This document shows, in pieces, positions 1-64,000 of a stretch of 64,000 bases of DNA. This DNA is from Gimesia fumaroli. Lineage in GTDB: Bacteria > Planctomycetota > Planctomycetia > Planctomycetales > Planctomycetaceae. The position numbers were made by a program, and so were the translations under genes. The DNA lies in the NCBI RefSeq assembly GCF_007754425.1, contig NZ_CP037452.1, positions 6,551,164 through 6,615,163 of the forward strand, read 5' to 3'. Each line of letters starts with the position of its first letter. Position 1 is the first letter of the stretch. The notes under the pieces are model-generated. The model saw only the letters and a program-made list of their open reading frames with translations. It had not been told where the DNA came from and ran no database searches.

Positions 1-2
1 AA

Positions 3-1106
3 ACAGATGCCGCCTATGAACTGCGCCGCATGTCGGGTAAGCAGAATCTGGAAGGCATCGAATACATGCTGAACGAAGCCCAGGAACTGGTGCTCGGAGC
101 CCGGGTTGACCAGGAACAAAAGCAGGGGAACATCGATATCTTGATCAAAGCCCGGCCGAATAGTGATCTGGCCCGTGACATCAAAAATGTTCCCGGTAAA
201 GCCAGCTATTTCAGTGTAATCACGTCTCGCGCAAACTTGCCTGCAGCGGTTTCGATGTCAATGAACGTCGCCCGACGCGATCGAAAAACCTATCTCAATT
301 ATTTGACCTACGCTGAGAAACAGTTGACTGAAAAGTTATTAACCGAAGATGAGCGCCTGCAGAAAAACCATTCTGTCCAGCAGTTTTTTGCGCCGATCAA
401 ATCGGTCGTTGATAAAGGACACCTGGATCTATTCGCGCAACTGGTGGCAACGCCCTCGAAGAAATTTGCGCTAATTGGCGGCATGAAAGTCTCTCCTTCT
501 GCGAATCTGCCGGCAGCGTTACTGGACCTGGTCAATCGCGTGGAACAACGTGCTGGCAAAGATGTCCGGATTTTTACCAATGCAGAAACCGTGCAGGGAA
601 TCGCCTTGCATCAGTTACAGCCCAACATGAAAACAGCCGACGATAAACAAAACCGGTTTCTGGGAGGCGTCCCTTCACTGTATGTGGGCGCCGATTCACA
701 GGTCATCTGGTTCGCCATGGGAACCGAGATCGCAGTGGGTGCCTTGAATGAAGCAATCGAACAAATTAACAATGCCTCACCTGAAGCGAGGAAAGAACAG
801 CGCACGGCACCATTTCAGGCAGAGTTCCATATGCGTCCCTGGCTCAGCCTGTTCTCTGAAGCCGAAATTGACCAAAGCGGAATTATGAAAATTTTCGACG
901 GTGCCTTTCAAAAAGAGAATGACCTCATTTTGATTACCACGCAGCCTTTGGAAACAGGAATTCGAACACGGATTCAAGTCGATGAAGGCTATCTCAAACT
1001 GCTGGGAATCTCGATTTCGAAGCAATTTGACAGCATCCAGGAACGGCGGGCAAAGCGAGAACGGGACCGTGCCAAAAAGAAGGGCCTCCCTATGCCGGTA
1101 AACTAA
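3..1106 (+). CDS. Hypothetical protein, 5' end cut by window edge
   Basis: The reading frame is open from the first codon of the window (it reads T-D-A-A-Y-E-L-R-R before the first ATG at 30), so the true start lies to the left. At least 367 residues are visible. I do not recognise a domain. The visible part is a soluble alpha/beta-looking protein with no membrane segment and a very basic C-terminus (ERRAKRERDRAKKKG), which suggests a cytoplasmic or anchored tail. A phrase near the middle (FALIGGMKVSPSANLPAALLD) resembles nothing I can name. It converges on the EF-hand gene with only 44 bases between the stops. The reading frame is surely coding because of its length and even codon use; its function is unknown. 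Confidence 0.8.
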   Translation, partial: TDAAYELRRMSGKQNLEGIEYMLNEAQELVLGARVDQEQKQGNIDILIKARPNSDLARDIKNVPGKASYFSVITSRANLPAAVSMSMNVARRDRKTYLNYLTYAEKQLTEKLLTEDERLQKNHSVQQFFAPIKSVVDKGHLDLFAQLVATPSKKFALIGGMKVSPSANLPAALLDLVNRVEQRAGKDVRIFTNAETVQGIALHQLQPNMKTADDKQNRFLGGVPSLYVGADSQVIWFAMGTEIAVGALNEAIEQINNASPEARKEQRTAPFQAEFHMRPWLSLFSEAEIDQSGIMKIFDGAFQKENDLILITTQPLETGIRTRIQVDEGYLKLLGISISKQFDSIQERRAKRERDRAKKKGLPMPVN

Positions 1107-1110
1107 GGCC

Positions 1111-1158
1111 AGAACTGCGACTTGTTCTCGTTGGGAAAACAAAGTCGGAATCAGTTCT
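1111..1158. terminator. Imperfect stem-loop between convergent genes
   Basis: AGAACTG (1111-1117) pairs with CAGTTCT (1152-1158), and GACTT (1119-1123) pairs with AAGTC (1142-1146) inside it. The structure spans the gap between two convergent stop codons, and its right arm overlaps the stop of the EF-hand gene. There is no clear T-run, so a bidirectional terminator role is an inference. Confidence 0.35.
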
Positions 1159-2251
1159 TCTTAATCGCCACGTAGTGACCGACAAATTGTTCCTGTGACA
1201 TCGATACGCTGAGATCGATGTTCTCCTTTTCAAACATGCGACGCATCGATCGGCTCTTTTTCCATTCTTCGGGAGAAACGGAGCTGTCTTTATTTCGGTC
1301 AAGCAGTTTGAAAAAGTAATTGGCTTGATTCACTACCGGATCAGTGCTCGGAATCGATTCTTTTTTTGATGCTGCGGGTACAGCCTCTTTTTGACTTGGG
1401 GCGGATTTTGATGCATCCTGTTTCGCGACCGGTTGCGCACCAGCGGAAGTAGCAGGAGAGGGACTTTGTTGGCCGGTATTCAGAGCAAACATGAATGAGG
1501 CAGCGCTCCGCTGTGTTTTGCCTGCTTTGGAAAGTGCAATTTCACGCGGGGTTAAAAAACCGTCTCCATTCAAGTCCATGGTAAAGAATTCGCCCAGCTT
1601 CGTCGGATTGTTTTTTCGCCATTCATATAAACCAATCTGCCCATCCTGATCGGAATCTTGGGGAACAAAGTCCTTATTCAAGTCGACCGTGGCGCGAACT
1701 GGCTTAGTCGGTTCGGTTTTAGATGAACTGCCGGACTTACTGCGACTACTGCTCGACGACGAACCGGGAGGGCCGCCACGATCGGGCTGGAACGATCCAT
1801 AACGACCTCGCATTGAACCCGGATCAAATCCCCCACCACTTGGCCCTGGTCCACCACCCGGTCGGGAAAATGAAGCAGGGGGAGAGCCACCAAAACTACT
1901 GGGGCCACGGGAAAAACTGGATCGCCGCCGATCATCGCCGCCCGAGGAACTTCGTTGACTGCGCATCCGTTCCATTAGCTTGGGCATAACCCGCTCAAAG
2001 TCTTGTTGTGTCATACTCCGGGAAGTATCAACACCTACGCCCTCTAATGATTCCTTGAAACGTCCGGGCATCTGGTCAAATTCCGAAGATTCGATCACAC
2101 CATTTTTGTTTTTATCGATGAACGAAAAGAAGCCACGTGTGCGGCTTTCGCCACCGGGTTGCGCATATGCCAGATCAGCACTGAACCCTACCAGCACTAC
2201 AGATAGACTCAGAAGAGAGATAAAACGGAACATTTTCTGACTCCGTGTCAT
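1151..2251 (-). CDS. Secreted EF-hand protein with four Ca-binding loops
   Basis: The protein has 366 residues. A signal peptide runs to about residue 30 (hydrophobic core then AYAQ), so it should be exported. Four EF-hand loops with canonical Asp/Asn/Gly spacing are visible: 46-57 (DKNKNGVIESSE), 199-210 (DSDQDGQIGLYE), 226-237 (DLNGDGFLTPRE) and 318-329 (DRNKDSSVSPEE). Between loops 1 and 2 lies a Ser/Gly/Pro/Arg-rich disordered stretch (about 100-185). An internal ATG at 2233 (MFRFIS) is an alternative start that gives a tidier signal peptide. It is divergent from the type II secretion locus by 310 bases. Calcium binding is well supported by the motifs; the partner or role is unknown, although EF-hand exported proteins are very common in planctomycetes. 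Confidence 0.9.
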   Translation of the reverse strand: MTRSQKMFRFISLLSLSVVLVGFSADLAYAQPGGESRTRGFFSFIDKNKNGVIESSEFDQMPGRFKESLEGVGVDTSRSMTQQDFERVMPKLMERMRSQRSSSGGDDRRRSSFSRGPSSFGGSPPASFSRPGGGPGPSGGGFDPGSMRGRYGSFQPDRGGPPGSSSSSSRSKSGSSSKTEPTKPVRATVDLNKDFVPQDSDQDGQIGLYEWRKNNPTKLGEFFTMDLNGDGFLTPREIALSKAGKTQRSAASFMFALNTGQQSPSPATSAGAQPVAKQDASKSAPSQKEAVPAASKKESIPSTDPVVNQANYFFKLLDRNKDSSVSPEEWKKSRSMRRMFEKENIDLSVSMSQEQFVGHYVAIKKN

Positions 2252-2561
2252 TTTGAGCGGTCTTTCACAGCAATTACCGTGTTTAATAAACAGATACAGG
2301 GATTTTGCGCATCTGGAGTACTAAGATGCAAGACGATTTCCCCAGTACTAACATTAAAACACCAGTCCCCCGGGAAAAGGTCGTTGAATTCTGCAAGTTT
2401 CCACCGATCTTTGAAACGAACCGTAAGCTGTTGAAGTATCAGATGATAGTACGCGTTTACTCATTTTGTACTTGTTTTTGATTTTTGCCATTCATAGCAT
2501 AATGGTCATAAGAATATCTCTCTGGTTGCCTGTTTTATCTTACTCAGAATAGTGGTTTACA
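2252..2561. promoter_or_regulatory. Divergent intergenic region upstream of the T2SS locus
   Basis: 310 bases without a gene, holding the divergent promoters for the EF-hand gene and the secretion locus. The octamer AGTACTAA occurs twice in direct orientation (2317-2324 and 2344-2351), 27 bases apart start to start, and contains a palindromic core. AT-rich sequence around 2470-2510 could hold a plus-strand promoter, but no convincing -35/-10 pair with 17-base spacing was found. Confidence 0.4.
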
Positions 2562-5500
2562 ATGACCTGGAACACAAAATTCATCGCCTGTTTTGTCGTC
2601 ATTCTGTCGGGAGCTTTCACCTGTACAGATTCTGTTCACTATTCCTTGCTGGCGCAGGAACCGAGCGACCAGCCAGATCGAGGTGACAGAGGCGGGCGAA
2701 GAGACCGGGGTGGCTTTGGTGGCAGAGGCGGCTTCGGAGGCCCCCGCGGCGGATTTGGTGGCGGTGGTTTTGGTGGCGGACGCCCCAGCTTCGGCGGTGG
2801 TTCTCGTGGTGGCGGCGGCATTGGATTCATGGTGATTCGCGAAGATGTCCAGAAAGAACTCCAGCTGACAGAAGACCAAATCAAACAGTTGCAGGAAGCC
2901 GCACAGGGACTGCGCCCCAGCCGGGAAACGATGGAACCGTTTATGACACGGATGCGTGAAGCCCAGACAGACGAAGAACGCACAAAAGTCCGGGAAGAAA
3001 TGACAGCCACATTTCAGAAACAGAGAACTGAAGGCGAAGCAAAGCTCATGGGTCTGCTCAATGAAAAGCAGGCAGCCCGAATCAAACAGATCCAGTTACA
3101 GGAAACCGGCTTTCGACAACTGTCTGATGACGAAACGGCCAAACAACTCAAGCTGACCGAAGATCAGTTGACGAAGATCAAAGAACTCGAAGAGCAACGA
3201 TCCGAAGCGCGACGTGATTTGGGAAGGCGTGCTTCTTCGGAAGAACGAGACAAAGTACAGCAAGAATTTGATCAGAAAATTGAAGCCGTTTTAACCAAAG
3301 AACAACAGGGCCAATGGAAACAGATGCTGGGCCCCGCATTCGTCTCTGAGCGAAACCAAAGTCAAACTGGCGGGCCGCCAGCTGTGAGCAGTAATGCGGC
3401 TCCTTCTCCACGACCACGCCCTCAAATTCCCATGGAACCGGAGGGACTGAAACCCGAAGACCGACGTATCTCATTTGGCAGTGACAATGCGATTGCGCTG
3501 AAAAGTGCCACCGCCCAGCCTCAAGACGGAAAACAGACAGACGCGGTCAAAAAAATGTCGTTCAACTTCCGGTTTGCCCCTTGGGGAGATGTTCTGAAAT
3601 TATTTGCCGAATCTGCTGGTTACACACTCGATTTGAACGATGTTCCACCGGGTACATTCAACTATTTCGACAAAGGCTCTTACACTCCCACCGAAGCGCT
3701 GGACATTATCAATGGCTACCTAATTCAAAAAGGCTATATCATCGTCCGTCGCAACCAGTTTCTGGTGGTCTTGAATATCGATAATGGCATCCCCCCCAAT
3801 CTGGTCCCCATAGTCGAACCGAATCAAATTGCTGAACGGGGAAAAAATGAGTTAATGAGCGTTACTTTCCAGCTGGAAGGGGTCGACATCGATCAGGTAG
3901 CCAAAGAAGTCCAGGCAATTCTGGGACCACAAGGAAAATCCGTTGCGTTGAGAACGGCCAACTCAATTATCGTCACTGATATCGGCAGTAATCTCTCGCG
4001 TGTTCAGAAGCTGCTCGAAGGAGCCATCGCGAATGCTGGACCAACCGACCTGATTTTTCGCTCGTTTGATCTGAAGTATATTGATTCTGCTGAAGCAGAA
4101 AAAATTGTCCGAAGTCAGTTCGGCTTGCCCGCGGCAACTCAAAATGTCAGTTCCAGCGCGACCATGGCGCGGTATTACGAATCTCGATCTCGACGCAGCA
4201 GTCGAGACAGTTCACCGCCGCCTCAGGCCACCAAAGAAACATCCACTCAAGTCACAGCTGATCCTCGCACAAACCGTCTACTGGTCACCGCGACACCGGC
4301 TCAGATCAAACTGGCAGAAGAAATTATCAAATCAATCGATGTTAATGACGGAGACCTCTTGTCTCCTGGAGGAAATAAACCCTACCTGCATGTCTATACC
4401 GTCAACTCTTCAGACTCACGTGAAGTCACGAAAACTCTGGATGCCATGATTCCTGGTGTCGTCGTAAATGAAGATGCCCGCAATCATAAAATCCATATTG
4501 TGGCCACCCCGAAAGAACACGAAAAGATCGCAGAGATGATCCGCCAACTCGATGGAGAAGGGGGGAGCCAATCTGTTTCGGTAATCAACCTCAGTTCCCT
4601 CGATCCCATTTCTGCAACCACAACGCTTCGTTCTCTTTTCCTGCGTGACGGCAATGATGCCCCCACAATTGAAGCTGATCTTCTTGGCCGCCGTCTGCTG
4701 ATTCGAGGCACTCCGGATCAGGTAATTCAAGTCAAAGCCCTGCTGGCACAGCTGGGAGAAGATGGTTCGGGCAGAGCCAATGATACACGTGACCGTGGTC
4801 CCGTTCGTACGATTCCTCTTGGCGGACGTGACTCCAAAGAAATTCTGCAATTAATCGATAAGCTCTGGTCTGCCTCTTCGGGAGATGAAAACCCGATTCG
4901 AATCGTAGTACCGTCGGACGAGTCATTGATTCGTGAACGGGTTCTAGGAGAAGAAGAAGCACCCGCACAAAAACGTGGCTTTCGTAACCCATCGCAAAGT
5001 ACCAGTACCCGGCTAAATCGATCTATTCAACAAAACCGCCGTCCGGTTGACTCAAACAACCAGCGTTATTTCTTCACCGCCAGCGAGCAAAAAGAAGAAG
5101 CACCACAAAATCAACCCCAAGAGACTCCCCAGACACCTTCGAGTGAAACCGAAAAACAACAACCACCAGCACAGCAAAAGCCTACGAAGCCTGCTCCACC
5201 CGCAGTGAAAAAGAATCCGGTTGCCATTTCGACGAACGGTGACAACCTGATTATTTCCTCAACCGATCTGGAAGCATTAAACCGATTGGAACAGATGATC
5301 GAAGCGCTGACTCAAGCCATTCCGCCGAAAAGCCAATGGACCGTGTTTTATCTCCGTTCTGCCGACGCGACTTCGACCGCTAAAATGCTGGAAAGTCTGT
5401 TTCCCAGCAGTTCGGTTTCGGACATGGCTTCTGATTCCGGAATGTTAGGAGGCCTGTCTTCGATTGGTGGCAGCTTAATGGATGCTACCGGTTTAACCAC

Positions 5501-6320
5501 TTTAGGCATGGGGCCACAAACATTACGTATCATTCCGGAGGCCCGTTCAAACGCCCTGTATGTCACTGGCCCCCCTGATAAAGTTCGTTCTGTAGAGCAG
5601 ATGTTAAAGGTACTTGATGCTTCTGAGCTGCCAGACTCGTTGCGGGATCGGTCACCAGGAATCATTCCGGTCAAATACGCTTCCGCCAATGAAGTCGCGA
5701 ACATTATCAAAGAACTTTACAAAGACTATATGCAAGCCCCTCAACAGCAGCAAAATTCACAAAGAGGCAATCCCTTTGCTGCGATGATGGGGGGGCGAGG
5801 TTCACAGAATTCCTCAAATGCCAAACCGCCGGAAGCAAAACTGGCTGTCAGTGTGGATGCCAACGCGAATCAGCTGCTGGTCTCTGCCAATGACTCCCTG
5901 TTCCAGGAAATCCAATCACTGGTGAGCGAATTGGATTATTCCGCACAAATGTCGCGCAAGTCTGTCCGTGTTGTGACATTAAACGAAGCCAATTCCGCTT
6001 TAATTCAAAATGCCCTGACCTCGCTGTTACCCAATGTTACAGTCAGCACAACAGGCAGTACTGCTCAGAAAAAGACGACCGATCAAACCCCTGGTTCTCC
6101 CACTCAGTCAACGTCTCCTTCGAATTCCAATGATCGCGGTGAAGAAATTCGCCGCTTTTTTGAACAGCGGATGCGCGAACGCATGGGAGCCCCCTCTTCC
6201 AACGGTAATTCGAATCGTGACAGTGGTTCTCCCTTTGGCGGCCGTTCCCCCCGCGGCTTTCAATTTCCAGGCAGCAGTGGCGGCTCTCGTGGAGGCAGAC
6301 GCTCCGGCCGTGGTCGCTAA
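2562..6320 (+). CDS. Barrel-less secretin N-domain protein with Spy-like LTxxQ region
   Basis: 1252 residues with a signal peptide (about 1-31). Order of parts: a Gly/Arg-rich low-complexity stretch (about 40-88), a charged helical region with two LTEDQ motifs (about 100 and 196) resembling the LTXXQ/Spy-CpxP type, a secretin N0/STN-like domain (about 330-408, with FRFAPWGDVLKLFAE), then about eight N1-like ring-building repeats to about 1160. These repeats have the typical pattern of a strand ending in NRLLVTATP or NALYVTGPP followed by a helix. A Ser/Asn/Gly/Arg-rich tail ends the protein. The C-terminal secretin beta-domain and its VPxLGDIP signature, present in the gspD of this locus, are absent. 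It precedes gspE by 45 bases in the same direction. Likely periplasmic and part of, or scaffold for, the secretion channel; that role is inferred. Confidence 0.85.
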   Translation: MTWNTKFIACFVVILSGAFTCTDSVHYSLLAQEPSDQPDRGDRGGRRDRGGFGGRGGFGGPRGGFGGGGFGGGRPSFGGGSRGGGGIGFMVIREDVQKELQLTEDQIKQLQEAAQGLRPSRETMEPFMTRMREAQTDEERTKVREEMTATFQKQRTEGEAKLMGLLNEKQAARIKQIQLQETGFRQLSDDETAKQLKLTEDQLTKIKELEEQRSEARRDLGRRASSEERDKVQQEFDQKIEAVLTKEQQGQWKQMLGPAFVSERNQSQTGGPPAVSSNAAPSPRPRPQIPMEPEGLKPEDRRISFGSDNAIALKSATAQPQDGKQTDAVKKMSFNFRFAPWGDVLKLFAESAGYTLDLNDVPPGTFNYFDKGSYTPTEALDIINGYLIQKGYIIVRRNQFLVVLNIDNGIPPNLVPIVEPNQIAERGKNELMSVTFQLEGVDIDQVAKEVQAILGPQGKSVALRTANSIIVTDIGSNLSRVQKLLEGAIANAGPTDLIFRSFDLKYIDSAEAEKIVRSQFGLPAATQNVSSSATMARYYESRSRRSSRDSSPPPQATKETSTQVTADPRTNRLLVTATPAQIKLAEEIIKSIDVNDGDLLSPGGNKPYLHVYTVNSSDSREVTKTLDAMIPGVVVNEDARNHKIHIVATPKEHEKIAEMIRQLDGEGGSQSVSVINLSSLDPISATTTLRSLFLRDGNDAPTIEADLLGRRLLIRGTPDQVIQVKALLAQLGEDGSGRANDTRDRGPVRTIPLGGRDSKEILQLIDKLWSASSGDENPIRIVVPSDESLIRERVLGEEEAPAQKRGFRNPSQSTSTRLNRSIQQNRRPVDSNNQRYFFTASEQKEEAPQNQPQETPQTPSSETEKQQPPAQQKPTKPAPPAVKKNPVAISTNGDNLIISSTDLEALNRLEQMIEALTQAIPPKSQWTVFYLRSADATSTAKMLESLFPSSSVSDMASDSGMLGGLSSIGGSLMDATGLTTLGMGPQTLRIIPEARSNALYVTGPPDKVRSVEQMLKVLDASELPDSLRDRSPGIIPVKYASANEVANIIKELYKDYMQAPQQQQNSQRGNPFAAMMGGRGSQNSSNAKPPEAKLAVSVDANANQLLVSANDSLFQEIQSLVSELDYSAQMSRKSVRVVTLNEANSALIQNALTSLLPNVTVSTTGSTAQKKTTDQTPGSPTQSTSPSNSNDRGEEIRRFFEQRMRERMGAPSSNGNSNRDSGSPFGGRSPRGFQFPGSSGGSRGGRRSGRGR

Positions 6321-6365
6321 GTTAATTTTTTCTGTCATTCCTCATTTTGCTCTAGTGTAAGTCCC

Positions 6366-8048
6366 ATGGAAATTAGTGAAATTCTCCAGCGACGCGGTAT
6401 CCTTGACGAGCGCCAGCTGCAATTAGCGCAGCAGTCGGCGAACGGTCATCGTCTGGATCGTGTTGTGTTGGACATGGGACTGGCAACAGAGGAAGACCTG
6501 CTCAAGGCATTTGCCGATGAACTGGGCATGAAGTATTTTGAACTGAAAGACTTTCAGGTTGATACGGAACTACTTTCTCAGTTTCCGGCCACACCGATCT
6601 TCCGGCACTCGCTACTTCCTCTGCAACGGAATAACGGACGCGTACTGGTGGCATCAGGCGATCCATTTGATTTTGAAGCCATGGACGAGTTGAGCTCGCT
6701 CAGTGGGCAGACTCTGGAACCCGTGCTGGCTCTGCACGATGATGTGGTCGAACTCATCAAGGATAATCTGGGCGTCGGTGGTGACACTATCAACGAACTG
6801 GTTGCACAAAAAGCAGAAGAAGACGGCGTCGAACTACTCGAAGAGCTTTCTGAAGAGCATGGCGAACTGGCAGACATGGCGCAGGCGGCGTCAGTCATTC
6901 GGCTTGTCAATGAAGTGTTGATCGAAGCCCTGCAGCAGCAGGCCAGTGACGTGCACATTGAACCTCACGAAACGGGTCTGGTCGTACGATACCGTGTCGA
7001 CGGTCTACTGCGTGTGCAGTCCGTTCCTCCGGAAATCAATCATTTCTATTCGGCTATTATTACCCGTCTGAAAATCATGGCGCATTTAAATATCGCGGAA
7101 AAGCGATTGCCTCAGGACGGTCGAATCAAGCTCCGAATTACCGGCCGCGAAATCGATGTGCGTGTCTCGATTATCCCCATGATTTATGGCGAAGGAATCG
7201 TCATGCGTCTGCTGGATAAGGAACGCATGGTATTTCGGCTGGATAATGTGGGCTTAAATCCCGATATGTTGTCCACATTTCGTGAAATGATCGAACTGCC
7301 GCACGGCATCGTGCTGGTCACCGGACCAACGGGTAGCGGAAAAACATCGACTCTGTATAGTGCATTGAACGAAATTAAAAACCCCGAAACAAAAATCATC
7401 ACAGTCGAAGACCCGGTCGAATATCATAGTGAGGGCATCAGCCAGATTCAGGTGAACTCCCGCATTGGCCTCACATTCGCTGCCGGCCTGCGCAGTATTT
7501 TACGTCACGACCCCGACATCGTTCTGATTGGGGAAATTCGTGATGGCGAAACCGCCAATAGCGCGATTCAGGCTGCTCTCACAGGGCACCTGGTCTTCAG
7601 CACATTACACACCAATGATTCACCCGGTGCCTTTACCCGCCTGGTCGATATGGGAGTAGAGCCATATCTCGTCGCCAGTACCGTCGAAGCAGTTCTGGCC
7701 CAAAGACTGGTGCGCGTTCTCTGCAAGCACTGTAAACAACCTTACCAGCCGCAGTCAGATAAATTACCACCTGATTTCCCAGACTTGAATATCAAAGAAT
7801 TATGGGAGCCCTTTGGGTGTCGTCATTGTCGCGAATCAGGATATTCCGGGCGAATCGGAATTCTGGAATTACTCGTGAATGATCCCGTCATTCGAAAATT
7901 GTGTACTGAACATGCCAGCTCCGGCCAAATTCGCGATTACGCCCGCAAAAACGGGTGGCAGACATTGCGCGATGCCGGCTGGCAAAAAGTCATCGCCGGA
8001 CAAACTTCCATTGATGAAATTTTGCGTGTAACGAAGGGAGATATCTAA
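6366..8048 (+). CDS. gspE: Type II secretion / pilus assembly ATPase GspE
   Basis: 560 residues, cytoplasmic hexameric ATPase that powers pseudopilus assembly. The N-terminal MshEN-type domain (about 1-150, [12 protein letters not shown]) would bind the inner-membrane platform. The Walker A motif GPTGSGKTS lies near 320-328, the Walker B/Asp box ([11 protein letters not shown]) near 385-393, and the His box STLHTND follows. A zinc-binding tetra-cysteine module is complete: CKHC at 453-456 and CRHC at 485-488. Length and all catalytic motifs are as expected for the family. It is the first fully canonical gene of the locus, followed by gspF after 58 bases. PilB is the close alternative; the pseudopilin set downstream favours GspE. 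Confidence 0.95.
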
Positions 8049-8106
8049 AGATATTTCTACGTGAGACGAATGAGAATAATAATGAGAGCAGTTTAGAGTT
8101 AATCAC

Positions 8107-9315
8107 ATGCCGGACTTTCAATACATCGCACGAGAAGCCACAGGCCGCCAGGTCACGGGGATTTTGTCTGCACCGAATCAGCAGGATGCCCTGAATTCGC
8201 TGGCTGCGCGGAGCCTGTTTCCGGTAAAAGTCGATCTGGCAGATCAGGCCAAAGCACAATTAAAATATTCCGGCCGTCGTGTCCGCGCCCGCTATTTGTC
8301 TGTCTTTTATACTCAGTTGGCAGACCTGCTGAAGTCGGGTGTGCCCCTGTTGCGATCACTGGAATTATTACATAAGCAGTCCACGAACCCCGCGTTAAAA
8401 CTGGTGCTGGAAGAAGTGCGGGGCGAAGTCGCCGACGGAACCCGCTTAGCCGTCGCCATGGGACAGCACCCCAAAGTCTTTTCCGAGCTTGCCGTCAGTA
8501 TGGTCCGCGCAGGAGAAGAAGGCAGCTTTCTGGAAGACGTCTTGAAGCGGATTGCCAACTTTACCGACCATCAGGAAGAACTTAAAAATCGTGTTGTGGG
8601 CGCGATGATTTATCCCGCGTTTCTGACAACCTTTGGTACCGTCATTGTCAGCTTCCTGCTGGTTTATTTCGTACCCAAATTCGAGCCCATTTTTGCCAGA
8701 ATGTCCGAACGGGGAGAACTCCCCTGGGCCACTACGACTCTGCTGGGTTTTAGTGCCTTTATGCAATCCTACTGGTTCATCATTTTTTTTGCGATCGGAA
8801 TCGCTGTCGTCACTGTTTATAAATATGTTGAAACAACCGAAGGTCGAATGAAATTCGACCAGTTTCGCTTACGTGCCTACGGCCTCGGGCCGATCGTACG
8901 TAGCCTGGCAATAGCCCGGTTCTGTCGTATTCTGGGTACACTCCTGGCAAATGGTGTTCCGATTTTACAGTCACTGAGGATTGCGAAAGATGCTTCCGGA
9001 AATAAAGTGATGAGTGAAGCAATCGGCGAGGCAGCTGAAAGTATTTCGTCGGGAAAATCGATCGCACAACCATTTTCAAGCTGCGGACAGTTTCCGGAAG
9101 AAGTGGTGGAAATGATCGCCGTCGGTGAAGAAGCCAATAACCTCGAACAAGTGTTAATTGATATTGCAGATAATATGGAACGCCAGACAAACCGTAAGCT
9201 GGATATGTTTGTGCGTATGCTGGAACCGTTGATGCTGTTGATCATGGCAGCAGTTGTGGTTTTTGTCATGCTGGCTTTATTATTACCGGTTTTTCAAAGC
9301 TCAGGTTTACTATAA
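8107..9315 (+). CDS. gspF: Type II secretion inner-membrane platform protein GspF
   Basis: 402 residues, a normal GspF/PilC length. Two homologous T2SSF domains are seen: the first around 65-190 (FYTQLADLLKSGVPLLRSLELL) and the second around 270-395 (FCRILGTLLANGVPILQSLRI). Three hydrophobic segments lie near 170-195, 222-243 and 375-400. The N-terminal cytoplasmic part begins with the typical MPDFQYIARE. It is the polytopic platform that couples the GspE motor to pseudopilin assembly. ATG start preceded by GAGAG-type purines; the gene sits between gspE and gspG in one transcriptional direction. Confidence 0.95.
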   Translation: MPDFQYIAREATGRQVTGILSAPNQQDALNSLAARSLFPVKVDLADQAKAQLKYSGRRVRARYLSVFYTQLADLLKSGVPLLRSLELLHKQSTNPALKLVLEEVRGEVADGTRLAVAMGQHPKVFSELAVSMVRAGEEGSFLEDVLKRIANFTDHQEELKNRVVGAMIYPAFLTTFGTVIVSFLLVYFVPKFEPIFARMSERGELPWATTTLLGFSAFMQSYWFIIFFAIGIAVVTVYKYVETTEGRMKFDQFRLRAYGLGPIVRSLAIARFCRILGTLLANGVPILQSLRIAKDASGNKVMSEAIGEAAESISSGKSIAQPFSSCGQFPEEVVEMIAVGEEANNLEQVLIDIADNMERQTNRKLDMFVRMLEPLMLLIMAAVVVFVMLALLLPVFQSSGLL

Positions 9316-9403
9316 TAAGAATAGAGTTACTGGTTTTATCTCAGGCAGGTAGAACCCAGAACGTTCCCTTCTGGAAAATGTATAAAGTGAAAAGGATGGA
9401 GAC

Positions 9404-9865
9404 ATGTATCGAGTTAAACAAAAACAGCAAGCACGACACAAACGGCACGGTTTTACCCTGTTGGAAATGTTGATCGTACTGGGAATTATCCTCGTCATTG
9501 CAGCCATGGTAGTTCCCAACCTGTTAGGCAGTCAGAAAAAAGCCAACATCAAAGCCACCCGCGCCAGCATTCATAATCTGGAGCAGGCATTCAAGCTTTA
9601 TGCCGCTGAAAATAATGGAGAATATCCACAGGGTGGCCAGGAACAAATTCAGCTTTTACTGGAGCCTCCAACAAGTTCAGGCGATCAAGCCACAGAGCCT
9701 TTTATTGAATCAATGCCACTGGATGCATGGGGGCAGGTCTTCCAATACGAGTATCCGAACAACAAATCGAAATCAACCAAGCCGGCAATCTGGTCTTCAG
9801 GACCCAATCAACAGGATGAAAATGGCTCGGGCGATGATGTAAATAACTGGGATCAAACAGAATAA
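9404..9865 (+). CDS. gspG: Major pseudopilin GspG
   Basis: 153 residues. Type III (prepilin) signal: basic leader of 16 residues, cleavage G16^F17, then FTLLEMLIVLGIILVIAAM with Glu at mature position 5 (E21). The mature part carries the GspG pattern: N-terminal helix with QKKANIKATRASIHNLEQAFKLY, then a C-terminal region with DAWGQVFQYEYPN and an Asp/Asn-rich end (DENGSGDDVNNWD) that fits the calcium-binding loop of GspG. Good ribosome-binding site AAGGATGGAG ahead of the ATG. Builds the periplasmic pseudopilus after processing by a prepilin peptidase, which is not encoded in this window. Confidence 0.95.
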   Translation: MYRVKQKQQARHKRHGFTLLEMLIVLGIILVIAAMVVPNLLGSQKKANIKATRASIHNLEQAFKLYAAENNGEYPQGGQEQIQLLLEPPTSSGDQATEPFIESMPLDAWGQVFQYEYPNNKSKSTKPAIWSSGPNQQDENGSGDDVNNWDQTE

Positions 9866-9914
9866 TCTGAGATTGCAAAAGGACTGCAACAGATGAATTC
9901 AGGGGACGTCGCAC

Positions 9915-10535
9915 GTGACAGACAGGCAGAACAAGAATTCGAACTCGCAACAACATCGGGCAGCATTTACGCTGCTCGAGATGTTGCTCGTTCTATCTCT
10001 GCTGCTGGTGCTCGTTTCCGTTGTCTGGCCGGCTGTACTGCGAATCAGTTCCAGTAACCGGTTAAGACAGAGTATGCAGGACCTGCATTCGGCGTTCTCT
10101 GCTGCCCGGATTCGCGCGATTGAACATGGCGTGAACTATCAGGTCTATCTCGAACTGGGAGGCCAGCATTATCTGGTCGTCCCCGTTGACCAAAGTCTGT
10201 TAGGGCTAGGCACCGAAGCGAGTGGATCCTCACAAGCCTCCAACGGACAAGCCGTGATTGACGGAAAACTGCCAGACGAATTCGAATTCAGTAAAACCGT
10301 TTCCACAACAGTCAGCCAGCCCGCGATTCCATTTGAGTGGCTGGCCAAGCTTCCCAATGCCAAAGACTGGAAGTGGATGGAAGCCTCGTTCCCAATCACC
10401 TTCTATCCAGACGGATCAGCCGCAATCGATTTGCAGCATGAAGTTCTGAAAATAGATCAGCAGGTGGCTCGCATCCAACTGCGAGGGCTGACAGGCAACA
10501 CAACGATTTCTTACGATCAGGAGAAATCGAAATGA
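9915..10535 (+). CDS. gspH: Minor pseudopilin GspH-like
   Basis: 206 residues from a GTG start, with AGGGGA placed about eight bases upstream; no in-frame ATG is nearby. Prepilin signal with E at mature position 5 (FTLLEMLLVL, E22), but the residue before the cleavage site is Ala17, not the usual Gly. The mature domain (RLRQSMQDLHSAFSAARIRAIEHGVNYQVYLE) matches the GspH/FimT family pattern. Its stop overlaps the next start (ATGA), so it is translationally coupled to gspI. Assigned as the minor pseudopilin at the pseudopilus tip by gene order and pattern. Confidence 0.88.
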   Translation: MTDRQNKNSNSQQHRAAFTLLEMLLVLSLLLVLVSVVWPAVLRISSSNRLRQSMQDLHSAFSAARIRAIEHGVNYQVYLELGGQHYLVVPVDQSLLGLGTEASGSSQASNGQAVIDGKLPDEFEFSKTVSTTVSQPAIPFEWLAKLPNAKDWKWMEASFPITFYPDGSAAIDLQHEVLKIDQQVARIQLRGLTGNTTISYDQEKSK

Positions 10536-11002
10536 CCGTCATTCAAACTTCTATTCCCCAAACACAACGAAGCCGTTCTGGTCTGACATTACTCGAAGTC
10601 CTGATCTCACTCTCCATCTTTCTGGGCGCATTGACGGCCCTCAGTCAATTAATCGGCATTGGTTCGCGGGCCGCTGTGCAGTCACAGCTGCGCACGCAGG
10701 CAATCATCAAATGCCAATCCAAACTGGCTGAGGTATTGGCTGGCGTGCAACCAATGGAACCGGTTAGCCAGGCCGGTTTTGAAGAAAGTGACGAAAACTG
10801 GAAATGGAGCCTGAATGTCGAACCGGGAGATTATGCCAATCTCTTGAAACTGACCGTTCTCGTCCAATATGCAGGTGAGTCAGAATCAGTGACTACCAGC
10901 TATCAGTTAACGCGTCAGGTACGGGACCCGGCGATGCTGCTCGATGCTGCGAATACGGTGGAAAGCAGCGACGATACTTCTGTACTGGAGGAATCGTTAT
11001 GA
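10532..11002 (+). CDS. gspI: Minor pseudopilin GspI-like
   Basis: 156 residues. Prepilin signal RSG^LTLLEVLISLSIFLGAL with cleavage G17^L18 and Glu at mature position 5 (E22). The pattern after the helix (short protein, one or two strands ending with QVRDPAM) fits GspI. Overlaps its neighbours by four bases on both sides (ATGA), which indicates tight translational coupling in H-I-J. It would nucleate the tip complex with J and K; this is family knowledge, not shown here. Confidence 0.88.
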   Translation: MTVIQTSIPQTQRSRSGLTLLEVLISLSIFLGALTALSQLIGIGSRAAVQSQLRTQAIIKCQSKLAEVLAGVQPMEPVSQAGFEESDENWKWSLNVEPGDYANLLKLTVLVQYAGESESVTTSYQLTRQVRDPAMLLDAANTVESSDDTSVLEESL

Positions 11003-11907
11003 AGCAGCTGATGATGAGTGATCGAACAAGCCCACAGAAACCCGCCGGATTCACGATGTTGGAAGTCATTCTGGCAATCGGACTGACCAGTCTGCTACTG
11101 GCCGCCATTTACTCTGCACTGGATCTCTACTGGAAATACACAACCATTGGTCATCAGCAGGTCGAACGCGCTCAAATTGCCCGGGCAGTGTTTCAGAAAA
11201 TCACGCATGATTTACACAGTGTGACCTATCAACAGCAAATCACCGAAGAGGAAGAGTCTTCCAGCTCCTCAGCAGAGGAAGAAGAAGCCGTTGAAATCCA
11301 GGTCACCAATCCGGATGACGCGTATACTTCCGGAAATATTGGCGTGTATGGTGACTCACAATCATTAGTGCTGCATACCAGCCGTCCCGCACGACAGCCA
11401 ATGCTTATCTCGCAAAATTCCAGTTCTACAAGTTCACAGAGTGACCTGTTATCCGTCTCCTATTTTCTGGCCGTCGCTGGTTCAGAAGGACTACAGGGTG
11501 CGGTCGGGGATCGTTTCCGTGAGACTTCAGGCACCGGGAATGGAACACAGGGTCTCGCCCGTCTCGAAGGAGATCGGCTGGCAATGAGTAAAGCCGATGA
11601 ATCAGCCGATTATGAACAGCTGGCGCAACAGTCACAGTTGCTGGCACCGGAAATCGGCAGCCTGCAATTTCAATACTTTGATGGGACTGACTGGTTGGAA
11701 GTCTGGGATAGTATTGAATATGGCACCGTGCCGCAGGCGGTGAAAGTCACCATCGGCTTTCGAAACAACGAGGAAGAGCAGGGCGTGTTAAATGCCGTAA
11801 ACGAAAAAATCAATGGTTTTGAAAACACCTTCAGTATGGTCATTGCGCTTCCATTAGCGTTACCCGCAATCTTGCAAACGACAGAGCAGGAAAGCAGCGA
11901 TTTTTAA
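10999..11907 (+). CDS. gspJ: Minor pseudopilin GspJ-like
   Basis: 302 residues, longer than typical GspJ (about 200) because of an acidic/Ser insertion near 75-100 (EEEESSSSSAEEEE). Prepilin signal KPAG^FTMLEVILAIGLTSLLLA with cleavage G17^F18 and Glu5 (E22). Later regions (GSLQFQYFDGTDWLEVWDS, PQAVKVTIGF) are diagnostic of the GspJ/PulJ fold. Strong ribosome-binding site GGAGG seven bases before the ATG. Coupled to gspI by ATGA overlap. Confidence 0.9.
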   Translation: MKQLMMSDRTSPQKPAGFTMLEVILAIGLTSLLLAAIYSALDLYWKYTTIGHQQVERAQIARAVFQKITHDLHSVTYQQQITEEEESSSSSAEEEEAVEIQVTNPDDAYTSGNIGVYGDSQSLVLHTSRPARQPMLISQNSSSTSSQSDLLSVSYFLAVAGSEGLQGAVGDRFRETSGTGNGTQGLARLEGDRLAMSKADESADYEQLAQQSQLLAPEIGSLQFQYFDGTDWLEVWDSIEYGTVPQAVKVTIGFRNNEEEQGVLNAVNEKINGFENTFSMVIALPLALPAILQTTEQESSDF

Positions 11908-11933
11908 ATCCGTAAAGATATTTTTTGAGAATC

Positions 11934-13649
11934 ATGAAACAACACACTCCACAGCATGAACGCAGACGACCTTTTCCTGATCAGGAAACAGCGTCGCACG
12001 TCCGCGCAGGCAGCACGTTGTTGGTGGTGCTGGTGGTTGTAGTCATGCTCAGCCTGGGCGCCTATACGTTTTCGGAACTGATGATCGTTGAGATGGAAGC
12101 TACCAATATTTATGGCCGATCGATCCAATCGCGCGAATTGGCGTTATCGGGAATCGAACTGGCAGCCGCTTATGTGGGGGATCGAACAGAGGTCGATGGC
12201 TGGAATTCGTATCACAATCCTGATCAGTTTCAGAACATCAATATGGTACAGGGAGAGATCCCACGTACTAGCGGTTTTCTCAGTATAGTTGCGCCCGTCG
12301 CTTCTGACTCTCAGTCAAAAACAATCCGCTTCGGATTGATGAATGAATCGGGCAAACTGAATTTGAACATCCTGGCAAACGAAGAAGTCGAAGTTTCATT
12401 AGATCTCGAAGAAGATATCGAATTCGACAGCGCCATAGATCGCTTAATGTATATTCCCAATATGACCGAAGACATCGCCGCTGCAATCCTCGACTGGATC
12501 GATGAAGATGATGAAACACGCTCATTCGGCGCTGAGAGCGACTATTACGAAACACTCGAATCACCATACTTTGCCAAAAACGGCCCACTGGAATCGCTGG
12601 ATGAGCTGTTGCTGGTCCGAGATGTGACTCCTGAATTGTTATACGGCGAAGATACCAATCGAAACGGAATTCTCGACCCGAACGAAAATGACGGAGACGC
12701 CACTCTGCCGATAGACAATGCGGATGGAGTATTGGACTCAGGTTGGTTCGCTTACTTCACTGTGCATAGTCGGGAGATCAATATCCGCCCGGACGGCTCC
12801 GAGAAAATCAATCTCAACGGCACCATGCTCACGGAACTGTATGATGAACTGGAAGCAGAGTTGGGACCGGATGAAGCACGCTTTATTGTAGCATATCGTG
12901 TCAGTGGCCCAATTCTTACTGCCGAAGATCTGGCATCGGGGGGAAGTGGAACCATCGTCGGTGGAGGTATGTCTGACGAGCAGGCTTTAAATGAACTGGC
13001 AAATGGTCTGGCGAAAGCGATGTTTTCAGAAGAAGGTGTCACAGTCACCCGGGCCGGAATTGATCTGTCGGGAGGCGGCGTCTACTCGATCAATTCGATC
13101 TTTGACTTGATTGGATCAGAAGTCGAAGTCGAAGTCGACGGACAAAAAACAACACTCATCAGCCCCTGGTCGGCCGACCCCGCAACAATGACTGTAGAAT
13201 TACCGATACTGCACGATCTTCTGACAACAAGCAAAAACCAGTATATTGAAGGACGGATCCAGATTGATGAGGCGCGGTTGGAAACACTGCAAGGTATCCC
13301 GGAAATGGACGACGATTTAGCCAATGCGATCGTGAATTCCCAAATGACTGGTACAAACGGAGCCCCTTCTACGCAAATCAGCCAGGCACGGCAAACAACG
13401 GGATGGCTTGTCATAGAAGGCCTTACGACAATAGAACAAATACGGAAACTGGCCCCGCATATTTGCAGTAGGGGTGATGTATTTCGCGCGCAGTCCCTCG
13501 GCTATTTTGGTCAGAGAGGCCCGATCACCCGGGTCGAAGCAATTATCGATGGCACATTTATTCCTCCACGAATTACTTATATCCGCGATTTAAGTAATCT
13601 GGGCTCCGGGTATCCGGTGTCGACATTGCAGGGGGCGGCAGAGGAATAA
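11934..13649 (+). CDS. gspK: Minor pseudopilin GspK-like
   Basis: 571 residues from the ATG at 11934; a TTG at 11925 would add three residues and is less likely. Prepilin-like signal RAG^STLLVVLVVVVMLSLG with cleavage G26^S27. Mature position 5 is Val, as expected for GspK, which lacks Glu5. The large globular part (about 100-570) contains GspK landmarks: MNESGKLNLN, AAAILDWIDEDDE, a Ca-loop-like stretch DTNRNGILDPNEND and KINLNG. It is about 230 residues longer than proteobacterial GspK. It would cap the pseudopilus tip with I and J. Confidence 0.88.
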   Translation: MKQHTPQHERRRPFPDQETASHVRAGSTLLVVLVVVVMLSLGAYTFSELMIVEMEATNIYGRSIQSRELALSGIELAAAYVGDRTEVDGWNSYHNPDQFQNINMVQGEIPRTSGFLSIVAPVASDSQSKTIRFGLMNESGKLNLNILANEEVEVSLDLEEDIEFDSAIDRLMYIPNMTEDIAAAILDWIDEDDETRSFGAESDYYETLESPYFAKNGPLESLDELLLVRDVTPELLYGEDTNRNGILDPNENDGDATLPIDNADGVLDSGWFAYFTVHSREINIRPDGSEKINLNGTMLTELYDELEAELGPDEARFIVAYRVSGPILTAEDLASGGSGTIVGGGMSDEQALNELANGLAKAMFSEEGVTVTRAGIDLSGGGVYSINSIFDLIGSEVEVEVDGQKTTLISPWSADPATMTVELPILHDLLTTSKNQYIEGRIQIDEARLETLQGIPEMDDDLANAIVNSQMTGTNGAPSTQISQARQTTGWLVIEGLTTIEQIRKLAPHICSRGDVFRAQSLGYFGQRGPITRVEAIIDGTFIPPRITYIRDLSNLGSGYPVSTLQGAAEE

Positions 13650-13699
13650 AACTCTCTGATTTTAAACTAATTTGAAACTGATATTTTGAGACTCGTTTT

Positions 13700-15193
13700 A
13701 TGGCTGACTATCTGGCAATCAACTGGGAAAAAACAGGACTCTCTGGCGTCGAAGCCCACACGAGTGGCTCTGCTGTCTCCGTTAAACGTGCGTTTCACAT
13801 CGCCTGGCCAGACGAGTTACATCCGGCTCGAGATCCGATTTCTGCAGGCAGCTGGTTGAAAAATGAATTTTCCCGATTAAAAATCGCCAGCAAGCAAATC
13901 CTGATCTCATTTCCACGCCACGATGCTACAATTCGTTTGATCGAAATCCCGGATGTTCCGCTGGAAGAAGTTCCTGAGATCGTTCGATTTCAAACCGCGA
14001 CGAAGTCTTCGGTACCTCTCGGACAGTTGATGCTCGACTATCTGTTATTGCCAGCACAGGAAGGAAAAGCAACGCGGGACGTACTTGTAGCCAGCATCTC
14101 CAAAGACCTGCATCAACAGTCTGTGAAAACATTTCAGTCGATGGGACTGGAAATTGTCTCCACGGGAATCAGTTCACTGGCGGCTGCAGAATGGGTTTCC
14201 CATATCGACGTTGACAATGCGAATCTGGATGTTCCCACATTGATTGTCAACCAAATCGATCATCATCTGGAACTCTCTTTAATCAGCAAATACGAGTTAC
14301 TCTTTTCGCATTCGACATCAATCAGTTCGGGAGATCAGGCAGCCATCCAGTCGGCAATGCAAACAGAAATCAATCGATTTCTATTATCTCGCAGTGCTCA
14401 GCTTGGTGGTCAGAATATCGAACTCGTGTTTCTGATCGGAGACCCCTTATCTCTTCAGGACTTTACGGCATCTTTGGGTGAGCGTCTACACTGTCGTGTG
14501 GAAGTGCTTGACCCGCTGTTACAGATTAAGACTGGCTCCGATGAGGTTCCTGTTTTGGAATCTCCTGGTGTTTTAGCCGGACCACTGGGAATGCTGTACG
14601 CTCAAAGCCAGAAGAAACTGGATGGCGTCGACTTTCTGCACCCGCATAAAGCGGAAGAAAAACCGGATCGACGTAAGCTTCAAATTGGGCTGGGAGTGGC
14701 CGGCGTCGTTTTGATTCTACTCACAGCGATGTATCTGACTCAGAGCAGTGTCGCCGATCTGGATGACCAAATCGCCGAACGAAAGAAAGTGCAGAAAGAC
14801 CTGGATGAATTTCTCAAACGAGGCCAACCGACACTGGAATCGGTGGCGTTGATCGATGAATGGGAAAACTCAAATTCCAAAGCATTAAAAATCATGCAGG
14901 AGTTAGATACCGTACTCCCGGGGACCGATCGGGTCTACTTGAGCGAACTGGATGTCACGCGTTCGGCCGGTCAATCCATCAGCCGACTCAGAGCAACCGG
15001 GCATGCCAAAGATGATCTCGATGTCAGAGACCTCAACCAACAGTTATCGAATAATAATTATCGGGTTCACCCCAAACGAAGTAATAATACAACCACAGAC
15101 CCAGCCTATCCGGTCCCCTTTGAGATCGATGCAGAACGATTACCCGCGAAAGCGGAACCCCCTCAGAAACCTGCTACTGAAAAAAACAATTAA
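13700..15193 (+). CDS. gspL: PilM/GspL-like actin-fold protein with PilN-like membrane segment
   Basis: 497 residues. The N-terminal 300 residues look like the actin-like PilM/GspL cytoplasmic domain (IAINWEKTGLSGVEA start, IRLIEIPDVPLEEVPEIVRFQ, LMLDYLLLP). One transmembrane helix lies near 330-352 (GLGVAGVVLILLTAMYL), followed by a coiled coil and a small periplasmic domain resembling PilN/GspL ferredoxin-like fold (SELDVTR...ISRLRATGHA). So cytoplasmic PilM and membrane PilN functions are joined as in GspL. It follows gspK and precedes the GspM-like gene, the normal L-M order. It should bridge GspE to the platform. Confidence 0.82.
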   Translation: MADYLAINWEKTGLSGVEAHTSGSAVSVKRAFHIAWPDELHPARDPISAGSWLKNEFSRLKIASKQILISFPRHDATIRLIEIPDVPLEEVPEIVRFQTATKSSVPLGQLMLDYLLLPAQEGKATRDVLVASISKDLHQQSVKTFQSMGLEIVSTGISSLAAAEWVSHIDVDNANLDVPTLIVNQIDHHLELSLISKYELLFSHSTSISSGDQAAIQSAMQTEINRFLLSRSAQLGGQNIELVFLIGDPLSLQDFTASLGERLHCRVEVLDPLLQIKTGSDEVPVLESPGVLAGPLGMLYAQSQKKLDGVDFLHPHKAEEKPDRRKLQIGLGVAGVVLILLTAMYLTQSSVADLDDQIAERKKVQKDLDEFLKRGQPTLESVALIDEWENSNSKALKIMQELDTVLPGTDRVYLSELDVTRSAGQSISRLRATGHAKDDLDVRDLNQQLSNNNYRVHPKRSNNTTTDPAYPVPFEIDAERLPAKAEPPQKPATEKNN

Positions 15194-15260
15194 TGGTGAT
15201 CTCTTAGAAAATGAATCTGTTTAAGTCGTAATTAATTTTATTGAGCTGAATGTTTGAACG

Positions 15261-17159
15261 ATGCAAAAACGAGAAAAAATACTGGCAGCGTTTTTTGGAG
15301 CCGTGATTGTGATCTGGTTGGGGATGCCTGTCATCGACAGCACCTTTATTGAACCGGTAGAAACACGCAAAAATCAGCTGAAAGCATTGAATCAACAGAT
15401 TGACCAGAAAGAGCAAAAAGAGCTGGAGCTTCTCCGGTCGGCCAAACAATTGGGAAACTGGGTTGCGCATAGCTTGCCGCCCGATGAACACGATGCACAG
15501 CGGCTGTACCTGGAATGGTTGAATGATCTCGCAGAACTTTCGGGAATTTCCAATCTGAAACTTTCGCCAGGCCGACGTATTCGAGAAGGCAAAACGTACA
15601 TCGCAATCCAGGTCTCTCTCGAAGGGTCTGCAACCTACGAGCAACTGTGTCGATTTCTATTACACTTCTACCAAGCAGATTTGCAGCAGAACATTATCGG
15701 GCTGGAGTTAGACAGCATGGGCACTGGTAAATCGGATCAACTCGAAATCAAACTGACCGCTGAAGGGTTGGCGTTAACCAAAGCGAAGCCGCGCGAGCAG
15801 TTGTTCCCACGTGCAAAACTATCCTCCAACCTGAATTTTGATGAAACCAAAATGAAAGTCCAGGACACGATCGATTTTCCCAAAGAGACGCCGTTTCGCA
15901 TTCGCATTGGTCAGGAATTTCTGACTGTCAGTGAGGTCTCTGGAAATACCTGGACCATCGTTCGGGGCGCCGATCTAACCGTTCCTGCCCGATATGAAAC
16001 AGGGACTCCTGTCGAACTGGCACCTTTGAACCAGTATTTAGAAGGCAGTACAAAGCTAGAACAACCAATTACGGAAGACGCACAGGTGATCAAAGTACTC
16101 AGTGCCAAATATTTTCCACTCGGACAGAGCTTCCTTGTAAAAATTGATCAGGAGCTTCTCAACGTCACCAGTCATGCTGCTGGAGACTGGACGGTTCAAC
16201 GCGGCGTGCTCAACACCAAACAGGCTACTCATAAGAAAGGTGCTACGGTTACCCAGGCCCCTCAATATCTGCAGGCCGTTTTCGATTATGGTTTGATCGC
16301 CGCATCCAGTCCGTTTGCCAAACCAATTCCTGACAAAATCTACAATTTGGAACTGAAGGATATTTCCAATCAGACTATCGTTCGAGGAAATACTCTGGAT
16401 CTAAATCTACCTCTGCAGGGTGTGAACCCTGGTCTCAAGGCCCCTATTTTGTCTGTCATCACAGAATTGCCAAGTCTGGTTGTTGAATCGGGTAAGTTAA
16501 AGTGGTCCCCGGATAAAGAGCAGAAGCCGGGGGTATATCCGGTTATCGTGAATGCTAAGCAGGGAGAACAGAGCGTTGAAACTTTATTTCAGATCGAGTT
16601 TCTGGAAAAGAACACGCCTCCTCAAATTGAAGTCGTCAGTTCGACGACCGCGTATCAGACACAACCAATGTCTTTGACTGTAAAAGCGACAGACGTCGAT
16701 CTCCCACCACAAAAACTCAATTTTACATTAGGGCCTGGCGCTCCAGTCGGTGTCAGCATCAATCCTGAAACAGGTGAACTCAAATGGACTCCGCCTGCAA
16801 CAATGGAGTTAAAAGAGTATCCGATTACCGTAACGGTTTCCGATTCAGGTATCCCCCCGGTTTCCTCATCAAAACAGATCAATATCAAAGTTGCATTGGA
16901 TGATGCATTCTTCACTTTCCTGACAGGCAGCATCGATCTCGATGGCAAAAAAGTCGCCTGGATTCGCAACCGAGCCACCAACCAGAAACAGGAAGTGCAT
17001 ACCGGCGATAAAATCAACGTGGCTGAAATCAGTGCTGTCGTGAAATCAATTACAGAAAATCACGTCATACTGGAAATCGACGGTAAACAGTGGATGCTCT
17101 CGCTGGGGGAAAACTTCAGATCTTTGCGAAACCTGACGGGAGTTCCTGTGTTGAATTAG
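15261..17159 (+). CDS. GspM/PilO-like protein with Ig-like repeats and GspC/PilP-like C-terminus
   Basis: 632 residues. N-terminal transmembrane segment (about 8-26), coiled coil (about 30-70) and a PilO/GspM-like ferredoxin-fold region (about 75-175, TYIAIQVSLEGSATYEQLCRFL). Two similar modules (about 200-255 and 270-335) share F-x-I-[RK]-I-x-QE-LL/FLTVSE and W-T-[IV]-x-RG. Two putative Ig/He_PIG-type repeats follow (about 375-545, with SGKLKWSPD and TGELKWTPP). The last 80 residues (VAWIRNRATNQKQEVHTGDKI, ENHVILEIDGKQWMLSL) resemble the HR domain of GspC/PilP. No separate gspC is present, so this gene may supply both M and C functions; that fusion is an inference. Confidence 0.72.
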   Translation: MQKREKILAAFFGAVIVIWLGMPVIDSTFIEPVETRKNQLKALNQQIDQKEQKELELLRSAKQLGNWVAHSLPPDEHDAQRLYLEWLNDLAELSGISNLKLSPGRRIREGKTYIAIQVSLEGSATYEQLCRFLLHFYQADLQQNIIGLELDSMGTGKSDQLEIKLTAEGLALTKAKPREQLFPRAKLSSNLNFDETKMKVQDTIDFPKETPFRIRIGQEFLTVSEVSGNTWTIVRGADLTVPARYETGTPVELAPLNQYLEGSTKLEQPITEDAQVIKVLSAKYFPLGQSFLVKIDQELLNVTSHAAGDWTVQRGVLNTKQATHKKGATVTQAPQYLQAVFDYGLIAASSPFAKPIPDKIYNLELKDISNQTIVRGNTLDLNLPLQGVNPGLKAPILSVITELPSLVVESGKLKWSPDKEQKPGVYPVIVNAKQGEQSVETLFQIEFLEKNTPPQIEVVSSTTAYQTQPMSLTVKATDVDLPPQKLNFTLGPGAPVGVSINPETGELKWTPPATMELKEYPITVTVSDSGIPPVSSSKQINIKVALDDAFFTFLTGSIDLDGKKVAWIRNRATNQKQEVHTGDKINVAEISAVVKSITENHVILEIDGKQWMLSLGENFRSLRNLTGVPVLN

Positions 17160-17506
17160 CGTCTCTCTTCTCACAATTCAAAAACGACACCCACCCCATT
17201 TCACTTAGACACCCCGTCTGTCTCATTTTACCAACTAATCCACTACGGTAACCGCCTTCATTGAAGTGCTCGGCCGAGAACCATTATGCGCATCCCCTTT
17301 GTTATCATGAGGTTAGAAACACACCACCCTGTCATAAAAACTCGATTTTTCTTTATAAATCTAAAACCTTTGTTCAATAAAAATGTCAAACTTTGCCGAT
17401 ATTAACGATTGTAGGGATTCTGTCGGAGATGATCTCGCTTGAGATACGTCCACACTCCTTGGCTTCAATTCCTGAATTTAACTCCTGATATCTATGGGGT
17501 GAAACG
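17160..17506. promoter_or_regulatory. Leader region inside the T2SS locus before gspD
   Basis: 347 bases with no gene, AT-rich between 17330 and 17400. It separates the gspE-to-M block from gspD and probably carries a second promoter. I could not pick a secure -35/-10 pair. A ribosome-binding site GGGGTGA lies at about 17496-17502 just before the TTG start of gspD. Confidence 0.4.
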
Positions 17507-20500
17507 TTGCTGTCTTTTAAACGATTAACCAGAACTGTTTCCAGGCAATTGCGGTGTCTGCTGGCAGCACTCATGTTGTGCGGACCTTCAATTTCTGCTT
17601 ACGCCGATAGCAAACCCGGCTTTTGGAGCCGTCTGCGTAAGTCATCCGATACACAATCGAATCAGAGCAGTTCAACCTCGGGGAATCAAAGCCAGCCTAC
17701 TGCGCAGATCAAACGCAATCGGAAGCAAGCAAATGAAGTCGCTGATATTTCATTAAATCACGTTCAGGCAACCTGGGAAAAGGTCCTGACTCAGGTAGCA
17801 GAGCAGAGTCAGTTAACGCTGGTCATGGATGTGGTTCCCAAAGGCTTTTATTCTCGCATTGATAAGAGACCACACTCCTTAAAAGAAACATTTCAGATTT
17901 TAAATCGTGACTTGGAACCAAAGGGGTTTCGATTACTTCAAAAAGATCAGTTCTTAATTGTTCTCGATCTTCGACAGGCCAAACCGAGATATGTACGGGC
18001 CACCGTTCAGACCAGCGGGAAACAGCATCGCGAAGAAGTAGAAAAGAAAAAACAGACAGTCAGGCAAGTCGAATACGTGGAACAGGCAGAACATTCTGAA
18101 GCTCCCGCACATCCGGTCGACGTTCCTGCAACCTTTGAAAAAAGTGCACGTCGACTTCCGCAACAACCCTCAAAACCACAACAGACTCTGTTTGCAGTTC
18201 GACCACGAACCTTAAACAGTACCGAAATCCTGCGGCTGTTTTATCATGCGTTTGAATCGCGTGCAGAATTGCAGGGAGAAGGCCCGAATGGTTTACCCGG
18301 AGTCGTTGTCTATTCTCAAAATCAAAACAGTCTAACTGATGATCAGACAAAAGAATCACTCAATATCGTACAGGCACAAGTTGAATTTCGTGTCGGACTC
18401 GACAAACAAAATAATGAATTGATCTTCGAAGCGGCAGCTCCCAAAGCACGTGCTTTAAAAACAACCGTGATGAAGTTAGATCAGGCTGCCAGTGGAAAAG
18501 TAGAATCAATTCAACTGGTAACAGGCTCTACTCAGATTGGTCAGGTCGCACAGACGCTACACAAACAGACCAATGCACAAAGCACTCGCCGCAGCCCTCA
18601 ACAGGGTTTGTCAGTCAATACTTATTCCAACCGTCGTCTGCCTTCGCGTCATCAGCAGATTGACCGCCTCAGACAGCGTGTCGATCAAGTCGCCTTCGAT
18701 GATGCACAGACCGGAAATGCAGTGCAAAACACACAACAACCTCAACCTGCAGAAAAACCGGCTGAGGGTGTCAAGCAACCCTCTCTGCCGGAGTTATTAC
18801 AAGACTTGAGTGGCAACGTAAATATTGAAAGTGTGCCCGACCTGGGTGTGCTGATCCTGCGTGGAAAAGACGAAGATGTGAATGCTTTGATGAAAATCAT
18901 CAAAGAGCTGGAAAAACTGAGCGAAGGAACCCGTCCTGATATTCATTTATTGAATTTGCGTCATGTCAACTCGACGGCACTCGCAGATTTACTGAATGGA
19001 GTTTACGAAGACCTTGTCAAACTACGAGCCATTCAGGGACAAATTCAGAAAATCAAAATTATTCCTCTGGTCAAGCCGAATGCCTTGCTGATTCTGGCCC
19101 CTGATACCGATATGCCTTCGATTCTCAAATTAGCGGAAGAACTGGATCAACCAGTCAATCCGCAGACCGAGTTTGGCGTATTTGAATTGAAAAGTGCCAG
19201 TGCCAGTCAGGTCGCAACCACATTGACAGAATTTTATGACGAACGGGGCGGACTGGGAACACGGGTGATTGTTTCTGCCAACATTCGGACAAACTCAATC
19301 ATCGTCCAGGCACAACCGCGTGACATGCAGGAAGTAGCAGCCCTGATCCAAAAAATTGATCAGGACCAGTCTAAAGCAGTCAGTCGCGTCAAAATATTTC
19401 CATTGACAAACGCCATCGCCGCCGAACTCGCAGAGACATTGAATTCGACTTTGCAAAGTGTATTAAATCCGGCAGCGGCACAGACATCGGGTTTAGGAAC
19501 CAATATTGGTGGTGCCGGCGGAGAAGCAGCGCAGCAGTTACAGGAAGCACGATCTGTGGTGCTGGAATTTCTTTCACAGCAAGGAAGTCAAAGCCGTGTA
19601 CTCAGATCAGGTTTATTAGCTGACATTCGTGTCATCGCTGACCCTCGTGCGAATACTCTGGTTGTGACTGCCCCTAAAGACAGCCTGGAACTCATCGGCG
19701 CATTAATCAAACAATTTGATCAACGTGTCTCAACGGTCGCAGAACTTAAAGTCTTTACCTTGAAAAATGCTGATGCACAATCCATGGTCACACTGCTGCA
19801 AGCCACTTTCGCACCTGAGAATCAAGAGACCGATTTGGGAATTCAAATTGCCGGCGTGAATGATGCAAACAGTAATCTGATCCCATTAAGTTTTACCGTC
19901 GATCGTCGAACGAACTCCGTTGTCGCTCAAGGGGGCGCGGATGCGCTCCAGATCGTCGAAGCCATTCTGCTCAAACTGGATGGTGCCGACAGCCGCAAAC
20001 GGGAAACGACTGTGATTCAACTGAAAAACACACCCGTCGCAGATGTCTCTGAAGCCATCAATGAGTTCCTGGATACACAACGTGCGCTGATTGCTCAGGA
20101 TCCGGACCTGATCAGTAGCTTCGAATTACTCGAGCGGGAAGTGATTGTGGTTCCTGAACCAATCAATAACAATCTCATCATCAGTGCCACCCCACGATTT
20201 TTTGAAGAGATTTCCAATCTGGTCAAAAATTTAGACAAAGAAGCACCTCAGGTTATCATTCAGGCTCTGATCGTCGAGGTGGAATTGGATAATGATGATG
20301 AATTTGGAGTCGAACTGGGGATTCAGGATTCCCTGCTCTTTAACCGTAGTATTATTGATAACGTATTAACCGTTCAACAGACTGTCACCGGACAGAACAA
20401 CGTCACGCAAACCAATCAAACGATTGTGTCTCAGGAAGCAACTCCCGGATTCCTGTTTAACAGTGTCAACCCGCTGGGAACGAACAACACAAATAACGTT

Positions 20501-21463
20501 GGCGATACCGCAGGTCAGGCGTTGAGCAATTTCTCGCTTCAACGTGGGAACAGTGATCTTGGATTCGGGGGGCTGGTACTTTCTGCCAGTTCCGAATCGG
20601 TCAGTATTCTAATTCGCGCTCTGGCAGCCAAACGGAACGTGCAGATTTTGAGTCGTCCGCAGATTCGAACCGTGGATAATGTGACAGCTCAGATCCAGGT
20701 TGGTCAGATTGTTCCCGTTGTCAATGGTGTGTCTGTGACTGCTGTCGGCTCTGCTAATCCTGTGATCGAACAGTCGGAAGCCGGGATTATTCTGACGGTC
20801 ACCCCCCGCATCAGTCCTGATGGCAATATCGTGATGGAAACGCAGGCTGAGAAAAGTGATTTCAATGGTCAAAGCGTTCCCATCTTCACTGATGCCACCA
20901 CAGGGAACGTCGTGGAATCTCCGATCAAGAATATTACACAGGTTCAAACGACAGTCAGTGTTCCCAACGGGCAAACCGTTGTCCTGGGGGGAATGATTAC
21001 CGAATCTGATACGACCATTGAACGCAAAGTCCCCTGGCTGGGTGACATTCCGCTCGTGGGAATTCCTTTCCGCTATGACTACACTTCCACGCGTCGGAAA
21101 GAATTGCTGGTCTTCCTGACACCACGCATCATTCGAAACGACGCTGATTCTGAATTCATTAAGCAGGTCGAAGCAGAACGCATTCACCTGCCGGTTGAGA
21201 AAGCAGAAGAGATGCAGGGACCTATTTTTGCGGTCCCTCCGGGAGAACCAGAGTTTGTGCCTGAGGGCGATGGTATGCTGGAAGCAATTCCGACCACCGT
21301 GATGCCACAAACCAATCTGAATCCGGATGTGATGTCCAATCCGAATTCGGAAGGAGTAATTCAGCAAATCAATTACGAGAAACAACAATCCATTCGTTCT
21401 CCGAAAAAACCGGTTAAACAAAAGCGATTTCAAGCGAAATTTCCTTATTGGGGACGAGATTAA
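17507..21463 (+). CDS. gspD: Type II secretion secretin GspD, enlarged N-terminal region
   Basis: 1318 residues, about twice the usual length. The start is TTG: an in-frame stop (TGA at 17486) lies just upstream, no ATG occurs before codon 23, and GGGGTGA is well placed. Signal peptide about 1-34 (LLAALMLCGPSISAYAD). An N0-like domain (about 75-155) is followed by several N1/N3-type repeats (about 225-900, each ending in a phrase such as NSIIVQAQP, NTLVVTAPK, NSVVAQGGA). The secretin beta-domain covers about 910-1215, including VIIQALIVEVELD, and the family signature VPWLGDIPLVG followed by KELLVFLTPRII (about 1173-1210). It forms the outer-membrane channel. The C-terminal tail is Pro/Glu rich and may bind a pilotin; the lipoprotein three bases downstream is a candidate. 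Confidence 0.93.
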   Translation: MLSFKRLTRTVSRQLRCLLAALMLCGPSISAYADSKPGFWSRLRKSSDTQSNQSSSTSGNQSQPTAQIKRNRKQANEVADISLNHVQATWEKVLTQVAEQSQLTLVMDVVPKGFYSRIDKRPHSLKETFQILNRDLEPKGFRLLQKDQFLIVLDLRQAKPRYVRATVQTSGKQHREEVEKKKQTVRQVEYVEQAEHSEAPAHPVDVPATFEKSARRLPQQPSKPQQTLFAVRPRTLNSTEILRLFYHAFESRAELQGEGPNGLPGVVVYSQNQNSLTDDQTKESLNIVQAQVEFRVGLDKQNNELIFEAAAPKARALKTTVMKLDQAASGKVESIQLVTGSTQIGQVAQTLHKQTNAQSTRRSPQQGLSVNTYSNRRLPSRHQQIDRLRQRVDQVAFDDAQTGNAVQNTQQPQPAEKPAEGVKQPSLPELLQDLSGNVNIESVPDLGVLILRGKDEDVNALMKIIKELEKLSEGTRPDIHLLNLRHVNSTALADLLNGVYEDLVKLRAIQGQIQKIKIIPLVKPNALLILAPDTDMPSILKLAEELDQPVNPQTEFGVFELKSASASQVATTLTEFYDERGGLGTRVIVSANIRTNSIIVQAQPRDMQEVAALIQKIDQDQSKAVSRVKIFPLTNAIAAELAETLNSTLQSVLNPAAAQTSGLGTNIGGAGGEAAQQLQEARSVVLEFLSQQGSQSRVLRSGLLADIRVIADPRANTLVVTAPKDSLELIGALIKQFDQRVSTVAELKVFTLKNADAQSMVTLLQATFAPENQETDLGIQIAGVNDANSNLIPLSFTVDRRTNSVVAQGGADALQIVEAILLKLDGADSRKRETTVIQLKNTPVADVSEAINEFLDTQRALIAQDPDLISSFELLEREVIVVPEPINNNLIISATPRFFEEISNLVKNLDKEAPQVIIQALIVEVELDNDDEFGVELGIQDSLLFNRSIIDNVLTVQQTVTGQNNVTQTNQTIVSQEATPGFLFNSVNPLGTNNTNNVGDTAGQALSNFSLQRGNSDLGFGGLVLSASSESVSILIRALAAKRNVQILSRPQIRTVDNVTAQIQVGQIVPVVNGVSVTAVGSANPVIEQSEAGIILTVTPRISPDGNIVMETQAEKSDFNGQSVPIFTDATTGNVVESPIKNITQVQTTVSVPNGQTVVLGGMITESDTTIERKVPWLGDIPLVGIPFRYDYTSTRRKELLVFLTPRIIRNDADSEFIKQVEAERIHLPVEKAEEMQGPIFAVPPGEPEFVPEGDGMLEAIPTTVMPQTNLNPDVMSNPNSEGVIQQINYEKQQSIRSPKKPVKQKRFQAKFPYWGRD

Positions 21464-21466
21464 ACA

Positions 21467-22357
21467 ATGAAACATCTGATCGTGCCTGTTCGACTATTAG
21501 CATTGCTCTTATTACTTTCGACTTCTAGTTCCGGATGTACGAGCCTGGCGTTGTCTACCTGGGATTGGAAGGGCGCCAAAAATTTTGCTACACCCAAAAA
21601 ACCGGCTGTGGAAATTGTCGCGCTCTGGGAGGCTGCTGACGGAAAAGGCGTAGACGGAATGCCGACGCGCGGATTTGCAGGACAGCTCTTGTTTTTTCAA
21701 CACAACAACTCCTCACCCGTTTATGTAAAAGGTGAGGTCATGATTCATCTCTACGATGACCAGGGATCTGCGAACGAACAGAATAAACCAATCCATCAAT
21801 ACAAATTTGATGCAGGTGCCTGGCAGGTTCATGCAGTGGAATCAACGCTGGGCCCCGCTTACCAGGTGTTTATCCCCTACGTGCGAAAAGGAAGAGATCA
21901 GGCAGAATGTGCTTTGCGTGTGCAATTAACTCAGAAGAATTCGCCTGAGATTTATTCGCGAATGATCTCCGTCAAACTGGAAGGCAAAACTCCCGAAGCG
22001 GCAGAACAGCCTCTGGCTCAAGAGAAACCTGCCCCGAAACAAAATGTACTCGTAGAAACGTTGGCGCGGCGGGCACAGGGAAAACGTCTGGAACTCTCAT
22101 CGGAACTTCTGGAATCACGGGCAAATCAAGCTGCGGAACAGCGAAACGAAATTCAGCAAGTCAGTGCGGAAGTCAGCGTGCCTTCATCGGATGAACGGGA
22201 CGAACGCATCCGTCGACTGGAACAACAGCTAAGCAGCCTCCTGAATGATCAAATTCAGGCACCAGTAGAGAGAATGAACAGCCTGCTTCAGGAAAACGAT
22301 ACGCCTGAGCAATCCGCGAGGTACCGGCAGTTTCGCTTAAATTCACCCAGTGAGTAA
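21467..22357 (+). CDS. Lipoprotein of the T2SS locus, unknown function
   Basis: 296 residues, starting three bases after the gspD stop, so almost certainly co-translated with the secretin. Signal peptide with a lipobox-like SSSGC (Cys at about 24), giving a lipoprotein. The globular part (about 45-170: AVEIVALWEAADGKG, GFAGQLLFFQ, YVKGEVMIHLYDDQ) looks like a beta-sandwich; the C-terminal third is charged and predicted coiled coil (RIRRLEQQLSSLLND). I do not recognise a named family. Position suggests a pilotin-like or secretin-accessory role, which is inference only. Confidence 0.8.
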   Translation: MKHLIVPVRLLALLLLLSTSSSGCTSLALSTWDWKGAKNFATPKKPAVEIVALWEAADGKGVDGMPTRGFAGQLLFFQHNNSSPVYVKGEVMIHLYDDQGSANEQNKPIHQYKFDAGAWQVHAVESTLGPAYQVFIPYVRKGRDQAECALRVQLTQKNSPEIYSRMISVKLEGKTPEAAEQPLAQEKPAPKQNVLVETLARRAQGKRLELSSELLESRANQAAEQRNEIQQVSAEVSVPSSDERDERIRRLEQQLSSLLNDQIQAPVERMNSLLQENDTPEQSARYRQFRLNSPSE

Positions 22358-22466
22358 GTGATTCCCCACTTGAAAACAGATTATTTACTTCCACGTTTAA
22401 ATGTCGATGTTATAATTAGGAATGATACGGGTTCGTTCCGTTCTGGCTTCTGTTTCGGGGAAAATC

Positions 22467-23141
22467 ATGGCACGCTCTCTTTTTACAACCGTTTTTTGCG
22501 TAACAGTTTGCGCGTGTTTCACTCTTGGGATCACCAAACAAACAGAAGCGCAAGTACAAACTCTGTCCAGCAGCAGTTCATCACAGACTTCGGGAAATAC
22601 GGGAACCACAATTGGAAATGCCAACTCCGGCAATCGCGGAACAGGAAATTCGCAGTTCGGTCTGACAACCATGGGAACGGTGCAAAATCTGACACCTCAG
22701 AATGGCTTCATTGGCCGTTCCGACGCCGCCCAGAATTCATTCATTGGACGGAGTAACGCACAGAACGCGGCTAATAATGCTGGTCAGGGGCGCAATTTTA
22801 ATCGTGCCAACACTGGAGGATCTACCCAGAACCAGTTCAATGCCGGGCAAACGGGCCCCAAAGTTCCCGCCTTCCGTCCCCAAATGCGTGTTGCGTTTAC
22901 AGCACCACCGCTTCCACTCAGCAATGTGCAAACCTCGATGGGCCATTCATTTGACCGCATCAAAGAACGTAACGAAAAATTACGGGGCGTGCAGTTCGAA
23001 GTCAACGCAGACCGCAGTGTGACACTACGAGGTCAGGTCGATACTGCGGGTGCTAAGAAACTGGTCGAGTTTCTGGCGATGCTGGAACCGGGCGTGCGCA
23101 AGGTCAAGAATGAACTGACCGTTGCGACTGCCGGTAAATAG
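22467..23141 (+). CDS. Secreted BON-like domain protein
   Basis: 224 residues from the ATG at 22467, chosen over an ATG at 22422 because GGGGA lies seven bases upstream and the protein then starts with a normal signal peptide (MARSLFTTVFCVTVC, cleavage near EAQ). The middle is Asn/Gly/Ser/Gln rich and contains a repeated NGFIGRSDAAQNSFIGRS phrase. The last 60 residues (VNADRSVTLRGQVDTAGAKKLVEFLAMLEPGVRKVKNEL) match the BON-domain pattern, a fold that binds phospholipid or outer-membrane structures. It closes the plus-strand block and converges on trhP with eight bases between the stops. Confidence 0.78.
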   Translation: MARSLFTTVFCVTVCACFTLGITKQTEAQVQTLSSSSSSQTSGNTGTTIGNANSGNRGTGNSQFGLTTMGTVQNLTPQNGFIGRSDAAQNSFIGRSNAQNAANNAGQGRNFNRANTGGSTQNQFNAGQTGPKVPAFRPQMRVAFTAPPLPLSNVQTSMGHSFDRIKERNEKLRGVQFEVNADRSVTLRGQVDTAGAKKLVEFLAMLEPGVRKVKNELTVATAGK

Positions 23142-23149
23142 CACATTCG

Positions 23150-24520
23150 CTAAGCCAGAGAGGTTTGGGCGGGCGTCCTGACCGATTTCATAAGTAACGC
23201 AAACTGCTGATCGTAATCACTGAGTTGTCCCGCGCTGTCCTCAAGCTGATTCTCGCTAATCGGGATCTTGACGACATGCCCGCTTCCGGGCGCGACATCG
23301 ACCGACGCCGATTTCTTGTCTAGCAATGCTTTCAATTGAAAGACGGTATTGCCGGCAGGGGTCATCAATTCCAGTTCATCGTTCAGGCCGAACTTGTTTT
23401 TGACATCCACTATCAAACCGTCCTCGTCACGATCAATGATATCGCCGACAAACTGCTGCTGATTGGCCATTGAACGACCATGCTCATAATTCTGCATACT
23501 TTCCGAGGCATGTCGCTGGAAGAAACCCTCCGTGTAACCACGATTAGAAAGGCTGTCGAGCATCTCCAGTAAATTGTCATTGAATTCAATACCCGCGGCA
23601 GCATCATCAATGGCTTTGCGATAAACCTGTGCGGTGCGGGCGGCATAAAAGAAGGATTTGGTACGTCCTTCAATTTTCAGCGAGCTGATGCCCATGTCGC
23701 TGAAAGTTTTTACATGCTGCACTGCGCGCAGGTCTTTGGAATTCATAATGTAGGTACCATGCTCATCCTCGTAAGCAGGCATATACTCGCCAGGTCGCTG
23801 TGGTTCTTCCAGCAGAAAGACCTGATCCACAATCGGCAGTTGTTGTTGACTTTTCGGCGGGGGAGGATTTTTGAGGACGATATCCCCTTCCAGTGTCTGG
23901 ACGGCTTCATTGACTTTGTAGTCCCAGCGACACGCATTGGTGCAGTTTCCCTGATTCGAATCCCGATGATTCATATACCCAGACAGTAGACACCGCCCGG
24001 AATAGGCAATGCAGAGTGCTCCATGCACGAAGACTTCCAGTTCCATATCAGGACACTCTTCCTGAATTTCAGCAACCTCTTTGATGGAGAGTTCTCGGGA
24101 AAGAATAATGCGCGTCAGGCCAAATTTCTGCCAGAACTTGACTGTGGCATAATTGACGGCGTTCGCCTGGACGGACAAATGGATGGGAACGTCAGGCCAA
24201 CGTTCCCGGACCATCATGATCAGTCCCGGATCGGACATGATCAAGGCATCCGGTTTCATGTCGATTACCGGCTCCATGTTCTTCAGGTAACTGCGCACCT
24301 TCAAGTTGTGCGGCGCGATGTTACTGGCGATATAAAACTTCTTGCCTAGCCTGTGTGCTTCTTCGACGGCTTCCGCCATCACTTCCAGTTTGTTGAATTC
24401 ATTTTCGCGAACACGCAGACTGTAGCGGGGCTGTCCAGCATAAACGGCATCCGCTCCGAATGCATACGCATACTGCATGGCCTTGCGCGTGCCGGCCGGT
24501 GAAAGAAGTTCCGGTTTCAT
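23150..24520 (-). CDS. trhP: Peptidase U32-family tRNA hydroxylase TrhP (YegQ)
   Basis: 456 residues from the ATG at 24520 (MKPELLSPAG), which matches the start of E. coli YegQ; the longer frame to 24625 has no family support. The sequence follows YegQ/TrhP closely: YAGQPRYSLRVREN, DALIMSDPGLIMMVRE, HLSVQANAVNYATVKFW, EVFVHGALCIAYSGRCLLSGY, CTNACRW and SLKIEGRTKSFFY, with the usual C-terminal beta-domain. The conserved cysteines fit the Fe-S cluster site. TrhP, using prephenate, hydroxylates uridine 34 of some tRNAs to 5-hydroxyuridine. Its neighbours are unrelated secreted-protein genes, so it is a housekeeping gene in this context. Confidence 0.93.
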   Translation of the reverse strand: MKPELLSPAGTRKAMQYAYAFGADAVYAGQPRYSLRVRENEFNKLEVMAEAVEEAHRLGKKFYIASNIAPHNLKVRSYLKNMEPVIDMKPDALIMSDPGLIMMVRERWPDVPIHLSVQANAVNYATVKFWQKFGLTRIILSRELSIKEVAEIQEECPDMELEVFVHGALCIAYSGRCLLSGYMNHRDSNQGNCTNACRWDYKVNEAVQTLEGDIVLKNPPPPKSQQQLPIVDQVFLLEEPQRPGEYMPAYEDEHGTYIMNSKDLRAVQHVKTFSDMGISSLKIEGRTKSFFYAARTAQVYRKAIDDAAAGIEFNDNLLEMLDSLSNRGYTEGFFQRHASESMQNYEHGRSMANQQQFVGDIIDRDEDGLIVDVKNKFGLNDELELMTPAGNTVFQLKALLDKKSASVDVAPGSGHVVKIPISENQLEDSAGQLSDYDQQFALLMKSVRTPAQTSLA

Positions 24521-24590
24521 TTTGATACCTAAATCACAATTTCTATCGAAGAACACAAAGGAGACACTGATCACTCTCTGCAGAATAGTA

Positions 24591-25520
24591 TTATTCCTGA
24601 GGGAGTTTCCATAGGGCCTGGGCAAATTTCCTGCCTAAATCCAGATAACCTTCTGAATTATAGTGCCAACGATCTGAATAACCATAACCATCGGTACTCG
24701 TCACGAGCGCTGCACGTTTGTCTTTTTCTACGAACGCCGCCTGACCGGCTCGCACGATCTCGCCATACTTCCAGACCTTTCCCTCCGGATTATCGCCTGA
24801 ATCCGAAATGCGGCCAATCACCACAGGCAGGTCATCTGTCAACATCGTCGCGCGAATTAAGTCCATCAGCCGCTTCAGGTTGGCTTCATACTGCCGGGCA
24901 ATTTCTTCGGAGTAGTAGGCGTCACTCTCTCCCTGCATCCAGACAATGCCCGCGGGAACCAGGGTATCTGCTTCGCCGTCCTGATCAATATCCCGCGTCT
25001 GCAGTGCCCGCTTCATGCCTGCCAGAAAATGATCATATTGATTGATGCCTTGTCCTTTGCCGCTCCCTTTTTCGAAATCAGGATCCCAGCAACCGAAATT
25101 CCCTGCCGCCTCGACGGCAATGGAAGTCCCGCCCCGCGAAATTTTGATCAAGGCGAAATTTTCTTCCGGTGCGAGTTCTTTGAGTGTTTTTGCAAATGTC
25201 AGTTCAGCACCAAAACGGTTGGAATAAGTATTCGCTTTCCCATCCGATTTAAAGCCGGCTCCATGCCCCGGTTGTAAAGGAGCCCAGATACCACGACCAT
25301 CCACGGGCACACCATCGGGAGCCGGGTTCGCGTGAAAAATCATCACTCCCGAATCCGGCTGCTTGAGATCCTGGGGCAGATCTTTGACATATCCGTAACC
25401 GTCCATATTGGACTGGCCACCCAGAAAATAGACCCGGTACGTTTTCGCCGAAGCGGATTCTTTCCCGATCAGGAACAGGAACGGAATCAGAGCCAGAACA
25501 AGACATTTGAGCCGAAACAT
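24591..25520 (-). CDS. Secreted SASA-family carbohydrate esterase
   Basis: 309 residues from the ATG at 25520; the longer frame adds 20 residues before a clear signal peptide (MFRLKCLVLALIPFLFLIG, cleavage near ASA). The catalytic Ser lies in VYFLGGQSNMDGYG, the conserved Gln/Gly-Glu-Ser block is WMQGESDAYYSE, and the Asp-His pair is in DRWHYNSEGY, so the SGNH-type sialate O-acetylesterase/acetylxylan esterase (DUF303) triad is complete. Length is typical. It would remove acetyl groups from sugars outside the cytoplasm. Downstream of DUF1501 on the same strand with 128 bases between. Confidence 0.88.
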   Translation of the reverse strand: MFRLKCLVLALIPFLFLIGKESASAKTYRVYFLGGQSNMDGYGYVKDLPQDLKQPDSGVMIFHANPAPDGVPVDGRGIWAPLQPGHGAGFKSDGKANTYSNRFGAELTFAKTLKELAPEENFALIKISRGGTSIAVEAAGNFGCWDPDFEKGSGKGQGINQYDHFLAGMKRALQTRDIDQDGEADTLVPAGIVWMQGESDAYYSEEIARQYEANLKRLMDLIRATMLTDDLPVVIGRISDSGDNPEGKVWKYGEIVRAGQAAFVEKDKRAALVTSTDGYGYSDRWHYNSEGYLDLGRKFAQALWKLPQE

Positions 25521-25648
25521 GGAGAAGCCTTTCGCATCTGCTGTATGGTAAAGAGAATCCATCTGTGAAATTGGTGTCACAAAGATTCATTATACAGAGC
25601 AGACCGCATTCAACGAAACCGAAACATTCACTTCAGAATAAATTCGGG

Positions 25649-27115
25649 CTAGGCGATAATACCATCAATTGGATGACCGAAGTCCATTTCAATTCGTTTA
25701 TGGCCGGGTACTTCCAGACGCCGGGCATTCAGCCCCAGCTGTTTCATCAACGTGGCATGCACATCGGTCACATAATGGGGATTTTCTTCTGCATGGAAGC
25801 CGAGTTCATCGGTCGTGCCATGCGCAACTCCGCCCTTAAGACCACCGCCGGCCATCCAGATGGAAAAGCCGTACGGATGGTGATCGCGGCCGTTACTCCC
25901 TTGCGAACCGGGGGTCCGACCGAATTCGGTTGCGAACACAACAATCGTATCTTTCAAGAGACCTCTGCGTTTCAAGTCTTTTAACAAACCAGCCGCCGGT
26001 TGATCGACCTGCATTGCCAGCTTGGAGTGACTTGCTTTCAGATTAGAATGCGAATCCCAAGCACCGGCGGCTCCTGAACCGTGCATAATCTGAATGAACC
26101 GCACGCCTTTCTCGACAAACCGGCGCGCGGCCAGAAGCTGCATACCAAACGGCTTCGTCGCGGGATTATTCAAGCCATAGAGATCCTGTGTCTCTTTGGT
26201 TTCCTGGTCGAACTGGATGACTTCAGGCACCGCTGTCTGCATACGAAAAGCCAGTTCGTATGATTTCATTCGGGCTTGAAGCGTGCTGTCGTTTGGATAC
26301 TTTTCCGCATTTAGACGGTTCAACTGATTGATGAGTGAGAACTCAATTTTCTGTTCTGCGTCACTCAAATCCAGTTCCGGCTTAGCGTAAGGCAGGGGGT
26401 TCTTCGGGTCCACTTTCAAAGGAACCGAATCGTAAGCGGGGCCGAGGTAATGCCCGTCTCTTACATCAAAATAACGCGGCCCCATGTTGATAAACTGCGG
26501 CAAATTCTGATTCAGTGATCCGAGTCCATAATTGACCCAGGCCCCAATCGTCGGCACTCGCCCATCCAGCATGTGACGGCCGGAATGGAACTGAACCTGC
26601 GCGCCGTGATTATCATCGGTTGTCCACATGGAACGTACAATGGAGATGTCATCTACACAGCCGCCGATATGTGGGAACCAATCACTGACTTCGATCCCGC
26701 TCTCACCATATTTTTTATAACCGACCTGCAGTGGATACACCTTGTTCCGCTGCTGTCCGTTGGCGTCGTTCACGACGACTACGCGGACCCGTTTCAATTT
26801 TTCCGATTCCTGCACGCTCTTCCAGGGGGTTTCGCTGATCGATTTCCCCGCATATTTGGTCAGCATTGGCTTGGGGTCGAAGCTTTCCATATGACTGACG
26901 CCCCCCCGCATGAACAACCAGATCACACTTTTTGCTTTGGGAGGAAAATGCGCTTTTCCATTGGGGGGAACGTGTGCCGTTGCCCCCTGGGCACGCTCTT
27001 CATCCTGCAACAGCGAAGCCAGTGAAATCCCAGCAAGCCCGGAGCTCAGACTCGTGAGGAAATTGCGACGTGGCAGACCGCTGGAGGAATTCTGAAAATC
27101 ATTTTGTATATTCAT
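25649..27115 (-). CDS. DUF1501 protein with Tat signal
   Basis: 488 residues. Twin-arginine signal near the N-terminus ([22 protein letters not shown]). The body is the DUF1501 family (sulfatase/alkaline-phosphatase-like fold): [75 protein letters not shown] and the closing [10 protein letters not shown]. Starts nine bases after the stop of the PSCyt1/DUF1549/DUF1553 gene, with AAGGTG as ribosome-binding site, so the pair is one operon; this pairing is a hallmark of planctomycetes. The substrate is unknown; a periplasmic hydrolase of sulfated or phosphorylated polymers is the usual guess. Confidence 0.93.
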
Positions 27116-27124
27116 GACGCACCT

Positions 27125-30100
27125 TCATCGTATCGTGATGAAATCGTTATGGTTGAGTAAGGCGTGAACCAGGTTTTCCCGGGATCGCCAAACGGAATTC
27201 TTGTTTTTTGCCGTTTTCAATACAGACTGTGTTTCAGTCAATGCAGTCAGACAAATTGCCAGTTCCTGAGGCGTGGGTTCTACACATAGAATTTTCTCAT
27301 AGGCATGTTTAACAAATTCTTGATCACTGAGTTCGGGATGTGCTTTACGAATCTGCTCGCTGATTTTCCGCGCCATCTGCAAAGAGACCTTGCTGTTGGC
27401 CAGTGCTAATGCCTGTTGAGGCACCACGCTTTCATTGCGACGATAGCAGGCAAAGATATCTGCGGCATCAAACATACTGAGGAACTTATCCTTAGCATCA
27501 CGAGACGTCGTAAAATACATACTGCGGCGTTTACTGTCGGGGTTTTTCGCCGGATCAATGGTCGGCCCCCCTCTGGTCAGATCGAGCTCGCCAGCCAGAT
27601 GGAGCAGGCTGTCTCGAATGATTTCAGATTCCATCCGCACTATATTATGTCGCCAGTAGTAATGGTTCTCCGAATCTTTCTTCTGTGTTCGCTGATCGGC
27701 ACCAATTGTGGAACTACTGAGTTGGTAGGCCTTGGAAGTGGTCATCAACTCATGCAGATGTTTCATACTCCAGTTGTGTTCCATGAACTCCACTGCGAGC
27801 CAGTCCAACAAGTGATGCTGCAACGGCTGTTTGGAACGCAGTCCGAAATCGGTAACATCCTCTACCAATGGCTGACCAAAGTGCCGTAACCAGATATGAT
27901 TCACAGCGACGCGGGCCGTCAATGGATTCTGACGATGTGTTACCCAACGGGCAAACGCGGCACGACGTCCCGTGCTGGTTTGGGGATAGGGCTGCAATCG
28001 GGAAGCCTCTTTTTCAGCCGGTCCTTCAAGTGCTTTGAGTGATGCCCGCACGCGCGTGTATTTCTCGCCCGGATTATTCAGCGCCTGCTTTGCCGTTGCG
28101 AGCTGTTTTTTCGCAGCCGCAATTTCTTTTTCGACTTTTTTCTTTGCGGCACCAGTTGCTGCTTCTAACTTCTCTTCGGCTTTCGCCAGCTTCTCTTCTG
28201 CTTGTGCCAGTTCATATTTCCGAGCTGCCAAAGCGGCAGCCTGTGTTAATTCTGTCTGTTTCGCTTCTGGGAGTTTTGCGTATTGAGCCTTATCGGCTGC
28301 GAAGGCAGTTTGCAGTGCCGCTTTTGAAAGCTGTGCTGTTTGCAATGAGAGTGTGGCTGCTTTGGACTTTGCTTTCGCCAGAGCTAACGACGGTTTCATA
28401 GTCTGTTTGCCTTCAATCATCTCTTCATCAGCTGACAGCGAACTGACATTGATCATCTCGAATTCAGCCGCCGCATCGAACGCCAGCAGATCAATTTTTC
28501 CGGACTCGCGCTGGAGCGGCAGGCGATAGGAAATCGCATGCTCACCATTCAAGGCGACATTGACCAGTTGGTCTCGAACCTTAATTTCGAGTTCGTAGGG
28601 CTCGTTCAGATTGACTTCACATCCATGCCGTGCTTCGGCAGGATAAACTGATTTGGAACCTTCGTTATAGGAAACCTGCAACTTCGAGCCCGGCTGTACC
28701 GCGCTCAGATAAATCATCTTCTCCCGTTTCTCGGTGACATCAAAGGCCAACCCGACCGAACGCCATTTGTCGCCGCCCGTCGTTTTGAATTTGAAGGTCG
28801 CTTTGAAATTTTGTGGATGGTCCTGTTTCGTACGCAGGTAGGCGCGGCCGTAACCGGTTTTGGTCTGAATCAGCTTCCCTTCCTGAAAGGCCCATTGACC
28901 GGGTCCCATCGTCCAGAGTTCTGGTTGGGCAGTCTTGAAATCATCTATCAGAAACGGGAGTACTTTAATCGGATTCTTCTGCTGAACCAGTTCGGTTTGT
29001 GCCGCCTGTTCCAGCTTCGCCAGCTGTTGTTTTGCCTGCTGCGCTGATTTCTCAGCAGTCGCGATCTTGACGTCTGCCGCTTTGAGTTGATCCTTGAGTA
29101 CAAAATCCCGAATCCCGGGATGATGTGCCTCGGGGGGCAAATTGACCTGAGAGACTTTGAAGACATCGAAGGTAAACAGCTCAGGGGGAGCCGGCTGCAT
29201 TTCCTGACTTTCATCAGGCTCTTTTTCGTTACCGCGAATATGCAGATAGGTTTTCGCGTCAGCATGTGCATCAAAGATGCGGGGCAAACCGTTTTTCTCC
29301 AGATTGGTCTCGCCAGGTAGCGCATCCAGGCGAACCTGATACGGTTCGAAAATCGCCCGCATCTGATAATAATCCTGATGCGTCAACGGATCGTATTTGT
29401 GATCGTGACATTTGGCACAATTCATAGTCAGCCCCAGGAACGCCTTGGATGTATGTTCCAGAGTACTGTCGAGCCAGGTCGTGCGGTTGAACAGATAGTA
29501 ATGCCGCGCCAGAAATCCGGTGGCACGCAGGGCTTCATGATCGGTCGGCTTGAGTTCATCGGCGGCCAACATGTCCTGTACCATCTCGGCATAACTGCTA
29601 TCACGATTTAAGGACTCGACAATCCAGTCACGCCAATGCCAGATATGTTTCTGACTATAGCGAAGCTGTTTGCCTAAGCCGTACCAGTCAGTATATCTCC
29701 AGATATCCATCCAGTGCCGCCCCCAACGTTCACCATGCTGAGGACTTGCTAACAGTTTGCGTACGACTTTTTGATATGCGTCCTTGTCAGAATCATTCAC
29801 AAAATTCCGTAGCTCTTCCTGGGTAGGCGGCAAACCGATCAGATCGATATAAACACGACGTAATAAGACCCGTTTGGATGCAGGACTTACAGTGACAATA
29901 CCCTGTTTCTGTCGCTGTGCTTCCAGAAAGGCATCGATCGGATTTTGCGTTGTAGAATCACCCGGTATCTTTGCTTTGACCGGTGGCTGAAACGCCCAGT
30001 GATCTTTAGGACTGCCGGGGATTTCTTCTTTTGGTGTGATAGCCCCTTGTGCGATCCAGGCTTTGATCAAAGTAATTTCATGATCCGTCAGCCGGGAACC

Positions 30101-30418
30101 TTCTTCCGGCGGCGGCATTTGTTCGTCTTCTTTGGCGAGAATCCGCTCGAGTATCAGGCTCTGTGCTGGTTTGCCCGGCTTGAGAACCGAACCGCTGTCG
30201 CCTCCGTTCAGCATAAGTTCGCGCGTTTCCAGGCGTAACTCGGCTTCCTGCTTGAGCGAGCTATGACAGGCATAACACTTCTCAGCAAAGATCGGTTTGA
30301 TCTCTTTTAAGTAATCTACCTTGTCGGCGGCAGGTAATAACGGCGCAGCAATCAGCAGCAGAAAACCAAGCCCGAAGACGGAAGTAGCACGAATTATTTG
30401 AAATAGTCGTTTTCTCAT
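27125..30418 (-). CDS. PSCyt1-DUF1549-DUF1553 protein with inserted lectin-like and coiled-coil parts
   Basis: 1097 residues, secreted (signal peptide about 1-31). Domain order: planctomycete cytochrome C domain PSCyt1 (about 35-120) with haem motif CYACH; DUF1549/PSCyt2 (about 150-380) with a second CxxCH, CAKCH, followed by [13 protein letters not shown]; a beta-sandwich resembling concanavalin/LamG (about 500-665, [34 protein letters not shown]); a long Ala/Lys/Glu coiled coil (about 680-830); and DUF1553/PSD1 (about 835-1095, [26 protein letters not shown]). Two haem-binding sites imply electron transfer in the periplasm. Forms an operon with DUF1501. Confidence 0.93.
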   Translation of the reverse strand: [1097 protein letters not shown]

Positions 30419-30894
30419 ACATTAATATTTACCACGGAACCGAAAGCCTGATAAGTCCTTACTTTTGATTTTCATATATTATATATATTTTTCTTTATAT
30501 ATTTTATACAAAATAGACCGATTTTCAGATACCTTCGCTACTTTAGGACACAAGCGCACCGTGCCATTGTTAAGTGAGCACAGGCTGAAAGCAACGTTTG
30601 GATTGCTCTGTTTCCGGGTTCGAAGTGACGCTCCAGACTGGTATCAGGCTTGAAGTCCTGTTTGATCACGTCTACTATTGCCGTTCAGGCCGCTGTGACT
30701 GACAAAGAGTTAATCTGAATTCCAGAAACGATTTGTGTCTTTCGATGCCATCGCGGAAATCACTTCTAATTCTTAAATTTGTCACTGGTTTTGTGATCCA
30801 TTTCCGTTAGAAGTCCGTTTCATAAGATTCAGAGTCCGGAATGTGCCTGGAATACAATTTCGTCAACACGCGATTACAGATAAGGGATTCGATA
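30419..30894. other. Intergenic region, divergent promoters
   Basis: 476 bases without a supported gene, between the divergent PSCyt1 operon and a membrane-protein gene. Positions about 30470-30515 are almost pure A/T (repeated TATATAT) and are the best place for the PSCyt1 operon promoter. A 62-codon frame at 30465 is not believable as a protein. AAGGGA at about 30882-30887 is the ribosome-binding site of the downstream gene. Confidence 0.4.
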
Positions 30895-31641
30895 ATGGCC
30901 GATGATTCCAACACAAGCAAAGAGCAGGAAACCAATCCAGGTTCTGATAATGATACGCCATCCAGTATCTATTTGATTTCGTATCCCAAAATTGTCTTTC
31001 TCTATCCAACATTGATCATGTCGATTGTGGCTGCGATCTTCATGTCGATTGCAGGAGAATCTGCCCACATTGGCGGTAACCGCGAGCACATGGCGGAAGT
31101 CATGGCTTTGATTTTCCTGGTCGTGTTTGGATTGAATATCACGGTGCTGGCGTTTGACTTCCCGCGCACCACATCACTGACACTGTTCTTTCTGGGTGTG
31201 GCGATCTTTATGGGGATCTGGATGCTACTGCGATTCAATCCTGACATTGTGCCTGCCCTGACTAATTTTTTGAAAAGTCTACGTCCCTGGGCTAATTCCC
31301 AAATGTATTGGATGTTCTCCGGCATCCTGGGATTGATTTTTGTCGGCGTGGGAATCAGTGTGCGTTTTGACTACTGGGAAGTCAAAGGCAATGAGTTGCT
31401 GCATCACCATGGTTTTTTAAGTGATCTGGAACGGTTTTCGGCACCGAATTTGAAAATTGATAAAGAGATCAGCGATATTTTTGAGTACATCCTGTTACGA
31501 TCAGGTCGGCTGGTGCTGCATCCCCGCAATGAGCCTCGCGCGATAGTGCTGGACAATGTACCTTTCATTTCCAAGAAAGAAAAACAGATTACCCGCATGC
31601 TGGGAGCACTTCAGGTGCAGGTAAGACCAGAGAGTCATTAG
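30895..31641 (+). CDS. Four-helix membrane protein of unknown function
   Basis: 248 residues from the ATG at 30895 (MADDSNTSK), which has AAGGGA upstream; the longer frame from 30841 is less likely. Four hydrophobic segments are visible: roughly 33-53 (IVFLYPTLIMSIVAAIFMSI), 66-86, 94-112 and 134-152. The soluble C-terminal 90 residues (VKGNELLHHHGFLSDLERF, LRSGRLVLHPRNEPRAIVLDNV, KKEKQITRMLG) resemble a bacterial PH-like domain, but I am not sure. No enzyme motif. Upstream of smpB in the same direction with 144 bases between. Confidence 0.8.
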   Translation: MADDSNTSKEQETNPGSDNDTPSSIYLISYPKIVFLYPTLIMSIVAAIFMSIAGESAHIGGNREHMAEVMALIFLVVFGLNITVLAFDFPRTTSLTLFFLGVAIFMGIWMLLRFNPDIVPALTNFLKSLRPWANSQMYWMFSGILGLIFVGVGISVRFDYWEVKGNELLHHHGFLSDLERFSAPNLKIDKEISDIFEYILLRSGRLVLHPRNEPRAIVLDNVPFISKKEKQITRMLGALQVQVRPESH

Positions 31642-31785
31642 GGTCGCTTTTCAACTGAACCTTCCCGCTGGAAGACGTGTCGGTTCTGAACGGTGAACTG
31701 TGTTAGCCCCTGTTTTATTCAAATCAGTGAGCGTTAAAGAATTGAAGCTGTAGTCCCGGCATATTGCCGGTTGGAGATTTTGGCA

Positions 31786-32280
31786 ATGGGTAAAAAAGGA
31801 AAAAAGAAAGCGTCGAAGGAAGACCCAAATTCGCGCACTGTTTGCCAGAATCGTAAAGCGCGGCACAACTACGAGATTCTGGATACGCTGGACTGCGGCA
31901 TTGTGCTGGCGGGCAGCGAAGTCAAAAGTATTCGCGCAAACAAGATTTCCATTGAAGAAGGTTTTGCGCGAATGCAGGATGGCGAAGTCTGGCTCTATAA
32001 TTGTGATATTGCCCTGTATCCTCAGGCCAACACAATGAATCATCAGTCCCGACGTCCCCGCAAGTTGTTGATGAAAAAATCTGAGATCAAGAAATTTGCA
32101 GAACAAAGCGAAAAATCCAGTCTGACACTGATTCCGTTAACCGTCTATTTCACGCGCGGGTTAGTGAAAGTGAAACTGGGAATTGCCAAAGGTCGCAAGC
32201 TGCACGACAAACGTGAGAAGCTCAAAAAAGATTCCGCACGCATGGATATCCAGCGTGCGATGCGTGCTCGAAATAATTAA
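31786..32280 (+). CDS. smpB: SsrA-binding protein SmpB
   Basis: 164 residues from the ATG at 31786; an upstream TTG at 31771 is possible, but GGAG is placed correctly for the ATG. SmpB landmarks are complete: NRKARHNYEILDTLDCGIVLAGSEVKSIR, FARMQDGEVWLYNCDI, YFTRGLVKVKLGIAKGRKLHDKRE and a basic C-terminal tail (QRAMRARNN) that inserts in the ribosomal decoding centre. It delivers tmRNA to stalled ribosomes. No ssrA gene was found in the window. The TAA stop lies within a strong hairpin. Confidence 0.97.
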   Translation: MGKKGKKKASKEDPNSRTVCQNRKARHNYEILDTLDCGIVLAGSEVKSIRANKISIEEGFARMQDGEVWLYNCDIALYPQANTMNHQSRRPRKLLMKKSEIKKFAEQSEKSSLTLIPLTVYFTRGLVKVKLGIAKGRKLHDKREKLKKDSARMDIQRAMRARNN

Positions 32281-32310
32281 GGCTCCTGGGACGAATCCCA
32301 GGAGCCTTAA
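32277..32310. terminator. Perfect 15-bp stem-loop after smpB
   Basis: The 15 bases at 32277-32291 (TTAAGGCTCCTGGGA) are perfectly complementary to 32296-32310, with loop CGAA. It lies between convergent smpB and the TIGR03009 gene and includes the last bases of smpB. No T-run follows on either strand, but the stem is very stable, so a bidirectional terminator or 3'-end protector is likely. Confidence 0.65.
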
Positions 32311-32340
32311 AGGTCCCGCGTCTCTGTAATTCAGCTATAA

Positions 32341-33450
32341 TTAATTTTTCGCTGCATTCGGATCTGTATATAACAGAAGATGAATGGTGTCACCTTTTTT
32401 GGCTGCTGTTCCGGGCTGTGGCTTCTGTCGATAGACGTGATACTTGCGCTCTCCCGGATTTTGTGCAGGATTCCCCGGATGGACTTCTGGTTTAAAACCC
32501 ATCTGAATTAATATTTTTTGCGCTGCCTTATAATCTCTGCCGATCGTGGAAGGTACTTTGAAAGCCACTTGTGGGGGATTCGGCCCTTGCGCTACCGCAG
32601 CGACTTTCCCCTGCAGTTGATAGTCATCCAAGTCGGGTTTAAATGGATCATTGCCCCATATTTTGGTGATGATTCCCCTGCTTTTATTGGCTACCACATT
32701 CTTAAACACATATACGGTAGACTGGTTTCCCCCAGGATGAACCAGCAGTACTGCGTTTGGTAGATAGGTCTTAGGATTTAATATCACTTTTGCTTCTCTA
32801 TAGTTCGCCGCATCAGCACGACGACGGGGCTTGACGGCGATGACGATCTGTTCTGGAGAGTTAGCCACTAACTGCAGAAAATAACGTTTTTTAGCGGTCT
32901 CAGCCGGCATTCCAAACAGGAAGGGGAGGGGGCCTTCCATGATGTTCTCACCGCGACGGCCCAAAGGAATCGGGTAAACTTCATAAGACTTTTCATCTTC
33001 ATTGATGGAAAATATTCTCGCCCCATCACAGATCCAGCGTTCATTTTCACCGGGCTTCAACTGGTACGGCTTGCCTTCCGCATTCTTTTTGTCACTGACC
33101 GCACCTTTTTTGATTTCCATACCGGTGATATCGATGCGGCCTTTATCGGGCTGTTCATAATAGAACTTCCCTTCTGATCGTTTTTCCATTTGAAACACAT
33201 CGTCATACCAGAGCCGGACATGGTTGCCTTCCAGCTTTTCGATTTTTTTCGAATGGGTTTCCCAATTCTTCAAAATCTGTTCTAGCGCGGGAGGCAACTG
33301 TTGCACCTTGAGGACGGCATCTGCAGGATTGGGACGTGGTTTCCGTTGTTCCAGTTGTGCCTGTGACTCGTTGTTCATCAGCAGTAGCATCAATGCGGTA
33401 CAGCAGGTTAAAACGAGCACTCTTTGCTGTAAAACCAGTTTCGATTTCAT
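32341..33450 (-). CDS. Secreted TIGR03009-type protein with PASTA domain
   Basis: 369 residues, signal peptide about 1-31 (LTCCTALMLLLMNNESQA). The central part (about 50-270: ILKNWETHSKKIEKLEG, FQMEKRSEGKFYYEQPDKGRIDI, ERWICDGARIFSINEDEKSYEVYPI) matches the planctomycete TIGR03009 family pattern, a lipoprotein-carrier-like fold. The last 70 residues (VPSTIGRDYKAAQKILIQMGF, VYRQKPQPGTAAKKGDTIHLLLY) are a PASTA domain, a module that elsewhere binds peptidoglycan fragments. An exported protein, possibly linking lipoprotein carriage and cell wall; that link is inference. Confidence 0.85.
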   Translation of the reverse strand: MKSKLVLQQRVLVLTCCTALMLLLMNNESQAQLEQRKPRPNPADAVLKVQQLPPALEQILKNWETHSKKIEKLEGNHVRLWYDDVFQMEKRSEGKFYYEQPDKGRIDITGMEIKKGAVSDKKNAEGKPYQLKPGENERWICDGARIFSINEDEKSYEVYPIPLGRRGENIMEGPLPFLFGMPAETAKKRYFLQLVANSPEQIVIAVKPRRRADAANYREAKVILNPKTYLPNAVLLVHPGGNQSTVYVFKNVVANKSRGIITKIWGNDPFKPDLDDYQLQGKVAAVAQGPNPPQVAFKVPSTIGRDYKAAQKILIQMGFKPEVHPGNPAQNPGERKYHVYRQKPQPGTAAKKGDTIHLLLYTDPNAAKN

Positions 33451-33614
33451 TTGTAATCCAAATCCTTCCCTGAATTGCCGGTCTGATTGATCGACGAGCC
33501 AGATCCACTGGCTTGAGGCCCGATATGTGATAGCAATCCGTGCTATTGAAGAAGATAGGTTGATTTAGTGAGGTGGGGGGTTATTTTGTTATTGATCGTT
33601 CTGAAATGTCTTGC

Positions 33615-33628
33615 GACCACATGTGGTC
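33615..33628. promoter_or_regulatory. 14-bp perfect palindrome upstream of the TIGR03009 gene
   Basis: GACCACATGTGGTC is a perfect inverted repeat, about 165-178 bases upstream of the TIGR03009 start and 60 bases downstream of the lptE stop. The form is that of a dimeric repressor or activator site; no cognate regulator is encoded nearby. Confidence 0.35.
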
Positions 33629-33687
33629 TTAGTTTAGCAGGAAAGAAAATTCCTGACTATCCGTGTTTGTGTCTATGTCATGTCAGT

Positions 33688-34251
33688 TTACCAGGGAGCT
33701 TCCATTAATTGGACAATCTGGTTTGCTAAACTGTCTGTGGCGGTTTTGGTCGCTGTGGCCAAAGATTGCCCGACTTCCGGTGCAAACGAAGCCTGAGAGA
33801 CTAAATTGACCACATCCGGAGTGATCGGTACCTCCTGCTGAGACAGAATTTGTCCGCTTCGCATGTCTTCCCAGGTTACCTCAACGACAAATTGCAGGTT
33901 CAGGTTTCGTGGGTCGTTATTTTGTGTTGTTCCTAAGACGCTTTTATTAATCTGCTTAATCCTGCCGCTGAGTCGGGTATCAGCTTCGATGCCTTTCGCC
34001 AGACGAAAGGGAGTTCGAGACTGAATTCTCTGCTGGACGGCTTCGGTCAGCTGATATTCGAATCCACGACGAAAAGTATTATTTTCAAAAATGGGGACGT
34101 AAACGGTCTGCACATCCTGTTGATAAGAATTACCGACCGTGTAACCACAGCCTGTCAGGTCTATCGACAGCAGTAACAGCAGTAACAAATTTACCACGAT
34201 ACGTACCATGTATTTATTCAACAGAAAACAGAGTCTCTGCCACGTCATCAC
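33688..34251 (-). CDS. lptE: LptE-like LPS assembly lipoprotein
   Basis: 187 residues from GTG 34251 (ATG 34248 follows directly), five bases after the bamD stop. Lipobox DLTGC with Cys at about 35. The body fits the LptE family: GYTVG, TVYVPIFENNTFRRGFEYQLTEAVQQRI, ADTRLSGRIKQINKSVLG, and a final helix with ATKTATDSLANQIVQLME. LptE plugs the LptD barrel that places lipopolysaccharide in the outer membrane. Together with the BamD-like gene it points to a Gram-negative style outer membrane. Confidence 0.8.
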   Translation of the reverse strand: MMTWQRLCFLLNKYMVRIVVNLLLLLLLSIDLTGCGYTVGNSYQQDVQTVYVPIFENNTFRRGFEYQLTEAVQQRIQSRTPFRLAKGIEADTRLSGRIKQINKSVLGTTQNNDPRNLNLQFVVEVTWEDMRSGQILSQQEVPITPDVVNLVSQASFAPEVGQSLATATKTATDSLANQIVQLMEAPW

Positions 34252-34256
34252 GTAAC

Positions 34257-35705
34257 TTATAGTTTAATTCTTGCTGGTTCCGATTCTTCTTCCAGCGGAA
34301 TTTTACGAATCGGCTCCCCAAATCCATCCAGTTTCAAACGAGCCGGTGGTTCCAGCTCCTGCCTCGCCGGTGGTGCTGGTCTTCTTTTTGCCGGGGTTGG
34401 TTCATCCGCTTTTCCAAACCCGGGTAGTCCTGGAACGAATGATCGTTTCGGCTCCGGTTGCTGCTGTACCATCTTTTTCGGCGTCGCATAATTTGCCCAA
34501 AGATGGTTGGTATTCTCTTCCCCCAGTTCTGCCAGTAATTCTCGCGCCTGATTGGAGAATTGAGAAGTGGGGTGATTTTCAATTAGCAGGTTACAATAAA
34601 TGGCTGCTGATTTTGGTTTACCGCGACGCATCCAATATTGAACGGTTTCCCAGTCTCGCTTGGCTTTAGCCTTTTCAATTTTTTTCAGCTCTTCCTTGAG
34701 TCGTGCCTGTTCTGCATTCGGGAAGAGACGCATCGTAGTTTCTTTCAGGTCTCCCGCATCCGTCAGCACGGTCGCATCATACTGGGGTCCCTGATAGGAC
34801 ATCAGTTTCACGTGTGTGCCCAGCTTGAATGCGTCTTCCAGATGAGGGCTTTTGGGATATTCTTCTCGCAGTAGACTGAAAGTACGGTCGGCATCCATGT
34901 ACCGCCCTTTTTTCAGATAGTGGCTGGCAGTCAGCATCAATGAATCATCTGCCAAAGGCCCAGTCGGGTCATGGAGCCAGATCGATTTGAGTGCTTCCAG
35001 TGCCCGGTTCTCAGTATCGAATACAGGACGCGTACGATCGAAAAAGTTAGGAACCAGTGCCCAGCGCGATTTGCGTTGTTTACCATCACTGGGAATTTCC
35101 GGTGTTTCTGATCCAGGTTCTTCCAGGTTGACCTGTTGAATGTCATTGCCTTTCACAATCGACGGTTCCTGCAACCAGTAACGGGCGATTGAAAACAATC
35201 GTTTGGTTGTCTGGTCCAGATGCCGGGTCGAGGGAAAATCAATCAGCAGTTTATCGTAGCTGTCTTGAGCCCAGGAATATTTTTTCTGTGCATACTGACA
35301 TTCCGCGATCATAAACTGAGCGTCTTCTTTGATCGGATCATTTTTGTATTTCTTGACGATGGCTTTGAATTCCTTCTCAGCCGCTTTATATTCTTTCGCC
35401 TGGAATTTTTCATTGGCCTGCTTATATTCCGCTGCACCTACCGCTGGCTCAATAAACGTAGAGTTCTTTTTCTTATTCCAGAGTGCCGTCTGCATGACGC
35501 GCTGCATCGGTCCGTGAACACCTTCAATCGAAGGATCATCGGTCACGCTCTTTTTTGACCAGGGAGGCTTCAATGCTGCGAAATCTGAAGAGCGTTCGCC
35601 AAACATCGCGCAGCCCGGCAGCAATCCGCAGAGCACCAGAGCCAGGCAAAGGCACGCGCTGCGAGTCACAGAGGGACATTGATTTTGTAATTTATAAGTG
35701 GACAT
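34257..35705 (-). CDS. bamD: BamD-like outer-membrane assembly lipoprotein
   Basis: 482 residues from the ATG at 35705, which has AGGG six bases upstream; the ATG at 35711 is too close to it. Lipobox LLPGC (Cys about 32). The TPR-rich part (about 75-160, YKQANEKFQAKEYKAAEKEFKAIVKKYKND, AQFMIAECQYAQKKYSWAQDSYDKLLIDFP) is the BamD/YfiO pattern. Further TPRs cover about 235-390. A Pro/Arg/Glu-rich tail of about 60 residues (KRRPAPPARQELEPPARL) is absent from proteobacterial BamD and roughly doubles its length. Lies between recO and lptE on one strand. It should assist insertion of outer-membrane proteins. Confidence 0.82.
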   Translation of the reverse strand: MSTYKLQNQCPSVTRSACLCLALVLCGLLPGCAMFGERSSDFAALKPPWSKKSVTDDPSIEGVHGPMQRVMQTALWNKKKNSTFIEPAVGAAEYKQANEKFQAKEYKAAEKEFKAIVKKYKNDPIKEDAQFMIAECQYAQKKYSWAQDSYDKLLIDFPSTRHLDQTTKRLFSIARYWLQEPSIVKGNDIQQVNLEEPGSETPEIPSDGKQRKSRWALVPNFFDRTRPVFDTENRALEALKSIWLHDPTGPLADDSLMLTASHYLKKGRYMDADRTFSLLREEYPKSPHLEDAFKLGTHVKLMSYQGPQYDATVLTDAGDLKETTMRLFPNAEQARLKEELKKIEKAKAKRDWETVQYWMRRGKPKSAAIYCNLLIENHPTSQFSNQARELLAELGEENTNHLWANYATPKKMVQQQPEPKRSFVPGLPGFGKADEPTPAKRRPAPPARQELEPPARLKLDGFGEPIRKIPLEEESEPARIKL

Positions 35706-35742
35706 GGTCATCCCTGACTTCCACCTGAGGGAAATGAAGTGT

Positions 35743-36489
35743 TTATAGTTGCAGGTAGGGTGCCATTTTGGGACGGCGCCCCAGGATATGAGACATGGTT
35801 GTGGTCAGCAGTTGTCGAATCTCTCGTTGTTGTTGAAGGGATAAGTTCAATCGCTGGGATAGTTGTGTATGTTCGTCTAACAGTTTTTGCAGTACCGTCA
35901 TTGTGCCTCGTGAGACGCGCACATTTCCGTGTCGCTGTTGTTCACAATGCTGGCAATACAATCCACCGTTATTGGCGTCATAGAGATAAGATTCCGACTG
36001 CCCTAATTCCTGACTGCATCCAGCACAGTACTCGAACTGAGGAAGTTGGCCGATCTCATTTAACATGGTTAACTCAAATTTTATCAACGCTTTCTGAAAA
36101 TCATCATGTTCCTGTAGTTCAAGCAATACTGCATACGCCGCATCGAATAACTCGGGATGAGGATCGTATTCCTCGGTCAGAGCATCCAGTAATTCGGCAA
36201 TGTAGTAGCCCACATACAGGTTGGAAAGACTTCCAGGATAAGGGCGAAAACGATTCACGAGTTGGGCTTCGGTCAAAATATCGAGCCCGCCGGAAGATTT
36301 TCGGATGAAGACTATCCGACAAGTGGCCAACAAGTCAATAGCAGCCTCGAAGGCACTTTTCAGCCGTTTCGCACCTTTCGCCAAACTCGCAGTCTTACCA
36401 AAATCCCGGGTAAACCAGGTAATGACTTTGCTGGACTCGCTGAAATCAGCCAGTCGGATAATAATGCCTTCCGTTTTCTCATTGGACAT
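35743..36489 (-). CDS. recO: DNA repair protein RecO
   Basis: 248 residues. N-terminal OB-fold (about 1-80, GIIIRLADFSESSKVITWFTRDFGK, AKGAKRLKS) and C-terminal helical domain (about 85-245). Zinc site intact: CAGC near 155-158 and CQHC near 183-186. RecO loads RecA together with RecR during gap repair. Start ATG as in family. First gene of a recO-bamD-lptE set with 37 bases to bamD. Confidence 0.93.
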   Translation of the reverse strand: MSNEKTEGIIIRLADFSESSKVITWFTRDFGKTASLAKGAKRLKSAFEAAIDLLATCRIVFIRKSSGGLDILTEAQLVNRFRPYPGSLSNLYVGYYIAELLDALTEEYDPHPELFDAAYAVLLELQEHDDFQKALIKFELTMLNEIGQLPQFEYCAGCSQELGQSESYLYDANNGGLYCQHCEQQRHGNVRVSRGTMTVLQKLLDEHTQLSQRLNLSLQQQREIRQLLTTTMSHILGRRPKMAPYLQL

Positions 36490-36811
36490 AGGTCAGATGC
36501 TGCCAGATAAAAAATACTGCGTTCACACAATCTGGAATGAGAAGTCAGAGTCTTGGGATGGCAGAGCCATTAAACAGGCATTGCAGACGTTGGTGAATCG
36601 GGATCGCTCGATTTTAGAGAATGGGAGGCCATTGTGGAAAGGCGAATGAGAACGATTCATGATTGAGACAGAGGAAAATAAAAAAGCCTGCGAGTCGACT
36701 CGCAGGCTTGATTGTTGCTCAAAGGCAACTCGCGCTCAATTGGAGATACACCTTCGAAAGAAAGAGAGTGTACGTTCTGAAATGGTCCCTTACACGTTTG
36801 TGCAAGCGATC
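36490..36811. other. Intergenic region with a minus-strand terminator
   Basis: 322 bases between recO and a small secreted-protein gene, both on the minus strand. It contains the hairpin at 36684-36709 and, nearer to recO, its promoter. A 50-codon plus-strand frame at 36497-36649 is the only reading frame of note and is not supported. Confidence 0.4.
36684..36709 (-). terminator. Intrinsic terminator of the 102-residue gene
   Basis: AAGCCTGCGAG (36684-36694) pairs perfectly with CTCGCAGGCTT (36699-36709) around a TCGA loop. On the minus strand the stem is followed by TTTTTATTTTCC, a classic U-tract. It is about 100 bases past the stop of the small secreted-protein gene. Confidence 0.82.
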
Positions 36812-37120
36812 TTAAAATACGTCTAGTTTAAAGTGATTCCCTTTGTGGTAGGGACGCTCACTGGGATAGAAATTGTGCCAATCCTGATTGTAGACCGGGA
36901 TTCTCATATTTTCCGGATACCGATAATAGAGATTATCGTAGCTTCCCTGTGGTCTCTGGAAGTTCTGGGGATAATACACGTAGGGGTAGTAGTAAAATCG
37001 TTTCCAGTCAGTAGGTTGTCCTCGACCAGCCGCCATTGCATCGGAAGGCGAAAAAGTAGACGTGGCCAACCCAACCACAAACAGGAACAACCCTGCGAGC
37101 ATGAGACGCCGCACCATCAT
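36812..37120 (-). CDS. Small secreted tyrosine-rich protein
   Basis: 102 residues. Signal peptide about 1-30 (MLAGLFLFVVGLATSTF, cleavage near AMA). The mature part is about 70 residues and dominated by Tyr, Asn, Pro and Arg (YYYPYVYYPQNFQ, YDNLYYRYPENM), with no Cys. I do not recognise a family; it could be a surface or matrix protein. The gene has its own terminator and a leader of about 200 bases, so it is probably a single-gene transcript. Good evidence for coding: signal peptide, terminator and non-random composition. Confidence 0.75.
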   Translation of the reverse strand: MMVRRLMLAGLFLFVVGLATSTFSPSDAMAAGRGQPTDWKRFYYYPYVYYPQNFQRPQGSYDNLYYRYPENMRIPVYNQDWHNFYPSERPYHKGNHFKLDVF

Positions 37121-37323
37121 AGTTCTCTCCTTGCCAGTCGGTAGAATAAAGCGATCAGCCCAGCCTGGGCTGTCTAAAAGCGTATGGATTCTGAAAGATT
37201 CAGCATACCACTTTATTCATCGGCCTGATCAGGGGCGTCACAACAGGAAACTTCAGCATAAACGGATTAATCGTCGCAACTAACACTGTACATGTACATT
37301 GTTTTACGCGAGAAAGTAACTAC

Positions 37324-38100
37324 TCAGACAAGGCGGGCTGTTGAGATGCCTTCCATAATCCAGCGATTCAGAGCCGCTAGTTGTTCGGTTTCCTGACTCA
37401 GCTCGGCTTTTAATGAATTGACTGACTGAATCTGACCTCCTGTGCTTTGCCACATTCGTGCAACCCAGGTAGCAGAGATTGCATCGGCTGACGCATTTTC
37501 GAGGGAATGGTCCAGCAGAATGCGTTTGTTTTTCAAATTGGCGTTCGGGACGTTCTGAAAGTCGGATTTACCGAAGCATCCCTTAAACAGGGCGGCTCCA
37601 GCAAAAAAGTCAGGCTTCTGCAACAACAGTTTCGTGGCGACCGAGCAACCGCTGCCTGTTCCTGCCAGATAAATCCGCTGCTCATGAATATGGAGAACTT
37701 TAGACAGCTCCTGTACGGTCTCTTGGATCTGTTCGGCAAACTGTTTTACGAAGAGATGGCTGTCGGGCCAGTAATAGCCTTTGGATGGGGCCTGTGGTTT
37801 GATCGCAGGGGCACGGAATGAAAGTCCAAGATAGTTGCGTGTACTGATCTGTGGCATGATCTCATGTAGCGCCTGTTCGGAACCGCTATCAGGATGCAGC
37901 CAGATGACGAGAGGATAGGCATATCCCGGTTCATAATGCTCCGGGCGAAACAGGGAAATATGCTTCAGCGGTAAGTTGATCAAAGCCTCAGACGCGCCCC
38001 TGTTTCCTGTCATTCTCTCTTTCAGGAGAGAGGGAGGCAATTTCGGGCTGTCGGCATTGAATCCATTTTCAATCCATTTAAGACGCTGCGTATAATCCAT
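37324..38100 (-). CDS. Alpha/beta-hydrolase-like protein, nucleophile apparently lost
   Basis: 258 residues, no signal peptide. The overall pattern is an esterase/phospholipase-carboxylesterase or PHB-depolymerase-like alpha/beta hydrolase: LVIWLHPDSGSEQALHEIMPQI, YYWPDSHLFVKQFAEQIQETVQEL, RIYLAGTGSGCSVATKLLL. The nucleophile elbow should read G-x-S-x-G; here it reads GTGSGCS, so the position of the catalytic Ser is Gly. The usual C-terminal Asp/His region (RILLDHSLENASAD) is also unconvincing. It may be a pseudoenzyme or a shifted nucleophile. Upstream of the amidase gene is on the same strand, but no operon is obvious. Confidence 0.72.
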   Translation of the reverse strand: MDYTQRLKWIENGFNADSPKLPPSLLKERMTGNRGASEALINLPLKHISLFRPEHYEPGYAYPLVIWLHPDSGSEQALHEIMPQISTRNYLGLSFRAPAIKPQAPSKGYYWPDSHLFVKQFAEQIQETVQELSKVLHIHEQRIYLAGTGSGCSVATKLLLQKPDFFAGAALFKGCFGKSDFQNVPNANLKNKRILLDHSLENASADAISATWVARMWQSTGGQIQSVNSLKAELSQETEQLAALNRWIMEGISTARLV

Positions 38101-38164
38101 TGTCGTATTTACTTTCAGTGATTGAATCTGAGGTAAGTCTTAAATGTGGGGGAGTCACAGTGAT

Positions 38165-38899
38165 TTATTCTTGAGCCAGCTCGAGTTTTGCGGGCCGCAC
38201 TGTCGTTTGTGGGGAGGTCGCCCCGTATACAGGCAGGTCTACAGCAGCAGCTACTTCGCTCATCGGAAAATATTTTCCAGGGCACGCGGTCGCTTTGACA
38301 TCGCGATGCCCTTGTACATTCTCACCAGTAATTTTGTATTCTGCTTTGAGCACGCCAACCAGTTTTTTGACGGCTGCCAGTTGCGCTTCCGTGGGAGGGG
38401 CTTCTTCAAAATTCCCCACCAGGCAAACGCCGATTCCTTGTTGGTTGTATTTATTATTTCCTGCATGTGCCCCATGCATCTGTTCGCGCCAGCGGAATGT
38501 GGGCTCGATCGCCCCATCAGGCATCCCGTTCCCATTTCCAATGACGAAGTGATAACCAATCCCAAGCCATGAGTTTCCGGATTTATCTTTTTTCTTGCTA
38601 TGTAATTCGTGAATACTCTCCACACTCCCTTTAGAGGAGGCAGTATGATGAATCACGATATATTCCCAGTCACGTACTTCTGCTTCAGGTTTCCAGGGGT
38701 TTTGCGGTTCAATGGCAATGGTCGGTGGAGTCGTAAACAGGGGTGCTCCCGGAGGAACAGGCTTCGCAGCCACAGGCGGATATTCAGGCATCGGACTGGG
38801 CGAATTGATCGTAACAGGAGGTAAAGATGTCTGCTGGGTACATCCTGAAATCTCAATCGCCGGCAGCATCGCGACACAACACATTATGATGCCTTTCAT
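38165..38899 (-). CDS. Peptidoglycan amidase lipoprotein (amidase_2/PGRP type)
   Basis: 244 residues from the ATG at 38899 (MKGIIMCC), with GGGAGGG upstream; the longer frame to 38935 lacks this. Lipobox IEISGC with Cys20. Proline-rich linker (about 30-70), then the N-acetylmuramoyl-L-alanine amidase domain: IVIHHTASS with the first zinc His, [34 protein letters not shown], and [12 protein letters not shown] providing the last zinc ligands. It would cleave the amide between muramic acid and the stem peptide, in the periplasm on a lipid anchor. Supports the view that this organism has peptidoglycan. Confidence 0.92.
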
Positions 38900-39291
38900 A
38901 TCGCTGCCCTCCCTGACAGCCAACCAACAGATCAACTCATTTGAAAAAGTAAAAAAACGGCCCCTGTTCCGTGAACCACAATTTCTAAGTCGGGACTGTA
39001 ATTCCGAGTTGATTTTGTGTCAATGCGGGGAGAGTTGGCGGTTTAAGTGGTGCCGCTGTCAATACGGAAAAGCCCCCAGAATTCTGACAAAAACCGCCTG
39101 CCAAACTCGAAATAAGAGTAAAATACAGCATGTATTTTTTACGCATACAACCCGGACATCCTATGTTACGCAACAGGCGCGATTTTGAATGAAAACGGCA
39201 GAACTTTTAAATCTACCTGATCCAGAAATCGCTTTGAGCCGACGAGCAAAAGCACGTAAGAGAGGAAATTATGAGTCAGCAGGAACTCAAA
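38900..39291. other. Intergenic region upstream of the amidase
   Basis: 392 bases between two minus-strand genes. A short AT-rich hairpin, AAATACA (39121-39127) with TGTATTT (39131-39137), could act as a weak terminator for the DUF2063 gene. Two short plus-strand frames (39189-39320 and 39271-39372) were considered and not accepted. The amidase ribosome-binding site lies at its left edge. Confidence 0.35.
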
Positions 39292-40179
39292 TCAGGAGCC
39301 TTCCTGGCAAAGATCAATAAAAAAGGCGGATGCGGTCCAGTGCTTGAACCACTGATGGAGCTGGTGGCCTAACTTGTCCGGTTCGATCAGGCCTGATTCG
39401 GCAACATCCATGATTGCTTCTCCTACCTGGCATCCCTCCTGTAGACGGGTTAGCAGGAGATACTCCGCGGGAGTTACCACCTCGCGACGTACAATAAAGT
39501 TGCGGCGTGTAATTGCCAGACAAGTTGTTTGCTGCTCAGGAATCGCTGGCGTATCTCCCTTTCTGACATCAGTAATGAATTCGTGGACGGGATATTGAAA
39601 TTCGACCAGCCGAAAACAGGGGGCCATCTTGAGCGTTAGCCCAGGCCAGTCTTCCGGCGCGATGGCATTTAAGGTCTCTGGTGTCAACAGCGTTTCCTGT
39701 TCGATGCCTGGGCCATCAAAGACTTCACTGTAAACGCGTTCCAGAGTTGCCAGTTCAATCAGAAAATCGGTCCAGTCGGCGTTTCCTCCTGGCTCTGCGG
39801 CAGGTTTGTGCTCTCTTAAAAACTGCGGAAACCGGGCTCCCAACTCTCCGAGGGTATAACTGGTAGAAGGATATGCCTGCAGATACTCCATGCAAAATAC
39901 ACCGAATGCCTGTGCCCCCATCGCTATCACCAAAGCGGGATACTCCTCGCTCAAACATTCAAGCAGACGTGCATAGTAAGCGTTGGCATAGATTCCGACT
40001 CGTTCCAGACTTGTCAGTTGACTGGAACAAGTAATCACAGTTTCCAACGCATCGGGGTCCAGCGGAATACTGCTTTGTGCTGCCTCCGAGGAGATACCGG
40101 CTTCGACGCCGCCAGGCCAGCTGATTACCGTTTGCATCCAATGCTGAATCTGTTCCAGATCGCGTGATTGACGGTTCAT
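39292..40179 (-). CDS. DUF2063 partner protein of the DUF692 enzyme (BufC-like)
   Basis: 295 residues, cytoplasmic. The N-terminal half carries the DUF2063 (putative DNA-binding/RiPP-recognition) pattern: [57 protein letters not shown]. The C-terminal half ([38 protein letters not shown]) matches the family as well. Its start overlaps the DUF692 stop by four bases, so both are made together. In bufferin and related clusters this protein is the partner that presents the Cys-rich precursor to the DUF692 (MNIO) enzyme. The role here is taken from that precedent. Confidence 0.85.
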
Positions 40180-41105
40180 TCGAATTCAGCCGTTATAAAT
40201 GAGGCCGGATGAGGAATCGCTGTGGGAGAAGTATCAGCAACCACCTCTTCTGAAGCGACTGGTTCGCTAGACGGCAGATGCGCATCCATATAGTTTCGTG
40301 CTTTCAGAACTTCCTGATGCACGTCAGGAAACGGTGGGATATCCGCGTCCCACTCAAGCAGTGTCGAGACACCACCAGTACGCTGGTGCATTAACTGAAA
40401 CAGGTTCCATACGGGATCGATTACCCGTCCGTTATGTGTATCAATTAAGTGTGTCCCACAATTCGTGTGCCCCGCGAGATGACATTGCACAATACGTTCA
40501 GCGGGGATAGCTTCGATGTATTCTACAGGATCAAATTCATGATTCACGCTGGAAACATACACGTTATTCACATCCAACAATAAACCGCAGTCGGCTTCTT
40601 CGGCCATGCGACAGACAAATTCAGATTCGCTCATTGTGGAATCCTGGAATTCGAGATAGCTACTCGGATTTTCCAGAACGAGAGGTCGCTCAAGTATTTC
40701 CTGCACAGTCTGAATGCGTTTGACAATATGAGCCAGTGTACTCTCATTATAAGGGATGGGTAACAGATCGTGTGTATTGCGTCCCGCCACTCCAGTCCAG
40801 CAGACATGGTCGGAAACCCAGCGCGCCTTGACCGACTCAGCCAGTGTTTTCAACTTCTGCAAGTAGTCGCGGTTCAACGGATCGGTGCTGCCAATCGACA
40901 GAGAAACGCCATGCATCACGATCGGATAGCGTTCGGCAATTTGCTCCAGCACATTCCGGGGCCGACCGGCCGAATCCATGAAGTTCTCTGAAATAATTTC
41001 AAACCAGTCCACTTCAGGCTGGTGTTCCAGAATGTGAGAGAAGTGTACGGTTCGCAGGCCCACTCCCAAACCCAGATTTTCATACCCGAGACGTGGTTTC
41101 AACAT
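40176..41105 (-). CDS. DUF692/MNIO multinuclear iron enzyme (BufB-like)
   Basis: 309 residues from the ATG at 41105, chosen because AGGAG lies nine bases upstream; the TTG at 41114 sits right after AGGAG and is too close. TIM-barrel MNIO family (DUF692, MbnB type). Putative metal ligands are all present: H65 in [10 protein letters not shown]99/H100 in SDHVCW, H112, E145 in LENPSSY, D178/N180/N181 in [11 protein letters not shown]209 and H213 in CHLAGHTN, D222/H224 in DTHNG, and E251 in EWDAD. These enzymes oxidatively modify Cys residues of peptides, for example to thiooxazoles or oxazolone-thioamide. The Cys-rich protein encoded just upstream is the obvious substrate. Confidence 0.92.
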
Positions 41106-41184
41106 AAGTGACAACTCCTATCCTGAGATCGACCTGGTTACCGAAAGGTCACAGGGATATTGCATTCTGGCTGACATGAAAAAA

Positions 41185-41220
41185 CAGGCTCCTTATCAAA
41201 TGGGTTGATAGAGGAGCCTG
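41185..41220 (-). terminator. Terminator-like hairpin between precursor and DUF692 genes
   Basis: CAGGCTCC (41185-41192) pairs with GGAGCCTG (41213-41220), and TATCAA (41194-41199) with TTGATA (41205-41210), separated by a T/GA internal loop. On the minus strand it is followed by TTTTTT-type sequence (complement of the A-run at 41179-41184). It lies 24 bases after the precursor stop and 80 bases before the DUF692 start, so it can act as a partial terminator that lowers enzyme relative to precursor. Confidence 0.75.
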
Positions 41221-41243
41221 ACTTCGATGTCTTGGATCAAAGG

Positions 41244-41759
41244 TTATTCCTTTTTTGCAGCGGGAGCAGGACCTACTTTTTTGCCTGCTTTTTCCATTGC
41301 TTTTTCAAACTCGGCGCGGGCCAGTTTCCAGGCGTCTTCCATCAATGGAATGTGACAAGATCCTTTTCCTTTGCAGGAGTTCATGCCGGGGTTTGTACCG
41401 CAGCCACCTTGCCCTTTGCATTCATTCGAACCGGCACAGGCGTGTTCTGCCACCGTAGCACAGGCTCCCAGACCAGCACAATCATTTTCCACACCGGCGT
41501 AGGTTCCTTTGCAGGTATTGAGACCACGACAGACATGAGGCTCTTTCATCAGCAGGCTGACATCCTTGTCGGCATCTCCAGCATGATCATGGTCATGCTC
41601 GTCCTTGGTCGAACTGCCTGCTTCTGCGTCTGTAGCAGGTGTCTTGGGAGCAGGCGGGGCCGGTTTTTGACAACCGGTCATCGAACCAGCCACCATTCCG
41701 CCAAACGCAGCAATGGTCAGTCGGTTAAAATCGCGTCGATTGATATCAGGCCGTTTCAT
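41244..41759 (-). CDS. Cys-rich bufferin-like precursor with Tat signal
   Basis: 171 residues. Signal: NRRDFNRL twin-arginine motif (R8, R9), a hydrophobic stretch and GSMTGC with Cys30, so a Tat-exported and possibly lipidated protein. Residues 53-60 are DEHDHDHA, a metal-binding-looking patch. The core (77-135) has nine Cys arranged as C-x-G-x3-C units: CRGLNTC (77-83), CAGLGAC (94-100), CAGSNEC (108-114), CKGQGGC (114-120) and CKGKGSC (129-135). A helical, Lys/Ala-rich tail ends the protein. The pattern resembles BufA2-type bufferin metallophore precursors. Strong ribosome-binding site GAGGT. Upstream of DUF692 and DUF2063 on the same strand; a role in binding copper or another thiophilic metal is inferred. 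Confidence 0.85.
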   Translation of the reverse strand: MKRPDINRRDFNRLTIAAFGGMVAGSMTGCQKPAPPAPKTPATDAEAGSSTKDEHDHDHAGDADKDVSLLMKEPHVCRGLNTCKGTYAGVENDCAGLGACATVAEHACAGSNECKGQGGCGTNPGMNSCKGKGSCHIPLMEDAWKLARAEFEKAMEKAGKKVGPAPAAKKE

Positions 41760-42091
41760 GGATTACCTCAGAGTTTCTATCAAAGGATTAATGAAGGTTG
41801 AATTCCAGCATGAGACTAAACAGAGATTCCCTTGTGTTCTGTGAGTTATCTCACATTTCCAGCAGAATTTAAACTGCGGATTCTCAATTTCAACCAAAAT
41901 TTCCGTAGCTTTTTGCAGCAATTTCCGATTGTTAACTCATTTGATTTTCTATGGTTTGCATAGTAGCTGCCCCTGAAACAGAACCGCACCAAGAGGAGTT
42001 GTACGTTAACTCACAGATTCAAAATTCAGGACACTCGATAATAGATCCAGACGCAAGCCGCATTCTTTATTCATGGAGGATCACAGGAATC
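41760..42091. promoter_or_regulatory. Divergent promoter region between precursor and DUF547 genes
   Basis: 332 bases between divergent genes. It contains the CRP-like palindrome at 41840-41855. GGAGGA at 42075-42080 and AGGA closer in precede the DUF547 start. The AT-rich stretch 41880-41945 could hold the plus-strand promoter. Confidence 0.5.
41840..41855. promoter_or_regulatory. CRP/FNR-family-like palindrome upstream of the Cys-rich gene
   Basis: TGTGAGTTATCTCACA has the exact CRP-type half sites TGTGA-N6-TCACA and a fully symmetric outer six bases (TGTGAG/CTCACA). Its centre is about 88 bases upstream of the Cys-rich precursor start, suitable for activation. Which regulator binds is unknown. 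Confidence 0.5.
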
Positions 42092-42931
42092 ATGTCAGGA
42101 TTGAAATCGCTCTCAATGTCAGTCGTGCGGGCACTTGGAATCATGTTGCTCAGTCTGCCTCAAAGTCATCGTGGAGAAGCTGCAGAAGTGATCGGGCAAC
42201 ACTGGCCTGCCGGCCAACAGCTCTCTATGTCACAGATCGATCACAGCAGCTTTGACCGGTTGTTAAAAAAGTACGTCGATACAGAAGGCATGGTTAATTA
42301 TGGCGCGTGGAAAGCATCGCAAACAGATCGGCGTGCCTTGCAGAATTATCTAAAGCTGCTCAGTCGGGCAAACCCGCGTGCAGTAGCACCGAAACAGGCT
42401 CGCCTCGCTTTCTGGATCAATGCCTACAATGCCGTGACATTAGAAGGAATCATGCAGGTTTATCCCACAACCAGCATTCGCAACCATACGGCGAAAGTGT
42501 TCGGATTTAACATCTGGGATGATCTGCCCCTGAATGTCGGCGGAAAAAAGTACTCTTTAAACCAAATAGAACACGAAATTTTACGTAAGATGAATGAGCC
42601 CCGTATTCACTTTGCAATTGTCTGTGCTTCCATCGGCTGTCCAAAGCTGAGAAACGAAGCCTATACAACGGATAAAGTTGATGCACAATTAACTGCCAAC
42701 GCCATCGATTTCTTTCAGCACAATAAACATTTTCAGATCAAGCCAACTCAAACAACCGTATATCTTAGTTCCATCCTGGACTGGTTCGCGACTGATTTCG
42801 GATCAACGCAATCAGAACAGCTTCGCTATATTGCTAAATTTGCCCCGGAAGCATCACGATCTTTTTTGAAAAGTCCGAATGTGACCGTGAAGTATCTCGA
42901 TTACAACTGGGGGCTGAATCGTCAGCAATAA
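42092..42931 (+). CDS. Secreted DUF547 protein
   Basis: 279 residues from the ATG at 42092, chosen because AGGA and GGAGGA precede it and the protein then begins with a signal peptide (MSVVRALGIMLLSL, cleavage near GEA). The frame is open to 41951 without support. DUF547 motifs are clear: ARLAFWINAYNAVTLEGIMQ, KKYSLNQIEHEILR, HFAIVCASIGCPKLRNEAY, and the ending FLKSPNVTVKYLDYNWGLN. The family has a cysteine-protease/transglutaminase-like core (Cys in SIGCPKL), with no firmly assigned role. Divergent from the bufferin-type cluster. Confidence 0.87.
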   Translation: MSGLKSLSMSVVRALGIMLLSLPQSHRGEAAEVIGQHWPAGQQLSMSQIDHSSFDRLLKKYVDTEGMVNYGAWKASQTDRRALQNYLKLLSRANPRAVAPKQARLAFWINAYNAVTLEGIMQVYPTTSIRNHTAKVFGFNIWDDLPLNVGGKKYSLNQIEHEILRKMNEPRIHFAIVCASIGCPKLRNEAYTTDKVDAQLTANAIDFFQHNKHFQIKPTQTTVYLSSILDWFATDFGSTQSEQLRYIAKFAPEASRSFLKSPNVTVKYLDYNWGLNRQQ

Positions 42932-43168
42932 GCGTGAAACCATTAGAGCGATATACCTCCTATCCATTTTGAATACCATCACGTCAATTCGGGGAACTTA
43001 GGGAGAATTTGCCGGCGGAATTGATCGGCTGTTTTTCCTAATCGTTCCAAGCCTCAAATCAATTACAAAAATATGAACCAGAATATTCCTGCAAACTGAA
43101 CATAGCATCAAAATAGACCGATACGTAAAGCGTGCAAGACTTTTGGGTCAATTTCATAAGGGATTATT

Positions 43169-43981
43169 ATGCGTGCCAGACACTATCTTGTTTTCTCACT
43201 CAGTTTAATTTTCATACAGTCACTCTCCTCATATGTGCAGGGAGAAGAAATCCATTGGCGAACCAATCTAAAACAGGCAGCTCAACAGGCACGAGCTGAA
43301 AATAAGGCCATGTTGATTCAAATTGGCGCGACCTGGTGTGGGTTCTGCCACAAAATGGAAAAAGAGACTTACAAAGATCCAAAAGTAATCAAACACGTCA
43401 ATTCCTGTTTCATTCCGATTCGTGTTGACGCTGATCAGAATGCCGAGCTCGTCGAAGCCATCGGCGTTGCCGGGTTACCTACCACTGCCATTATCACTCC
43501 TCAACTGAAGATCGTGAAAAAGATTTCAGGCTATGTTGCTGCTCCGGAAATGGAAGGGCATCTTAATAAAATTTGCCTGGCAACTCACGAACAGGAAGCA
43601 TCCCCTCGTTCCAAAGAGCCTATCAAAAAGATGAGCGAAAAAAAGGTGACGACGGAATTTGCCTTCAAGGGAATTTGCCTGGTCAGCATGCTGGACGAGC
43701 AAGAGTTGGTTGAAGGGGCACCTGAATTTTCGTCTGAATTTAAAGGACGTAACATCTGTTTTGCTTCGATCGAGCACAAACAGAAATTCGATTCCAATCC
43801 GGATCGCTATTGGCCTGCCTTTGAAGGGAACTGCCGTGTATCCCAGCTGGATCAAAACCAATCAGTAGAAGGCGATCCACATGCAGGTGGCGTCTATCGG
43901 GAAAAACTGGTCTTCTTCTCTTCCGCCGCAGAACGGGATCGGTTTTCTTCCAACCCTTCCTACTATCTGCTACAGAAATAA
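43169..43981 (+). CDS. Periplasmic thioredoxin-fold protein with two YHS-like modules
   Basis: 270 residues with a signal peptide (about 1-25). Thioredoxin_7/DUF255-like domain about 28-140 with active site WCGFC (C57, C60) and cis-Pro in VAGLPTTAII. Two YHS-like modules follow: about 168-215 (FKGICLVSMLDEQELVEG, FDSNPDRYWP) and about 217-268 (FEGNCRVSQLDQNQSVEGDP, FSSNPSYYL). Each has a single Cys at the start in place of the CxxC of standard YHS modules. AAGGGA precedes the ATG. It converges with the CxxC-YHS gene, with which it shares the module type. Likely acts on thiols or metals outside the cytoplasm; substrate unknown. Confidence 0.83.
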   Translation: MRARHYLVFSLSLIFIQSLSSYVQGEEIHWRTNLKQAAQQARAENKAMLIQIGATWCGFCHKMEKETYKDPKVIKHVNSCFIPIRVDADQNAELVEAIGVAGLPTTAIITPQLKIVKKISGYVAAPEMEGHLNKICLATHEQEASPRSKEPIKKMSEKKVTTEFAFKGICLVSMLDEQELVEGAPEFSSEFKGRNICFASIEHKQKFDSNPDRYWPAFEGNCRVSQLDQNQSVEGDPHAGGVYREKLVFFSSAAERDRFSSNPSYYLLQK

Positions 43982-44063
43982 CAAACACCTGACAGCATTC
44001 CTCAACTTAGGTTGGAAGGGAGAGGAACAAAACTGCTGCCAGGTGTCATTTAAAAACACAATC

Positions 44064-44104
44064 AATCAGCCTGATACATTTTGAGTATCAGGCTGATTTT
44101 TTGT
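44064..44104 (+). terminator. Strong intrinsic terminator between convergent thiol-protein genes
   Basis: AATCAGCCTGATAC (44064-44077) pairs perfectly over 14 bases with 44085-44098, loop ATTTTGA, and is followed by TTTT TTG on the plus strand. It ends the thioredoxin-YHS gene about 80 bases past its stop. It also sits five bases beyond the stop of the convergent gene on the other strand. Confidence 0.88.
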
Positions 44105-44109
44105 AGCCG

Positions 44110-45006
44110 CTACTGAAGCTTTTCAATGAACTGCGGTTCCAGCCAGACAAATTTGCCTTGTTGTGCAATTTGCTTACCTTTCACGCTGACCTTCAGACTC
44201 TCAAAACGCTTCTTGTAAAGACTGGGGTGTGAATCGTGAGCCCCCTCGATCACATAAATCTTGCCGTCGCCGCTTTTTACAGCCAGCCCTAACGTGTTGG
44301 GATCTTTTTTGGGGTGAACGCCATATTCACAGGCAGCACAACCGGTTGTCCCTTTAATAGAAACCAGTTGAGAGGCAGGAGTTGTTGTGCTGCTTGTTTT
44401 TTGAGCTCCTGCTTTTTTACCGACGTATTTAGCAGGGTTGGACTGAAATTTCTGCATCACAGTTTCACTAGGAAACTGATAACGCTTGCCTTTGTAGATC
44501 GCGGTGAATTCCGGTTTGCCGGGAACATCTTTCCCGCCATCGATTTTGCACACAATGCATTTCCCGTCGCAAGCCAGATCTACATCGGCATATTTCTGTG
44601 GCGATTGATCAAAAACAGACTTGATCTGAGTATTTGGGAAGAGGAAAACCCGTCCCTGATAAAAACTCACATGATCAATCTTACCAGGATTACGCACGCC
44701 ATCATGATGAGCAAAACAGACAGAGCAATCGCCGTTCAACGCGGGAACATACTTTGCCGGGTTGGCGACAAACACATTTTTAACCTCCTCAGAAGGGAAC
44801 AGATAGGTCTGGCCGTCATATACGACGGAATGTTCTGCGCTCCCTTTAACAACTTTCTGACCTTTCACCAGGCAGACGGCACAATTGCCATCAAGCGCAA
44901 CAGGTGCTTGTTTCGCCTTCTGTTTTTCTTTGGCATCGAGTCCCTGATTAAAAAAAGCAAGGGATGCCAGCAAGGCGGCGGTCATTACGAATCGGGTTAA
45001 CTTCAT
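44110..45006 (-). CDS. Secreted protein with three CxxC YHS-like repeats and a CxxC tail domain
   Basis: 298 residues, signal peptide about 1-25. Three repeats of about 52 residues share [LC]-x-G-x-C-x-V-C, then [VSI]-x-Y-x-G-x-x-[YF]-x-F-P-[SN] and F-x-x-[NS]-P-x-K-Y: CAVC (42-45), CSVC (94-97) and CIVC (150-153, with an extra C146). The second Cys pair of a standard YHS domain is replaced by FPS/FPN. A fourth domain (about 215-298) begins with TGCAACEYGVHP (223-226) and looks unlike YHS. AGGAGA gives a strong ribosome-binding site. The repeats suggest a four-site metal or redox protein outside the cytoplasm. I cannot name the metal. Confidence 0.83.
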   Translation of the reverse strand: MKLTRFVMTAALLASLAFFNQGLDAKEKQKAKQAPVALDGNCAVCLVKGQKVVKGSAEHSVVYDGQTYLFPSEEVKNVFVANPAKYVPALNGDCSVCFAHHDGVRNPGKIDHVSFYQGRVFLFPNTQIKSVFDQSPQKYADVDLACDGKCIVCKIDGGKDVPGKPEFTAIYKGKRYQFPSETVMQKFQSNPAKYVGKKAGAQKTSSTTTPASQLVSIKGTTGCAACEYGVHPKKDPNTLGLAVKSGDGKIYVIEGAHDSHPSLYKKRFESLKVSVKGKQIAQQGKFVWLEPQFIEKLQ

Positions 45007-45117
45007 CGACTTCTCCTGAAAAATTTTTGTGTTTAACGGTTTGGGATTGGTTCATTTTTCCCGCATGACTCTCAAAGACCAAACTGAGCTCGGTATGATC
45101 GTTGCCAATTCGCTTCT

Positions 45118-45128
45118 TGTGAGTCACA
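45118..45128. promoter_or_regulatory. Short palindrome TGTGA-G-TCACA
   Basis: TGTGAGTCACA has the same half sites as the larger CRP-like motifs but only one base between them. It lies about 117 bases upstream of the CxxC-YHS start. Confidence 0.3.
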
Positions 45129-45159
45129 CGTCAAGTATTACTGCATCGCTGAGTTCAAT

Positions 45160-45177
45160 CTGTGGTATATTTCACAG
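45160..45177. promoter_or_regulatory. CRP-like palindrome upstream of the CxxC-YHS gene
   Basis: CTGTGGTATATTTCACAG is symmetric except for one base pair of the half sites (TGTGG versus TGTGA) and fits TGTGR-N6-TCACA. It lies 162 bases from the CxxC-YHS start on one side and 206 from the zinc-ribbon gene on the other. Confidence 0.4.
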
Positions 45178-45374
45178 TCCCACTCTTTTTCTCATATCTT
45201 CACTCATACAGAGATCAAATTTGGGAGACGCTCATTGTGCTGCCTGGCTTAATAAACCGGTATTGCATCAATTGGCCAAGTATTGATAATCAGGACTCTC
45301 TCCAAAACAAAAAGACTACCCGACATTTCTCAAGTCCTCTCTTACTCTCCAGTTATAAAAAAATCAGGTGCCTT

Positions 45375-46220
45375 ATGTGGTGCACAAGTTGCCAGTCCGA
45401 TGTGGCTGCAGAAGTATCTACAGACTCAAAACGAGTTCATTGCGCAATCTGTGGGAATGACCTTGGAAGCACATCTGCTGCGCGGATCAGCGATAAGACC
45501 AAAGAAGCCCGCGAGTTGCTGGCGCGCTGGTCGAACCGTGAGATGCTGGACCCATATGGGCCGCTCACCAAATCGGAGCCCCGACCACAAACAGGCTCAT
45601 CCCTATTTGATCAGCCGGAACAACATCATCCGAGTTCAACTCCACAGCCCTCCCTGGAAACACACACAGAACAACAAACTCAGAGAACCGCACCTGTTGA
45701 GGTTAATGAGCAAGCTTCTGCCCCAGCAGAGGAACCGAATCACCATGATTCATTCGAGCCAGAGGAATCGGTCGCGTATCAACCGTCAAGTTTTCCCCAA
45801 CTGCGTTCAGACTACCGTGATATCCAGGATCTGATTGAAGAAGACGATCAGAGCCCGAACTGGCTGGGGCTCGTCGGCCAATTAATGGCCTATGGTGGTG
45901 TCGCCGTTCTGACCATTGGAACAACGCTCGTCCTGTGGGGGTACTATGGCGGACCTGCGAACTATGCTTCCACAGGCTGGTTAATCAGCACAGCCGGGCA
46001 GATGTTGCTGTTTCTAGGTGTAATTACCCTCGTCTCTGCCGGCATGGAACAAGCTTCGACCTCAGTCAGCCGTCGTATTGACCGGCTGGGCCAGAGAATC
46101 TTTCTGTTTGAACAAGCCATGCTTGAGCAACAGAAATCCCAGAATAAGCGAGCTTCAACGCCACAACCGTCACAGCCTCATACTACGACTTCAGAACCAG
46201 CGTTGCGCAAATCTGCCTGA
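45375..46220 (+). CDS. Zinc-ribbon protein with C-terminal membrane segments
   Basis: 281 residues from the ATG at 45375 (MWCTSCQSD), with AGGTG upstream; the frame further left encodes an implausible leader. N-terminal zinc ribbon CTSC (3-6) and CAIC (23-26). The middle is low complexity (Gln, Pro, Glu, Ser rich). Two hydrophobic segments lie at about 172-192 (LMAYGGVAVLTIGTTLVLWGYY) and about 203-223 (LISTAGQMLLFLGVITLVSAG). The end is a coiled coil and then disordered. No family recognised; a membrane-anchored zinc-ribbon protein of unknown role. Convergent with the methyltransferase gene. Confidence 0.8.
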   Translation: MWCTSCQSDVAAEVSTDSKRVHCAICGNDLGSTSAARISDKTKEARELLARWSNREMLDPYGPLTKSEPRPQTGSSLFDQPEQHHPSSTPQPSLETHTEQQTQRTAPVEVNEQASAPAEEPNHHDSFEPEESVAYQPSSFPQLRSDYRDIQDLIEEDDQSPNWLGLVGQLMAYGGVAVLTIGTTLVLWGYYGGPANYASTGWLISTAGQMLLFLGVITLVSAGMEQASTSVSRRIDRLGQRIFLFEQAMLEQQKSQNKRASTPQPSQPHTTTSEPALRKSA

Positions 46221-46269
46221 GTAATAAAGCCACCCAGCATTCATGAAATCGTAGACTGGGCTACGTGCG

Positions 46270-46875
46270 TTATTGCTGTGCCTCTGATTCCATTGTTAAC
46301 AGATGCTGCTTGAGCGAAGTCCCTTGAGGTGCTGAGAAGCCCCCCAGCTTGCCCCCGGAGGCAATCACACGATGACAGGGAATCAATACGGGAATCCGAT
46401 TTGACGACATCACTGTTCCCACAGCACGCGCAGCACGTGGTGCGCCCGCCTTGGCAGCCAACTCACCATAGGTAATCAGTTCACCATAACCGATCTGCTT
46501 CAGAGCACCGATGACGCGACTCTGAAATGCAGTTAACCGAGGGAGATTCAACTTCACGTCCCGGAAGTCGACAACCGCTCCTTGAAAATAATTCTGCAAA
46601 CGCTCACGTAACTCTGGATACCAGTTGGCTTCTTCAATCTCATCCGCAATATCGTCATGTTCTTCTGCCCAGAGTCGCCGGACTGTCTGTCGAACATCGT
46701 CTTGAGACGGGTGTCCCATGCTGAGCCGTTCCACCCTGGTGTTTGCGCCCAATAACCCACACCAGCCAATTTCAGTCGAGAAAACGGACAATTTTGCAGG
46801 GGAGACGTCCCCCAAAGTGGCTTTATGTCCTGTATCTGCAATTATTTGGGGGGCAGCGACAGTTCTTTGACCCAT
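46270..46875 (-). CDS. ogt: Methylated-DNA-protein cysteine methyltransferase
   Basis: 201 residues. The C-terminal ATase domain (about 115-198) is clear: LTAFQSRVIGALKQIGYGELITYGELA, GAPRAARAVGTVMSSNRIPVLIPCHRVI with the acceptor Cys167 in PCHR, and GGKLGGFSAPQGTSLKQHLL. The N-terminal 100 residues fit the methyltransferase N domain (EIGWCGLLGANTRVERL). It repairs O6-alkylguanine by suicidal transfer of the alkyl group to Cys. GGAGAG precedes the ATG. Ada-type fusion partners are absent, so ogt/mgt is the right class; the symbol is by analogy. Confidence 0.92.
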   Translation of the reverse strand: MGQRTVAAPQIIADTGHKATLGDVSPAKLSVFSTEIGWCGLLGANTRVERLSMGHPSQDDVRQTVRRLWAEEHDDIADEIEEANWYPELRERLQNYFQGAVVDFRDVKLNLPRLTAFQSRVIGALKQIGYGELITYGELAAKAGAPRAARAVGTVMSSNRIPVLIPCHRVIASGGKLGGFSAPQGTSLKQHLLTMESEAQQ

Positions 46876-46975
46876 CTGAAACTCTCCGATAGAATGGATT
46901 CGACTCGAAACGAAGATTTAACGGCAGTCCATTTTAGGATTTGTACAGACCAGGTTACAAGTTAATAGAGCGAAT

Positions 46976-47722
46976 ATGCACGAATACAGTATGTTGTCTG
47001 ACGATTATTTTACTAATCTCAATTTATGCACGGAAATGACACTGCCTTCCTCTCGGGATACCGTTCTGAGTTTTTTTGAACGGGTACAAAAATCGTTTCC
47101 CTCCATGCGGAATTTTTATAACCGCGGAGAAGGTGGTTTCATTCTGGAAGAAGATAAAGAAGAAGTCGGACAACAGCGATGGATGTCCCTCGAATCACAG
47201 CGTGTCTGCAGCGGGTATTTCAATCCCAAGGATCCGGACGACTGTTTAACTCAACATCAACTGATGCTGGAACTGGTGCCCTACATGCTCTCCGTCAGTC
47301 CGCTGGACTGTGAGGCTTTGGATTATATTGTCGGCTTCGACTTTTCCTATCGCGGAAATCACGATGCGCTGGTCGCTGAAGCACTGGGATCAAACCAGGC
47401 CATCGACAGCCTGCTGCAGATTCCCGGCTCCCAGGCATTGAATTATGAACCATCGATTACACTCAGTCTGGACGATTCCTGTCGTTGCCAGGCGCGATTG
47501 CAAATTGAAACGCGCACCAACGCCTATCAGGTACGACGCGACGATTATCCGGATGAGCAGATTTCTGTGTTCTTCACATTAAGACAGTATGGCAGTCTTT
47601 CCGCCGACACAAAACTCGAAGATACCATGCTGGATCTGAAGGCAAGATCAGATCAGCTGATGAAAGATTATGTCATTGATCAAGTCTTGCGTCCGCTGGC
47701 ACAGGCGATTTCCACGAAATAA
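46976..47722 (+). CDS. Conserved hypothetical protein
   Basis: 248 residues, acidic, soluble, no signal peptide. Phrases such as PSMRNFYNRGEGGFILEEDKEE, QQRWMSLESQRVCSGYFNPKD and YIVGFDFSYRGNHDALVAEAL are not from a family I can name. The long, mostly alpha/beta sequence and moderate codon bias make it a real gene. Starts 101 bases from the divergent methyltransferase gene and is followed by the aminotransferase gene. An internal ATG at 46991 is an alternative start. Confidence 0.78.
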   Translation: MHEYSMLSDDYFTNLNLCTEMTLPSSRDTVLSFFERVQKSFPSMRNFYNRGEGGFILEEDKEEVGQQRWMSLESQRVCSGYFNPKDPDDCLTQHQLMLELVPYMLSVSPLDCEALDYIVGFDFSYRGNHDALVAEALGSNQAIDSLLQIPGSQALNYEPSITLSLDDSCRCQARLQIETRTNAYQVRRDDYPDEQISVFFTLRQYGSLSADTKLEDTMLDLKARSDQLMKDYVIDQVLRPLAQAISTK

Positions 47723-47835
47723 AGAGTGTTTTAGAGAAAGAGGGCTGGTCCAGTTTCCAAAACCAGAACGCCCTTATAAAGTAGTTTACATCGAGTGTGC
47801 ATCCAGAAAACTTCAACATCAAAGGGGATTCCTTC

Positions 47836-49098
47836 GTGGCTTTACCATTAAGCGATTTCGCTCAGTCTCTTACCGTCGAAACAGCATTCAGCGTCCTGGC
47901 CGTAGCCAAACAACTCAAAGCGGAAGGCAAAGATGTTGTTGAGCTCGAAGTGGGAGACAGTCCGTTTGACAGTACTGCTTCCGCAAAATCTACTGGTATT
48001 GAAGCCATTCAAAATAATCAGTCGCACTACTGTGCATCCCCGGGAATTCCCGAGTTCCGTAAAGCGGCTGCCGACTTTGTCTCGCGTGAATTTCAGGTCG
48101 ACGCAAAACCCGAAAACATTGTCGTCGGTCCGGGCGCCAAAGTATTCGAGCAGTTCTTCTGTGAAGCCTTTTTGAACCCCGGTGATGGCGTACTGGTTTT
48201 CAGTCCCTATTTCCCGACCTATCTACCCAACATCGAACGCCGCGGCGCACGCATGGTGCTTTCCGATCTCAAACAGGAAAACAATTTCAGCCCAAACCTG
48301 GCTGACATCGAAAAATTCCTGGCCGAAGATCCCTCTCCGAAAGCAATCTTTCTGAACTCGCCCCACAATCCTACGGGAGGGGTCATTGCCGAGTCCGAGC
48401 TGAAAGCCATCGCCGACTTGATTCGCGGAAAAAATATTGCTGTCTTCAGCGACGAACCCTACTGCCATATGGTCTGGCAGGGAAAACACCATTCGATTCT
48501 TGCACAGCCGGGAATGATCGATCAATGTGTGTCCGCTTACACCTTCAGTAAATCCTACAGCATGAGTGGCTGGCGTCTGGGTTTCTGCGTTGCTTCAGAA
48601 GAAGTCGCAACTTCCATCGGAAAAATGGTCAACACCACGCTTTCCTGTACACCTCCTCTGGTTCAGTTAGCTGGTGCGGCTGCGCTCAATAACGATTCGA
48701 AAGAACGCGATGAAGTCATGCTGAAGTTCCGCGAAAAAGTGGTTCTGCTAACGAACAAATTGAATCAGATCGAGAACTTCCATGCCCTTGATCCCCACGC
48801 CACGTTTTACGTGTTTGTCAACGTAGCGCCCGTCTGCAACGAACTCGGCATCACCAGTCATGGCTTGGCCCTGTATCTGTTGGAAGGGGCCGACGATAAG
48901 TTTGGCATCGCCTGCCTGGGTGGTGAGTGTTTTGGTGACGCAGGACACGGATTTTTACGTTTCAGTTGTGCAGAACCGAATGATCGCCTGGAACAGGCGA
49001 TCGACTTTATTCCAGAAGCGATTTCCCGCAAAGATCGTATAGCCAGTTATCTTGAGTCACACCCAGGCGCGCGTCTGGAATCACCTTATCCGGTTTAA
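47836..49098 (+). CDS. Class I/II pyridoxal-phosphate aminotransferase
   Basis: 420 residues from a GTG at 47836 (AGGGGA nine bases upstream); an upstream GTG at 47797 has no such site. Fold-type I landmarks: VVELEVGDSPFDS, NIVVGPGAKVFEQFFCEAFLNPGD, FLNSPHNPTGGV with the phosphate-site Asn, VFSDEPYCHMVW with the Asp/Tyr pair, the Schiff-base Lys in YTFSKSYSMSGWRLGF, and LRFSCAEPNDRL with the substrate-binding Arg. Family length is normal. Most similar in style to aspartate/aromatic aminotransferases; the exact substrate cannot be read from sequence. Confidence 0.92.
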   Translation: MALPLSDFAQSLTVETAFSVLAVAKQLKAEGKDVVELEVGDSPFDSTASAKSTGIEAIQNNQSHYCASPGIPEFRKAAADFVSREFQVDAKPENIVVGPGAKVFEQFFCEAFLNPGDGVLVFSPYFPTYLPNIERRGARMVLSDLKQENNFSPNLADIEKFLAEDPSPKAIFLNSPHNPTGGVIAESELKAIADLIRGKNIAVFSDEPYCHMVWQGKHHSILAQPGMIDQCVSAYTFSKSYSMSGWRLGFCVASEEVATSIGKMVNTTLSCTPPLVQLAGAAALNNDSKERDEVMLKFREKVVLLTNKLNQIENFHALDPHATFYVFVNVAPVCNELGITSHGLALYLLEGADDKFGIACLGGECFGDAGHGFLRFSCAEPNDRLEQAIDFIPEAISRKDRIASYLESHPGARLESPYPV

Positions 49099-49170
49099 AA
49101 GCTGACTCGTGATCCGTTCGCTGCTCATACTTGACAGGAATAGAGAGAAAAACGGAATCTCAGGGATGTT

Positions 49171-49578
49171 ATGAATCGATATCAAACGCTGATCCGCACC
49201 GGGCTTATTCTGTATTGGCTTTTGCTGTTTACCGTGACTCACATCCCCCTAAAAAAGGGAACACTCCCCCAAGGCACTGACGTCCCGATACACTTTATTG
49301 CGTATGCGGGGCTTTCCTTTCTGTTGACCTGGTGGCTCTCATTAAAATGGGATAAGCTGACTCTTAAGCGGCTGATCGCCGTCTTTGTCGGAGTCAGCCT
49401 GTTCGGCATGCTGGATGAATTTCTACAGGGAATTCCTATACTGCAGCGTGAGCCGAGTCTCGATGACTGGGTGGCCGACACACTGGGAGGTCTCTTGGGT
49501 ATTGCGTTTTACCTGCTGGTTCACAAACCGCTTCGGCGGCTCATGCAAAACTTCCAGAATGCAGACAAGCAGCCATAG
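49171..49578 (+). CDS. VanZ-family membrane protein
   Basis: 135 residues. Four hydrophobic segments (about 8-27, 42-60, 70-86 and 108-122). VanZ landmarks are HFIAYAGLSFLLTWWLSL, LFGMLDEFLQGIP and SLDDWVADTLGGLLG. AGGGATG-type ribosome-binding site. VanZ-like proteins occur widely and are rarely linked to teicoplanin resistance, so no function is claimed. Convergent with zwf. Confidence 0.9.
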   Translation: MNRYQTLIRTGLILYWLLLFTVTHIPLKKGTLPQGTDVPIHFIAYAGLSFLLTWWLSLKWDKLTLKRLIAVFVGVSLFGMLDEFLQGIPILQREPSLDDWVADTLGGLLGIAFYLLVHKPLRRLMQNFQNADKQP

Positions 49579-49602
49579 AAACATCAACTCGAAATTGTTG
49601 TC

Positions 49603-51162
49603 TTATTCTTTTTTACTGGTAGCAGGCGTACGCCAGCGCCGATTTGATTTATTCAACAGCGCGGTTGCAGCGGCAGGTCCCCAAGTACCGGCATAATACG
49701 GCTCGGGAGTATGATCCGCTTTTTCCCACGCATCCAATACTGGTGTGACAAACTTCCAGGCTGCTTCCAGTTCATCGCTTCGAGTAAATAGAGTCGAATC
49801 GCCACGCAAAACATCCATCAGCAACCGCTCGTACGCTTCAGGCAGACTTTTATGGTAGGCATCCTCAAACGCAAAATCCATCGTCACCGGCTGGATCTGA
49901 TACTGCATGCCGGGCCGTTTCGTTGAGAACTTCATGGAAATCGATTCTTTGGGCTGAATCCGGAAAATCAATTCGTTCGGTTTGCGTTCCACCAGCGAAC
50001 AGATATCACCATCGCATTCCACAGTCGTAAACAGATTCATTGGCGGATGCTTAAACTGAATGGCGATCTCGCTCACGCGTTCAGGCATGCGTTTACCTGT
50101 TCGCAGATAAAACGGCACACCTTCCCAACGCCAGTTCTCTACCATGACTTCCATCGCCACAAAAGTTTCCCGTGTGGAGTCGGGGGGCACTCTCTCTTCT
50201 TCTCTGTAGCCGGGAACCGCCTGCCCAAATGATTGCCCGGCGGTATACTGGCCAGCAACCGCCCATTCAGACACAGGGCCTTTCGTCCCGGGTGCCAGTG
50301 TTTTCAATACTTTCAATTTCTCGTCGCGGATTTCCTCTCCGCTGAACAAGGCGGGAGGTTCCATCGCGATCAGACACAACAATTGCAGTACGTGATTTTG
50401 TAACACATCCCGCAGGGCGCCCGAACGATCATAATAGCCACCTCGCCCGTGCTCGATTCCCTGCGATTCCGCTACTGTAATCTGAACGTGATCAACATGA
50501 TTCCGATTCAGCAACGGCTCAAAGATCGAATTGCTCAATCGGAATAACAGAATATTCTGAACCGTTTCTTTCCCCAGATAATGATCAATGCGATAAATCT
50601 GGTCTTCGGTTAACAGCTCACTCAACTGCTGGCTCAGCTGCTGCGCCGATTCCAGGTCGTGCCCAAACGGTTTTTCAATGACAACCCGCAACCACTCATC
50701 ATCTGAATTACGCGGCACCATCTGTGCCCGAGACAATGCCTGTACCGCGGGATAAAATAAAGAGGGCGCTGTCGCCAGATAGGCAACCCGTTTGGTGATG
50801 ATATCGCCAATGGTTTCGCGTTCTACTGCTTCAATTGAATCTTTGAGTTTCGCATGATCGCTTTCGTCTGTGATGTCGACTTCACGATAAAAAAGCCGTT
50901 TGGAAAACGTAGCCCATTTTTCATCGGTCACCGTTCCGGTACGGGTAAATTGCGCAACCGTATCGCGCTGTTCGTTACGAAATTGTTCGTCCGTTTTTGA
51001 ACGCCGTGCGAGACCAATGATCGGAAGGTCGGCAGACAGAAACCCTTCACTCCATAAATCATACAACGCAGGAATTAATTTGCGGGCCGTTAAGTCGCCT
51101 GAGGCTCCAAAAATCAGGATGGTTGCCGTAGTCAGATCGATTGAAGAATTTGCGTTGGCCAT
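49603..51162 (-). CDS. zwf: Glucose-6-phosphate 1-dehydrogenase
   Basis: 519 residues, a normal length. The NADP-binding region at the start is IFGASGDLTARKLIPALYDL; the substrate site RIDHYLGKETVQNIL is intact, with EKPFGHD earlier and PFYLRTGKRM later, and the C-terminal beta+alpha domain reads DAYHKSLPEAYERLLMDVLRGD. Oxidises glucose 6-phosphate to 6-phosphogluconolactone, the first step of the oxidative pentose phosphate pathway, in the cytoplasm. It is on the same strand as ispG with 71 bases between. No pgl or gnd gene is adjacent. Confidence 0.96.
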   Translation of the reverse strand: MANANSSIDLTTATILIFGASGDLTARKLIPALYDLWSEGFLSADLPIIGLARRSKTDEQFRNEQRDTVAQFTRTGTVTDEKWATFSKRLFYREVDITDESDHAKLKDSIEAVERETIGDIITKRVAYLATAPSLFYPAVQALSRAQMVPRNSDDEWLRVVIEKPFGHDLESAQQLSQQLSELLTEDQIYRIDHYLGKETVQNILLFRLSNSIFEPLLNRNHVDHVQITVAESQGIEHGRGGYYDRSGALRDVLQNHVLQLLCLIAMEPPALFSGEEIRDEKLKVLKTLAPGTKGPVSEWAVAGQYTAGQSFGQAVPGYREEERVPPDSTRETFVAMEVMVENWRWEGVPFYLRTGKRMPERVSEIAIQFKHPPMNLFTTVECDGDICSLVERKPNELIFRIQPKESISMKFSTKRPGMQYQIQPVTMDFAFEDAYHKSLPEAYERLLMDVLRGDSTLFTRSDELEAAWKFVTPVLDAWEKADHTPEPYYAGTWGPAAATALLNKSNRRWRTPATSKKE

Positions 51163-51233
51163 GTCTTAACATCCATGCCTTAAAAAAGTGACACTCTAAA
51201 ACTGTAAATAAGTGGCTCTAAAATAGCCTGAGA

Positions 51234-52430
51234 TTAGACGTTTGTCGGCAGCTGTTCGATCAGGGAATCAAGTTCGCCTTTGAGCCGCGGCAGAATCTCA
51301 TCATAGGAATAACGGCCCAGCGATTCGCTCCCTTTTTTCAGATTGACATAATTGGGGCCACACCAGAGGCCGAGGTCGGCATCATCCGTTTCTCCGGGGC
51401 CATTTACCCGGCAGCCCATGACGGCAATCGTAATTTTATGATCTTTGGCATACTCAGTCATCTTTTTGACATCAGCCGCCAGATCCACGAAAACTTCGTT
51501 TTCGACGCGCGAACAACTGGGACAGCTGATGATGTTCAACCCTTTCTGGTCAAAATCAACAACCGTCCGTACGCGACCGGCGGCAATATCATTCAGAATC
51601 GTGTGTCCGGCTTCAATCTCCTCTCCCTTGCGATCATTGGGAACTGTCAGAGAAACGCGAATCGTATCCCCAATACCTTTACTGATCAATTGCTCAAACG
51701 CCATTCTGGTTTTGATGACGCCATCAGGAGGCATGCCTGCTTCCGTTACTCCCAGGTGAAGTGGAATATCGGGACGTTGCGCAGCAAAACGGGTATTGAC
51801 TTCAATGACTTTCGCGGGATCAGAATCCTTGAGAGAGACACAGAAACGGGTGAAGTCAATAGACTCCAGAAATTCACAATGATCCAGCGCACTTTCCAGC
51901 ATAGGAGAAATGGAATCATCGGGATCATACTTTTCCAGTTTCGCCGGATCGACCGACCCACAATTGACGCCTACCCGTAGCGCACAATCATTGGCTTTCG
52001 CAACTTCAGCAATGAAGCGAACCTTTTCCTGCCAGGGTTTTTCCGGTTCATGATGATACAGGTGCCCCGGATTATAGCGCAGTTTATTGACATAGGGTGC
52101 GATGACCTCTGCCAGCCGATAATTCTCCTGCAAATCAACCGTCAAAGGGACACTCGTCTGTTTGCGGATTTCGATCAATGCTGCCGCTTCCCGTTTATTG
52201 TCGACGGCAATCCGCACGATATCGGCTCCAGCCTGTTCCAGTGAGTGGATCTGGGCCACAGTCGCATCAATATTACTGGTTTTGGTCGCTGTCATACTCT
52301 GAACGGCGATCGGGTGGGCATTCCCAATGACAACTGCACCAATCTTCACTTCTCTGGTTGGATTTCGTGGTAACTGCAAGTTGTTTGTTCCTCTGGAATA
52401 AATGAAGTTCGTCTCTGCGTTGAAGCTCAC
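51234..52430 (-). CDS. ispG: 4-hydroxy-3-methylbut-2-enyl diphosphate synthase IspG
   Basis: 398 residues. TIM barrel with [40 protein letters not shown] and [17 protein letters not shown]; the three Cys of the 4Fe-4S cluster are in [10 protein letters not shown] and [17 protein letters not shown]. It reductively converts methylerythritol cyclodiphosphate to HMBPP in the MEP isoprenoid pathway. Start uncertain: GTG 52430 has no ribosome-binding site, whereas TTG at 52379 has AGAGGA nine bases upstream and gives the usual N-terminal length. The coordinates here give the longer version. Confidence 0.95.
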
Positions 52431-52583
52431 GAATTGTATGAGATCCCGGGCTTAACGTCCATTCATGAAAAATCACCAAAAGTCTATTGGGATTGACAGA
52501 ATTTAGATGTCGATTTACAAGCCCTCAAGCAATTAATGCATTTTATGCAAAATTAGCGGGTACATATAGTAGGTGGAAGAAAA

Positions 52584-54032
52584 ATGAATCGTCTGATAGC
52601 AGGGATGCTTCTCGGTTTCTGTGTGTTAAACGGATGCGGAAACGAAGCGCAACCAACTTCTCAGAAAGAAGTTAAGCCAAAGCAAACAGCAGCCATCGAA
52701 CAACAGGACCAGCAGAAAGCGTCCGAAACGGCTACAAAAAATAATGCGCCATCGGAAGCAAAAGCACAGGTCGCTTTGAATCAGGCTCCCCTTCCTGAAG
52801 CGACTGTGAAAAAGGCAGAGGAATTCTTCGACCAGGGAATGAAACTGCTGCAGCAAGGCAAGCTACTGGAATCAACACAGGCGTTTACATCCGCTATTAA
52901 ACTGAATCCACGAGATCCCAAATACTATTTCCACCGCGGCAGTGTCTGGGCCGATCTAAAGCAGGACGCGAATGCCATTGTAGATTTAACCAAATCCATT
53001 GATATGAGCCCTAAGAACGCGCAATATTTTTATACGCGCGCACTCTTTTTCATGACGCGAGGCGGCGGCCAACTGGCAATCCAGGACTTCTCCAGAGCCA
53101 TCGAACTCAACCCCAAAGACCATCAGGCGTATAACAATCGGGGCTTACTGTTTGCGACGTCGGGAAAACTGAAAGAGGCCCGTGCCGACTTCGAACAGGT
53201 ACTGCAAATCAAACCTGAAAGCATTGATGCGATGAATAACCTGGGATTTGCTTTGATGAATCTCAATGAAATCGACAAAGCGTTTGAGGTTTTGAATCAG
53301 GTCATCAAACTGGACCCCAAATATTTGAATGCTTATGACAATCGTGGGCTAGCCTGGCTGAAACAAAAAGAGTATGCCAAAGCAGCAGACGACTTTACGA
53401 GAGCCATTGAATTGAGTCCGCAGAAGTTGAAATTTTATCGCCAGCGGATGCTGGCCTACGAAAAACTGGAAGATACAAAAAAAGCAAAAGCAGATGCGGA
53501 AAAAATTGTCTGGCTGCAAAAACTGACATTGATCAACGAACGGATTGCCAAGGCACCGAAAGACACAAATGCAATTCTTGAGCGAGCTCAGTTTTATCTG
53601 GAGTCTGATATGCGCGAATCTGCGATGAAAGATTACGCCAAAATTGTTGAACTGACCCAGGATACAGGGCACGGCTATTACATTCGCGGTGCTCTTTACC
53701 TGGAAGAAAATAAGCTTGATCGCTGCATCCAGGAGTGCTCCCGGGCCATTAATATTGAGCCTAACCCCGAAGCCTATTCAGTTCGCGGGGATGCATTTAT
53801 GAAACGAGGCGATGTGGAACATGCACTGCGTGATTTCGAGCGGGCGAAACGTATTGATGCAATTGTCGCAAAAGCATATCTGATGCGATCGAAATCGTTC
53901 AAGAAAAAAGGTGAACTGAAAAAAGCAGCGAAAGATTTCGAACGCGCTGTTGCCATCGACCCTTCGCTGGGGCCCGCCAAACTGAAGAAAGAAAAAACAG
54001 CTGCAAAACCGATCATTCGCCCCATTGACTAG
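52584..54032 (+). CDS. TPR lipoprotein
   Basis: 482 residues. Signal peptide with lipobox VLNGC (Cys18). A Gln/Lys/Ala-rich linker (about 20-70) precedes about ten tetratricopeptide repeats (about 75-470), many with the W/Y-x2-L/G-Y-x-A/N-R-G pattern, such as YYFHRGSVWADLKQD, AYNNRGLLFATSGK, AYDNRGLAWLKQKEYAKAADDF and AYLMRSKSFKKKGELKKAAKDF. The end is basic. A surface- or periplasm-anchored adaptor that binds other proteins; no specific partner is evident. GGTGGAAG precedes the ATG. Divergent from ispG. Confidence 0.88.
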   Translation: MNRLIAGMLLGFCVLNGCGNEAQPTSQKEVKPKQTAAIEQQDQQKASETATKNNAPSEAKAQVALNQAPLPEATVKKAEEFFDQGMKLLQQGKLLESTQAFTSAIKLNPRDPKYYFHRGSVWADLKQDANAIVDLTKSIDMSPKNAQYFYTRALFFMTRGGGQLAIQDFSRAIELNPKDHQAYNNRGLLFATSGKLKEARADFEQVLQIKPESIDAMNNLGFALMNLNEIDKAFEVLNQVIKLDPKYLNAYDNRGLAWLKQKEYAKAADDFTRAIELSPQKLKFYRQRMLAYEKLEDTKKAKADAEKIVWLQKLTLINERIAKAPKDTNAILERAQFYLESDMRESAMKDYAKIVELTQDTGHGYYIRGALYLEENKLDRCIQECSRAINIEPNPEAYSVRGDAFMKRGDVEHALRDFERAKRIDAIVAKAYLMRSKSFKKKGELKKAAKDFERAVAIDPSLGPAKLKKEKTAAKPIIRPID

Positions 54033-54161
54033 TGGAGTGTCATTTTTCATTTTGGGTTAATGGATATCACGAGAGTGCGACAACGGAGCACGTAAACAAC
54101 ACTCTCCACCCTCCATTTCCAGCTTGACAAAGCACAAGTCCTGAAGTTCAAGGAGTATTGA

Positions 54162-54557
54162 ATGAGTGGCGGATTTCTGGACGAGCCAAATTTTAAAGAC
54201 GGTCGATCTCAGGCAGGCGATCAACGCTCGGTTTCCGACTTCCTGTTCGTCAGTTTTAATTCACGGGTGCTTGCCTTGGATCGCGATACAGGAGAGTTAC
54301 TCTGGAACTGGAAAGCCCCTAAAGGCCGTTCAAACTATGTCTCAATTCTTGTCGACGATGAACAGCTCTTTGTTTCCGTCGACGGTTACACCTATTGCCT
54401 GGATCCCTATACGGGTCAGCAAATCTGGTTCAATCCGCTCAAAGGATTTGGATACGGAATCCCGACATTAGCCACTGCAGAGTTTCATACCAATGCGGCG
54501 TCGGCGGCTGAGATCATCACGCGAGAGCAGCGGAGACAGGATAACGGAGCGCAATAG
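54162..54557 (+). CDS. Small PQQ-like beta-propeller repeat protein
   Basis: 131 residues, no signal peptide. Two or more PQQ/WD-like blades are visible: VLALDRDTGELLWNWK and TYCLDPYTGQQIWFNP, each with the W at the end of a strand and D-x-x-TG. Too few blades for a full propeller, so it may pair with another chain or be a fragment. AAGGAG precedes the ATG. Convergent with the GNAT gene (27 bases between). A truncated gene cannot be excluded, but the reading frame and start look complete. Confidence 0.72.
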   Translation: MSGGFLDEPNFKDGRSQAGDQRSVSDFLFVSFNSRVLALDRDTGELLWNWKAPKGRSNYVSILVDDEQLFVSVDGYTYCLDPYTGQQIWFNPLKGFGYGIPTLATAEFHTNAASAAEIITREQRRQDNGAQ

Positions 54558-54584
54558 AAGCCTCCTGCAAACGACTCCGTTGCG

Positions 54585-55646
54585 TCAGGAAAGCAGTTCG
54601 GCATTTGTCAGGTGCCAGCGATTCGGATCGAGAATTGATTCCAGTTTGAAATCCTGGAATTTGGGATTGGCGTACACAAATACCTTGGTGTCTGAGTGTC
54701 GTTGGAAGAATCCAAAACGTGACAGTAGTCTGGAAACCTCTTCCCGCCCAAAATAGTTGATCACGATCGATTCCAAACCAATCTGTCGACTATGATGGCA
54801 AAACGCAGCCAGCATTTGTTTCAATGATTTCAAATCACGATAAAAGAAGTCCTGAATGCCCGCCGCGTAGTCACCGCTGCGTCCCGACTCTCCCAACACG
54901 TAAATCATGTACCCCAATAGTTCCCGTTCTCGATTTTCAAGAGTCATGATATGAAAACGTGTGCTGGGCTCTCGACGAAAACGCCATTCCAGAAACTCGC
55001 GGGTTCGCTCAACCATCACAATGTCTTTGGAGTTTTCATTGAATAGAGTTTCAAAGCGTTCATCGATGGGCGCGTCATAATTGACGATATTCCGGTGAGA
55101 CAGAAAAGTATGTGACTCCAACGAATAAGCACGTAGTGCCAGATCAATGACAGTCGAGACACTTTTCCGTAAAATCGTAGAACGAATTCGTTCTTTGAAT
55201 TTGTACTCACAACGGATCGGCTTGACCCAGTGTTGAAATGTGCCTACTTCTTTATAGCGGCAACGTTTGAAGATCGCTGAAGCAGTATCGGTCATGCCAT
55301 AAACAAAATTGAAATCCGTATCGGGTAAATGTGAAATCAATGCGCGCTGCAGTTTCAACGCGGCCTGAGCAGAGCGATGTTCTTTGTCGATATTAATCGA
55401 TTCGGCCTGCCCCACAGCAAAGGGATGCCCGTTATAGTTCATGCGGCGAGTCAATAGACCGGTAGAACCGATCAGTTGCCCGGCTGCTTCTTCTCTGGCT
55501 AACCAGCAGTAATTCTCGCCGAACGGGTTCTGCTGATGAGACCAGTTAAACCAGTGAGAATCGGTCTTCTTAAAATTCCGATTAATCAAAGCCAACAGCT
55601 CATCCTGATTGTCACTCGGGGTCGCCTGAGTGATTGAGTAACCCAT
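54585..55646 (-). CDS. GNAT-family acetyltransferase-like protein
   Basis: 353 residues, cytoplasmic. The first 150 residues read as a GNAT domain (YCWLAREEAAGQLIGSTGLLTRRM, QAESINIDKEHRSAQAALKLQRALI, FNFVYGMTDTASAIFKRCRYKEVGTFQHW) and the second half has a similar layout (FLEWRFRREPSTRFHIMTLENRERELLGYMIYVLGE). Such two-lobed proteins are often peptidyl or polysaccharide N-acyltransferases. The substrate cannot be read from sequence. Confidence 0.78.
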   Translation of the reverse strand: MGYSITQATPSDNQDELLALINRNFKKTDSHWFNWSHQQNPFGENYCWLAREEAAGQLIGSTGLLTRRMNYNGHPFAVGQAESINIDKEHRSAQAALKLQRALISHLPDTDFNFVYGMTDTASAIFKRCRYKEVGTFQHWVKPIRCEYKFKERIRSTILRKSVSTVIDLALRAYSLESHTFLSHRNIVNYDAPIDERFETLFNENSKDIVMVERTREFLEWRFRREPSTRFHIMTLENRERELLGYMIYVLGESGRSGDYAAGIQDFFYRDLKSLKQMLAAFCHHSRQIGLESIVINYFGREEVSRLLSRFGFFQRHSDTKVFVYANPKFQDFKLESILDPNRWHLTNAELLS

Positions 55647-55814
55647 GTTGAAAGAACCTGTTCATGCATTCTGATTGAAGTGAGAAAGAGCCGACTTTAG
55701 CATTCATGAAGTCTAGGCCACTCCATAAGGATGTCAAATTAAATCAAAATTGGTTGATATTAGTGATCGAATGCATGCACAACCAAACGCGCCAGAATGC
55801 AATACCAGACGCAA

Positions 55815-56228
55815 TCAAGAGTCAGAGTAAGAACTTACGAGAAGCTTAATGAGCCGCGCATTGGCTTCCGGGAACTGCAATTCCGGCAGTGATTCCACAG
55901 GAAACCAGTGAAATCCCTTCAGGTCACAGTCCTTGAGTTCTGTTAAAGACTGTTTGGGACGGCATAACCAGAAATGCAGTTTCACGTCGGCATGATCATA
56001 GGCATGCTCTTCGTAGAGTAATTCATTGACTGCAATAACATCCAATCCGGTCTCTTCCTTGCACTCCCTGACGGCACATGCCTCAGCCGTCTCTTCTGCC
56101 CGGCATTTTCCTCCGGGAAATTCGTGAAAGCCAGCCAGAGCCACGCCTGAGGGGCGAACACCAATCAGGAATTGCCGTTGATGTTCGACAATGGCAATTC
56201 CGATTCGGTTTGTCTTCCGGGAATTCAT
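55815..56228 (-). CDS. Nudix hydrolase, MutT-like
   Basis: 137 residues, typical of MutT. The Nudix box is intact, in the region GKCRAEETAEACAVRECKEE and the following TGL, which satisfies G-x5-E-x7-REU-x-EE-x-GU. Before it are GIAIVEHQRQFLIGVRPSG and FPGG; after it, YDHADVKLHFWLC and the C-terminal FHWFPVESLPELQFPEAN. The family hydrolyses nucleoside diphosphates linked to another group; 8-oxo-dGTP sanitation is the common role and fits, but the exact substrate is not certain. Lies 33 bases upstream of the PIN-TRAM gene in the minus-strand layout. Confidence 0.9.
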   Translation of the reverse strand: MNSRKTNRIGIAIVEHQRQFLIGVRPSGVALAGFHEFPGGKCRAEETAEACAVRECKEETGLDVIAVNELLYEEHAYDHADVKLHFWLCRPKQSLTELKDCDLKGFHWFPVESLPELQFPEANARLIKLLVSSYSDS

Positions 56229-56261
56229 AACACCAATCCGTTTATTCCGGGAACGTTTTGA

Positions 56262-57281
56262 TCAAAGTTGCCGACTATCAGTGACTCGACCAAAAATCAT
56301 ACGTCCCGCGCTGCTCTGGAGCACACTGGTCACGACCGCATCAACATCACGACCGACCAGATGATTGGCCTGTTCACAAACGACCATCGTACCATCATCC
56401 AGATAGCCGACGCCTTGTGCCTGCGACTCTCCTTCCTTGATGATTTTTAACTGGATATGCTCGCCCGGCAGATAACGGGGCTTTAATGAGTTGGCCACAT
56501 CGTTCAGATTGATTACATCCACTCCCTGTACGCTGGCAACTTTATTGAGGTTAAAATCGTTGGTGACGACTTTCCCCCCCAGCTTCTTCGCAGCAACCAC
56601 CAGACGCTGGTCTACCGTCAGACCTTTCTCTTTATCAGACTCTTTTGCATCGTACATCGAGATATCGACATTCGGGTTGTTCTGTAACGTAGACAGAATA
56701 TCCAGACCACGACGGCCACGAACGCGCCGGACTTTATCACTACTGTCAGCGATATCCTGGACTTCTTTCAGAATGAAGTCGGGCACGACCATTTCAGAAT
56801 CCAGTATTTTGGTTTCTACGACGTCGGCAATTCGACCATCGATGAGAGCGCTACTATCGAGTACCAGAGGTCGGCCCCCTTTCAGTTCACGCGAAAACTC
56901 AACGTAAGGCACGATAAACCGGAAATCGTCTTTCGTTTGCAGCAGAAAAGAAATACACAGGTAGGGCAGGGTGAGCGTGGTAATCATCACAACACCTTCA
57001 CCCCAGGGTGTTTTTGAGATGACAGGCGTCAGTGCCTGAATCAACAGATAACTCAGCAGGACACCGACCAACAGCCCGAAATAAATGGCTGACATGACCT
57101 CAATTCGCTTGCGACTGATGAGCAGATCCATACAGGTCACACCCTGAGTAAAGATCATCAACAGTACAAATGCGATCAGTGGATACTGGTCAACAGGGCT
57201 AGGCGGGTTAGAACTGACATAGGTGGCGATGGCTCCCGCGCAGACAAACGCGTAAAGCACTCGGATACTGATTAACAACAT
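56262..57281 (-). CDS. PIN-TRAM membrane protein, YacL-like
   Basis: 339 residues from the ATG at 57281; an upstream GTG at 57293 is possible. N-terminal four membrane segments (about 2-20, 33-50, 60-85, 95-115). PIN domain (about 135-255): [62 protein letters not shown] with conserved acidic residues. TRAM domain at the end (about 270-330: [29 protein letters not shown]). Pattern of Bacillus YacL and relatives: membrane-anchored, probably RNA-binding nuclease. Function unproven in planctomycetes. Confidence 0.9.
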
Positions 57282-58112
57282 TGTAAATGACACTTTAAGT
57301 CTAAGAAAAACTTCTAGTTATTTGTTCCCATAGACTCTACTGTGCTAACACTCACCGTAATACAGATCTTCCGATTCGGCAGATTTATCATCCAGAAACA
57401 TTCCTGTACTCCGGAAAGGGTGTCAGACATCCAGAGAGTTTGGGAATGATTTTGATCTCGGTGTTTCAGGCTTGACTGAATCGATCTCCACGATCGAATT
57501 CAGAATACCTATTGAACAGATTAGAAAATGAAATAACTGTGCATTCCAGAACCATTTTTGTTCAACCCATTTACGATTTGATACCTCTGAGAAATTGGAC
57601 TTTCGATCAGGACCTCGTCTATTCCTTCACCGAAACTTTAAGTTCTCAACTTCTCAACGGCTCTTTCGTTCACAGGTACCGATGCAACAAAATCATTGTG
57701 TGATCTCCCAAACACACAACACATTGCAGCATTCATTTCTCAGTTAAATCAACTTTGAAAATCTCAGCTTTTATTACAAACCTTTGCTCTGATTGAGCAA
57801 AAGGATCATCGTACACTATACCCAAACCAAATTGCTCTCGCCACTGAAAAGGAATCGGTATCAACCGATTCTGGAACTTAATCAGGAATGCTTGTCGTAT
57901 CATCGGTATTTATACCAATAGCTTCTGGGACACATTCTAAGCACAGTATGTTTCAGGGCAAAACAGGCGGGGCTCATTGCAAGTAGACATAGGACTACTC
58001 CACTTACCACCCTACTGGATCTTGAAGAACCAGTATCGCTCTGTCAATTCCCGTAAAAAAAGCTCACCGTCCTGCAGAACCGTGAGCTTGATTTTGGTAA
58101 TGGAAACTCGCT
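57282..58112. other. Long intergenic region with stem-loops
   Basis: 830 bases between two minus-strand genes, the largest gene-free stretch in the window. A 63-codon plus-strand frame at 57512-57703 has no ribosome-binding site or family resemblance. Hairpins are visible: TTTGCTC (57783-57789)/GAGCAAA (57795-57801), GAATCGGT (57852-57859)/ACCGATTC (57864-57871) with ATCA loop, GGTAT (57905-57909)/ATACC (57912-57916), and the terminator at 58060-58089. An untranslated RNA or structured 3' end is possible; I see nothing decisive. Confidence 0.4.
58055..58089 (-). terminator. Intrinsic terminator of the ExbD operon
   Basis: AAGCTCAC (58060-58067) pairs with GTGAGCTT (58082-58089). On the minus strand the stem is followed by a T-run (complement of the seven As at 58055-58061). 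It is 24 bases beyond the stop of the last exbD gene, closing the operon. Confidence 0.8.
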
Positions 58113-58625
58113 TTAGCTACCCGCCGTAGGTCCACCCACCGGGGGAGCAAATTTGATCTTTTCGATGTAACGGATAATGTGTTTGCCCGACGGGTCGAGG
58201 CGGCCGGTACAGGCACTGACGGCCTTCAGAGTATACTCATAATGCAGGTTATAATCTGCTTCGATTTCAACCTCCATATCTTTGGTAATCGGGTTACCTG
58301 GCCTGCCAATAATCTTCAGGATCTCATTGTTCAAGCCAGAAAAAACATTCGGCCCGTTTCCGAGATTCACCTGACCTAGACGAATCGTATTCAGTGAACC
58401 ATCTTCATTGGCGGTCAGACGAACTTTAATCGATGGAAAAATATCATCTTTTTCAGTAGGAGCCAAGTTGTCTGTGATCGGCATGTTGACATTGAAATCC
58501 CCTTCCGGTTCAACAATATTCAACGTCAGCATGAAGAAGATCAAAAGCTGAAAAACCACATCGATCATCGGCGCCATCTGGGGCTCGATCTTTTCTGCAT
58601 CTCGACCTGAACTGCGTAACTTCAT
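58113..58625 (-). CDS. ExbD/TolR-family protein, second copy
   Basis: 170 residues from the ATG at 58625; the TTG at 58643 is an unlikely start. One membrane helix with the family's proton-relay Asp: APMIDVVFQLLIFFMLTLNI (D22). Periplasmic part about 42-170 (VRLTANEDGSLNTIRLGQ, YTLKAVSACTGRLDPSGKHI) is ExbD-like. Lies downstream of another exbD and of exbB. Part of a proton-driven motor complex; partner TonB or Tol protein is not in the window. Confidence 0.9.
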   Translation of the reverse strand: MKLRSSGRDAEKIEPQMAPMIDVVFQLLIFFMLTLNIVEPEGDFNVNMPITDNLAPTEKDDIFPSIKVRLTANEDGSLNTIRLGQVNLGNGPNVFSGLNNEILKIIGRPGNPITKDMEVEIEADYNLHYEYTLKAVSACTGRLDPSGKHIIRYIEKIKFAPPVGGPTAGS

Positions 58626-58686
58626 AGGAATTCTATCCTGCAATAATGAAATCTGTAACGTTTACAGAATGTTTCAAAAATCGTCG

Positions 58687-59157
58687 CTATTGCGTCTTCT
58701 GGGTCGCCTTAAAGGCAAATTTTGTAAAACCACTTTCCTGCGCAATCTTGATCAGATCCTGGATCTGCCCTGTTTTTACAAGTGCATCTGCTCTCAAGAT
58801 CACAGGAACATCTTTCGGGTCCTGATTTTTCTGCTTGTAAATACGTGCTTCCTGTTCAAACTTCGGCCCGAACTTCAAGACCGGAATTTTTTCACCGTTA
58901 TACAGAATATACGCTTGAGGATCGATAATTTCACCAGCGGCGTTACGTTCAAAACCAATGTTCAAAACAAGTTGATCGGCGGCTTTGACTTCTGGTGGCT
59001 TAGCCAGCGAATCGGAAGGCAGCTTTACTCGCTCGTCTGCCTGGATCTGCTCAAAGTTGGTGATCACCATGAAAAACGCGATTAATTGAAAAACAATATC
59101 AATCATCGGCGTCATATCCACATCGGCGACTGCGGGCTTTTGAGATTTGATTTTCAT
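58687..59157 (-). CDS. ExbD/TolR-family protein, first copy
   Basis: 156 residues. Membrane helix with conserved Asp: VDMTPMIDIVFQLIAFFMVITN (D20). Periplasmic part includes VKLPSDSLAKPPEVKAADQLVLNIG and DVPVILRADALVKTGQIQDLIKIAQESGF, the usual ExbD/TolR C-terminal fold. Ribosome-binding site GAGGAGA precedes the ATG. Sequence differs from the other copy, so this is an old duplication and not a recent repeat. Works with ExbB/TolQ. Confidence 0.92.
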   Translation of the reverse strand: MKIKSQKPAVADVDMTPMIDIVFQLIAFFMVITNFEQIQADERVKLPSDSLAKPPEVKAADQLVLNIGFERNAAGEIIDPQAYILYNGEKIPVLKFGPKFEQEARIYKQKNQDPKDVPVILRADALVKTGQIQDLIKIAQESGFTKFAFKATQKTQ

Positions 59158-59231
59158 TGAAATACTCTCCTCTCAAACAGGCTCCCCCCCCAGCCTACTG
59201 AGGAGATAAACCTGTTTGATCGTTGCATGTG

Positions 59232-60122
59232 CTATTTACTGCTCGAAGAGAATCGGTTCATCAGACTTTCGCTGATCATGCCGACTTCCAGTGAAAAACG
59301 AGCAACACGGTTTCGCAGCAGGCTATAAAAAATCATTGCGGGAATCGCAACAGTCAAACCTTCCAACGTCGTAAACAGAGCGGTGGAAATACCGTCTGCC
59401 AGTTCCGAAGGCTTAGGAGACGTTGCCGAATTCGCAATAGTCTGGAAACTCAAAATCATACCGTAAACAGTTCCCATCAGACCGATCATCGGAGCGATGG
59501 CACCAATCAACGCCAGATAGCTCAGTTTGTGTTCCATCGCCATGTTTTCATCTTCACCGACTTCCTGCATGCCTTCAACAGCTTCTGCGTAGCCTTGATT
59601 CAGCTTGCTCAGTCCTGCTGCTAAAACTCGGGCGACAAAGGAATCATCACTTTTTGCCAATTCGTAGGCCCCCTGGTAGTCTTTGTTGTTAATCTTTTCT
59701 TCAAAGGCACCAATCAAATCGGGTGGCATCAGGTTATCACGACGAATCGAAAGTACATTGGCCATGATCAGAGCAACCATCAAAAACGAGAGCAGCAGCA
59801 GAATCAAACCGAAGAATCCAGATGCCCGGATCATCCAGGAGAGAAAACTTTCGGTCGCCGCTGGTGGGGCAGCGCCATTTCCAGCAGGTGCTGCTGCAGG
59901 TTCCTCTCCCGCTGGCGCTTCCCCGGCTGGTGCTTCGCCTGCCGGAGGTGCCTCGCCGGCTGCAGGTGCTTCACCTGTCGCGGGTGCAGCTTCGTCTTGA
60001 TAAGCCCAGCTATTTGTGTTCAAACCAAGTGGCGTAAAAACGACCGCGCAAAGTAATAATATACTCAGGCTACGATATGCCAGTGAAGTCTGATTCCGTT
60101 CCAAGGAATTCCCCATCATCAT
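59232..60122 (-). CDS. ExbB/TolQ/MotA-type protein with signal peptide and AGEAP-rich linker
   Basis: 296 residues. Signal-like helix (about 19-40, ILLLCAVVFTPLGLNTNSWA), then a disordered region of AGEAP-type repeats (about 45-90), then the three-helix MotA/TolQ/ExbB domain: membrane segments near 98-124, 205-230 and 255-277. Signature phrases are VARVLAAGLSKLNQGYAEAVEGMQ, LIGAIAPMIGLMGTVYGMILSFQTI and ALFTTLEGLTVAIPAMIFYSLLRNRV. Forms the proton channel with the two downstream ExbD proteins. GGAG precedes the first of three tandem ATGs. Confidence 0.93.
   Translation of the reverse strand: MMMGNSLERNQTSLAYRSLSILLLCAVVFTPLGLNTNSWAYQDEAAPATGEAPAAGEAPPAGEAPAGEAPAGEEPAAAPAGNGAAPPAATESFLSWMIRASGFFGLILLLLSFLMVALIMANVLSIRRDNLMPPDLIGAFEEKINNKDYQGAYELAKSDDSFVARVLAAGLSKLNQGYAEAVEGMQEVGEDENMAMEHKLSYLALIGAIAPMIGLMGTVYGMILSFQTIANSATSPKPSELADGISTALFTTLEGLTVAIPAMIFYSLLRNRVARFSLEVGMISESLMNRFSSSSK
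59853..59990 (-). repeat. AGEAP-type tandem repeat in the ExbB-like gene
   Basis: Encodes about 46 residues made of imperfect repeats such as TGEAPAAGEAPPAGEAPAGE, ending in PAAAPAGNGAAPPAATE. Because the repeats are short and GC-rich they may vary in copy number between strains. They should lie outside the membrane as a flexible spacer. Confidence 0.7.
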
Positions 60123-60286
60123 TGTTGTGGTCTCCGGTCTACTGAAAGGAGTGTTAATCGTGGATCTCTTGCTCTCGGACTGTGAAGTCTTTTTTCAAGT
60201 GCCCGTTATTATTTATAGGTCAAAATTGCATTGTAAAGGCTAGACTTAACGAATCTGCCCAGCAATCTGACATTCGCGTCAATTTC

Positions 60287-61333
60287 TCAGGATCCTGCCG
60301 CTTTTTGGGTCCATTCGCTATTGGGATATTGCTGCTCTAAGACGGCACGTGCTTCGACGCCACGTTCCGGTTTTTGAACCTTCCCCCATAATGTGGATAA
60401 GTGATATAACGCCTCGGCGTGAATCGCAGGTTGAGATGGAAAAAGAACATCAATGTGCAGATACGCAATCAATGCTTCCTTCGCCTCCCCCAACTCCCGA
60501 TAGCAGTCTCCCTTGCGTAAATAAGTTTCTGCCAGAAGTGCGGTTTGCTGAGGATCGGCTGTTTTAATAATCTGATCTAAAACCGTAATCGCTTCTTTTT
60601 GCTTTCCTTCTTTTTCCAGACACAAAGCACTCCCTAATTGAGCGGCTCGTTTACTGGCCAGCTCTGCAGGCGACTTGGCATCTATTTTGGTAACCGCTTC
60701 AAAGGCTGACAAAGCACCTTTGATATTTCCCTGTGCCAACAGAACACGCGCTTTCAGGTTTTTGGCGTTCATCTGGGTCTCTTTCCAGGGAGAACGCTCT
60801 AAGGTTCCAAACTCTTTGTTAGCGGCTGCATAATCTTTCTTGGCGAGGTAGGCTTCTCCCAGTAATTTCGTAGCCGCGTAGAACTGATAGTGGTCGCCAT
60901 TCGCTTTGATGAAATCAGAAAGCAGTTTAATTGCATTATCCAGATCAGCGGCATTTGACTGTGCACTCTTTGCGGTAGCACGGGCAATCATAAACTGTAG
61001 AGCTTTTTTGAGGTTGGCACTGCCACTGGACTGTGCCTTCTTATATTCTGCGAGGGCAGCGGCATAGTTGCCGTTCTGTTCCTGATTCCGGGCAATATTC
61101 AATTGAGGAGGCTCACCATCCCAGCGCACACGCTGAACTTCGTTTGCTGGAATTTTGACGCTCTTTGACCCCCGCTGCAAAGTCAGTTCGGTTTTTGTGT
61201 ATCCCTTGATATCACCTAGCTGCGGGCTGTTGCTGTTATATTGATAAATCGTATCGGCAGCTTCGAGATGGGAAACTGTCAGAATTTGCATACCTGCCAG
61301 CAGAATCAAACTTAACCAGATCGGGCGTTTCAT
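60287..61333 (-). CDS. Secreted TPR protein upstream of ExbB
   Basis: 348 residues from the ATG at 61333, with GAGGAG nine bases upstream; the TTG at 61354 is a poor start. Signal peptide (MKRPIWLSLILLAGMQ, cleavage near LEAAD). After a short N-terminal beta part (about 30-65, GSKSVKIPANEVQRVRWDG), TPR-type repeats cover about 70-330, with the motif A-x-A-x-Y/F (NYAAALAEYKKAQ, DYAAANKEFGTLE, EAKEALIAYLHIDVLFPSQP). Fits an adaptor partner of the ExbB-ExbD machine, as in many planctomycete and Bacteroidetes loci; the partner is inferred. Confidence 0.85.
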   Translation of the reverse strand: MKRPIWLSLILLAGMQILTVSHLEAADTIYQYNSNSPQLGDIKGYTKTELTLQRGSKSVKIPANEVQRVRWDGEPPQLNIARNQEQNGNYAAALAEYKKAQSSGSANLKKALQFMIARATAKSAQSNAADLDNAIKLLSDFIKANGDHYQFYAATKLLGEAYLAKKDYAAANKEFGTLERSPWKETQMNAKNLKARVLLAQGNIKGALSAFEAVTKIDAKSPAELASKRAAQLGSALCLEKEGKQKEAITVLDQIIKTADPQQTALLAETYLRKGDCYRELGEAKEALIAYLHIDVLFPSQPAIHAEALYHLSTLWGKVQKPERGVEARAVLEQQYPNSEWTQKAAGS

Positions 61334-61400
61334 CAGTTTATTGCTCCTCAACAATAATTAGTCTCGTCAATAATTGGTGGTTTTGACGGCCTGTTAAAAA

Positions 61401-64000
61401 TCAGGCGTCTTTGGATTCACCATCTGGACGAGGTCGTGACTGTTTTTGCTGTTTCGCCTGTGCGGCTTTTTTCTTGGCAATCGCTGCTTTGCGAGCCGCG
61501 ATTTCTTCCGGAGACATCTTCGCCAGTTTAGCCTTACGGGCTGCAATTTGTTCCGGTGTTAATTTTCGTTTTTCCTTACCAGACTCACTTTGTTCTGGTG
61601 ACTTTTTCCGTTTTTCTTTTTCAGGTTCTGCTTTCGTACGTGGCTTATCGACAGCCGCTTTCGGCTTTGCAGACTTCGCAGAAGCCGGCTGACTCGGTTT
61701 AGGAGCCGGTGGTGCGGGTATCTCCGAAGGCATAGTGACGTTCGAAGCAAGTTGATACGAAGGACGTGCTTTTTTCCCAGGCTTCAGCCCGAAGAAATAA
61801 AACGCGGCAGCGCCACCGATTCCCAATAGAATCACAACCAGAAATAACATGGTATTCGAGCCGCCTTGAGCCGGTGCTTCCGTTGCCGGCTGTTGTGCGA
61901 CTTTCTGCTGCGTATTGGCAGGTGTCTCTGCATCCAGCTGCTTTGCACCATTCGCAGCCACAGTCTCACTAGCAGTCTGACGTCGTTCGAGATCAACAGG
62001 ATCTTCCCCCATGTCGGTCTGAATTTGTCGATATAACTTATTGAACCGCTCCCAGACATCGTCGGGAAGATCAACACTAATTTGACCAAAGACATTGGTC
62101 TCGTATTTTGCTTTTTCCAGTTCTTTGGAATCATTGATGGCAATTCCGTATTTTCGACGAGCCTCGATTTTATTGTACTGGGTATCGTAATACATTTTCT
62201 TCAGATCATCGCGTCCCGTCGAAGCAATCGAAGACTGAAGGATACGAGTCAGATAAGCCCAGCCTCGAATCAATGCGCCCCCTTCAAGCTCCATGCCATT
62301 GATCGCCTGCATGTATTTTTTGTGTGAGTCTCCCTGACCGCTGCCGGCCCAGTCCTGCAAAATAGAAGCCGCTTCAAACTGCACCTCTGGAGATTTATCC
62401 TTCTCTTTCAGCACAGGCGTAATCAATTTCAAAGCTTCTTCATATTCGCCTTGCTGTCTTTTACAATTCACTAAACGCAATGTAATTCCAACCTGGAAAT
62501 TTCCCGGAATAAAATCGCCGGATGCGTCTTGTCGTTTCTGAATTTCTTCAAATGCAGCGGCTGCTTTGTCATAATACTTTCGGGCGACTTCCGGATTCTC
62601 CTTGGCGCCCTGGCCCATGCCATAATAGGTTTCACCAATCCAGACCAGTGAACCATACGTCTGATCTTTACGTTTGAAGATATCCGTCAGGAACGTTTCC
62701 AATGACTTGCGAACATCGTCGATTCGTTTCGTATCACCGGCTGATTTAAGACGCTCGATTTCTTCCGTAATTTTTTCACCCAGTTGGCGATACATATCGG
62801 TAATCGATTCTCCCCCCGATCCCGATGCCGACTCTTCCAACTGTTTCATCGCTTTTCTAGCCAGATCAATCTGTTGCAATCCAATATACGCGCGCAGTTG
62901 CAGCTGATAAACCAGATTTGCAAATTCGCTGCTCTGAACTCCTTTTGCAGGCCGTTTTTTACCTTTCGCCAGATGAATGGCCTTCAATACAGAGTGCGGA
63001 TCTTTTGTCAGAATATCAATCGCTTCCTGGTAGTTGCCTTTGTTAAGTGCGATTTGTGCAAGCGATGTTTTTGCTGCAGTCAGATTTTCCGGAGTCTTCG
63101 CGGTGGGTGGAATCGATTTTTGTGTCGCATCAATGCCGGTCTTCAAGTGCTTTTCAGCAAGCTTCTCCCACTGATTCACGTCTTCCGGTTTTGCATCTGA
63201 GGCACGCGACATTGCAGTCAGATAACTGTTCCAGTACGCCTGACCGGCTCTGATTTGGGCATCCACATATTGAGGTGCCGTCTTGGGAACCTGCGAATAC
63301 CATTTGGCTGCTTCCGCCGGCCGTTCAGTCTGGCTGTAAATATTGCCCAGTTGAATCCGAGCGTCATTCGCACGATCACTGTCAGGCCATTTGGTGGCAA
63401 TTAAATTGCAGATTGCTTCCATATGCTGGTTATCAACGTAACGTTGCTCCTTGGGAGAATCGTTGTAAGCCTGTAGAAAACCTGCCAGAGCCAGATACGC
63501 TGCATCCAGAGCAATCTGAGCGCTGTCTTTGTGATGATGATTCGCGATGTATTCACCAAGAATCGCACACTCATAACTGCGTCTCAAATTATAATAGGTA
63601 TAGCACAAGAGAAATCGTGCATGATCCAGCTCCTTCGGATCCGTTTTTTCGTCGGCGAGTATCAGGGCAATTTTCAGAAGGCGCGCCGTCTCTTCCATAT
63701 ACTGATTGAGTTCGACTTGTGCTTTCTTTTTATCCGCTGAAGTTTTTGCTGCAGCGACTTTCTCTTTCAATGCCTTGGTCTGTTTAACGCGATCCTGCCC
63801 CAAACCGTATGCCGTCTCGAATTCTTTGGGATCTCCTCCGGAGTTCCCCTGCAGCCTGGCATTAATTCGCCCCACCATCAGACGGGAAACATCACGATAT
63901 TTGCCGCGGAAGGCATTCACAAAACGAGCGTTCGTTAACGCCTGTCGAAGAATTCGTTCCTGATCACTTTTTTTCACTCCCTCAGTATTTGCCAGAGCTT
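61401..64000 (-). CDS. Large TPR protein with C-terminal membrane anchor, 5' end beyond window
   Basis: At least 866 residues; the frame stays open past the right edge (ALANTEG before the first candidate start GTG at 63977), so the N-terminus is missing. TPR and TPR-like helical repeats fill about 1-650. One membrane segment follows near 720-740 (TMLFLVVILLGIGGAAAFYFF). The tail is Lys/Ala/Pro rich, with two 15-residue repeats (LTPEQIAARKAKLAK, MSPEEIAARKAAIAK). The tail is basic and would face the cytoplasm if the repeats face out. First gene of the TPR-TPR-ExbB-ExbD-ExbD set, 67 bases from the next. Confidence 0.85.
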   Translation of the reverse strand, partial: ALANTEGVKKSDQERILRQALTNARFVNAFRGKYRDVSRLMVGRINARLQGNSGGDPKEFETAYGLGQDRVKQTKALKEKVAAAKTSADKKKAQVELNQYMEETARLLKIALILADEKTDPKELDHARFLLCYTYYNLRRSYECAILGEYIANHHHKDSAQIALDAAYLALAGFLQAYNDSPKEQRYVDNQHMEAICNLIATKWPDSDRANDARIQLGNIYSQTERPAEAAKWYSQVPKTAPQYVDAQIRAGQAYWNSYLTAMSRASDAKPEDVNQWEKLAEKHLKTGIDATQKSIPPTAKTPENLTAAKTSLAQIALNKGNYQEAIDILTKDPHSVLKAIHLAKGKKRPAKGVQSSEFANLVYQLQLRAYIGLQQIDLARKAMKQLEESASGSGGESITDMYRQLGEKITEEIERLKSAGDTKRIDDVRKSLETFLTDIFKRKDQTYGSLVWIGETYYGMGQGAKENPEVARKYYDKAAAAFEEIQKRQDASGDFIPGNFQVGITLRLVNCKRQQGEYEEALKLITPVLKEKDKSPEVQFEAASILQDWAGSGQGDSHKKYMQAINGMELEGGALIRGWAYLTRILQSSIASTGRDDLKKMYYDTQYNKIEARRKYGIAINDSKELEKAKYETNVFGQISVDLPDDVWERFNKLYRQIQTDMGEDPVDLERRQTASETVAANGAKQLDAETPANTQQKVAQQPATEAPAQGGSNTMLFLVVILLGIGGAAAFYFFGLKPGKKARPSYQLASNVTMPSEIPAPPAPKPSQPASAKSAKPKAAVDKPRTKAEPEKEKRKKSPEQSESGKEKRKLTPEQIAARKAKLAKMSPEEIAARKAAIAKKKAAQAKQQKQSRPRPDGESKDA
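61473..61562 (-). repeat. Two 15-residue tandem repeats in the TPR protein tail
   Basis: LTPEQIAARKAKLAK and MSPEEIAARKAAIAK are adjacent and 10 of 15 residues match, within a Lys-rich tail. Likely recent internal duplication; may be a polar anchor or nucleic-acid contact. Confidence 0.7.

Follow-up and report, generated by a model that had tools for sequence, protein, structure and literature searches.

The window analyzed here is a 64,000-nucleotide stretch of the Gimesia fumaroli genome, and positions 39292 to 41759 carry three genes that we read from the DNA as bufA, bufB, and bufC; they and all features described below lie on the minus strand. The first gene (41244 to 41759) encodes a bufA-like precursor of 171 amino acids with nine core cysteines, named from its sequence, a weak BufA2 match, and the position of its relatives upstream of an MNIO gene. 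It is followed by bufB (40176 to 41105), encoding an MNIO (DUF692), and bufC (39292 to 40179), encoding a DUF2063 domain joined to an NGO1945_C (RRE-type) domain, a PME-type 1 partner, so that the order is precursor, MNIO, DUF2063, as in bufABC operons. The bufA stop codon and the ATG of the MNIO gene are 138 nt apart, and bufB and bufC overlap by four bases (ATGA). The ORF tool extended the MNIO frame to a TTG start (40176 to 41114), but the ATG at 41105, with AGGAG upstream, is the likelier start. The genes as described in the first-pass annotation, namely, a 171-residue protein with nine core cysteines in five C-x-G-x3-C units, an MNIO gene, and a DUF2063 gene overlapping it by four bases, were all recovered on rereading the DNA. 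A sigma-70 promoter scan (2 found versus 3.0 expected by shuffling) was disregarded.

BufB matches the NCBIfam model MNIO_BufB with 364 bits (cutoff, 310), which makes it a BufB-type MNIO, and PF05114 with 371 bits (cutoff, 25); its best match of solved structure is 3bww, and its nearest relatives, from six loci, are 84 to 87% identical to it. The metal ligands of this enzyme had been described as apparently all present. For the site-3 set, a motif check located DVNN and DTH, which via the alignment with 3bww appear to match the site-3 residues N175, D242, and H244 reported for HvfB (PMC13419390). Further His and Glu residues of BufB align with 3bww; the ligand-by-ligand check covered site 3 alone. 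BufC matches PF09836 with 56.6 bits (cutoff, 27.2) and PF22106 with 32.8 bits (cutoff, 27), and a search of this DUF2063 protein against the PDB returned no match at an E value of ≤1. By inspection of the sequences, no signal peptide is recognizable in BufB or BufC.

Precursor regions and the hairpin after bufA

To describe the precursor, we aligned the window's BufA with 49 long forms hand-picked from 69 cysteine-rich ORFs found next to MNIO genes (see below), leaving out near-copies and forms without a tail or a signal; the presence of twin arginines was no criterion. Over these 50 sequences, the mean pairwise identity is 0.63 in the cysteine core, 0.52 in the C-terminal tail, 0.50 in the h-region of the signal (excluding RRxF), and 0.17 in the spacer. 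The core of BufA (residues 77 to 135; 41355 to 41531) holds cysteines 77, 83, 94, 100, 108, 114, 120, 129, and 135, which form five C-x-G-x3-C units, Cys114 belonging to two of them, and 43 of the 50 long forms have nine core cysteines; a tenth cysteine of BufA, residue 30, occupies a lipobox position. The tail, W..AR..FE..M (residues 139 to 166; 41262 to 41345), is predicted to contain a helix at residues 141 to 157 in an AlphaFold model that is otherwise too poor for a fold search (mean pLDDT, 54.5).

The three traits by which the first-pass annotation had set the precursor apart fared differently. A Lys/Ala helical tail agrees with the conservation of this region and, as far as the model goes, with the predicted helix. 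The length of 171 residues stands, but not its novelty, as lengths of 51 to 367 residues are in print for Buf2 (PMC12452194). The His/Asp patch DEHDHDH (residues 53 to 59; 41583 to 41603) lies in the variable spacer, and HDH occurs in only 7 of the 50 aligned forms; we dropped it as a family feature, and on the alignment it is a lineage-specific trait.

Between bufA and bufB lies a terminator-like hairpin with a T-run (41179 to 41220; −20.8 kcal/mol). A stem plus T-run at ≤−18 kcal/mol was found in 34 of 62 loci, the other 28 being without one by that rule, versus a mean of 2.6 and a maximum of 7 in 20 dinucleotide shuffle sets and 3 of 61 stretches of equal length upstream of bufA. A looser rule of −9 kcal/mol was rejected (40 of 62 loci versus 16 to 26 in six shuffles), and the hairpin is not among the 5 hits (2.9 expected) of the built-in terminator scan. 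This pattern suggests an attenuator that makes the precursor exceed the enzyme.

Occurrence and family relationships

A scan of species genomes with the MNIO gave 169 relatives, the best 80 of which were taken as loci. A cysteine-rich ORF, defined as having at least two C-x-G-x3-C units and ending within 1.5 kb upstream of or just inside the MNIO start, was found in 66 of these 80 loci (69 such ORFs), and an ORF of the DUF2063 cluster was found in 62. In a clustering of 614 ORFs, an uncurated set with some spurious members in which the MNIO ORF itself was missed in 12 loci for the neighbor query, A, B, and C were the sole groups to exceed 8 of the 80 loci on the operon strand; neither DoxX nor any other gene was conserved at this level. 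Of the 14 loci without a precursor by this rule, 12 were examined, and all 12 genomes encode a long-form precursor elsewhere; one of them, G708, also holds a linked precursor-MNIO-DUF2063 cluster beside merR and merT, with the last gene cut by the end of the locus. The cysteine-rich ORF next to the MNIO of locus L077 is divergent.

A profile of the precursor was then run against 391 Planctomycetota genomes that were at least 85% complete. With a cut of 140 bits, chosen after seeing a gap between 141.5 and 78 bits, there are 37 strong matches in 34 genomes, and 33 of the 37 matched stretches lie 45 to 215 nt upstream of a BufB-like MNIO match on the same strand. BufB-like MNIOs occur in all 34 precursor genomes versus 82 of the 391 overall. 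A precursor that does not co-occur with DUF692 in other planctomycetes, which the first-pass annotation had named as the finding that would speak against it, is thus not what we see. Among the 36 strong matches fetched, 34 pass the tail rule, and L165 and L171 fail it; L171 lacks one core cysteine and has a stop inside the profile match. For the weaker matches, 34 of 38 table rows were fetched, three of the four left out covering chiefly signal columns. Both samples overlap with the named loci, because 6 of the 36 strong and 3 of the 34 weaker proteins are identical to one of them over the last 90 residues. In other phyla, long forms without a signal (L063, L085, L087, and L192) keep the core and the tail, and L063 and L087 also keep the DUF2063 partner.

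At an E value of ≤1, the sole NCBIfam match of BufA is BufA2 with 27 bits, below the cutoff of 60 for membership, and its only Pfam matches are DUF7640, SUEL_Lectin, and SspO, all below cutoff. DUF2282 is absent from the latter, in line with the earlier remark that its motifs are not obvious, and we rejected a DUF2282/Buf1 assignment. The BufA2 model matches 40 of the 50 aligned long forms at an E value of ≤0.001, the best (L054) with 48.5 bits and none above the cutoff. Some relatives with 12 cysteines do exceed it (L082, 65.2 bits; L084, 61.4 bits), and others fall below it (L075, 50.8 bits; L071, 44.3 bits). Judging from these matches, the precursor is related to Buf2/BufA2 rather than to DUF2282, and the 12-cysteine relatives form a bridge between the long forms and BufA2. 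The profile comparison with bufferin families that had been proposed as a check therefore yielded a relationship to BufA2 without reaching its cutoff. The precursor is distinct enough for the subfamily of its own that was suggested earlier, and the family matches together with the adjacency of the genes support a planctomycete bufferin-like precursor-MNIO-DUF2063 system, for which metal binding and cysteine chemistry would be expected by inference.

Compared with Buf2/BufA2 (Buf_6/12Cys; NF050166; BufB, NF050167; BufC), the system shares the A-B-C order, a related C-x-G-x-N-x-C core, a BufB-type MNIO, and a PME-type 1 (DUF2063 plus RRE-type) partner. It differs in that the long forms mostly have nine core cysteines, as does BufA itself, rather than the 6 or 12 conserved ones of Buf2 precursors (PMC12452194), carry a Tat-type rather than a Sec signal, and end in the conserved W..AR..FE tail. 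Canonical BufA2 scores above the cutoff in 18 of 299 Pseudomonadota genomes. A tree built quickly from 99 MNIOs has a branch (SH-aLRT, 100) that unites 82 enzymes and excludes the 17 from canonical BufA2 loci; of the 96 inner branches of this tree, 35 are open, and a warning from the tool concerns some long branches meeting one another. Like Buf1 (DUF2282) of Caulobacter vibrioides, the window combines a signal-bearing cysteine precursor with an MNIO and a DUF2063 partner, but it has no DUF2282, and no sigma factor, NrsF, or DoxX is found in the five neighboring ORFs scanned. HvfA/oxazolin and fontiphorin (Buf_EGKCG captophorins) likewise pair an MNIO with an RRE partner; however, BufA has no EGKCG repeats, and BufC matches HvfC with 56.5 bits only (cutoff, 142). 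Finally, DAG-RiPPs such as DybA share an MNIO substrate with a lipoprotein signal but have a ChrH-like enzyme, and the word Tat is absent from the main text of the report on them (PMC12636315). The same report describes recognition via a C-terminal motif and predicts lipoprotein-type bufferins.

Twin-arginine motif and h-region of the signal

The signal region of BufA (residues 1 to 30; 41670 to 41759) ends in the lipobox-type Cys30 (SMTGC). Its residues 7 to 30 read NRRDFNRLTIAAFGGMVAGSMTGC, with the twin-arginine motif RRDF at residues 8 to 11 (41727 to 41738) and the conserved h-region NRLTIAAFGGMVAGSMTG at residues 12 to 29 (41673 to 41726). Neither this Tat-type signal with its lipobox, nor its leader-like conservation, nor the hairpin between bufA and bufB was mentioned in the first-pass annotation.

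RRxF is present in all 50 aligned long forms. Followed by a hydrophobic stretch, it is found in 60 of the 69 precursor ORFs upstream of an MNIO, versus 1 (11 with RRx[FLIVM]) among the 575 remaining ORFs of these loci, an uncurated comparison set of which 126 have a signal-like N terminus. Among the nine precursors without it, four have no visible signal (L060, L063, L085, and L087), and five are short or 12-cysteine forms whose signals are of the Sec type or lipoprotein-like (L079, L082, L083, L084, and L086). The 36 strong matches from the genome scan all have RR, and 35 have RRxF, the exception being L170 (RREL); L151 (RRDF) fails our automatic Tat rule. Weaker matches, mostly 12-cysteine forms without the tail, have RRxF in 7 of 34, a count that excludes L181 (RRGL) and L198 (RRSI), which the rule flags. 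For canonical Pseudomonadota BufA2, a count flagged RR in L106 (KRRL) and, within overextended N termini, in L107 and L112, after which starts were set by eye; a recount that assumes no start codon found RRxF before the core in none of 22 ORFs. The mean peak hydrophobicity is 1.76 in long forms, 2.08 in canonical BufA2, and 1.96 in background signals.

With twin arginines before a hydrophobic stretch and TatC in the genome, BufA has the features of a Tat substrate and not the Sec signal of Buf2/BufA2, a call made by our motif and hydrophobicity rule rather than by SignalP. Cys30, placed after the h-region, gives it the features of a lipoprotein as well, and a lipobox is seen in 27 of the 50 aligned forms by a loose rule and in 31 of the 69 precursor ORFs by a stricter one. 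Mapped on the MNIO tree, the Tat label (60 rows) requires 6 changes versus 22.7 for shuffled labels, and both Tat and Sec signals occur in the branch of short forms. In the published survey, made with SignalP 6, bufferin signals are called Sec dependent, with lipoprotein signals in about 16% of Buf2, and its main text contains neither "Tat" nor "Planctomycet" (PMC12452194); the long form may already be in its Table S2. A literature search found no paper pairing MNIO with twin-arginine, or with Tat plus signal peptide, and as far as this search reaches, a Tat-type signal is new for bufferin/captophorin systems.

A like h-region is seen in relatives beyond the Tat-type forms. With a position matrix built on it, all five Sec-type short relatives found via the MNIO, three of them near-copies, score above all 114 background signals. 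The profile scan adds 27 short forms without RRxF, 24 of which score above the 95th percentile of the background and 15 above all of it; these are biased to like signals, because the profile that found them includes signal columns. The three that fall short and are still counted are L192, which has no signal, and L191 and L206, in which the wrong stretch was scored. Only L192, L198, L201, and L209 were matched outside the signal columns, and three of these four exceed the 95th percentile. Letter-shuffled windows, which were not rescanned over positions, average −22 versus 3.3 for the 27 short forms. Among the four further Tat-type signals in the matrix test, L071 and L075 score high, and L081 and L077 do not. 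No canonical BufA2 (0 of 22) scores above the best background signal, and the motif is not supported as common to that family.

Conserved almost as well as the core and similar to its counterpart in the Sec-type short relatives, the h-region may double as a leader read by BufBC. Such a role is plausible, because HvfA, whose signal acts in a leader-like way, receives less than one modification per peptide without it, the signal being needed for full modification (PMC13419390). The signal cannot be the leader in every member, given the signal-less forms that keep the core and tail.

Proposed route and alternative readings

The operon is real and conserved, a variant of the bufferin/captophorin type whose point of interest is the Tat-type signal. 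From what is observed, i.e., the gene content, its conservation and co-occurrence, the twin arginines, the conserved signal, core, and tail, and the hairpin, we infer a chemistry, an export route, a leader, a lipidation, and a metal, which together make up the reading that we regard as probable: a RiPP operon of the bufferin (captophorin) type, the product of which is modified inside the cell and then exported as a Tat-targeted metal buffer, here with a lipobox. BufA would be made in excess of the enzyme, a proposal based on the terminator-like hairpin that follows its gene. BufC would bind the precursor via the conserved h-region of its signal, perhaps together with the C-terminal tail, and BufB would act in the cytoplasm to oxidize core cysteines, the most likely products being 5-thiooxazoles by analogy with the characterized MNIO-PME1 products, which carry this group (PMC13097082). 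The finished BufA would leave by Tat, be lipidated at Cys30 (in other members, where a lipobox exists), and serve outside the cytoplasm as a buffer for copper or a different soft metal.

As an alternative, the system might handle mercury or some other soft metal in place of copper, or serve in redox or thiol stress, which, apart from the metal, is compatible with the route proposed. MerC-bufferin fusions are in print (PMC12452194), the cluster of L138 lies beside MerR and MerT/HMA genes, and near bufA, several loci hold a gene that is thioredoxin-like and matches YHS weakly. However, the mer neighborhood is seen at one locus only, and characterized relatives generally bind copper (PMC13097082), so that we hold this alternative to be rather unlikely. 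No copper gene was recognized among the five neighboring ORFs scanned.

More generally, we lean slightly toward a RiPP family native to Tat, in which the cysteines would be modified, and the protein perhaps folded or metal-loaded, inside the cell before any export; the twin arginines would form a layer on top of an h-region leader, which would have stayed while Tat and Sec were switched within the family. Since the Tat pathway carries folded proteins, such a signal would answer by design the problem of premature exit by Sec. The 2025 survey states this problem in general terms, in that some mechanism must hold signal-bearing precursors back from Sec until their modification is complete, and offers masking as a speculation (PMC12452194).

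Alternatively, BufA might be a divergent but otherwise ordinary Buf2/BufA2 bufferin that leaves by Sec, with the twin arginines only part of a leader read by BufC. Published bufferin export is by Sec, most long forms are recognizably homologous to BufA2, and two 12-cysteine relatives pass its cutoff. Yet the arginines are invariant in the long forms and missing from Sec-type relatives with a like h-region, which argues that they are independent of the h-region motif, and the long-form h-region is less hydrophobic than that of canonical BufA2; we consider export by Sec improbable. An unmodified metallothionein-like lipoprotein, with the MNIO acting on something else, would suit the several genomes in which precursors are unlinked from the MNIO locus but is very unlikely in view of the adjacency and co-occurrence described above and of a BufB-type enzyme that has its DUF2063 partner.

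The Sec and Tat relatives with like h-regions offer a natural pair for separating modification from export. For annotators, the long forms add a planctomycete precursor group that now falls below the cutoff of the NCBIfam model.

Genes neighbouring the window operon and related loci

Near the bufABC operon, the window encodes a thioredoxin-like protein (DsbH; 43169-43981) whose YHS match falls below threshold, as well as a protein with YHS domains (44110-45006). A thioredoxin-like gene again lies close to the precursor gene bufA in loci L008, L010-L013, L022 and L037, and also in L127, an unlinked precursor locus. Divergent from bufA, the window also carries a DUF547 gene (41951-42931), relatives of which occur together with bufA in loci L009, L021, L022, L024 and L038. 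At L138, where precursor, MNIO and DUF2063 genes form a linked cluster, MerR and MerT/HMA genes lie alongside, pointing to a mercury or broader metal role.

Precursors with unusual features

Four relatives (L063, L085, L087 and L192), whose hosts are Acidobacteria, an actinomycete, Acanthopleuribacter and one planctomycete, combine a similar core and W..AR..F tail with no visible signal peptide. The DUF2063 partner is nevertheless still present in L063 and L087, which runs counter to the published link between signal peptides and PME-type 1 partners. Near the signal-less precursor of L085, a ferritin-like protein (PF12902) is encoded at 5312-6979; the protein at L087:2136-2867 may be of a similar kind, judging by its appearance.

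In the planctomycete precursors of L202 and L204, the Cys units are repeated with Lys-rich stretches between them, and a BufB-like MNIO follows downstream in both loci; this repeat layout is another precursor architecture. In the long-form precursor gene of L171, the tail Trp and one of the core Cys are missing, and an in-frame stop falls inside the profile match; the gene is perhaps decaying.

Another MNIO encoded by this genome

At L002:954-3040 (G000:C1:241729-242496), the window's own genome encodes a further MNIO besides bufB. Two proteins adjoin it there, one of 247 aa whose tail is rich in Cys and Gly and one of 204 aa; neither had a match at E<=0.01 in Pfam or NCBIfam. These neighbours are possibly another MNIO substrate and an unrecognised partner.
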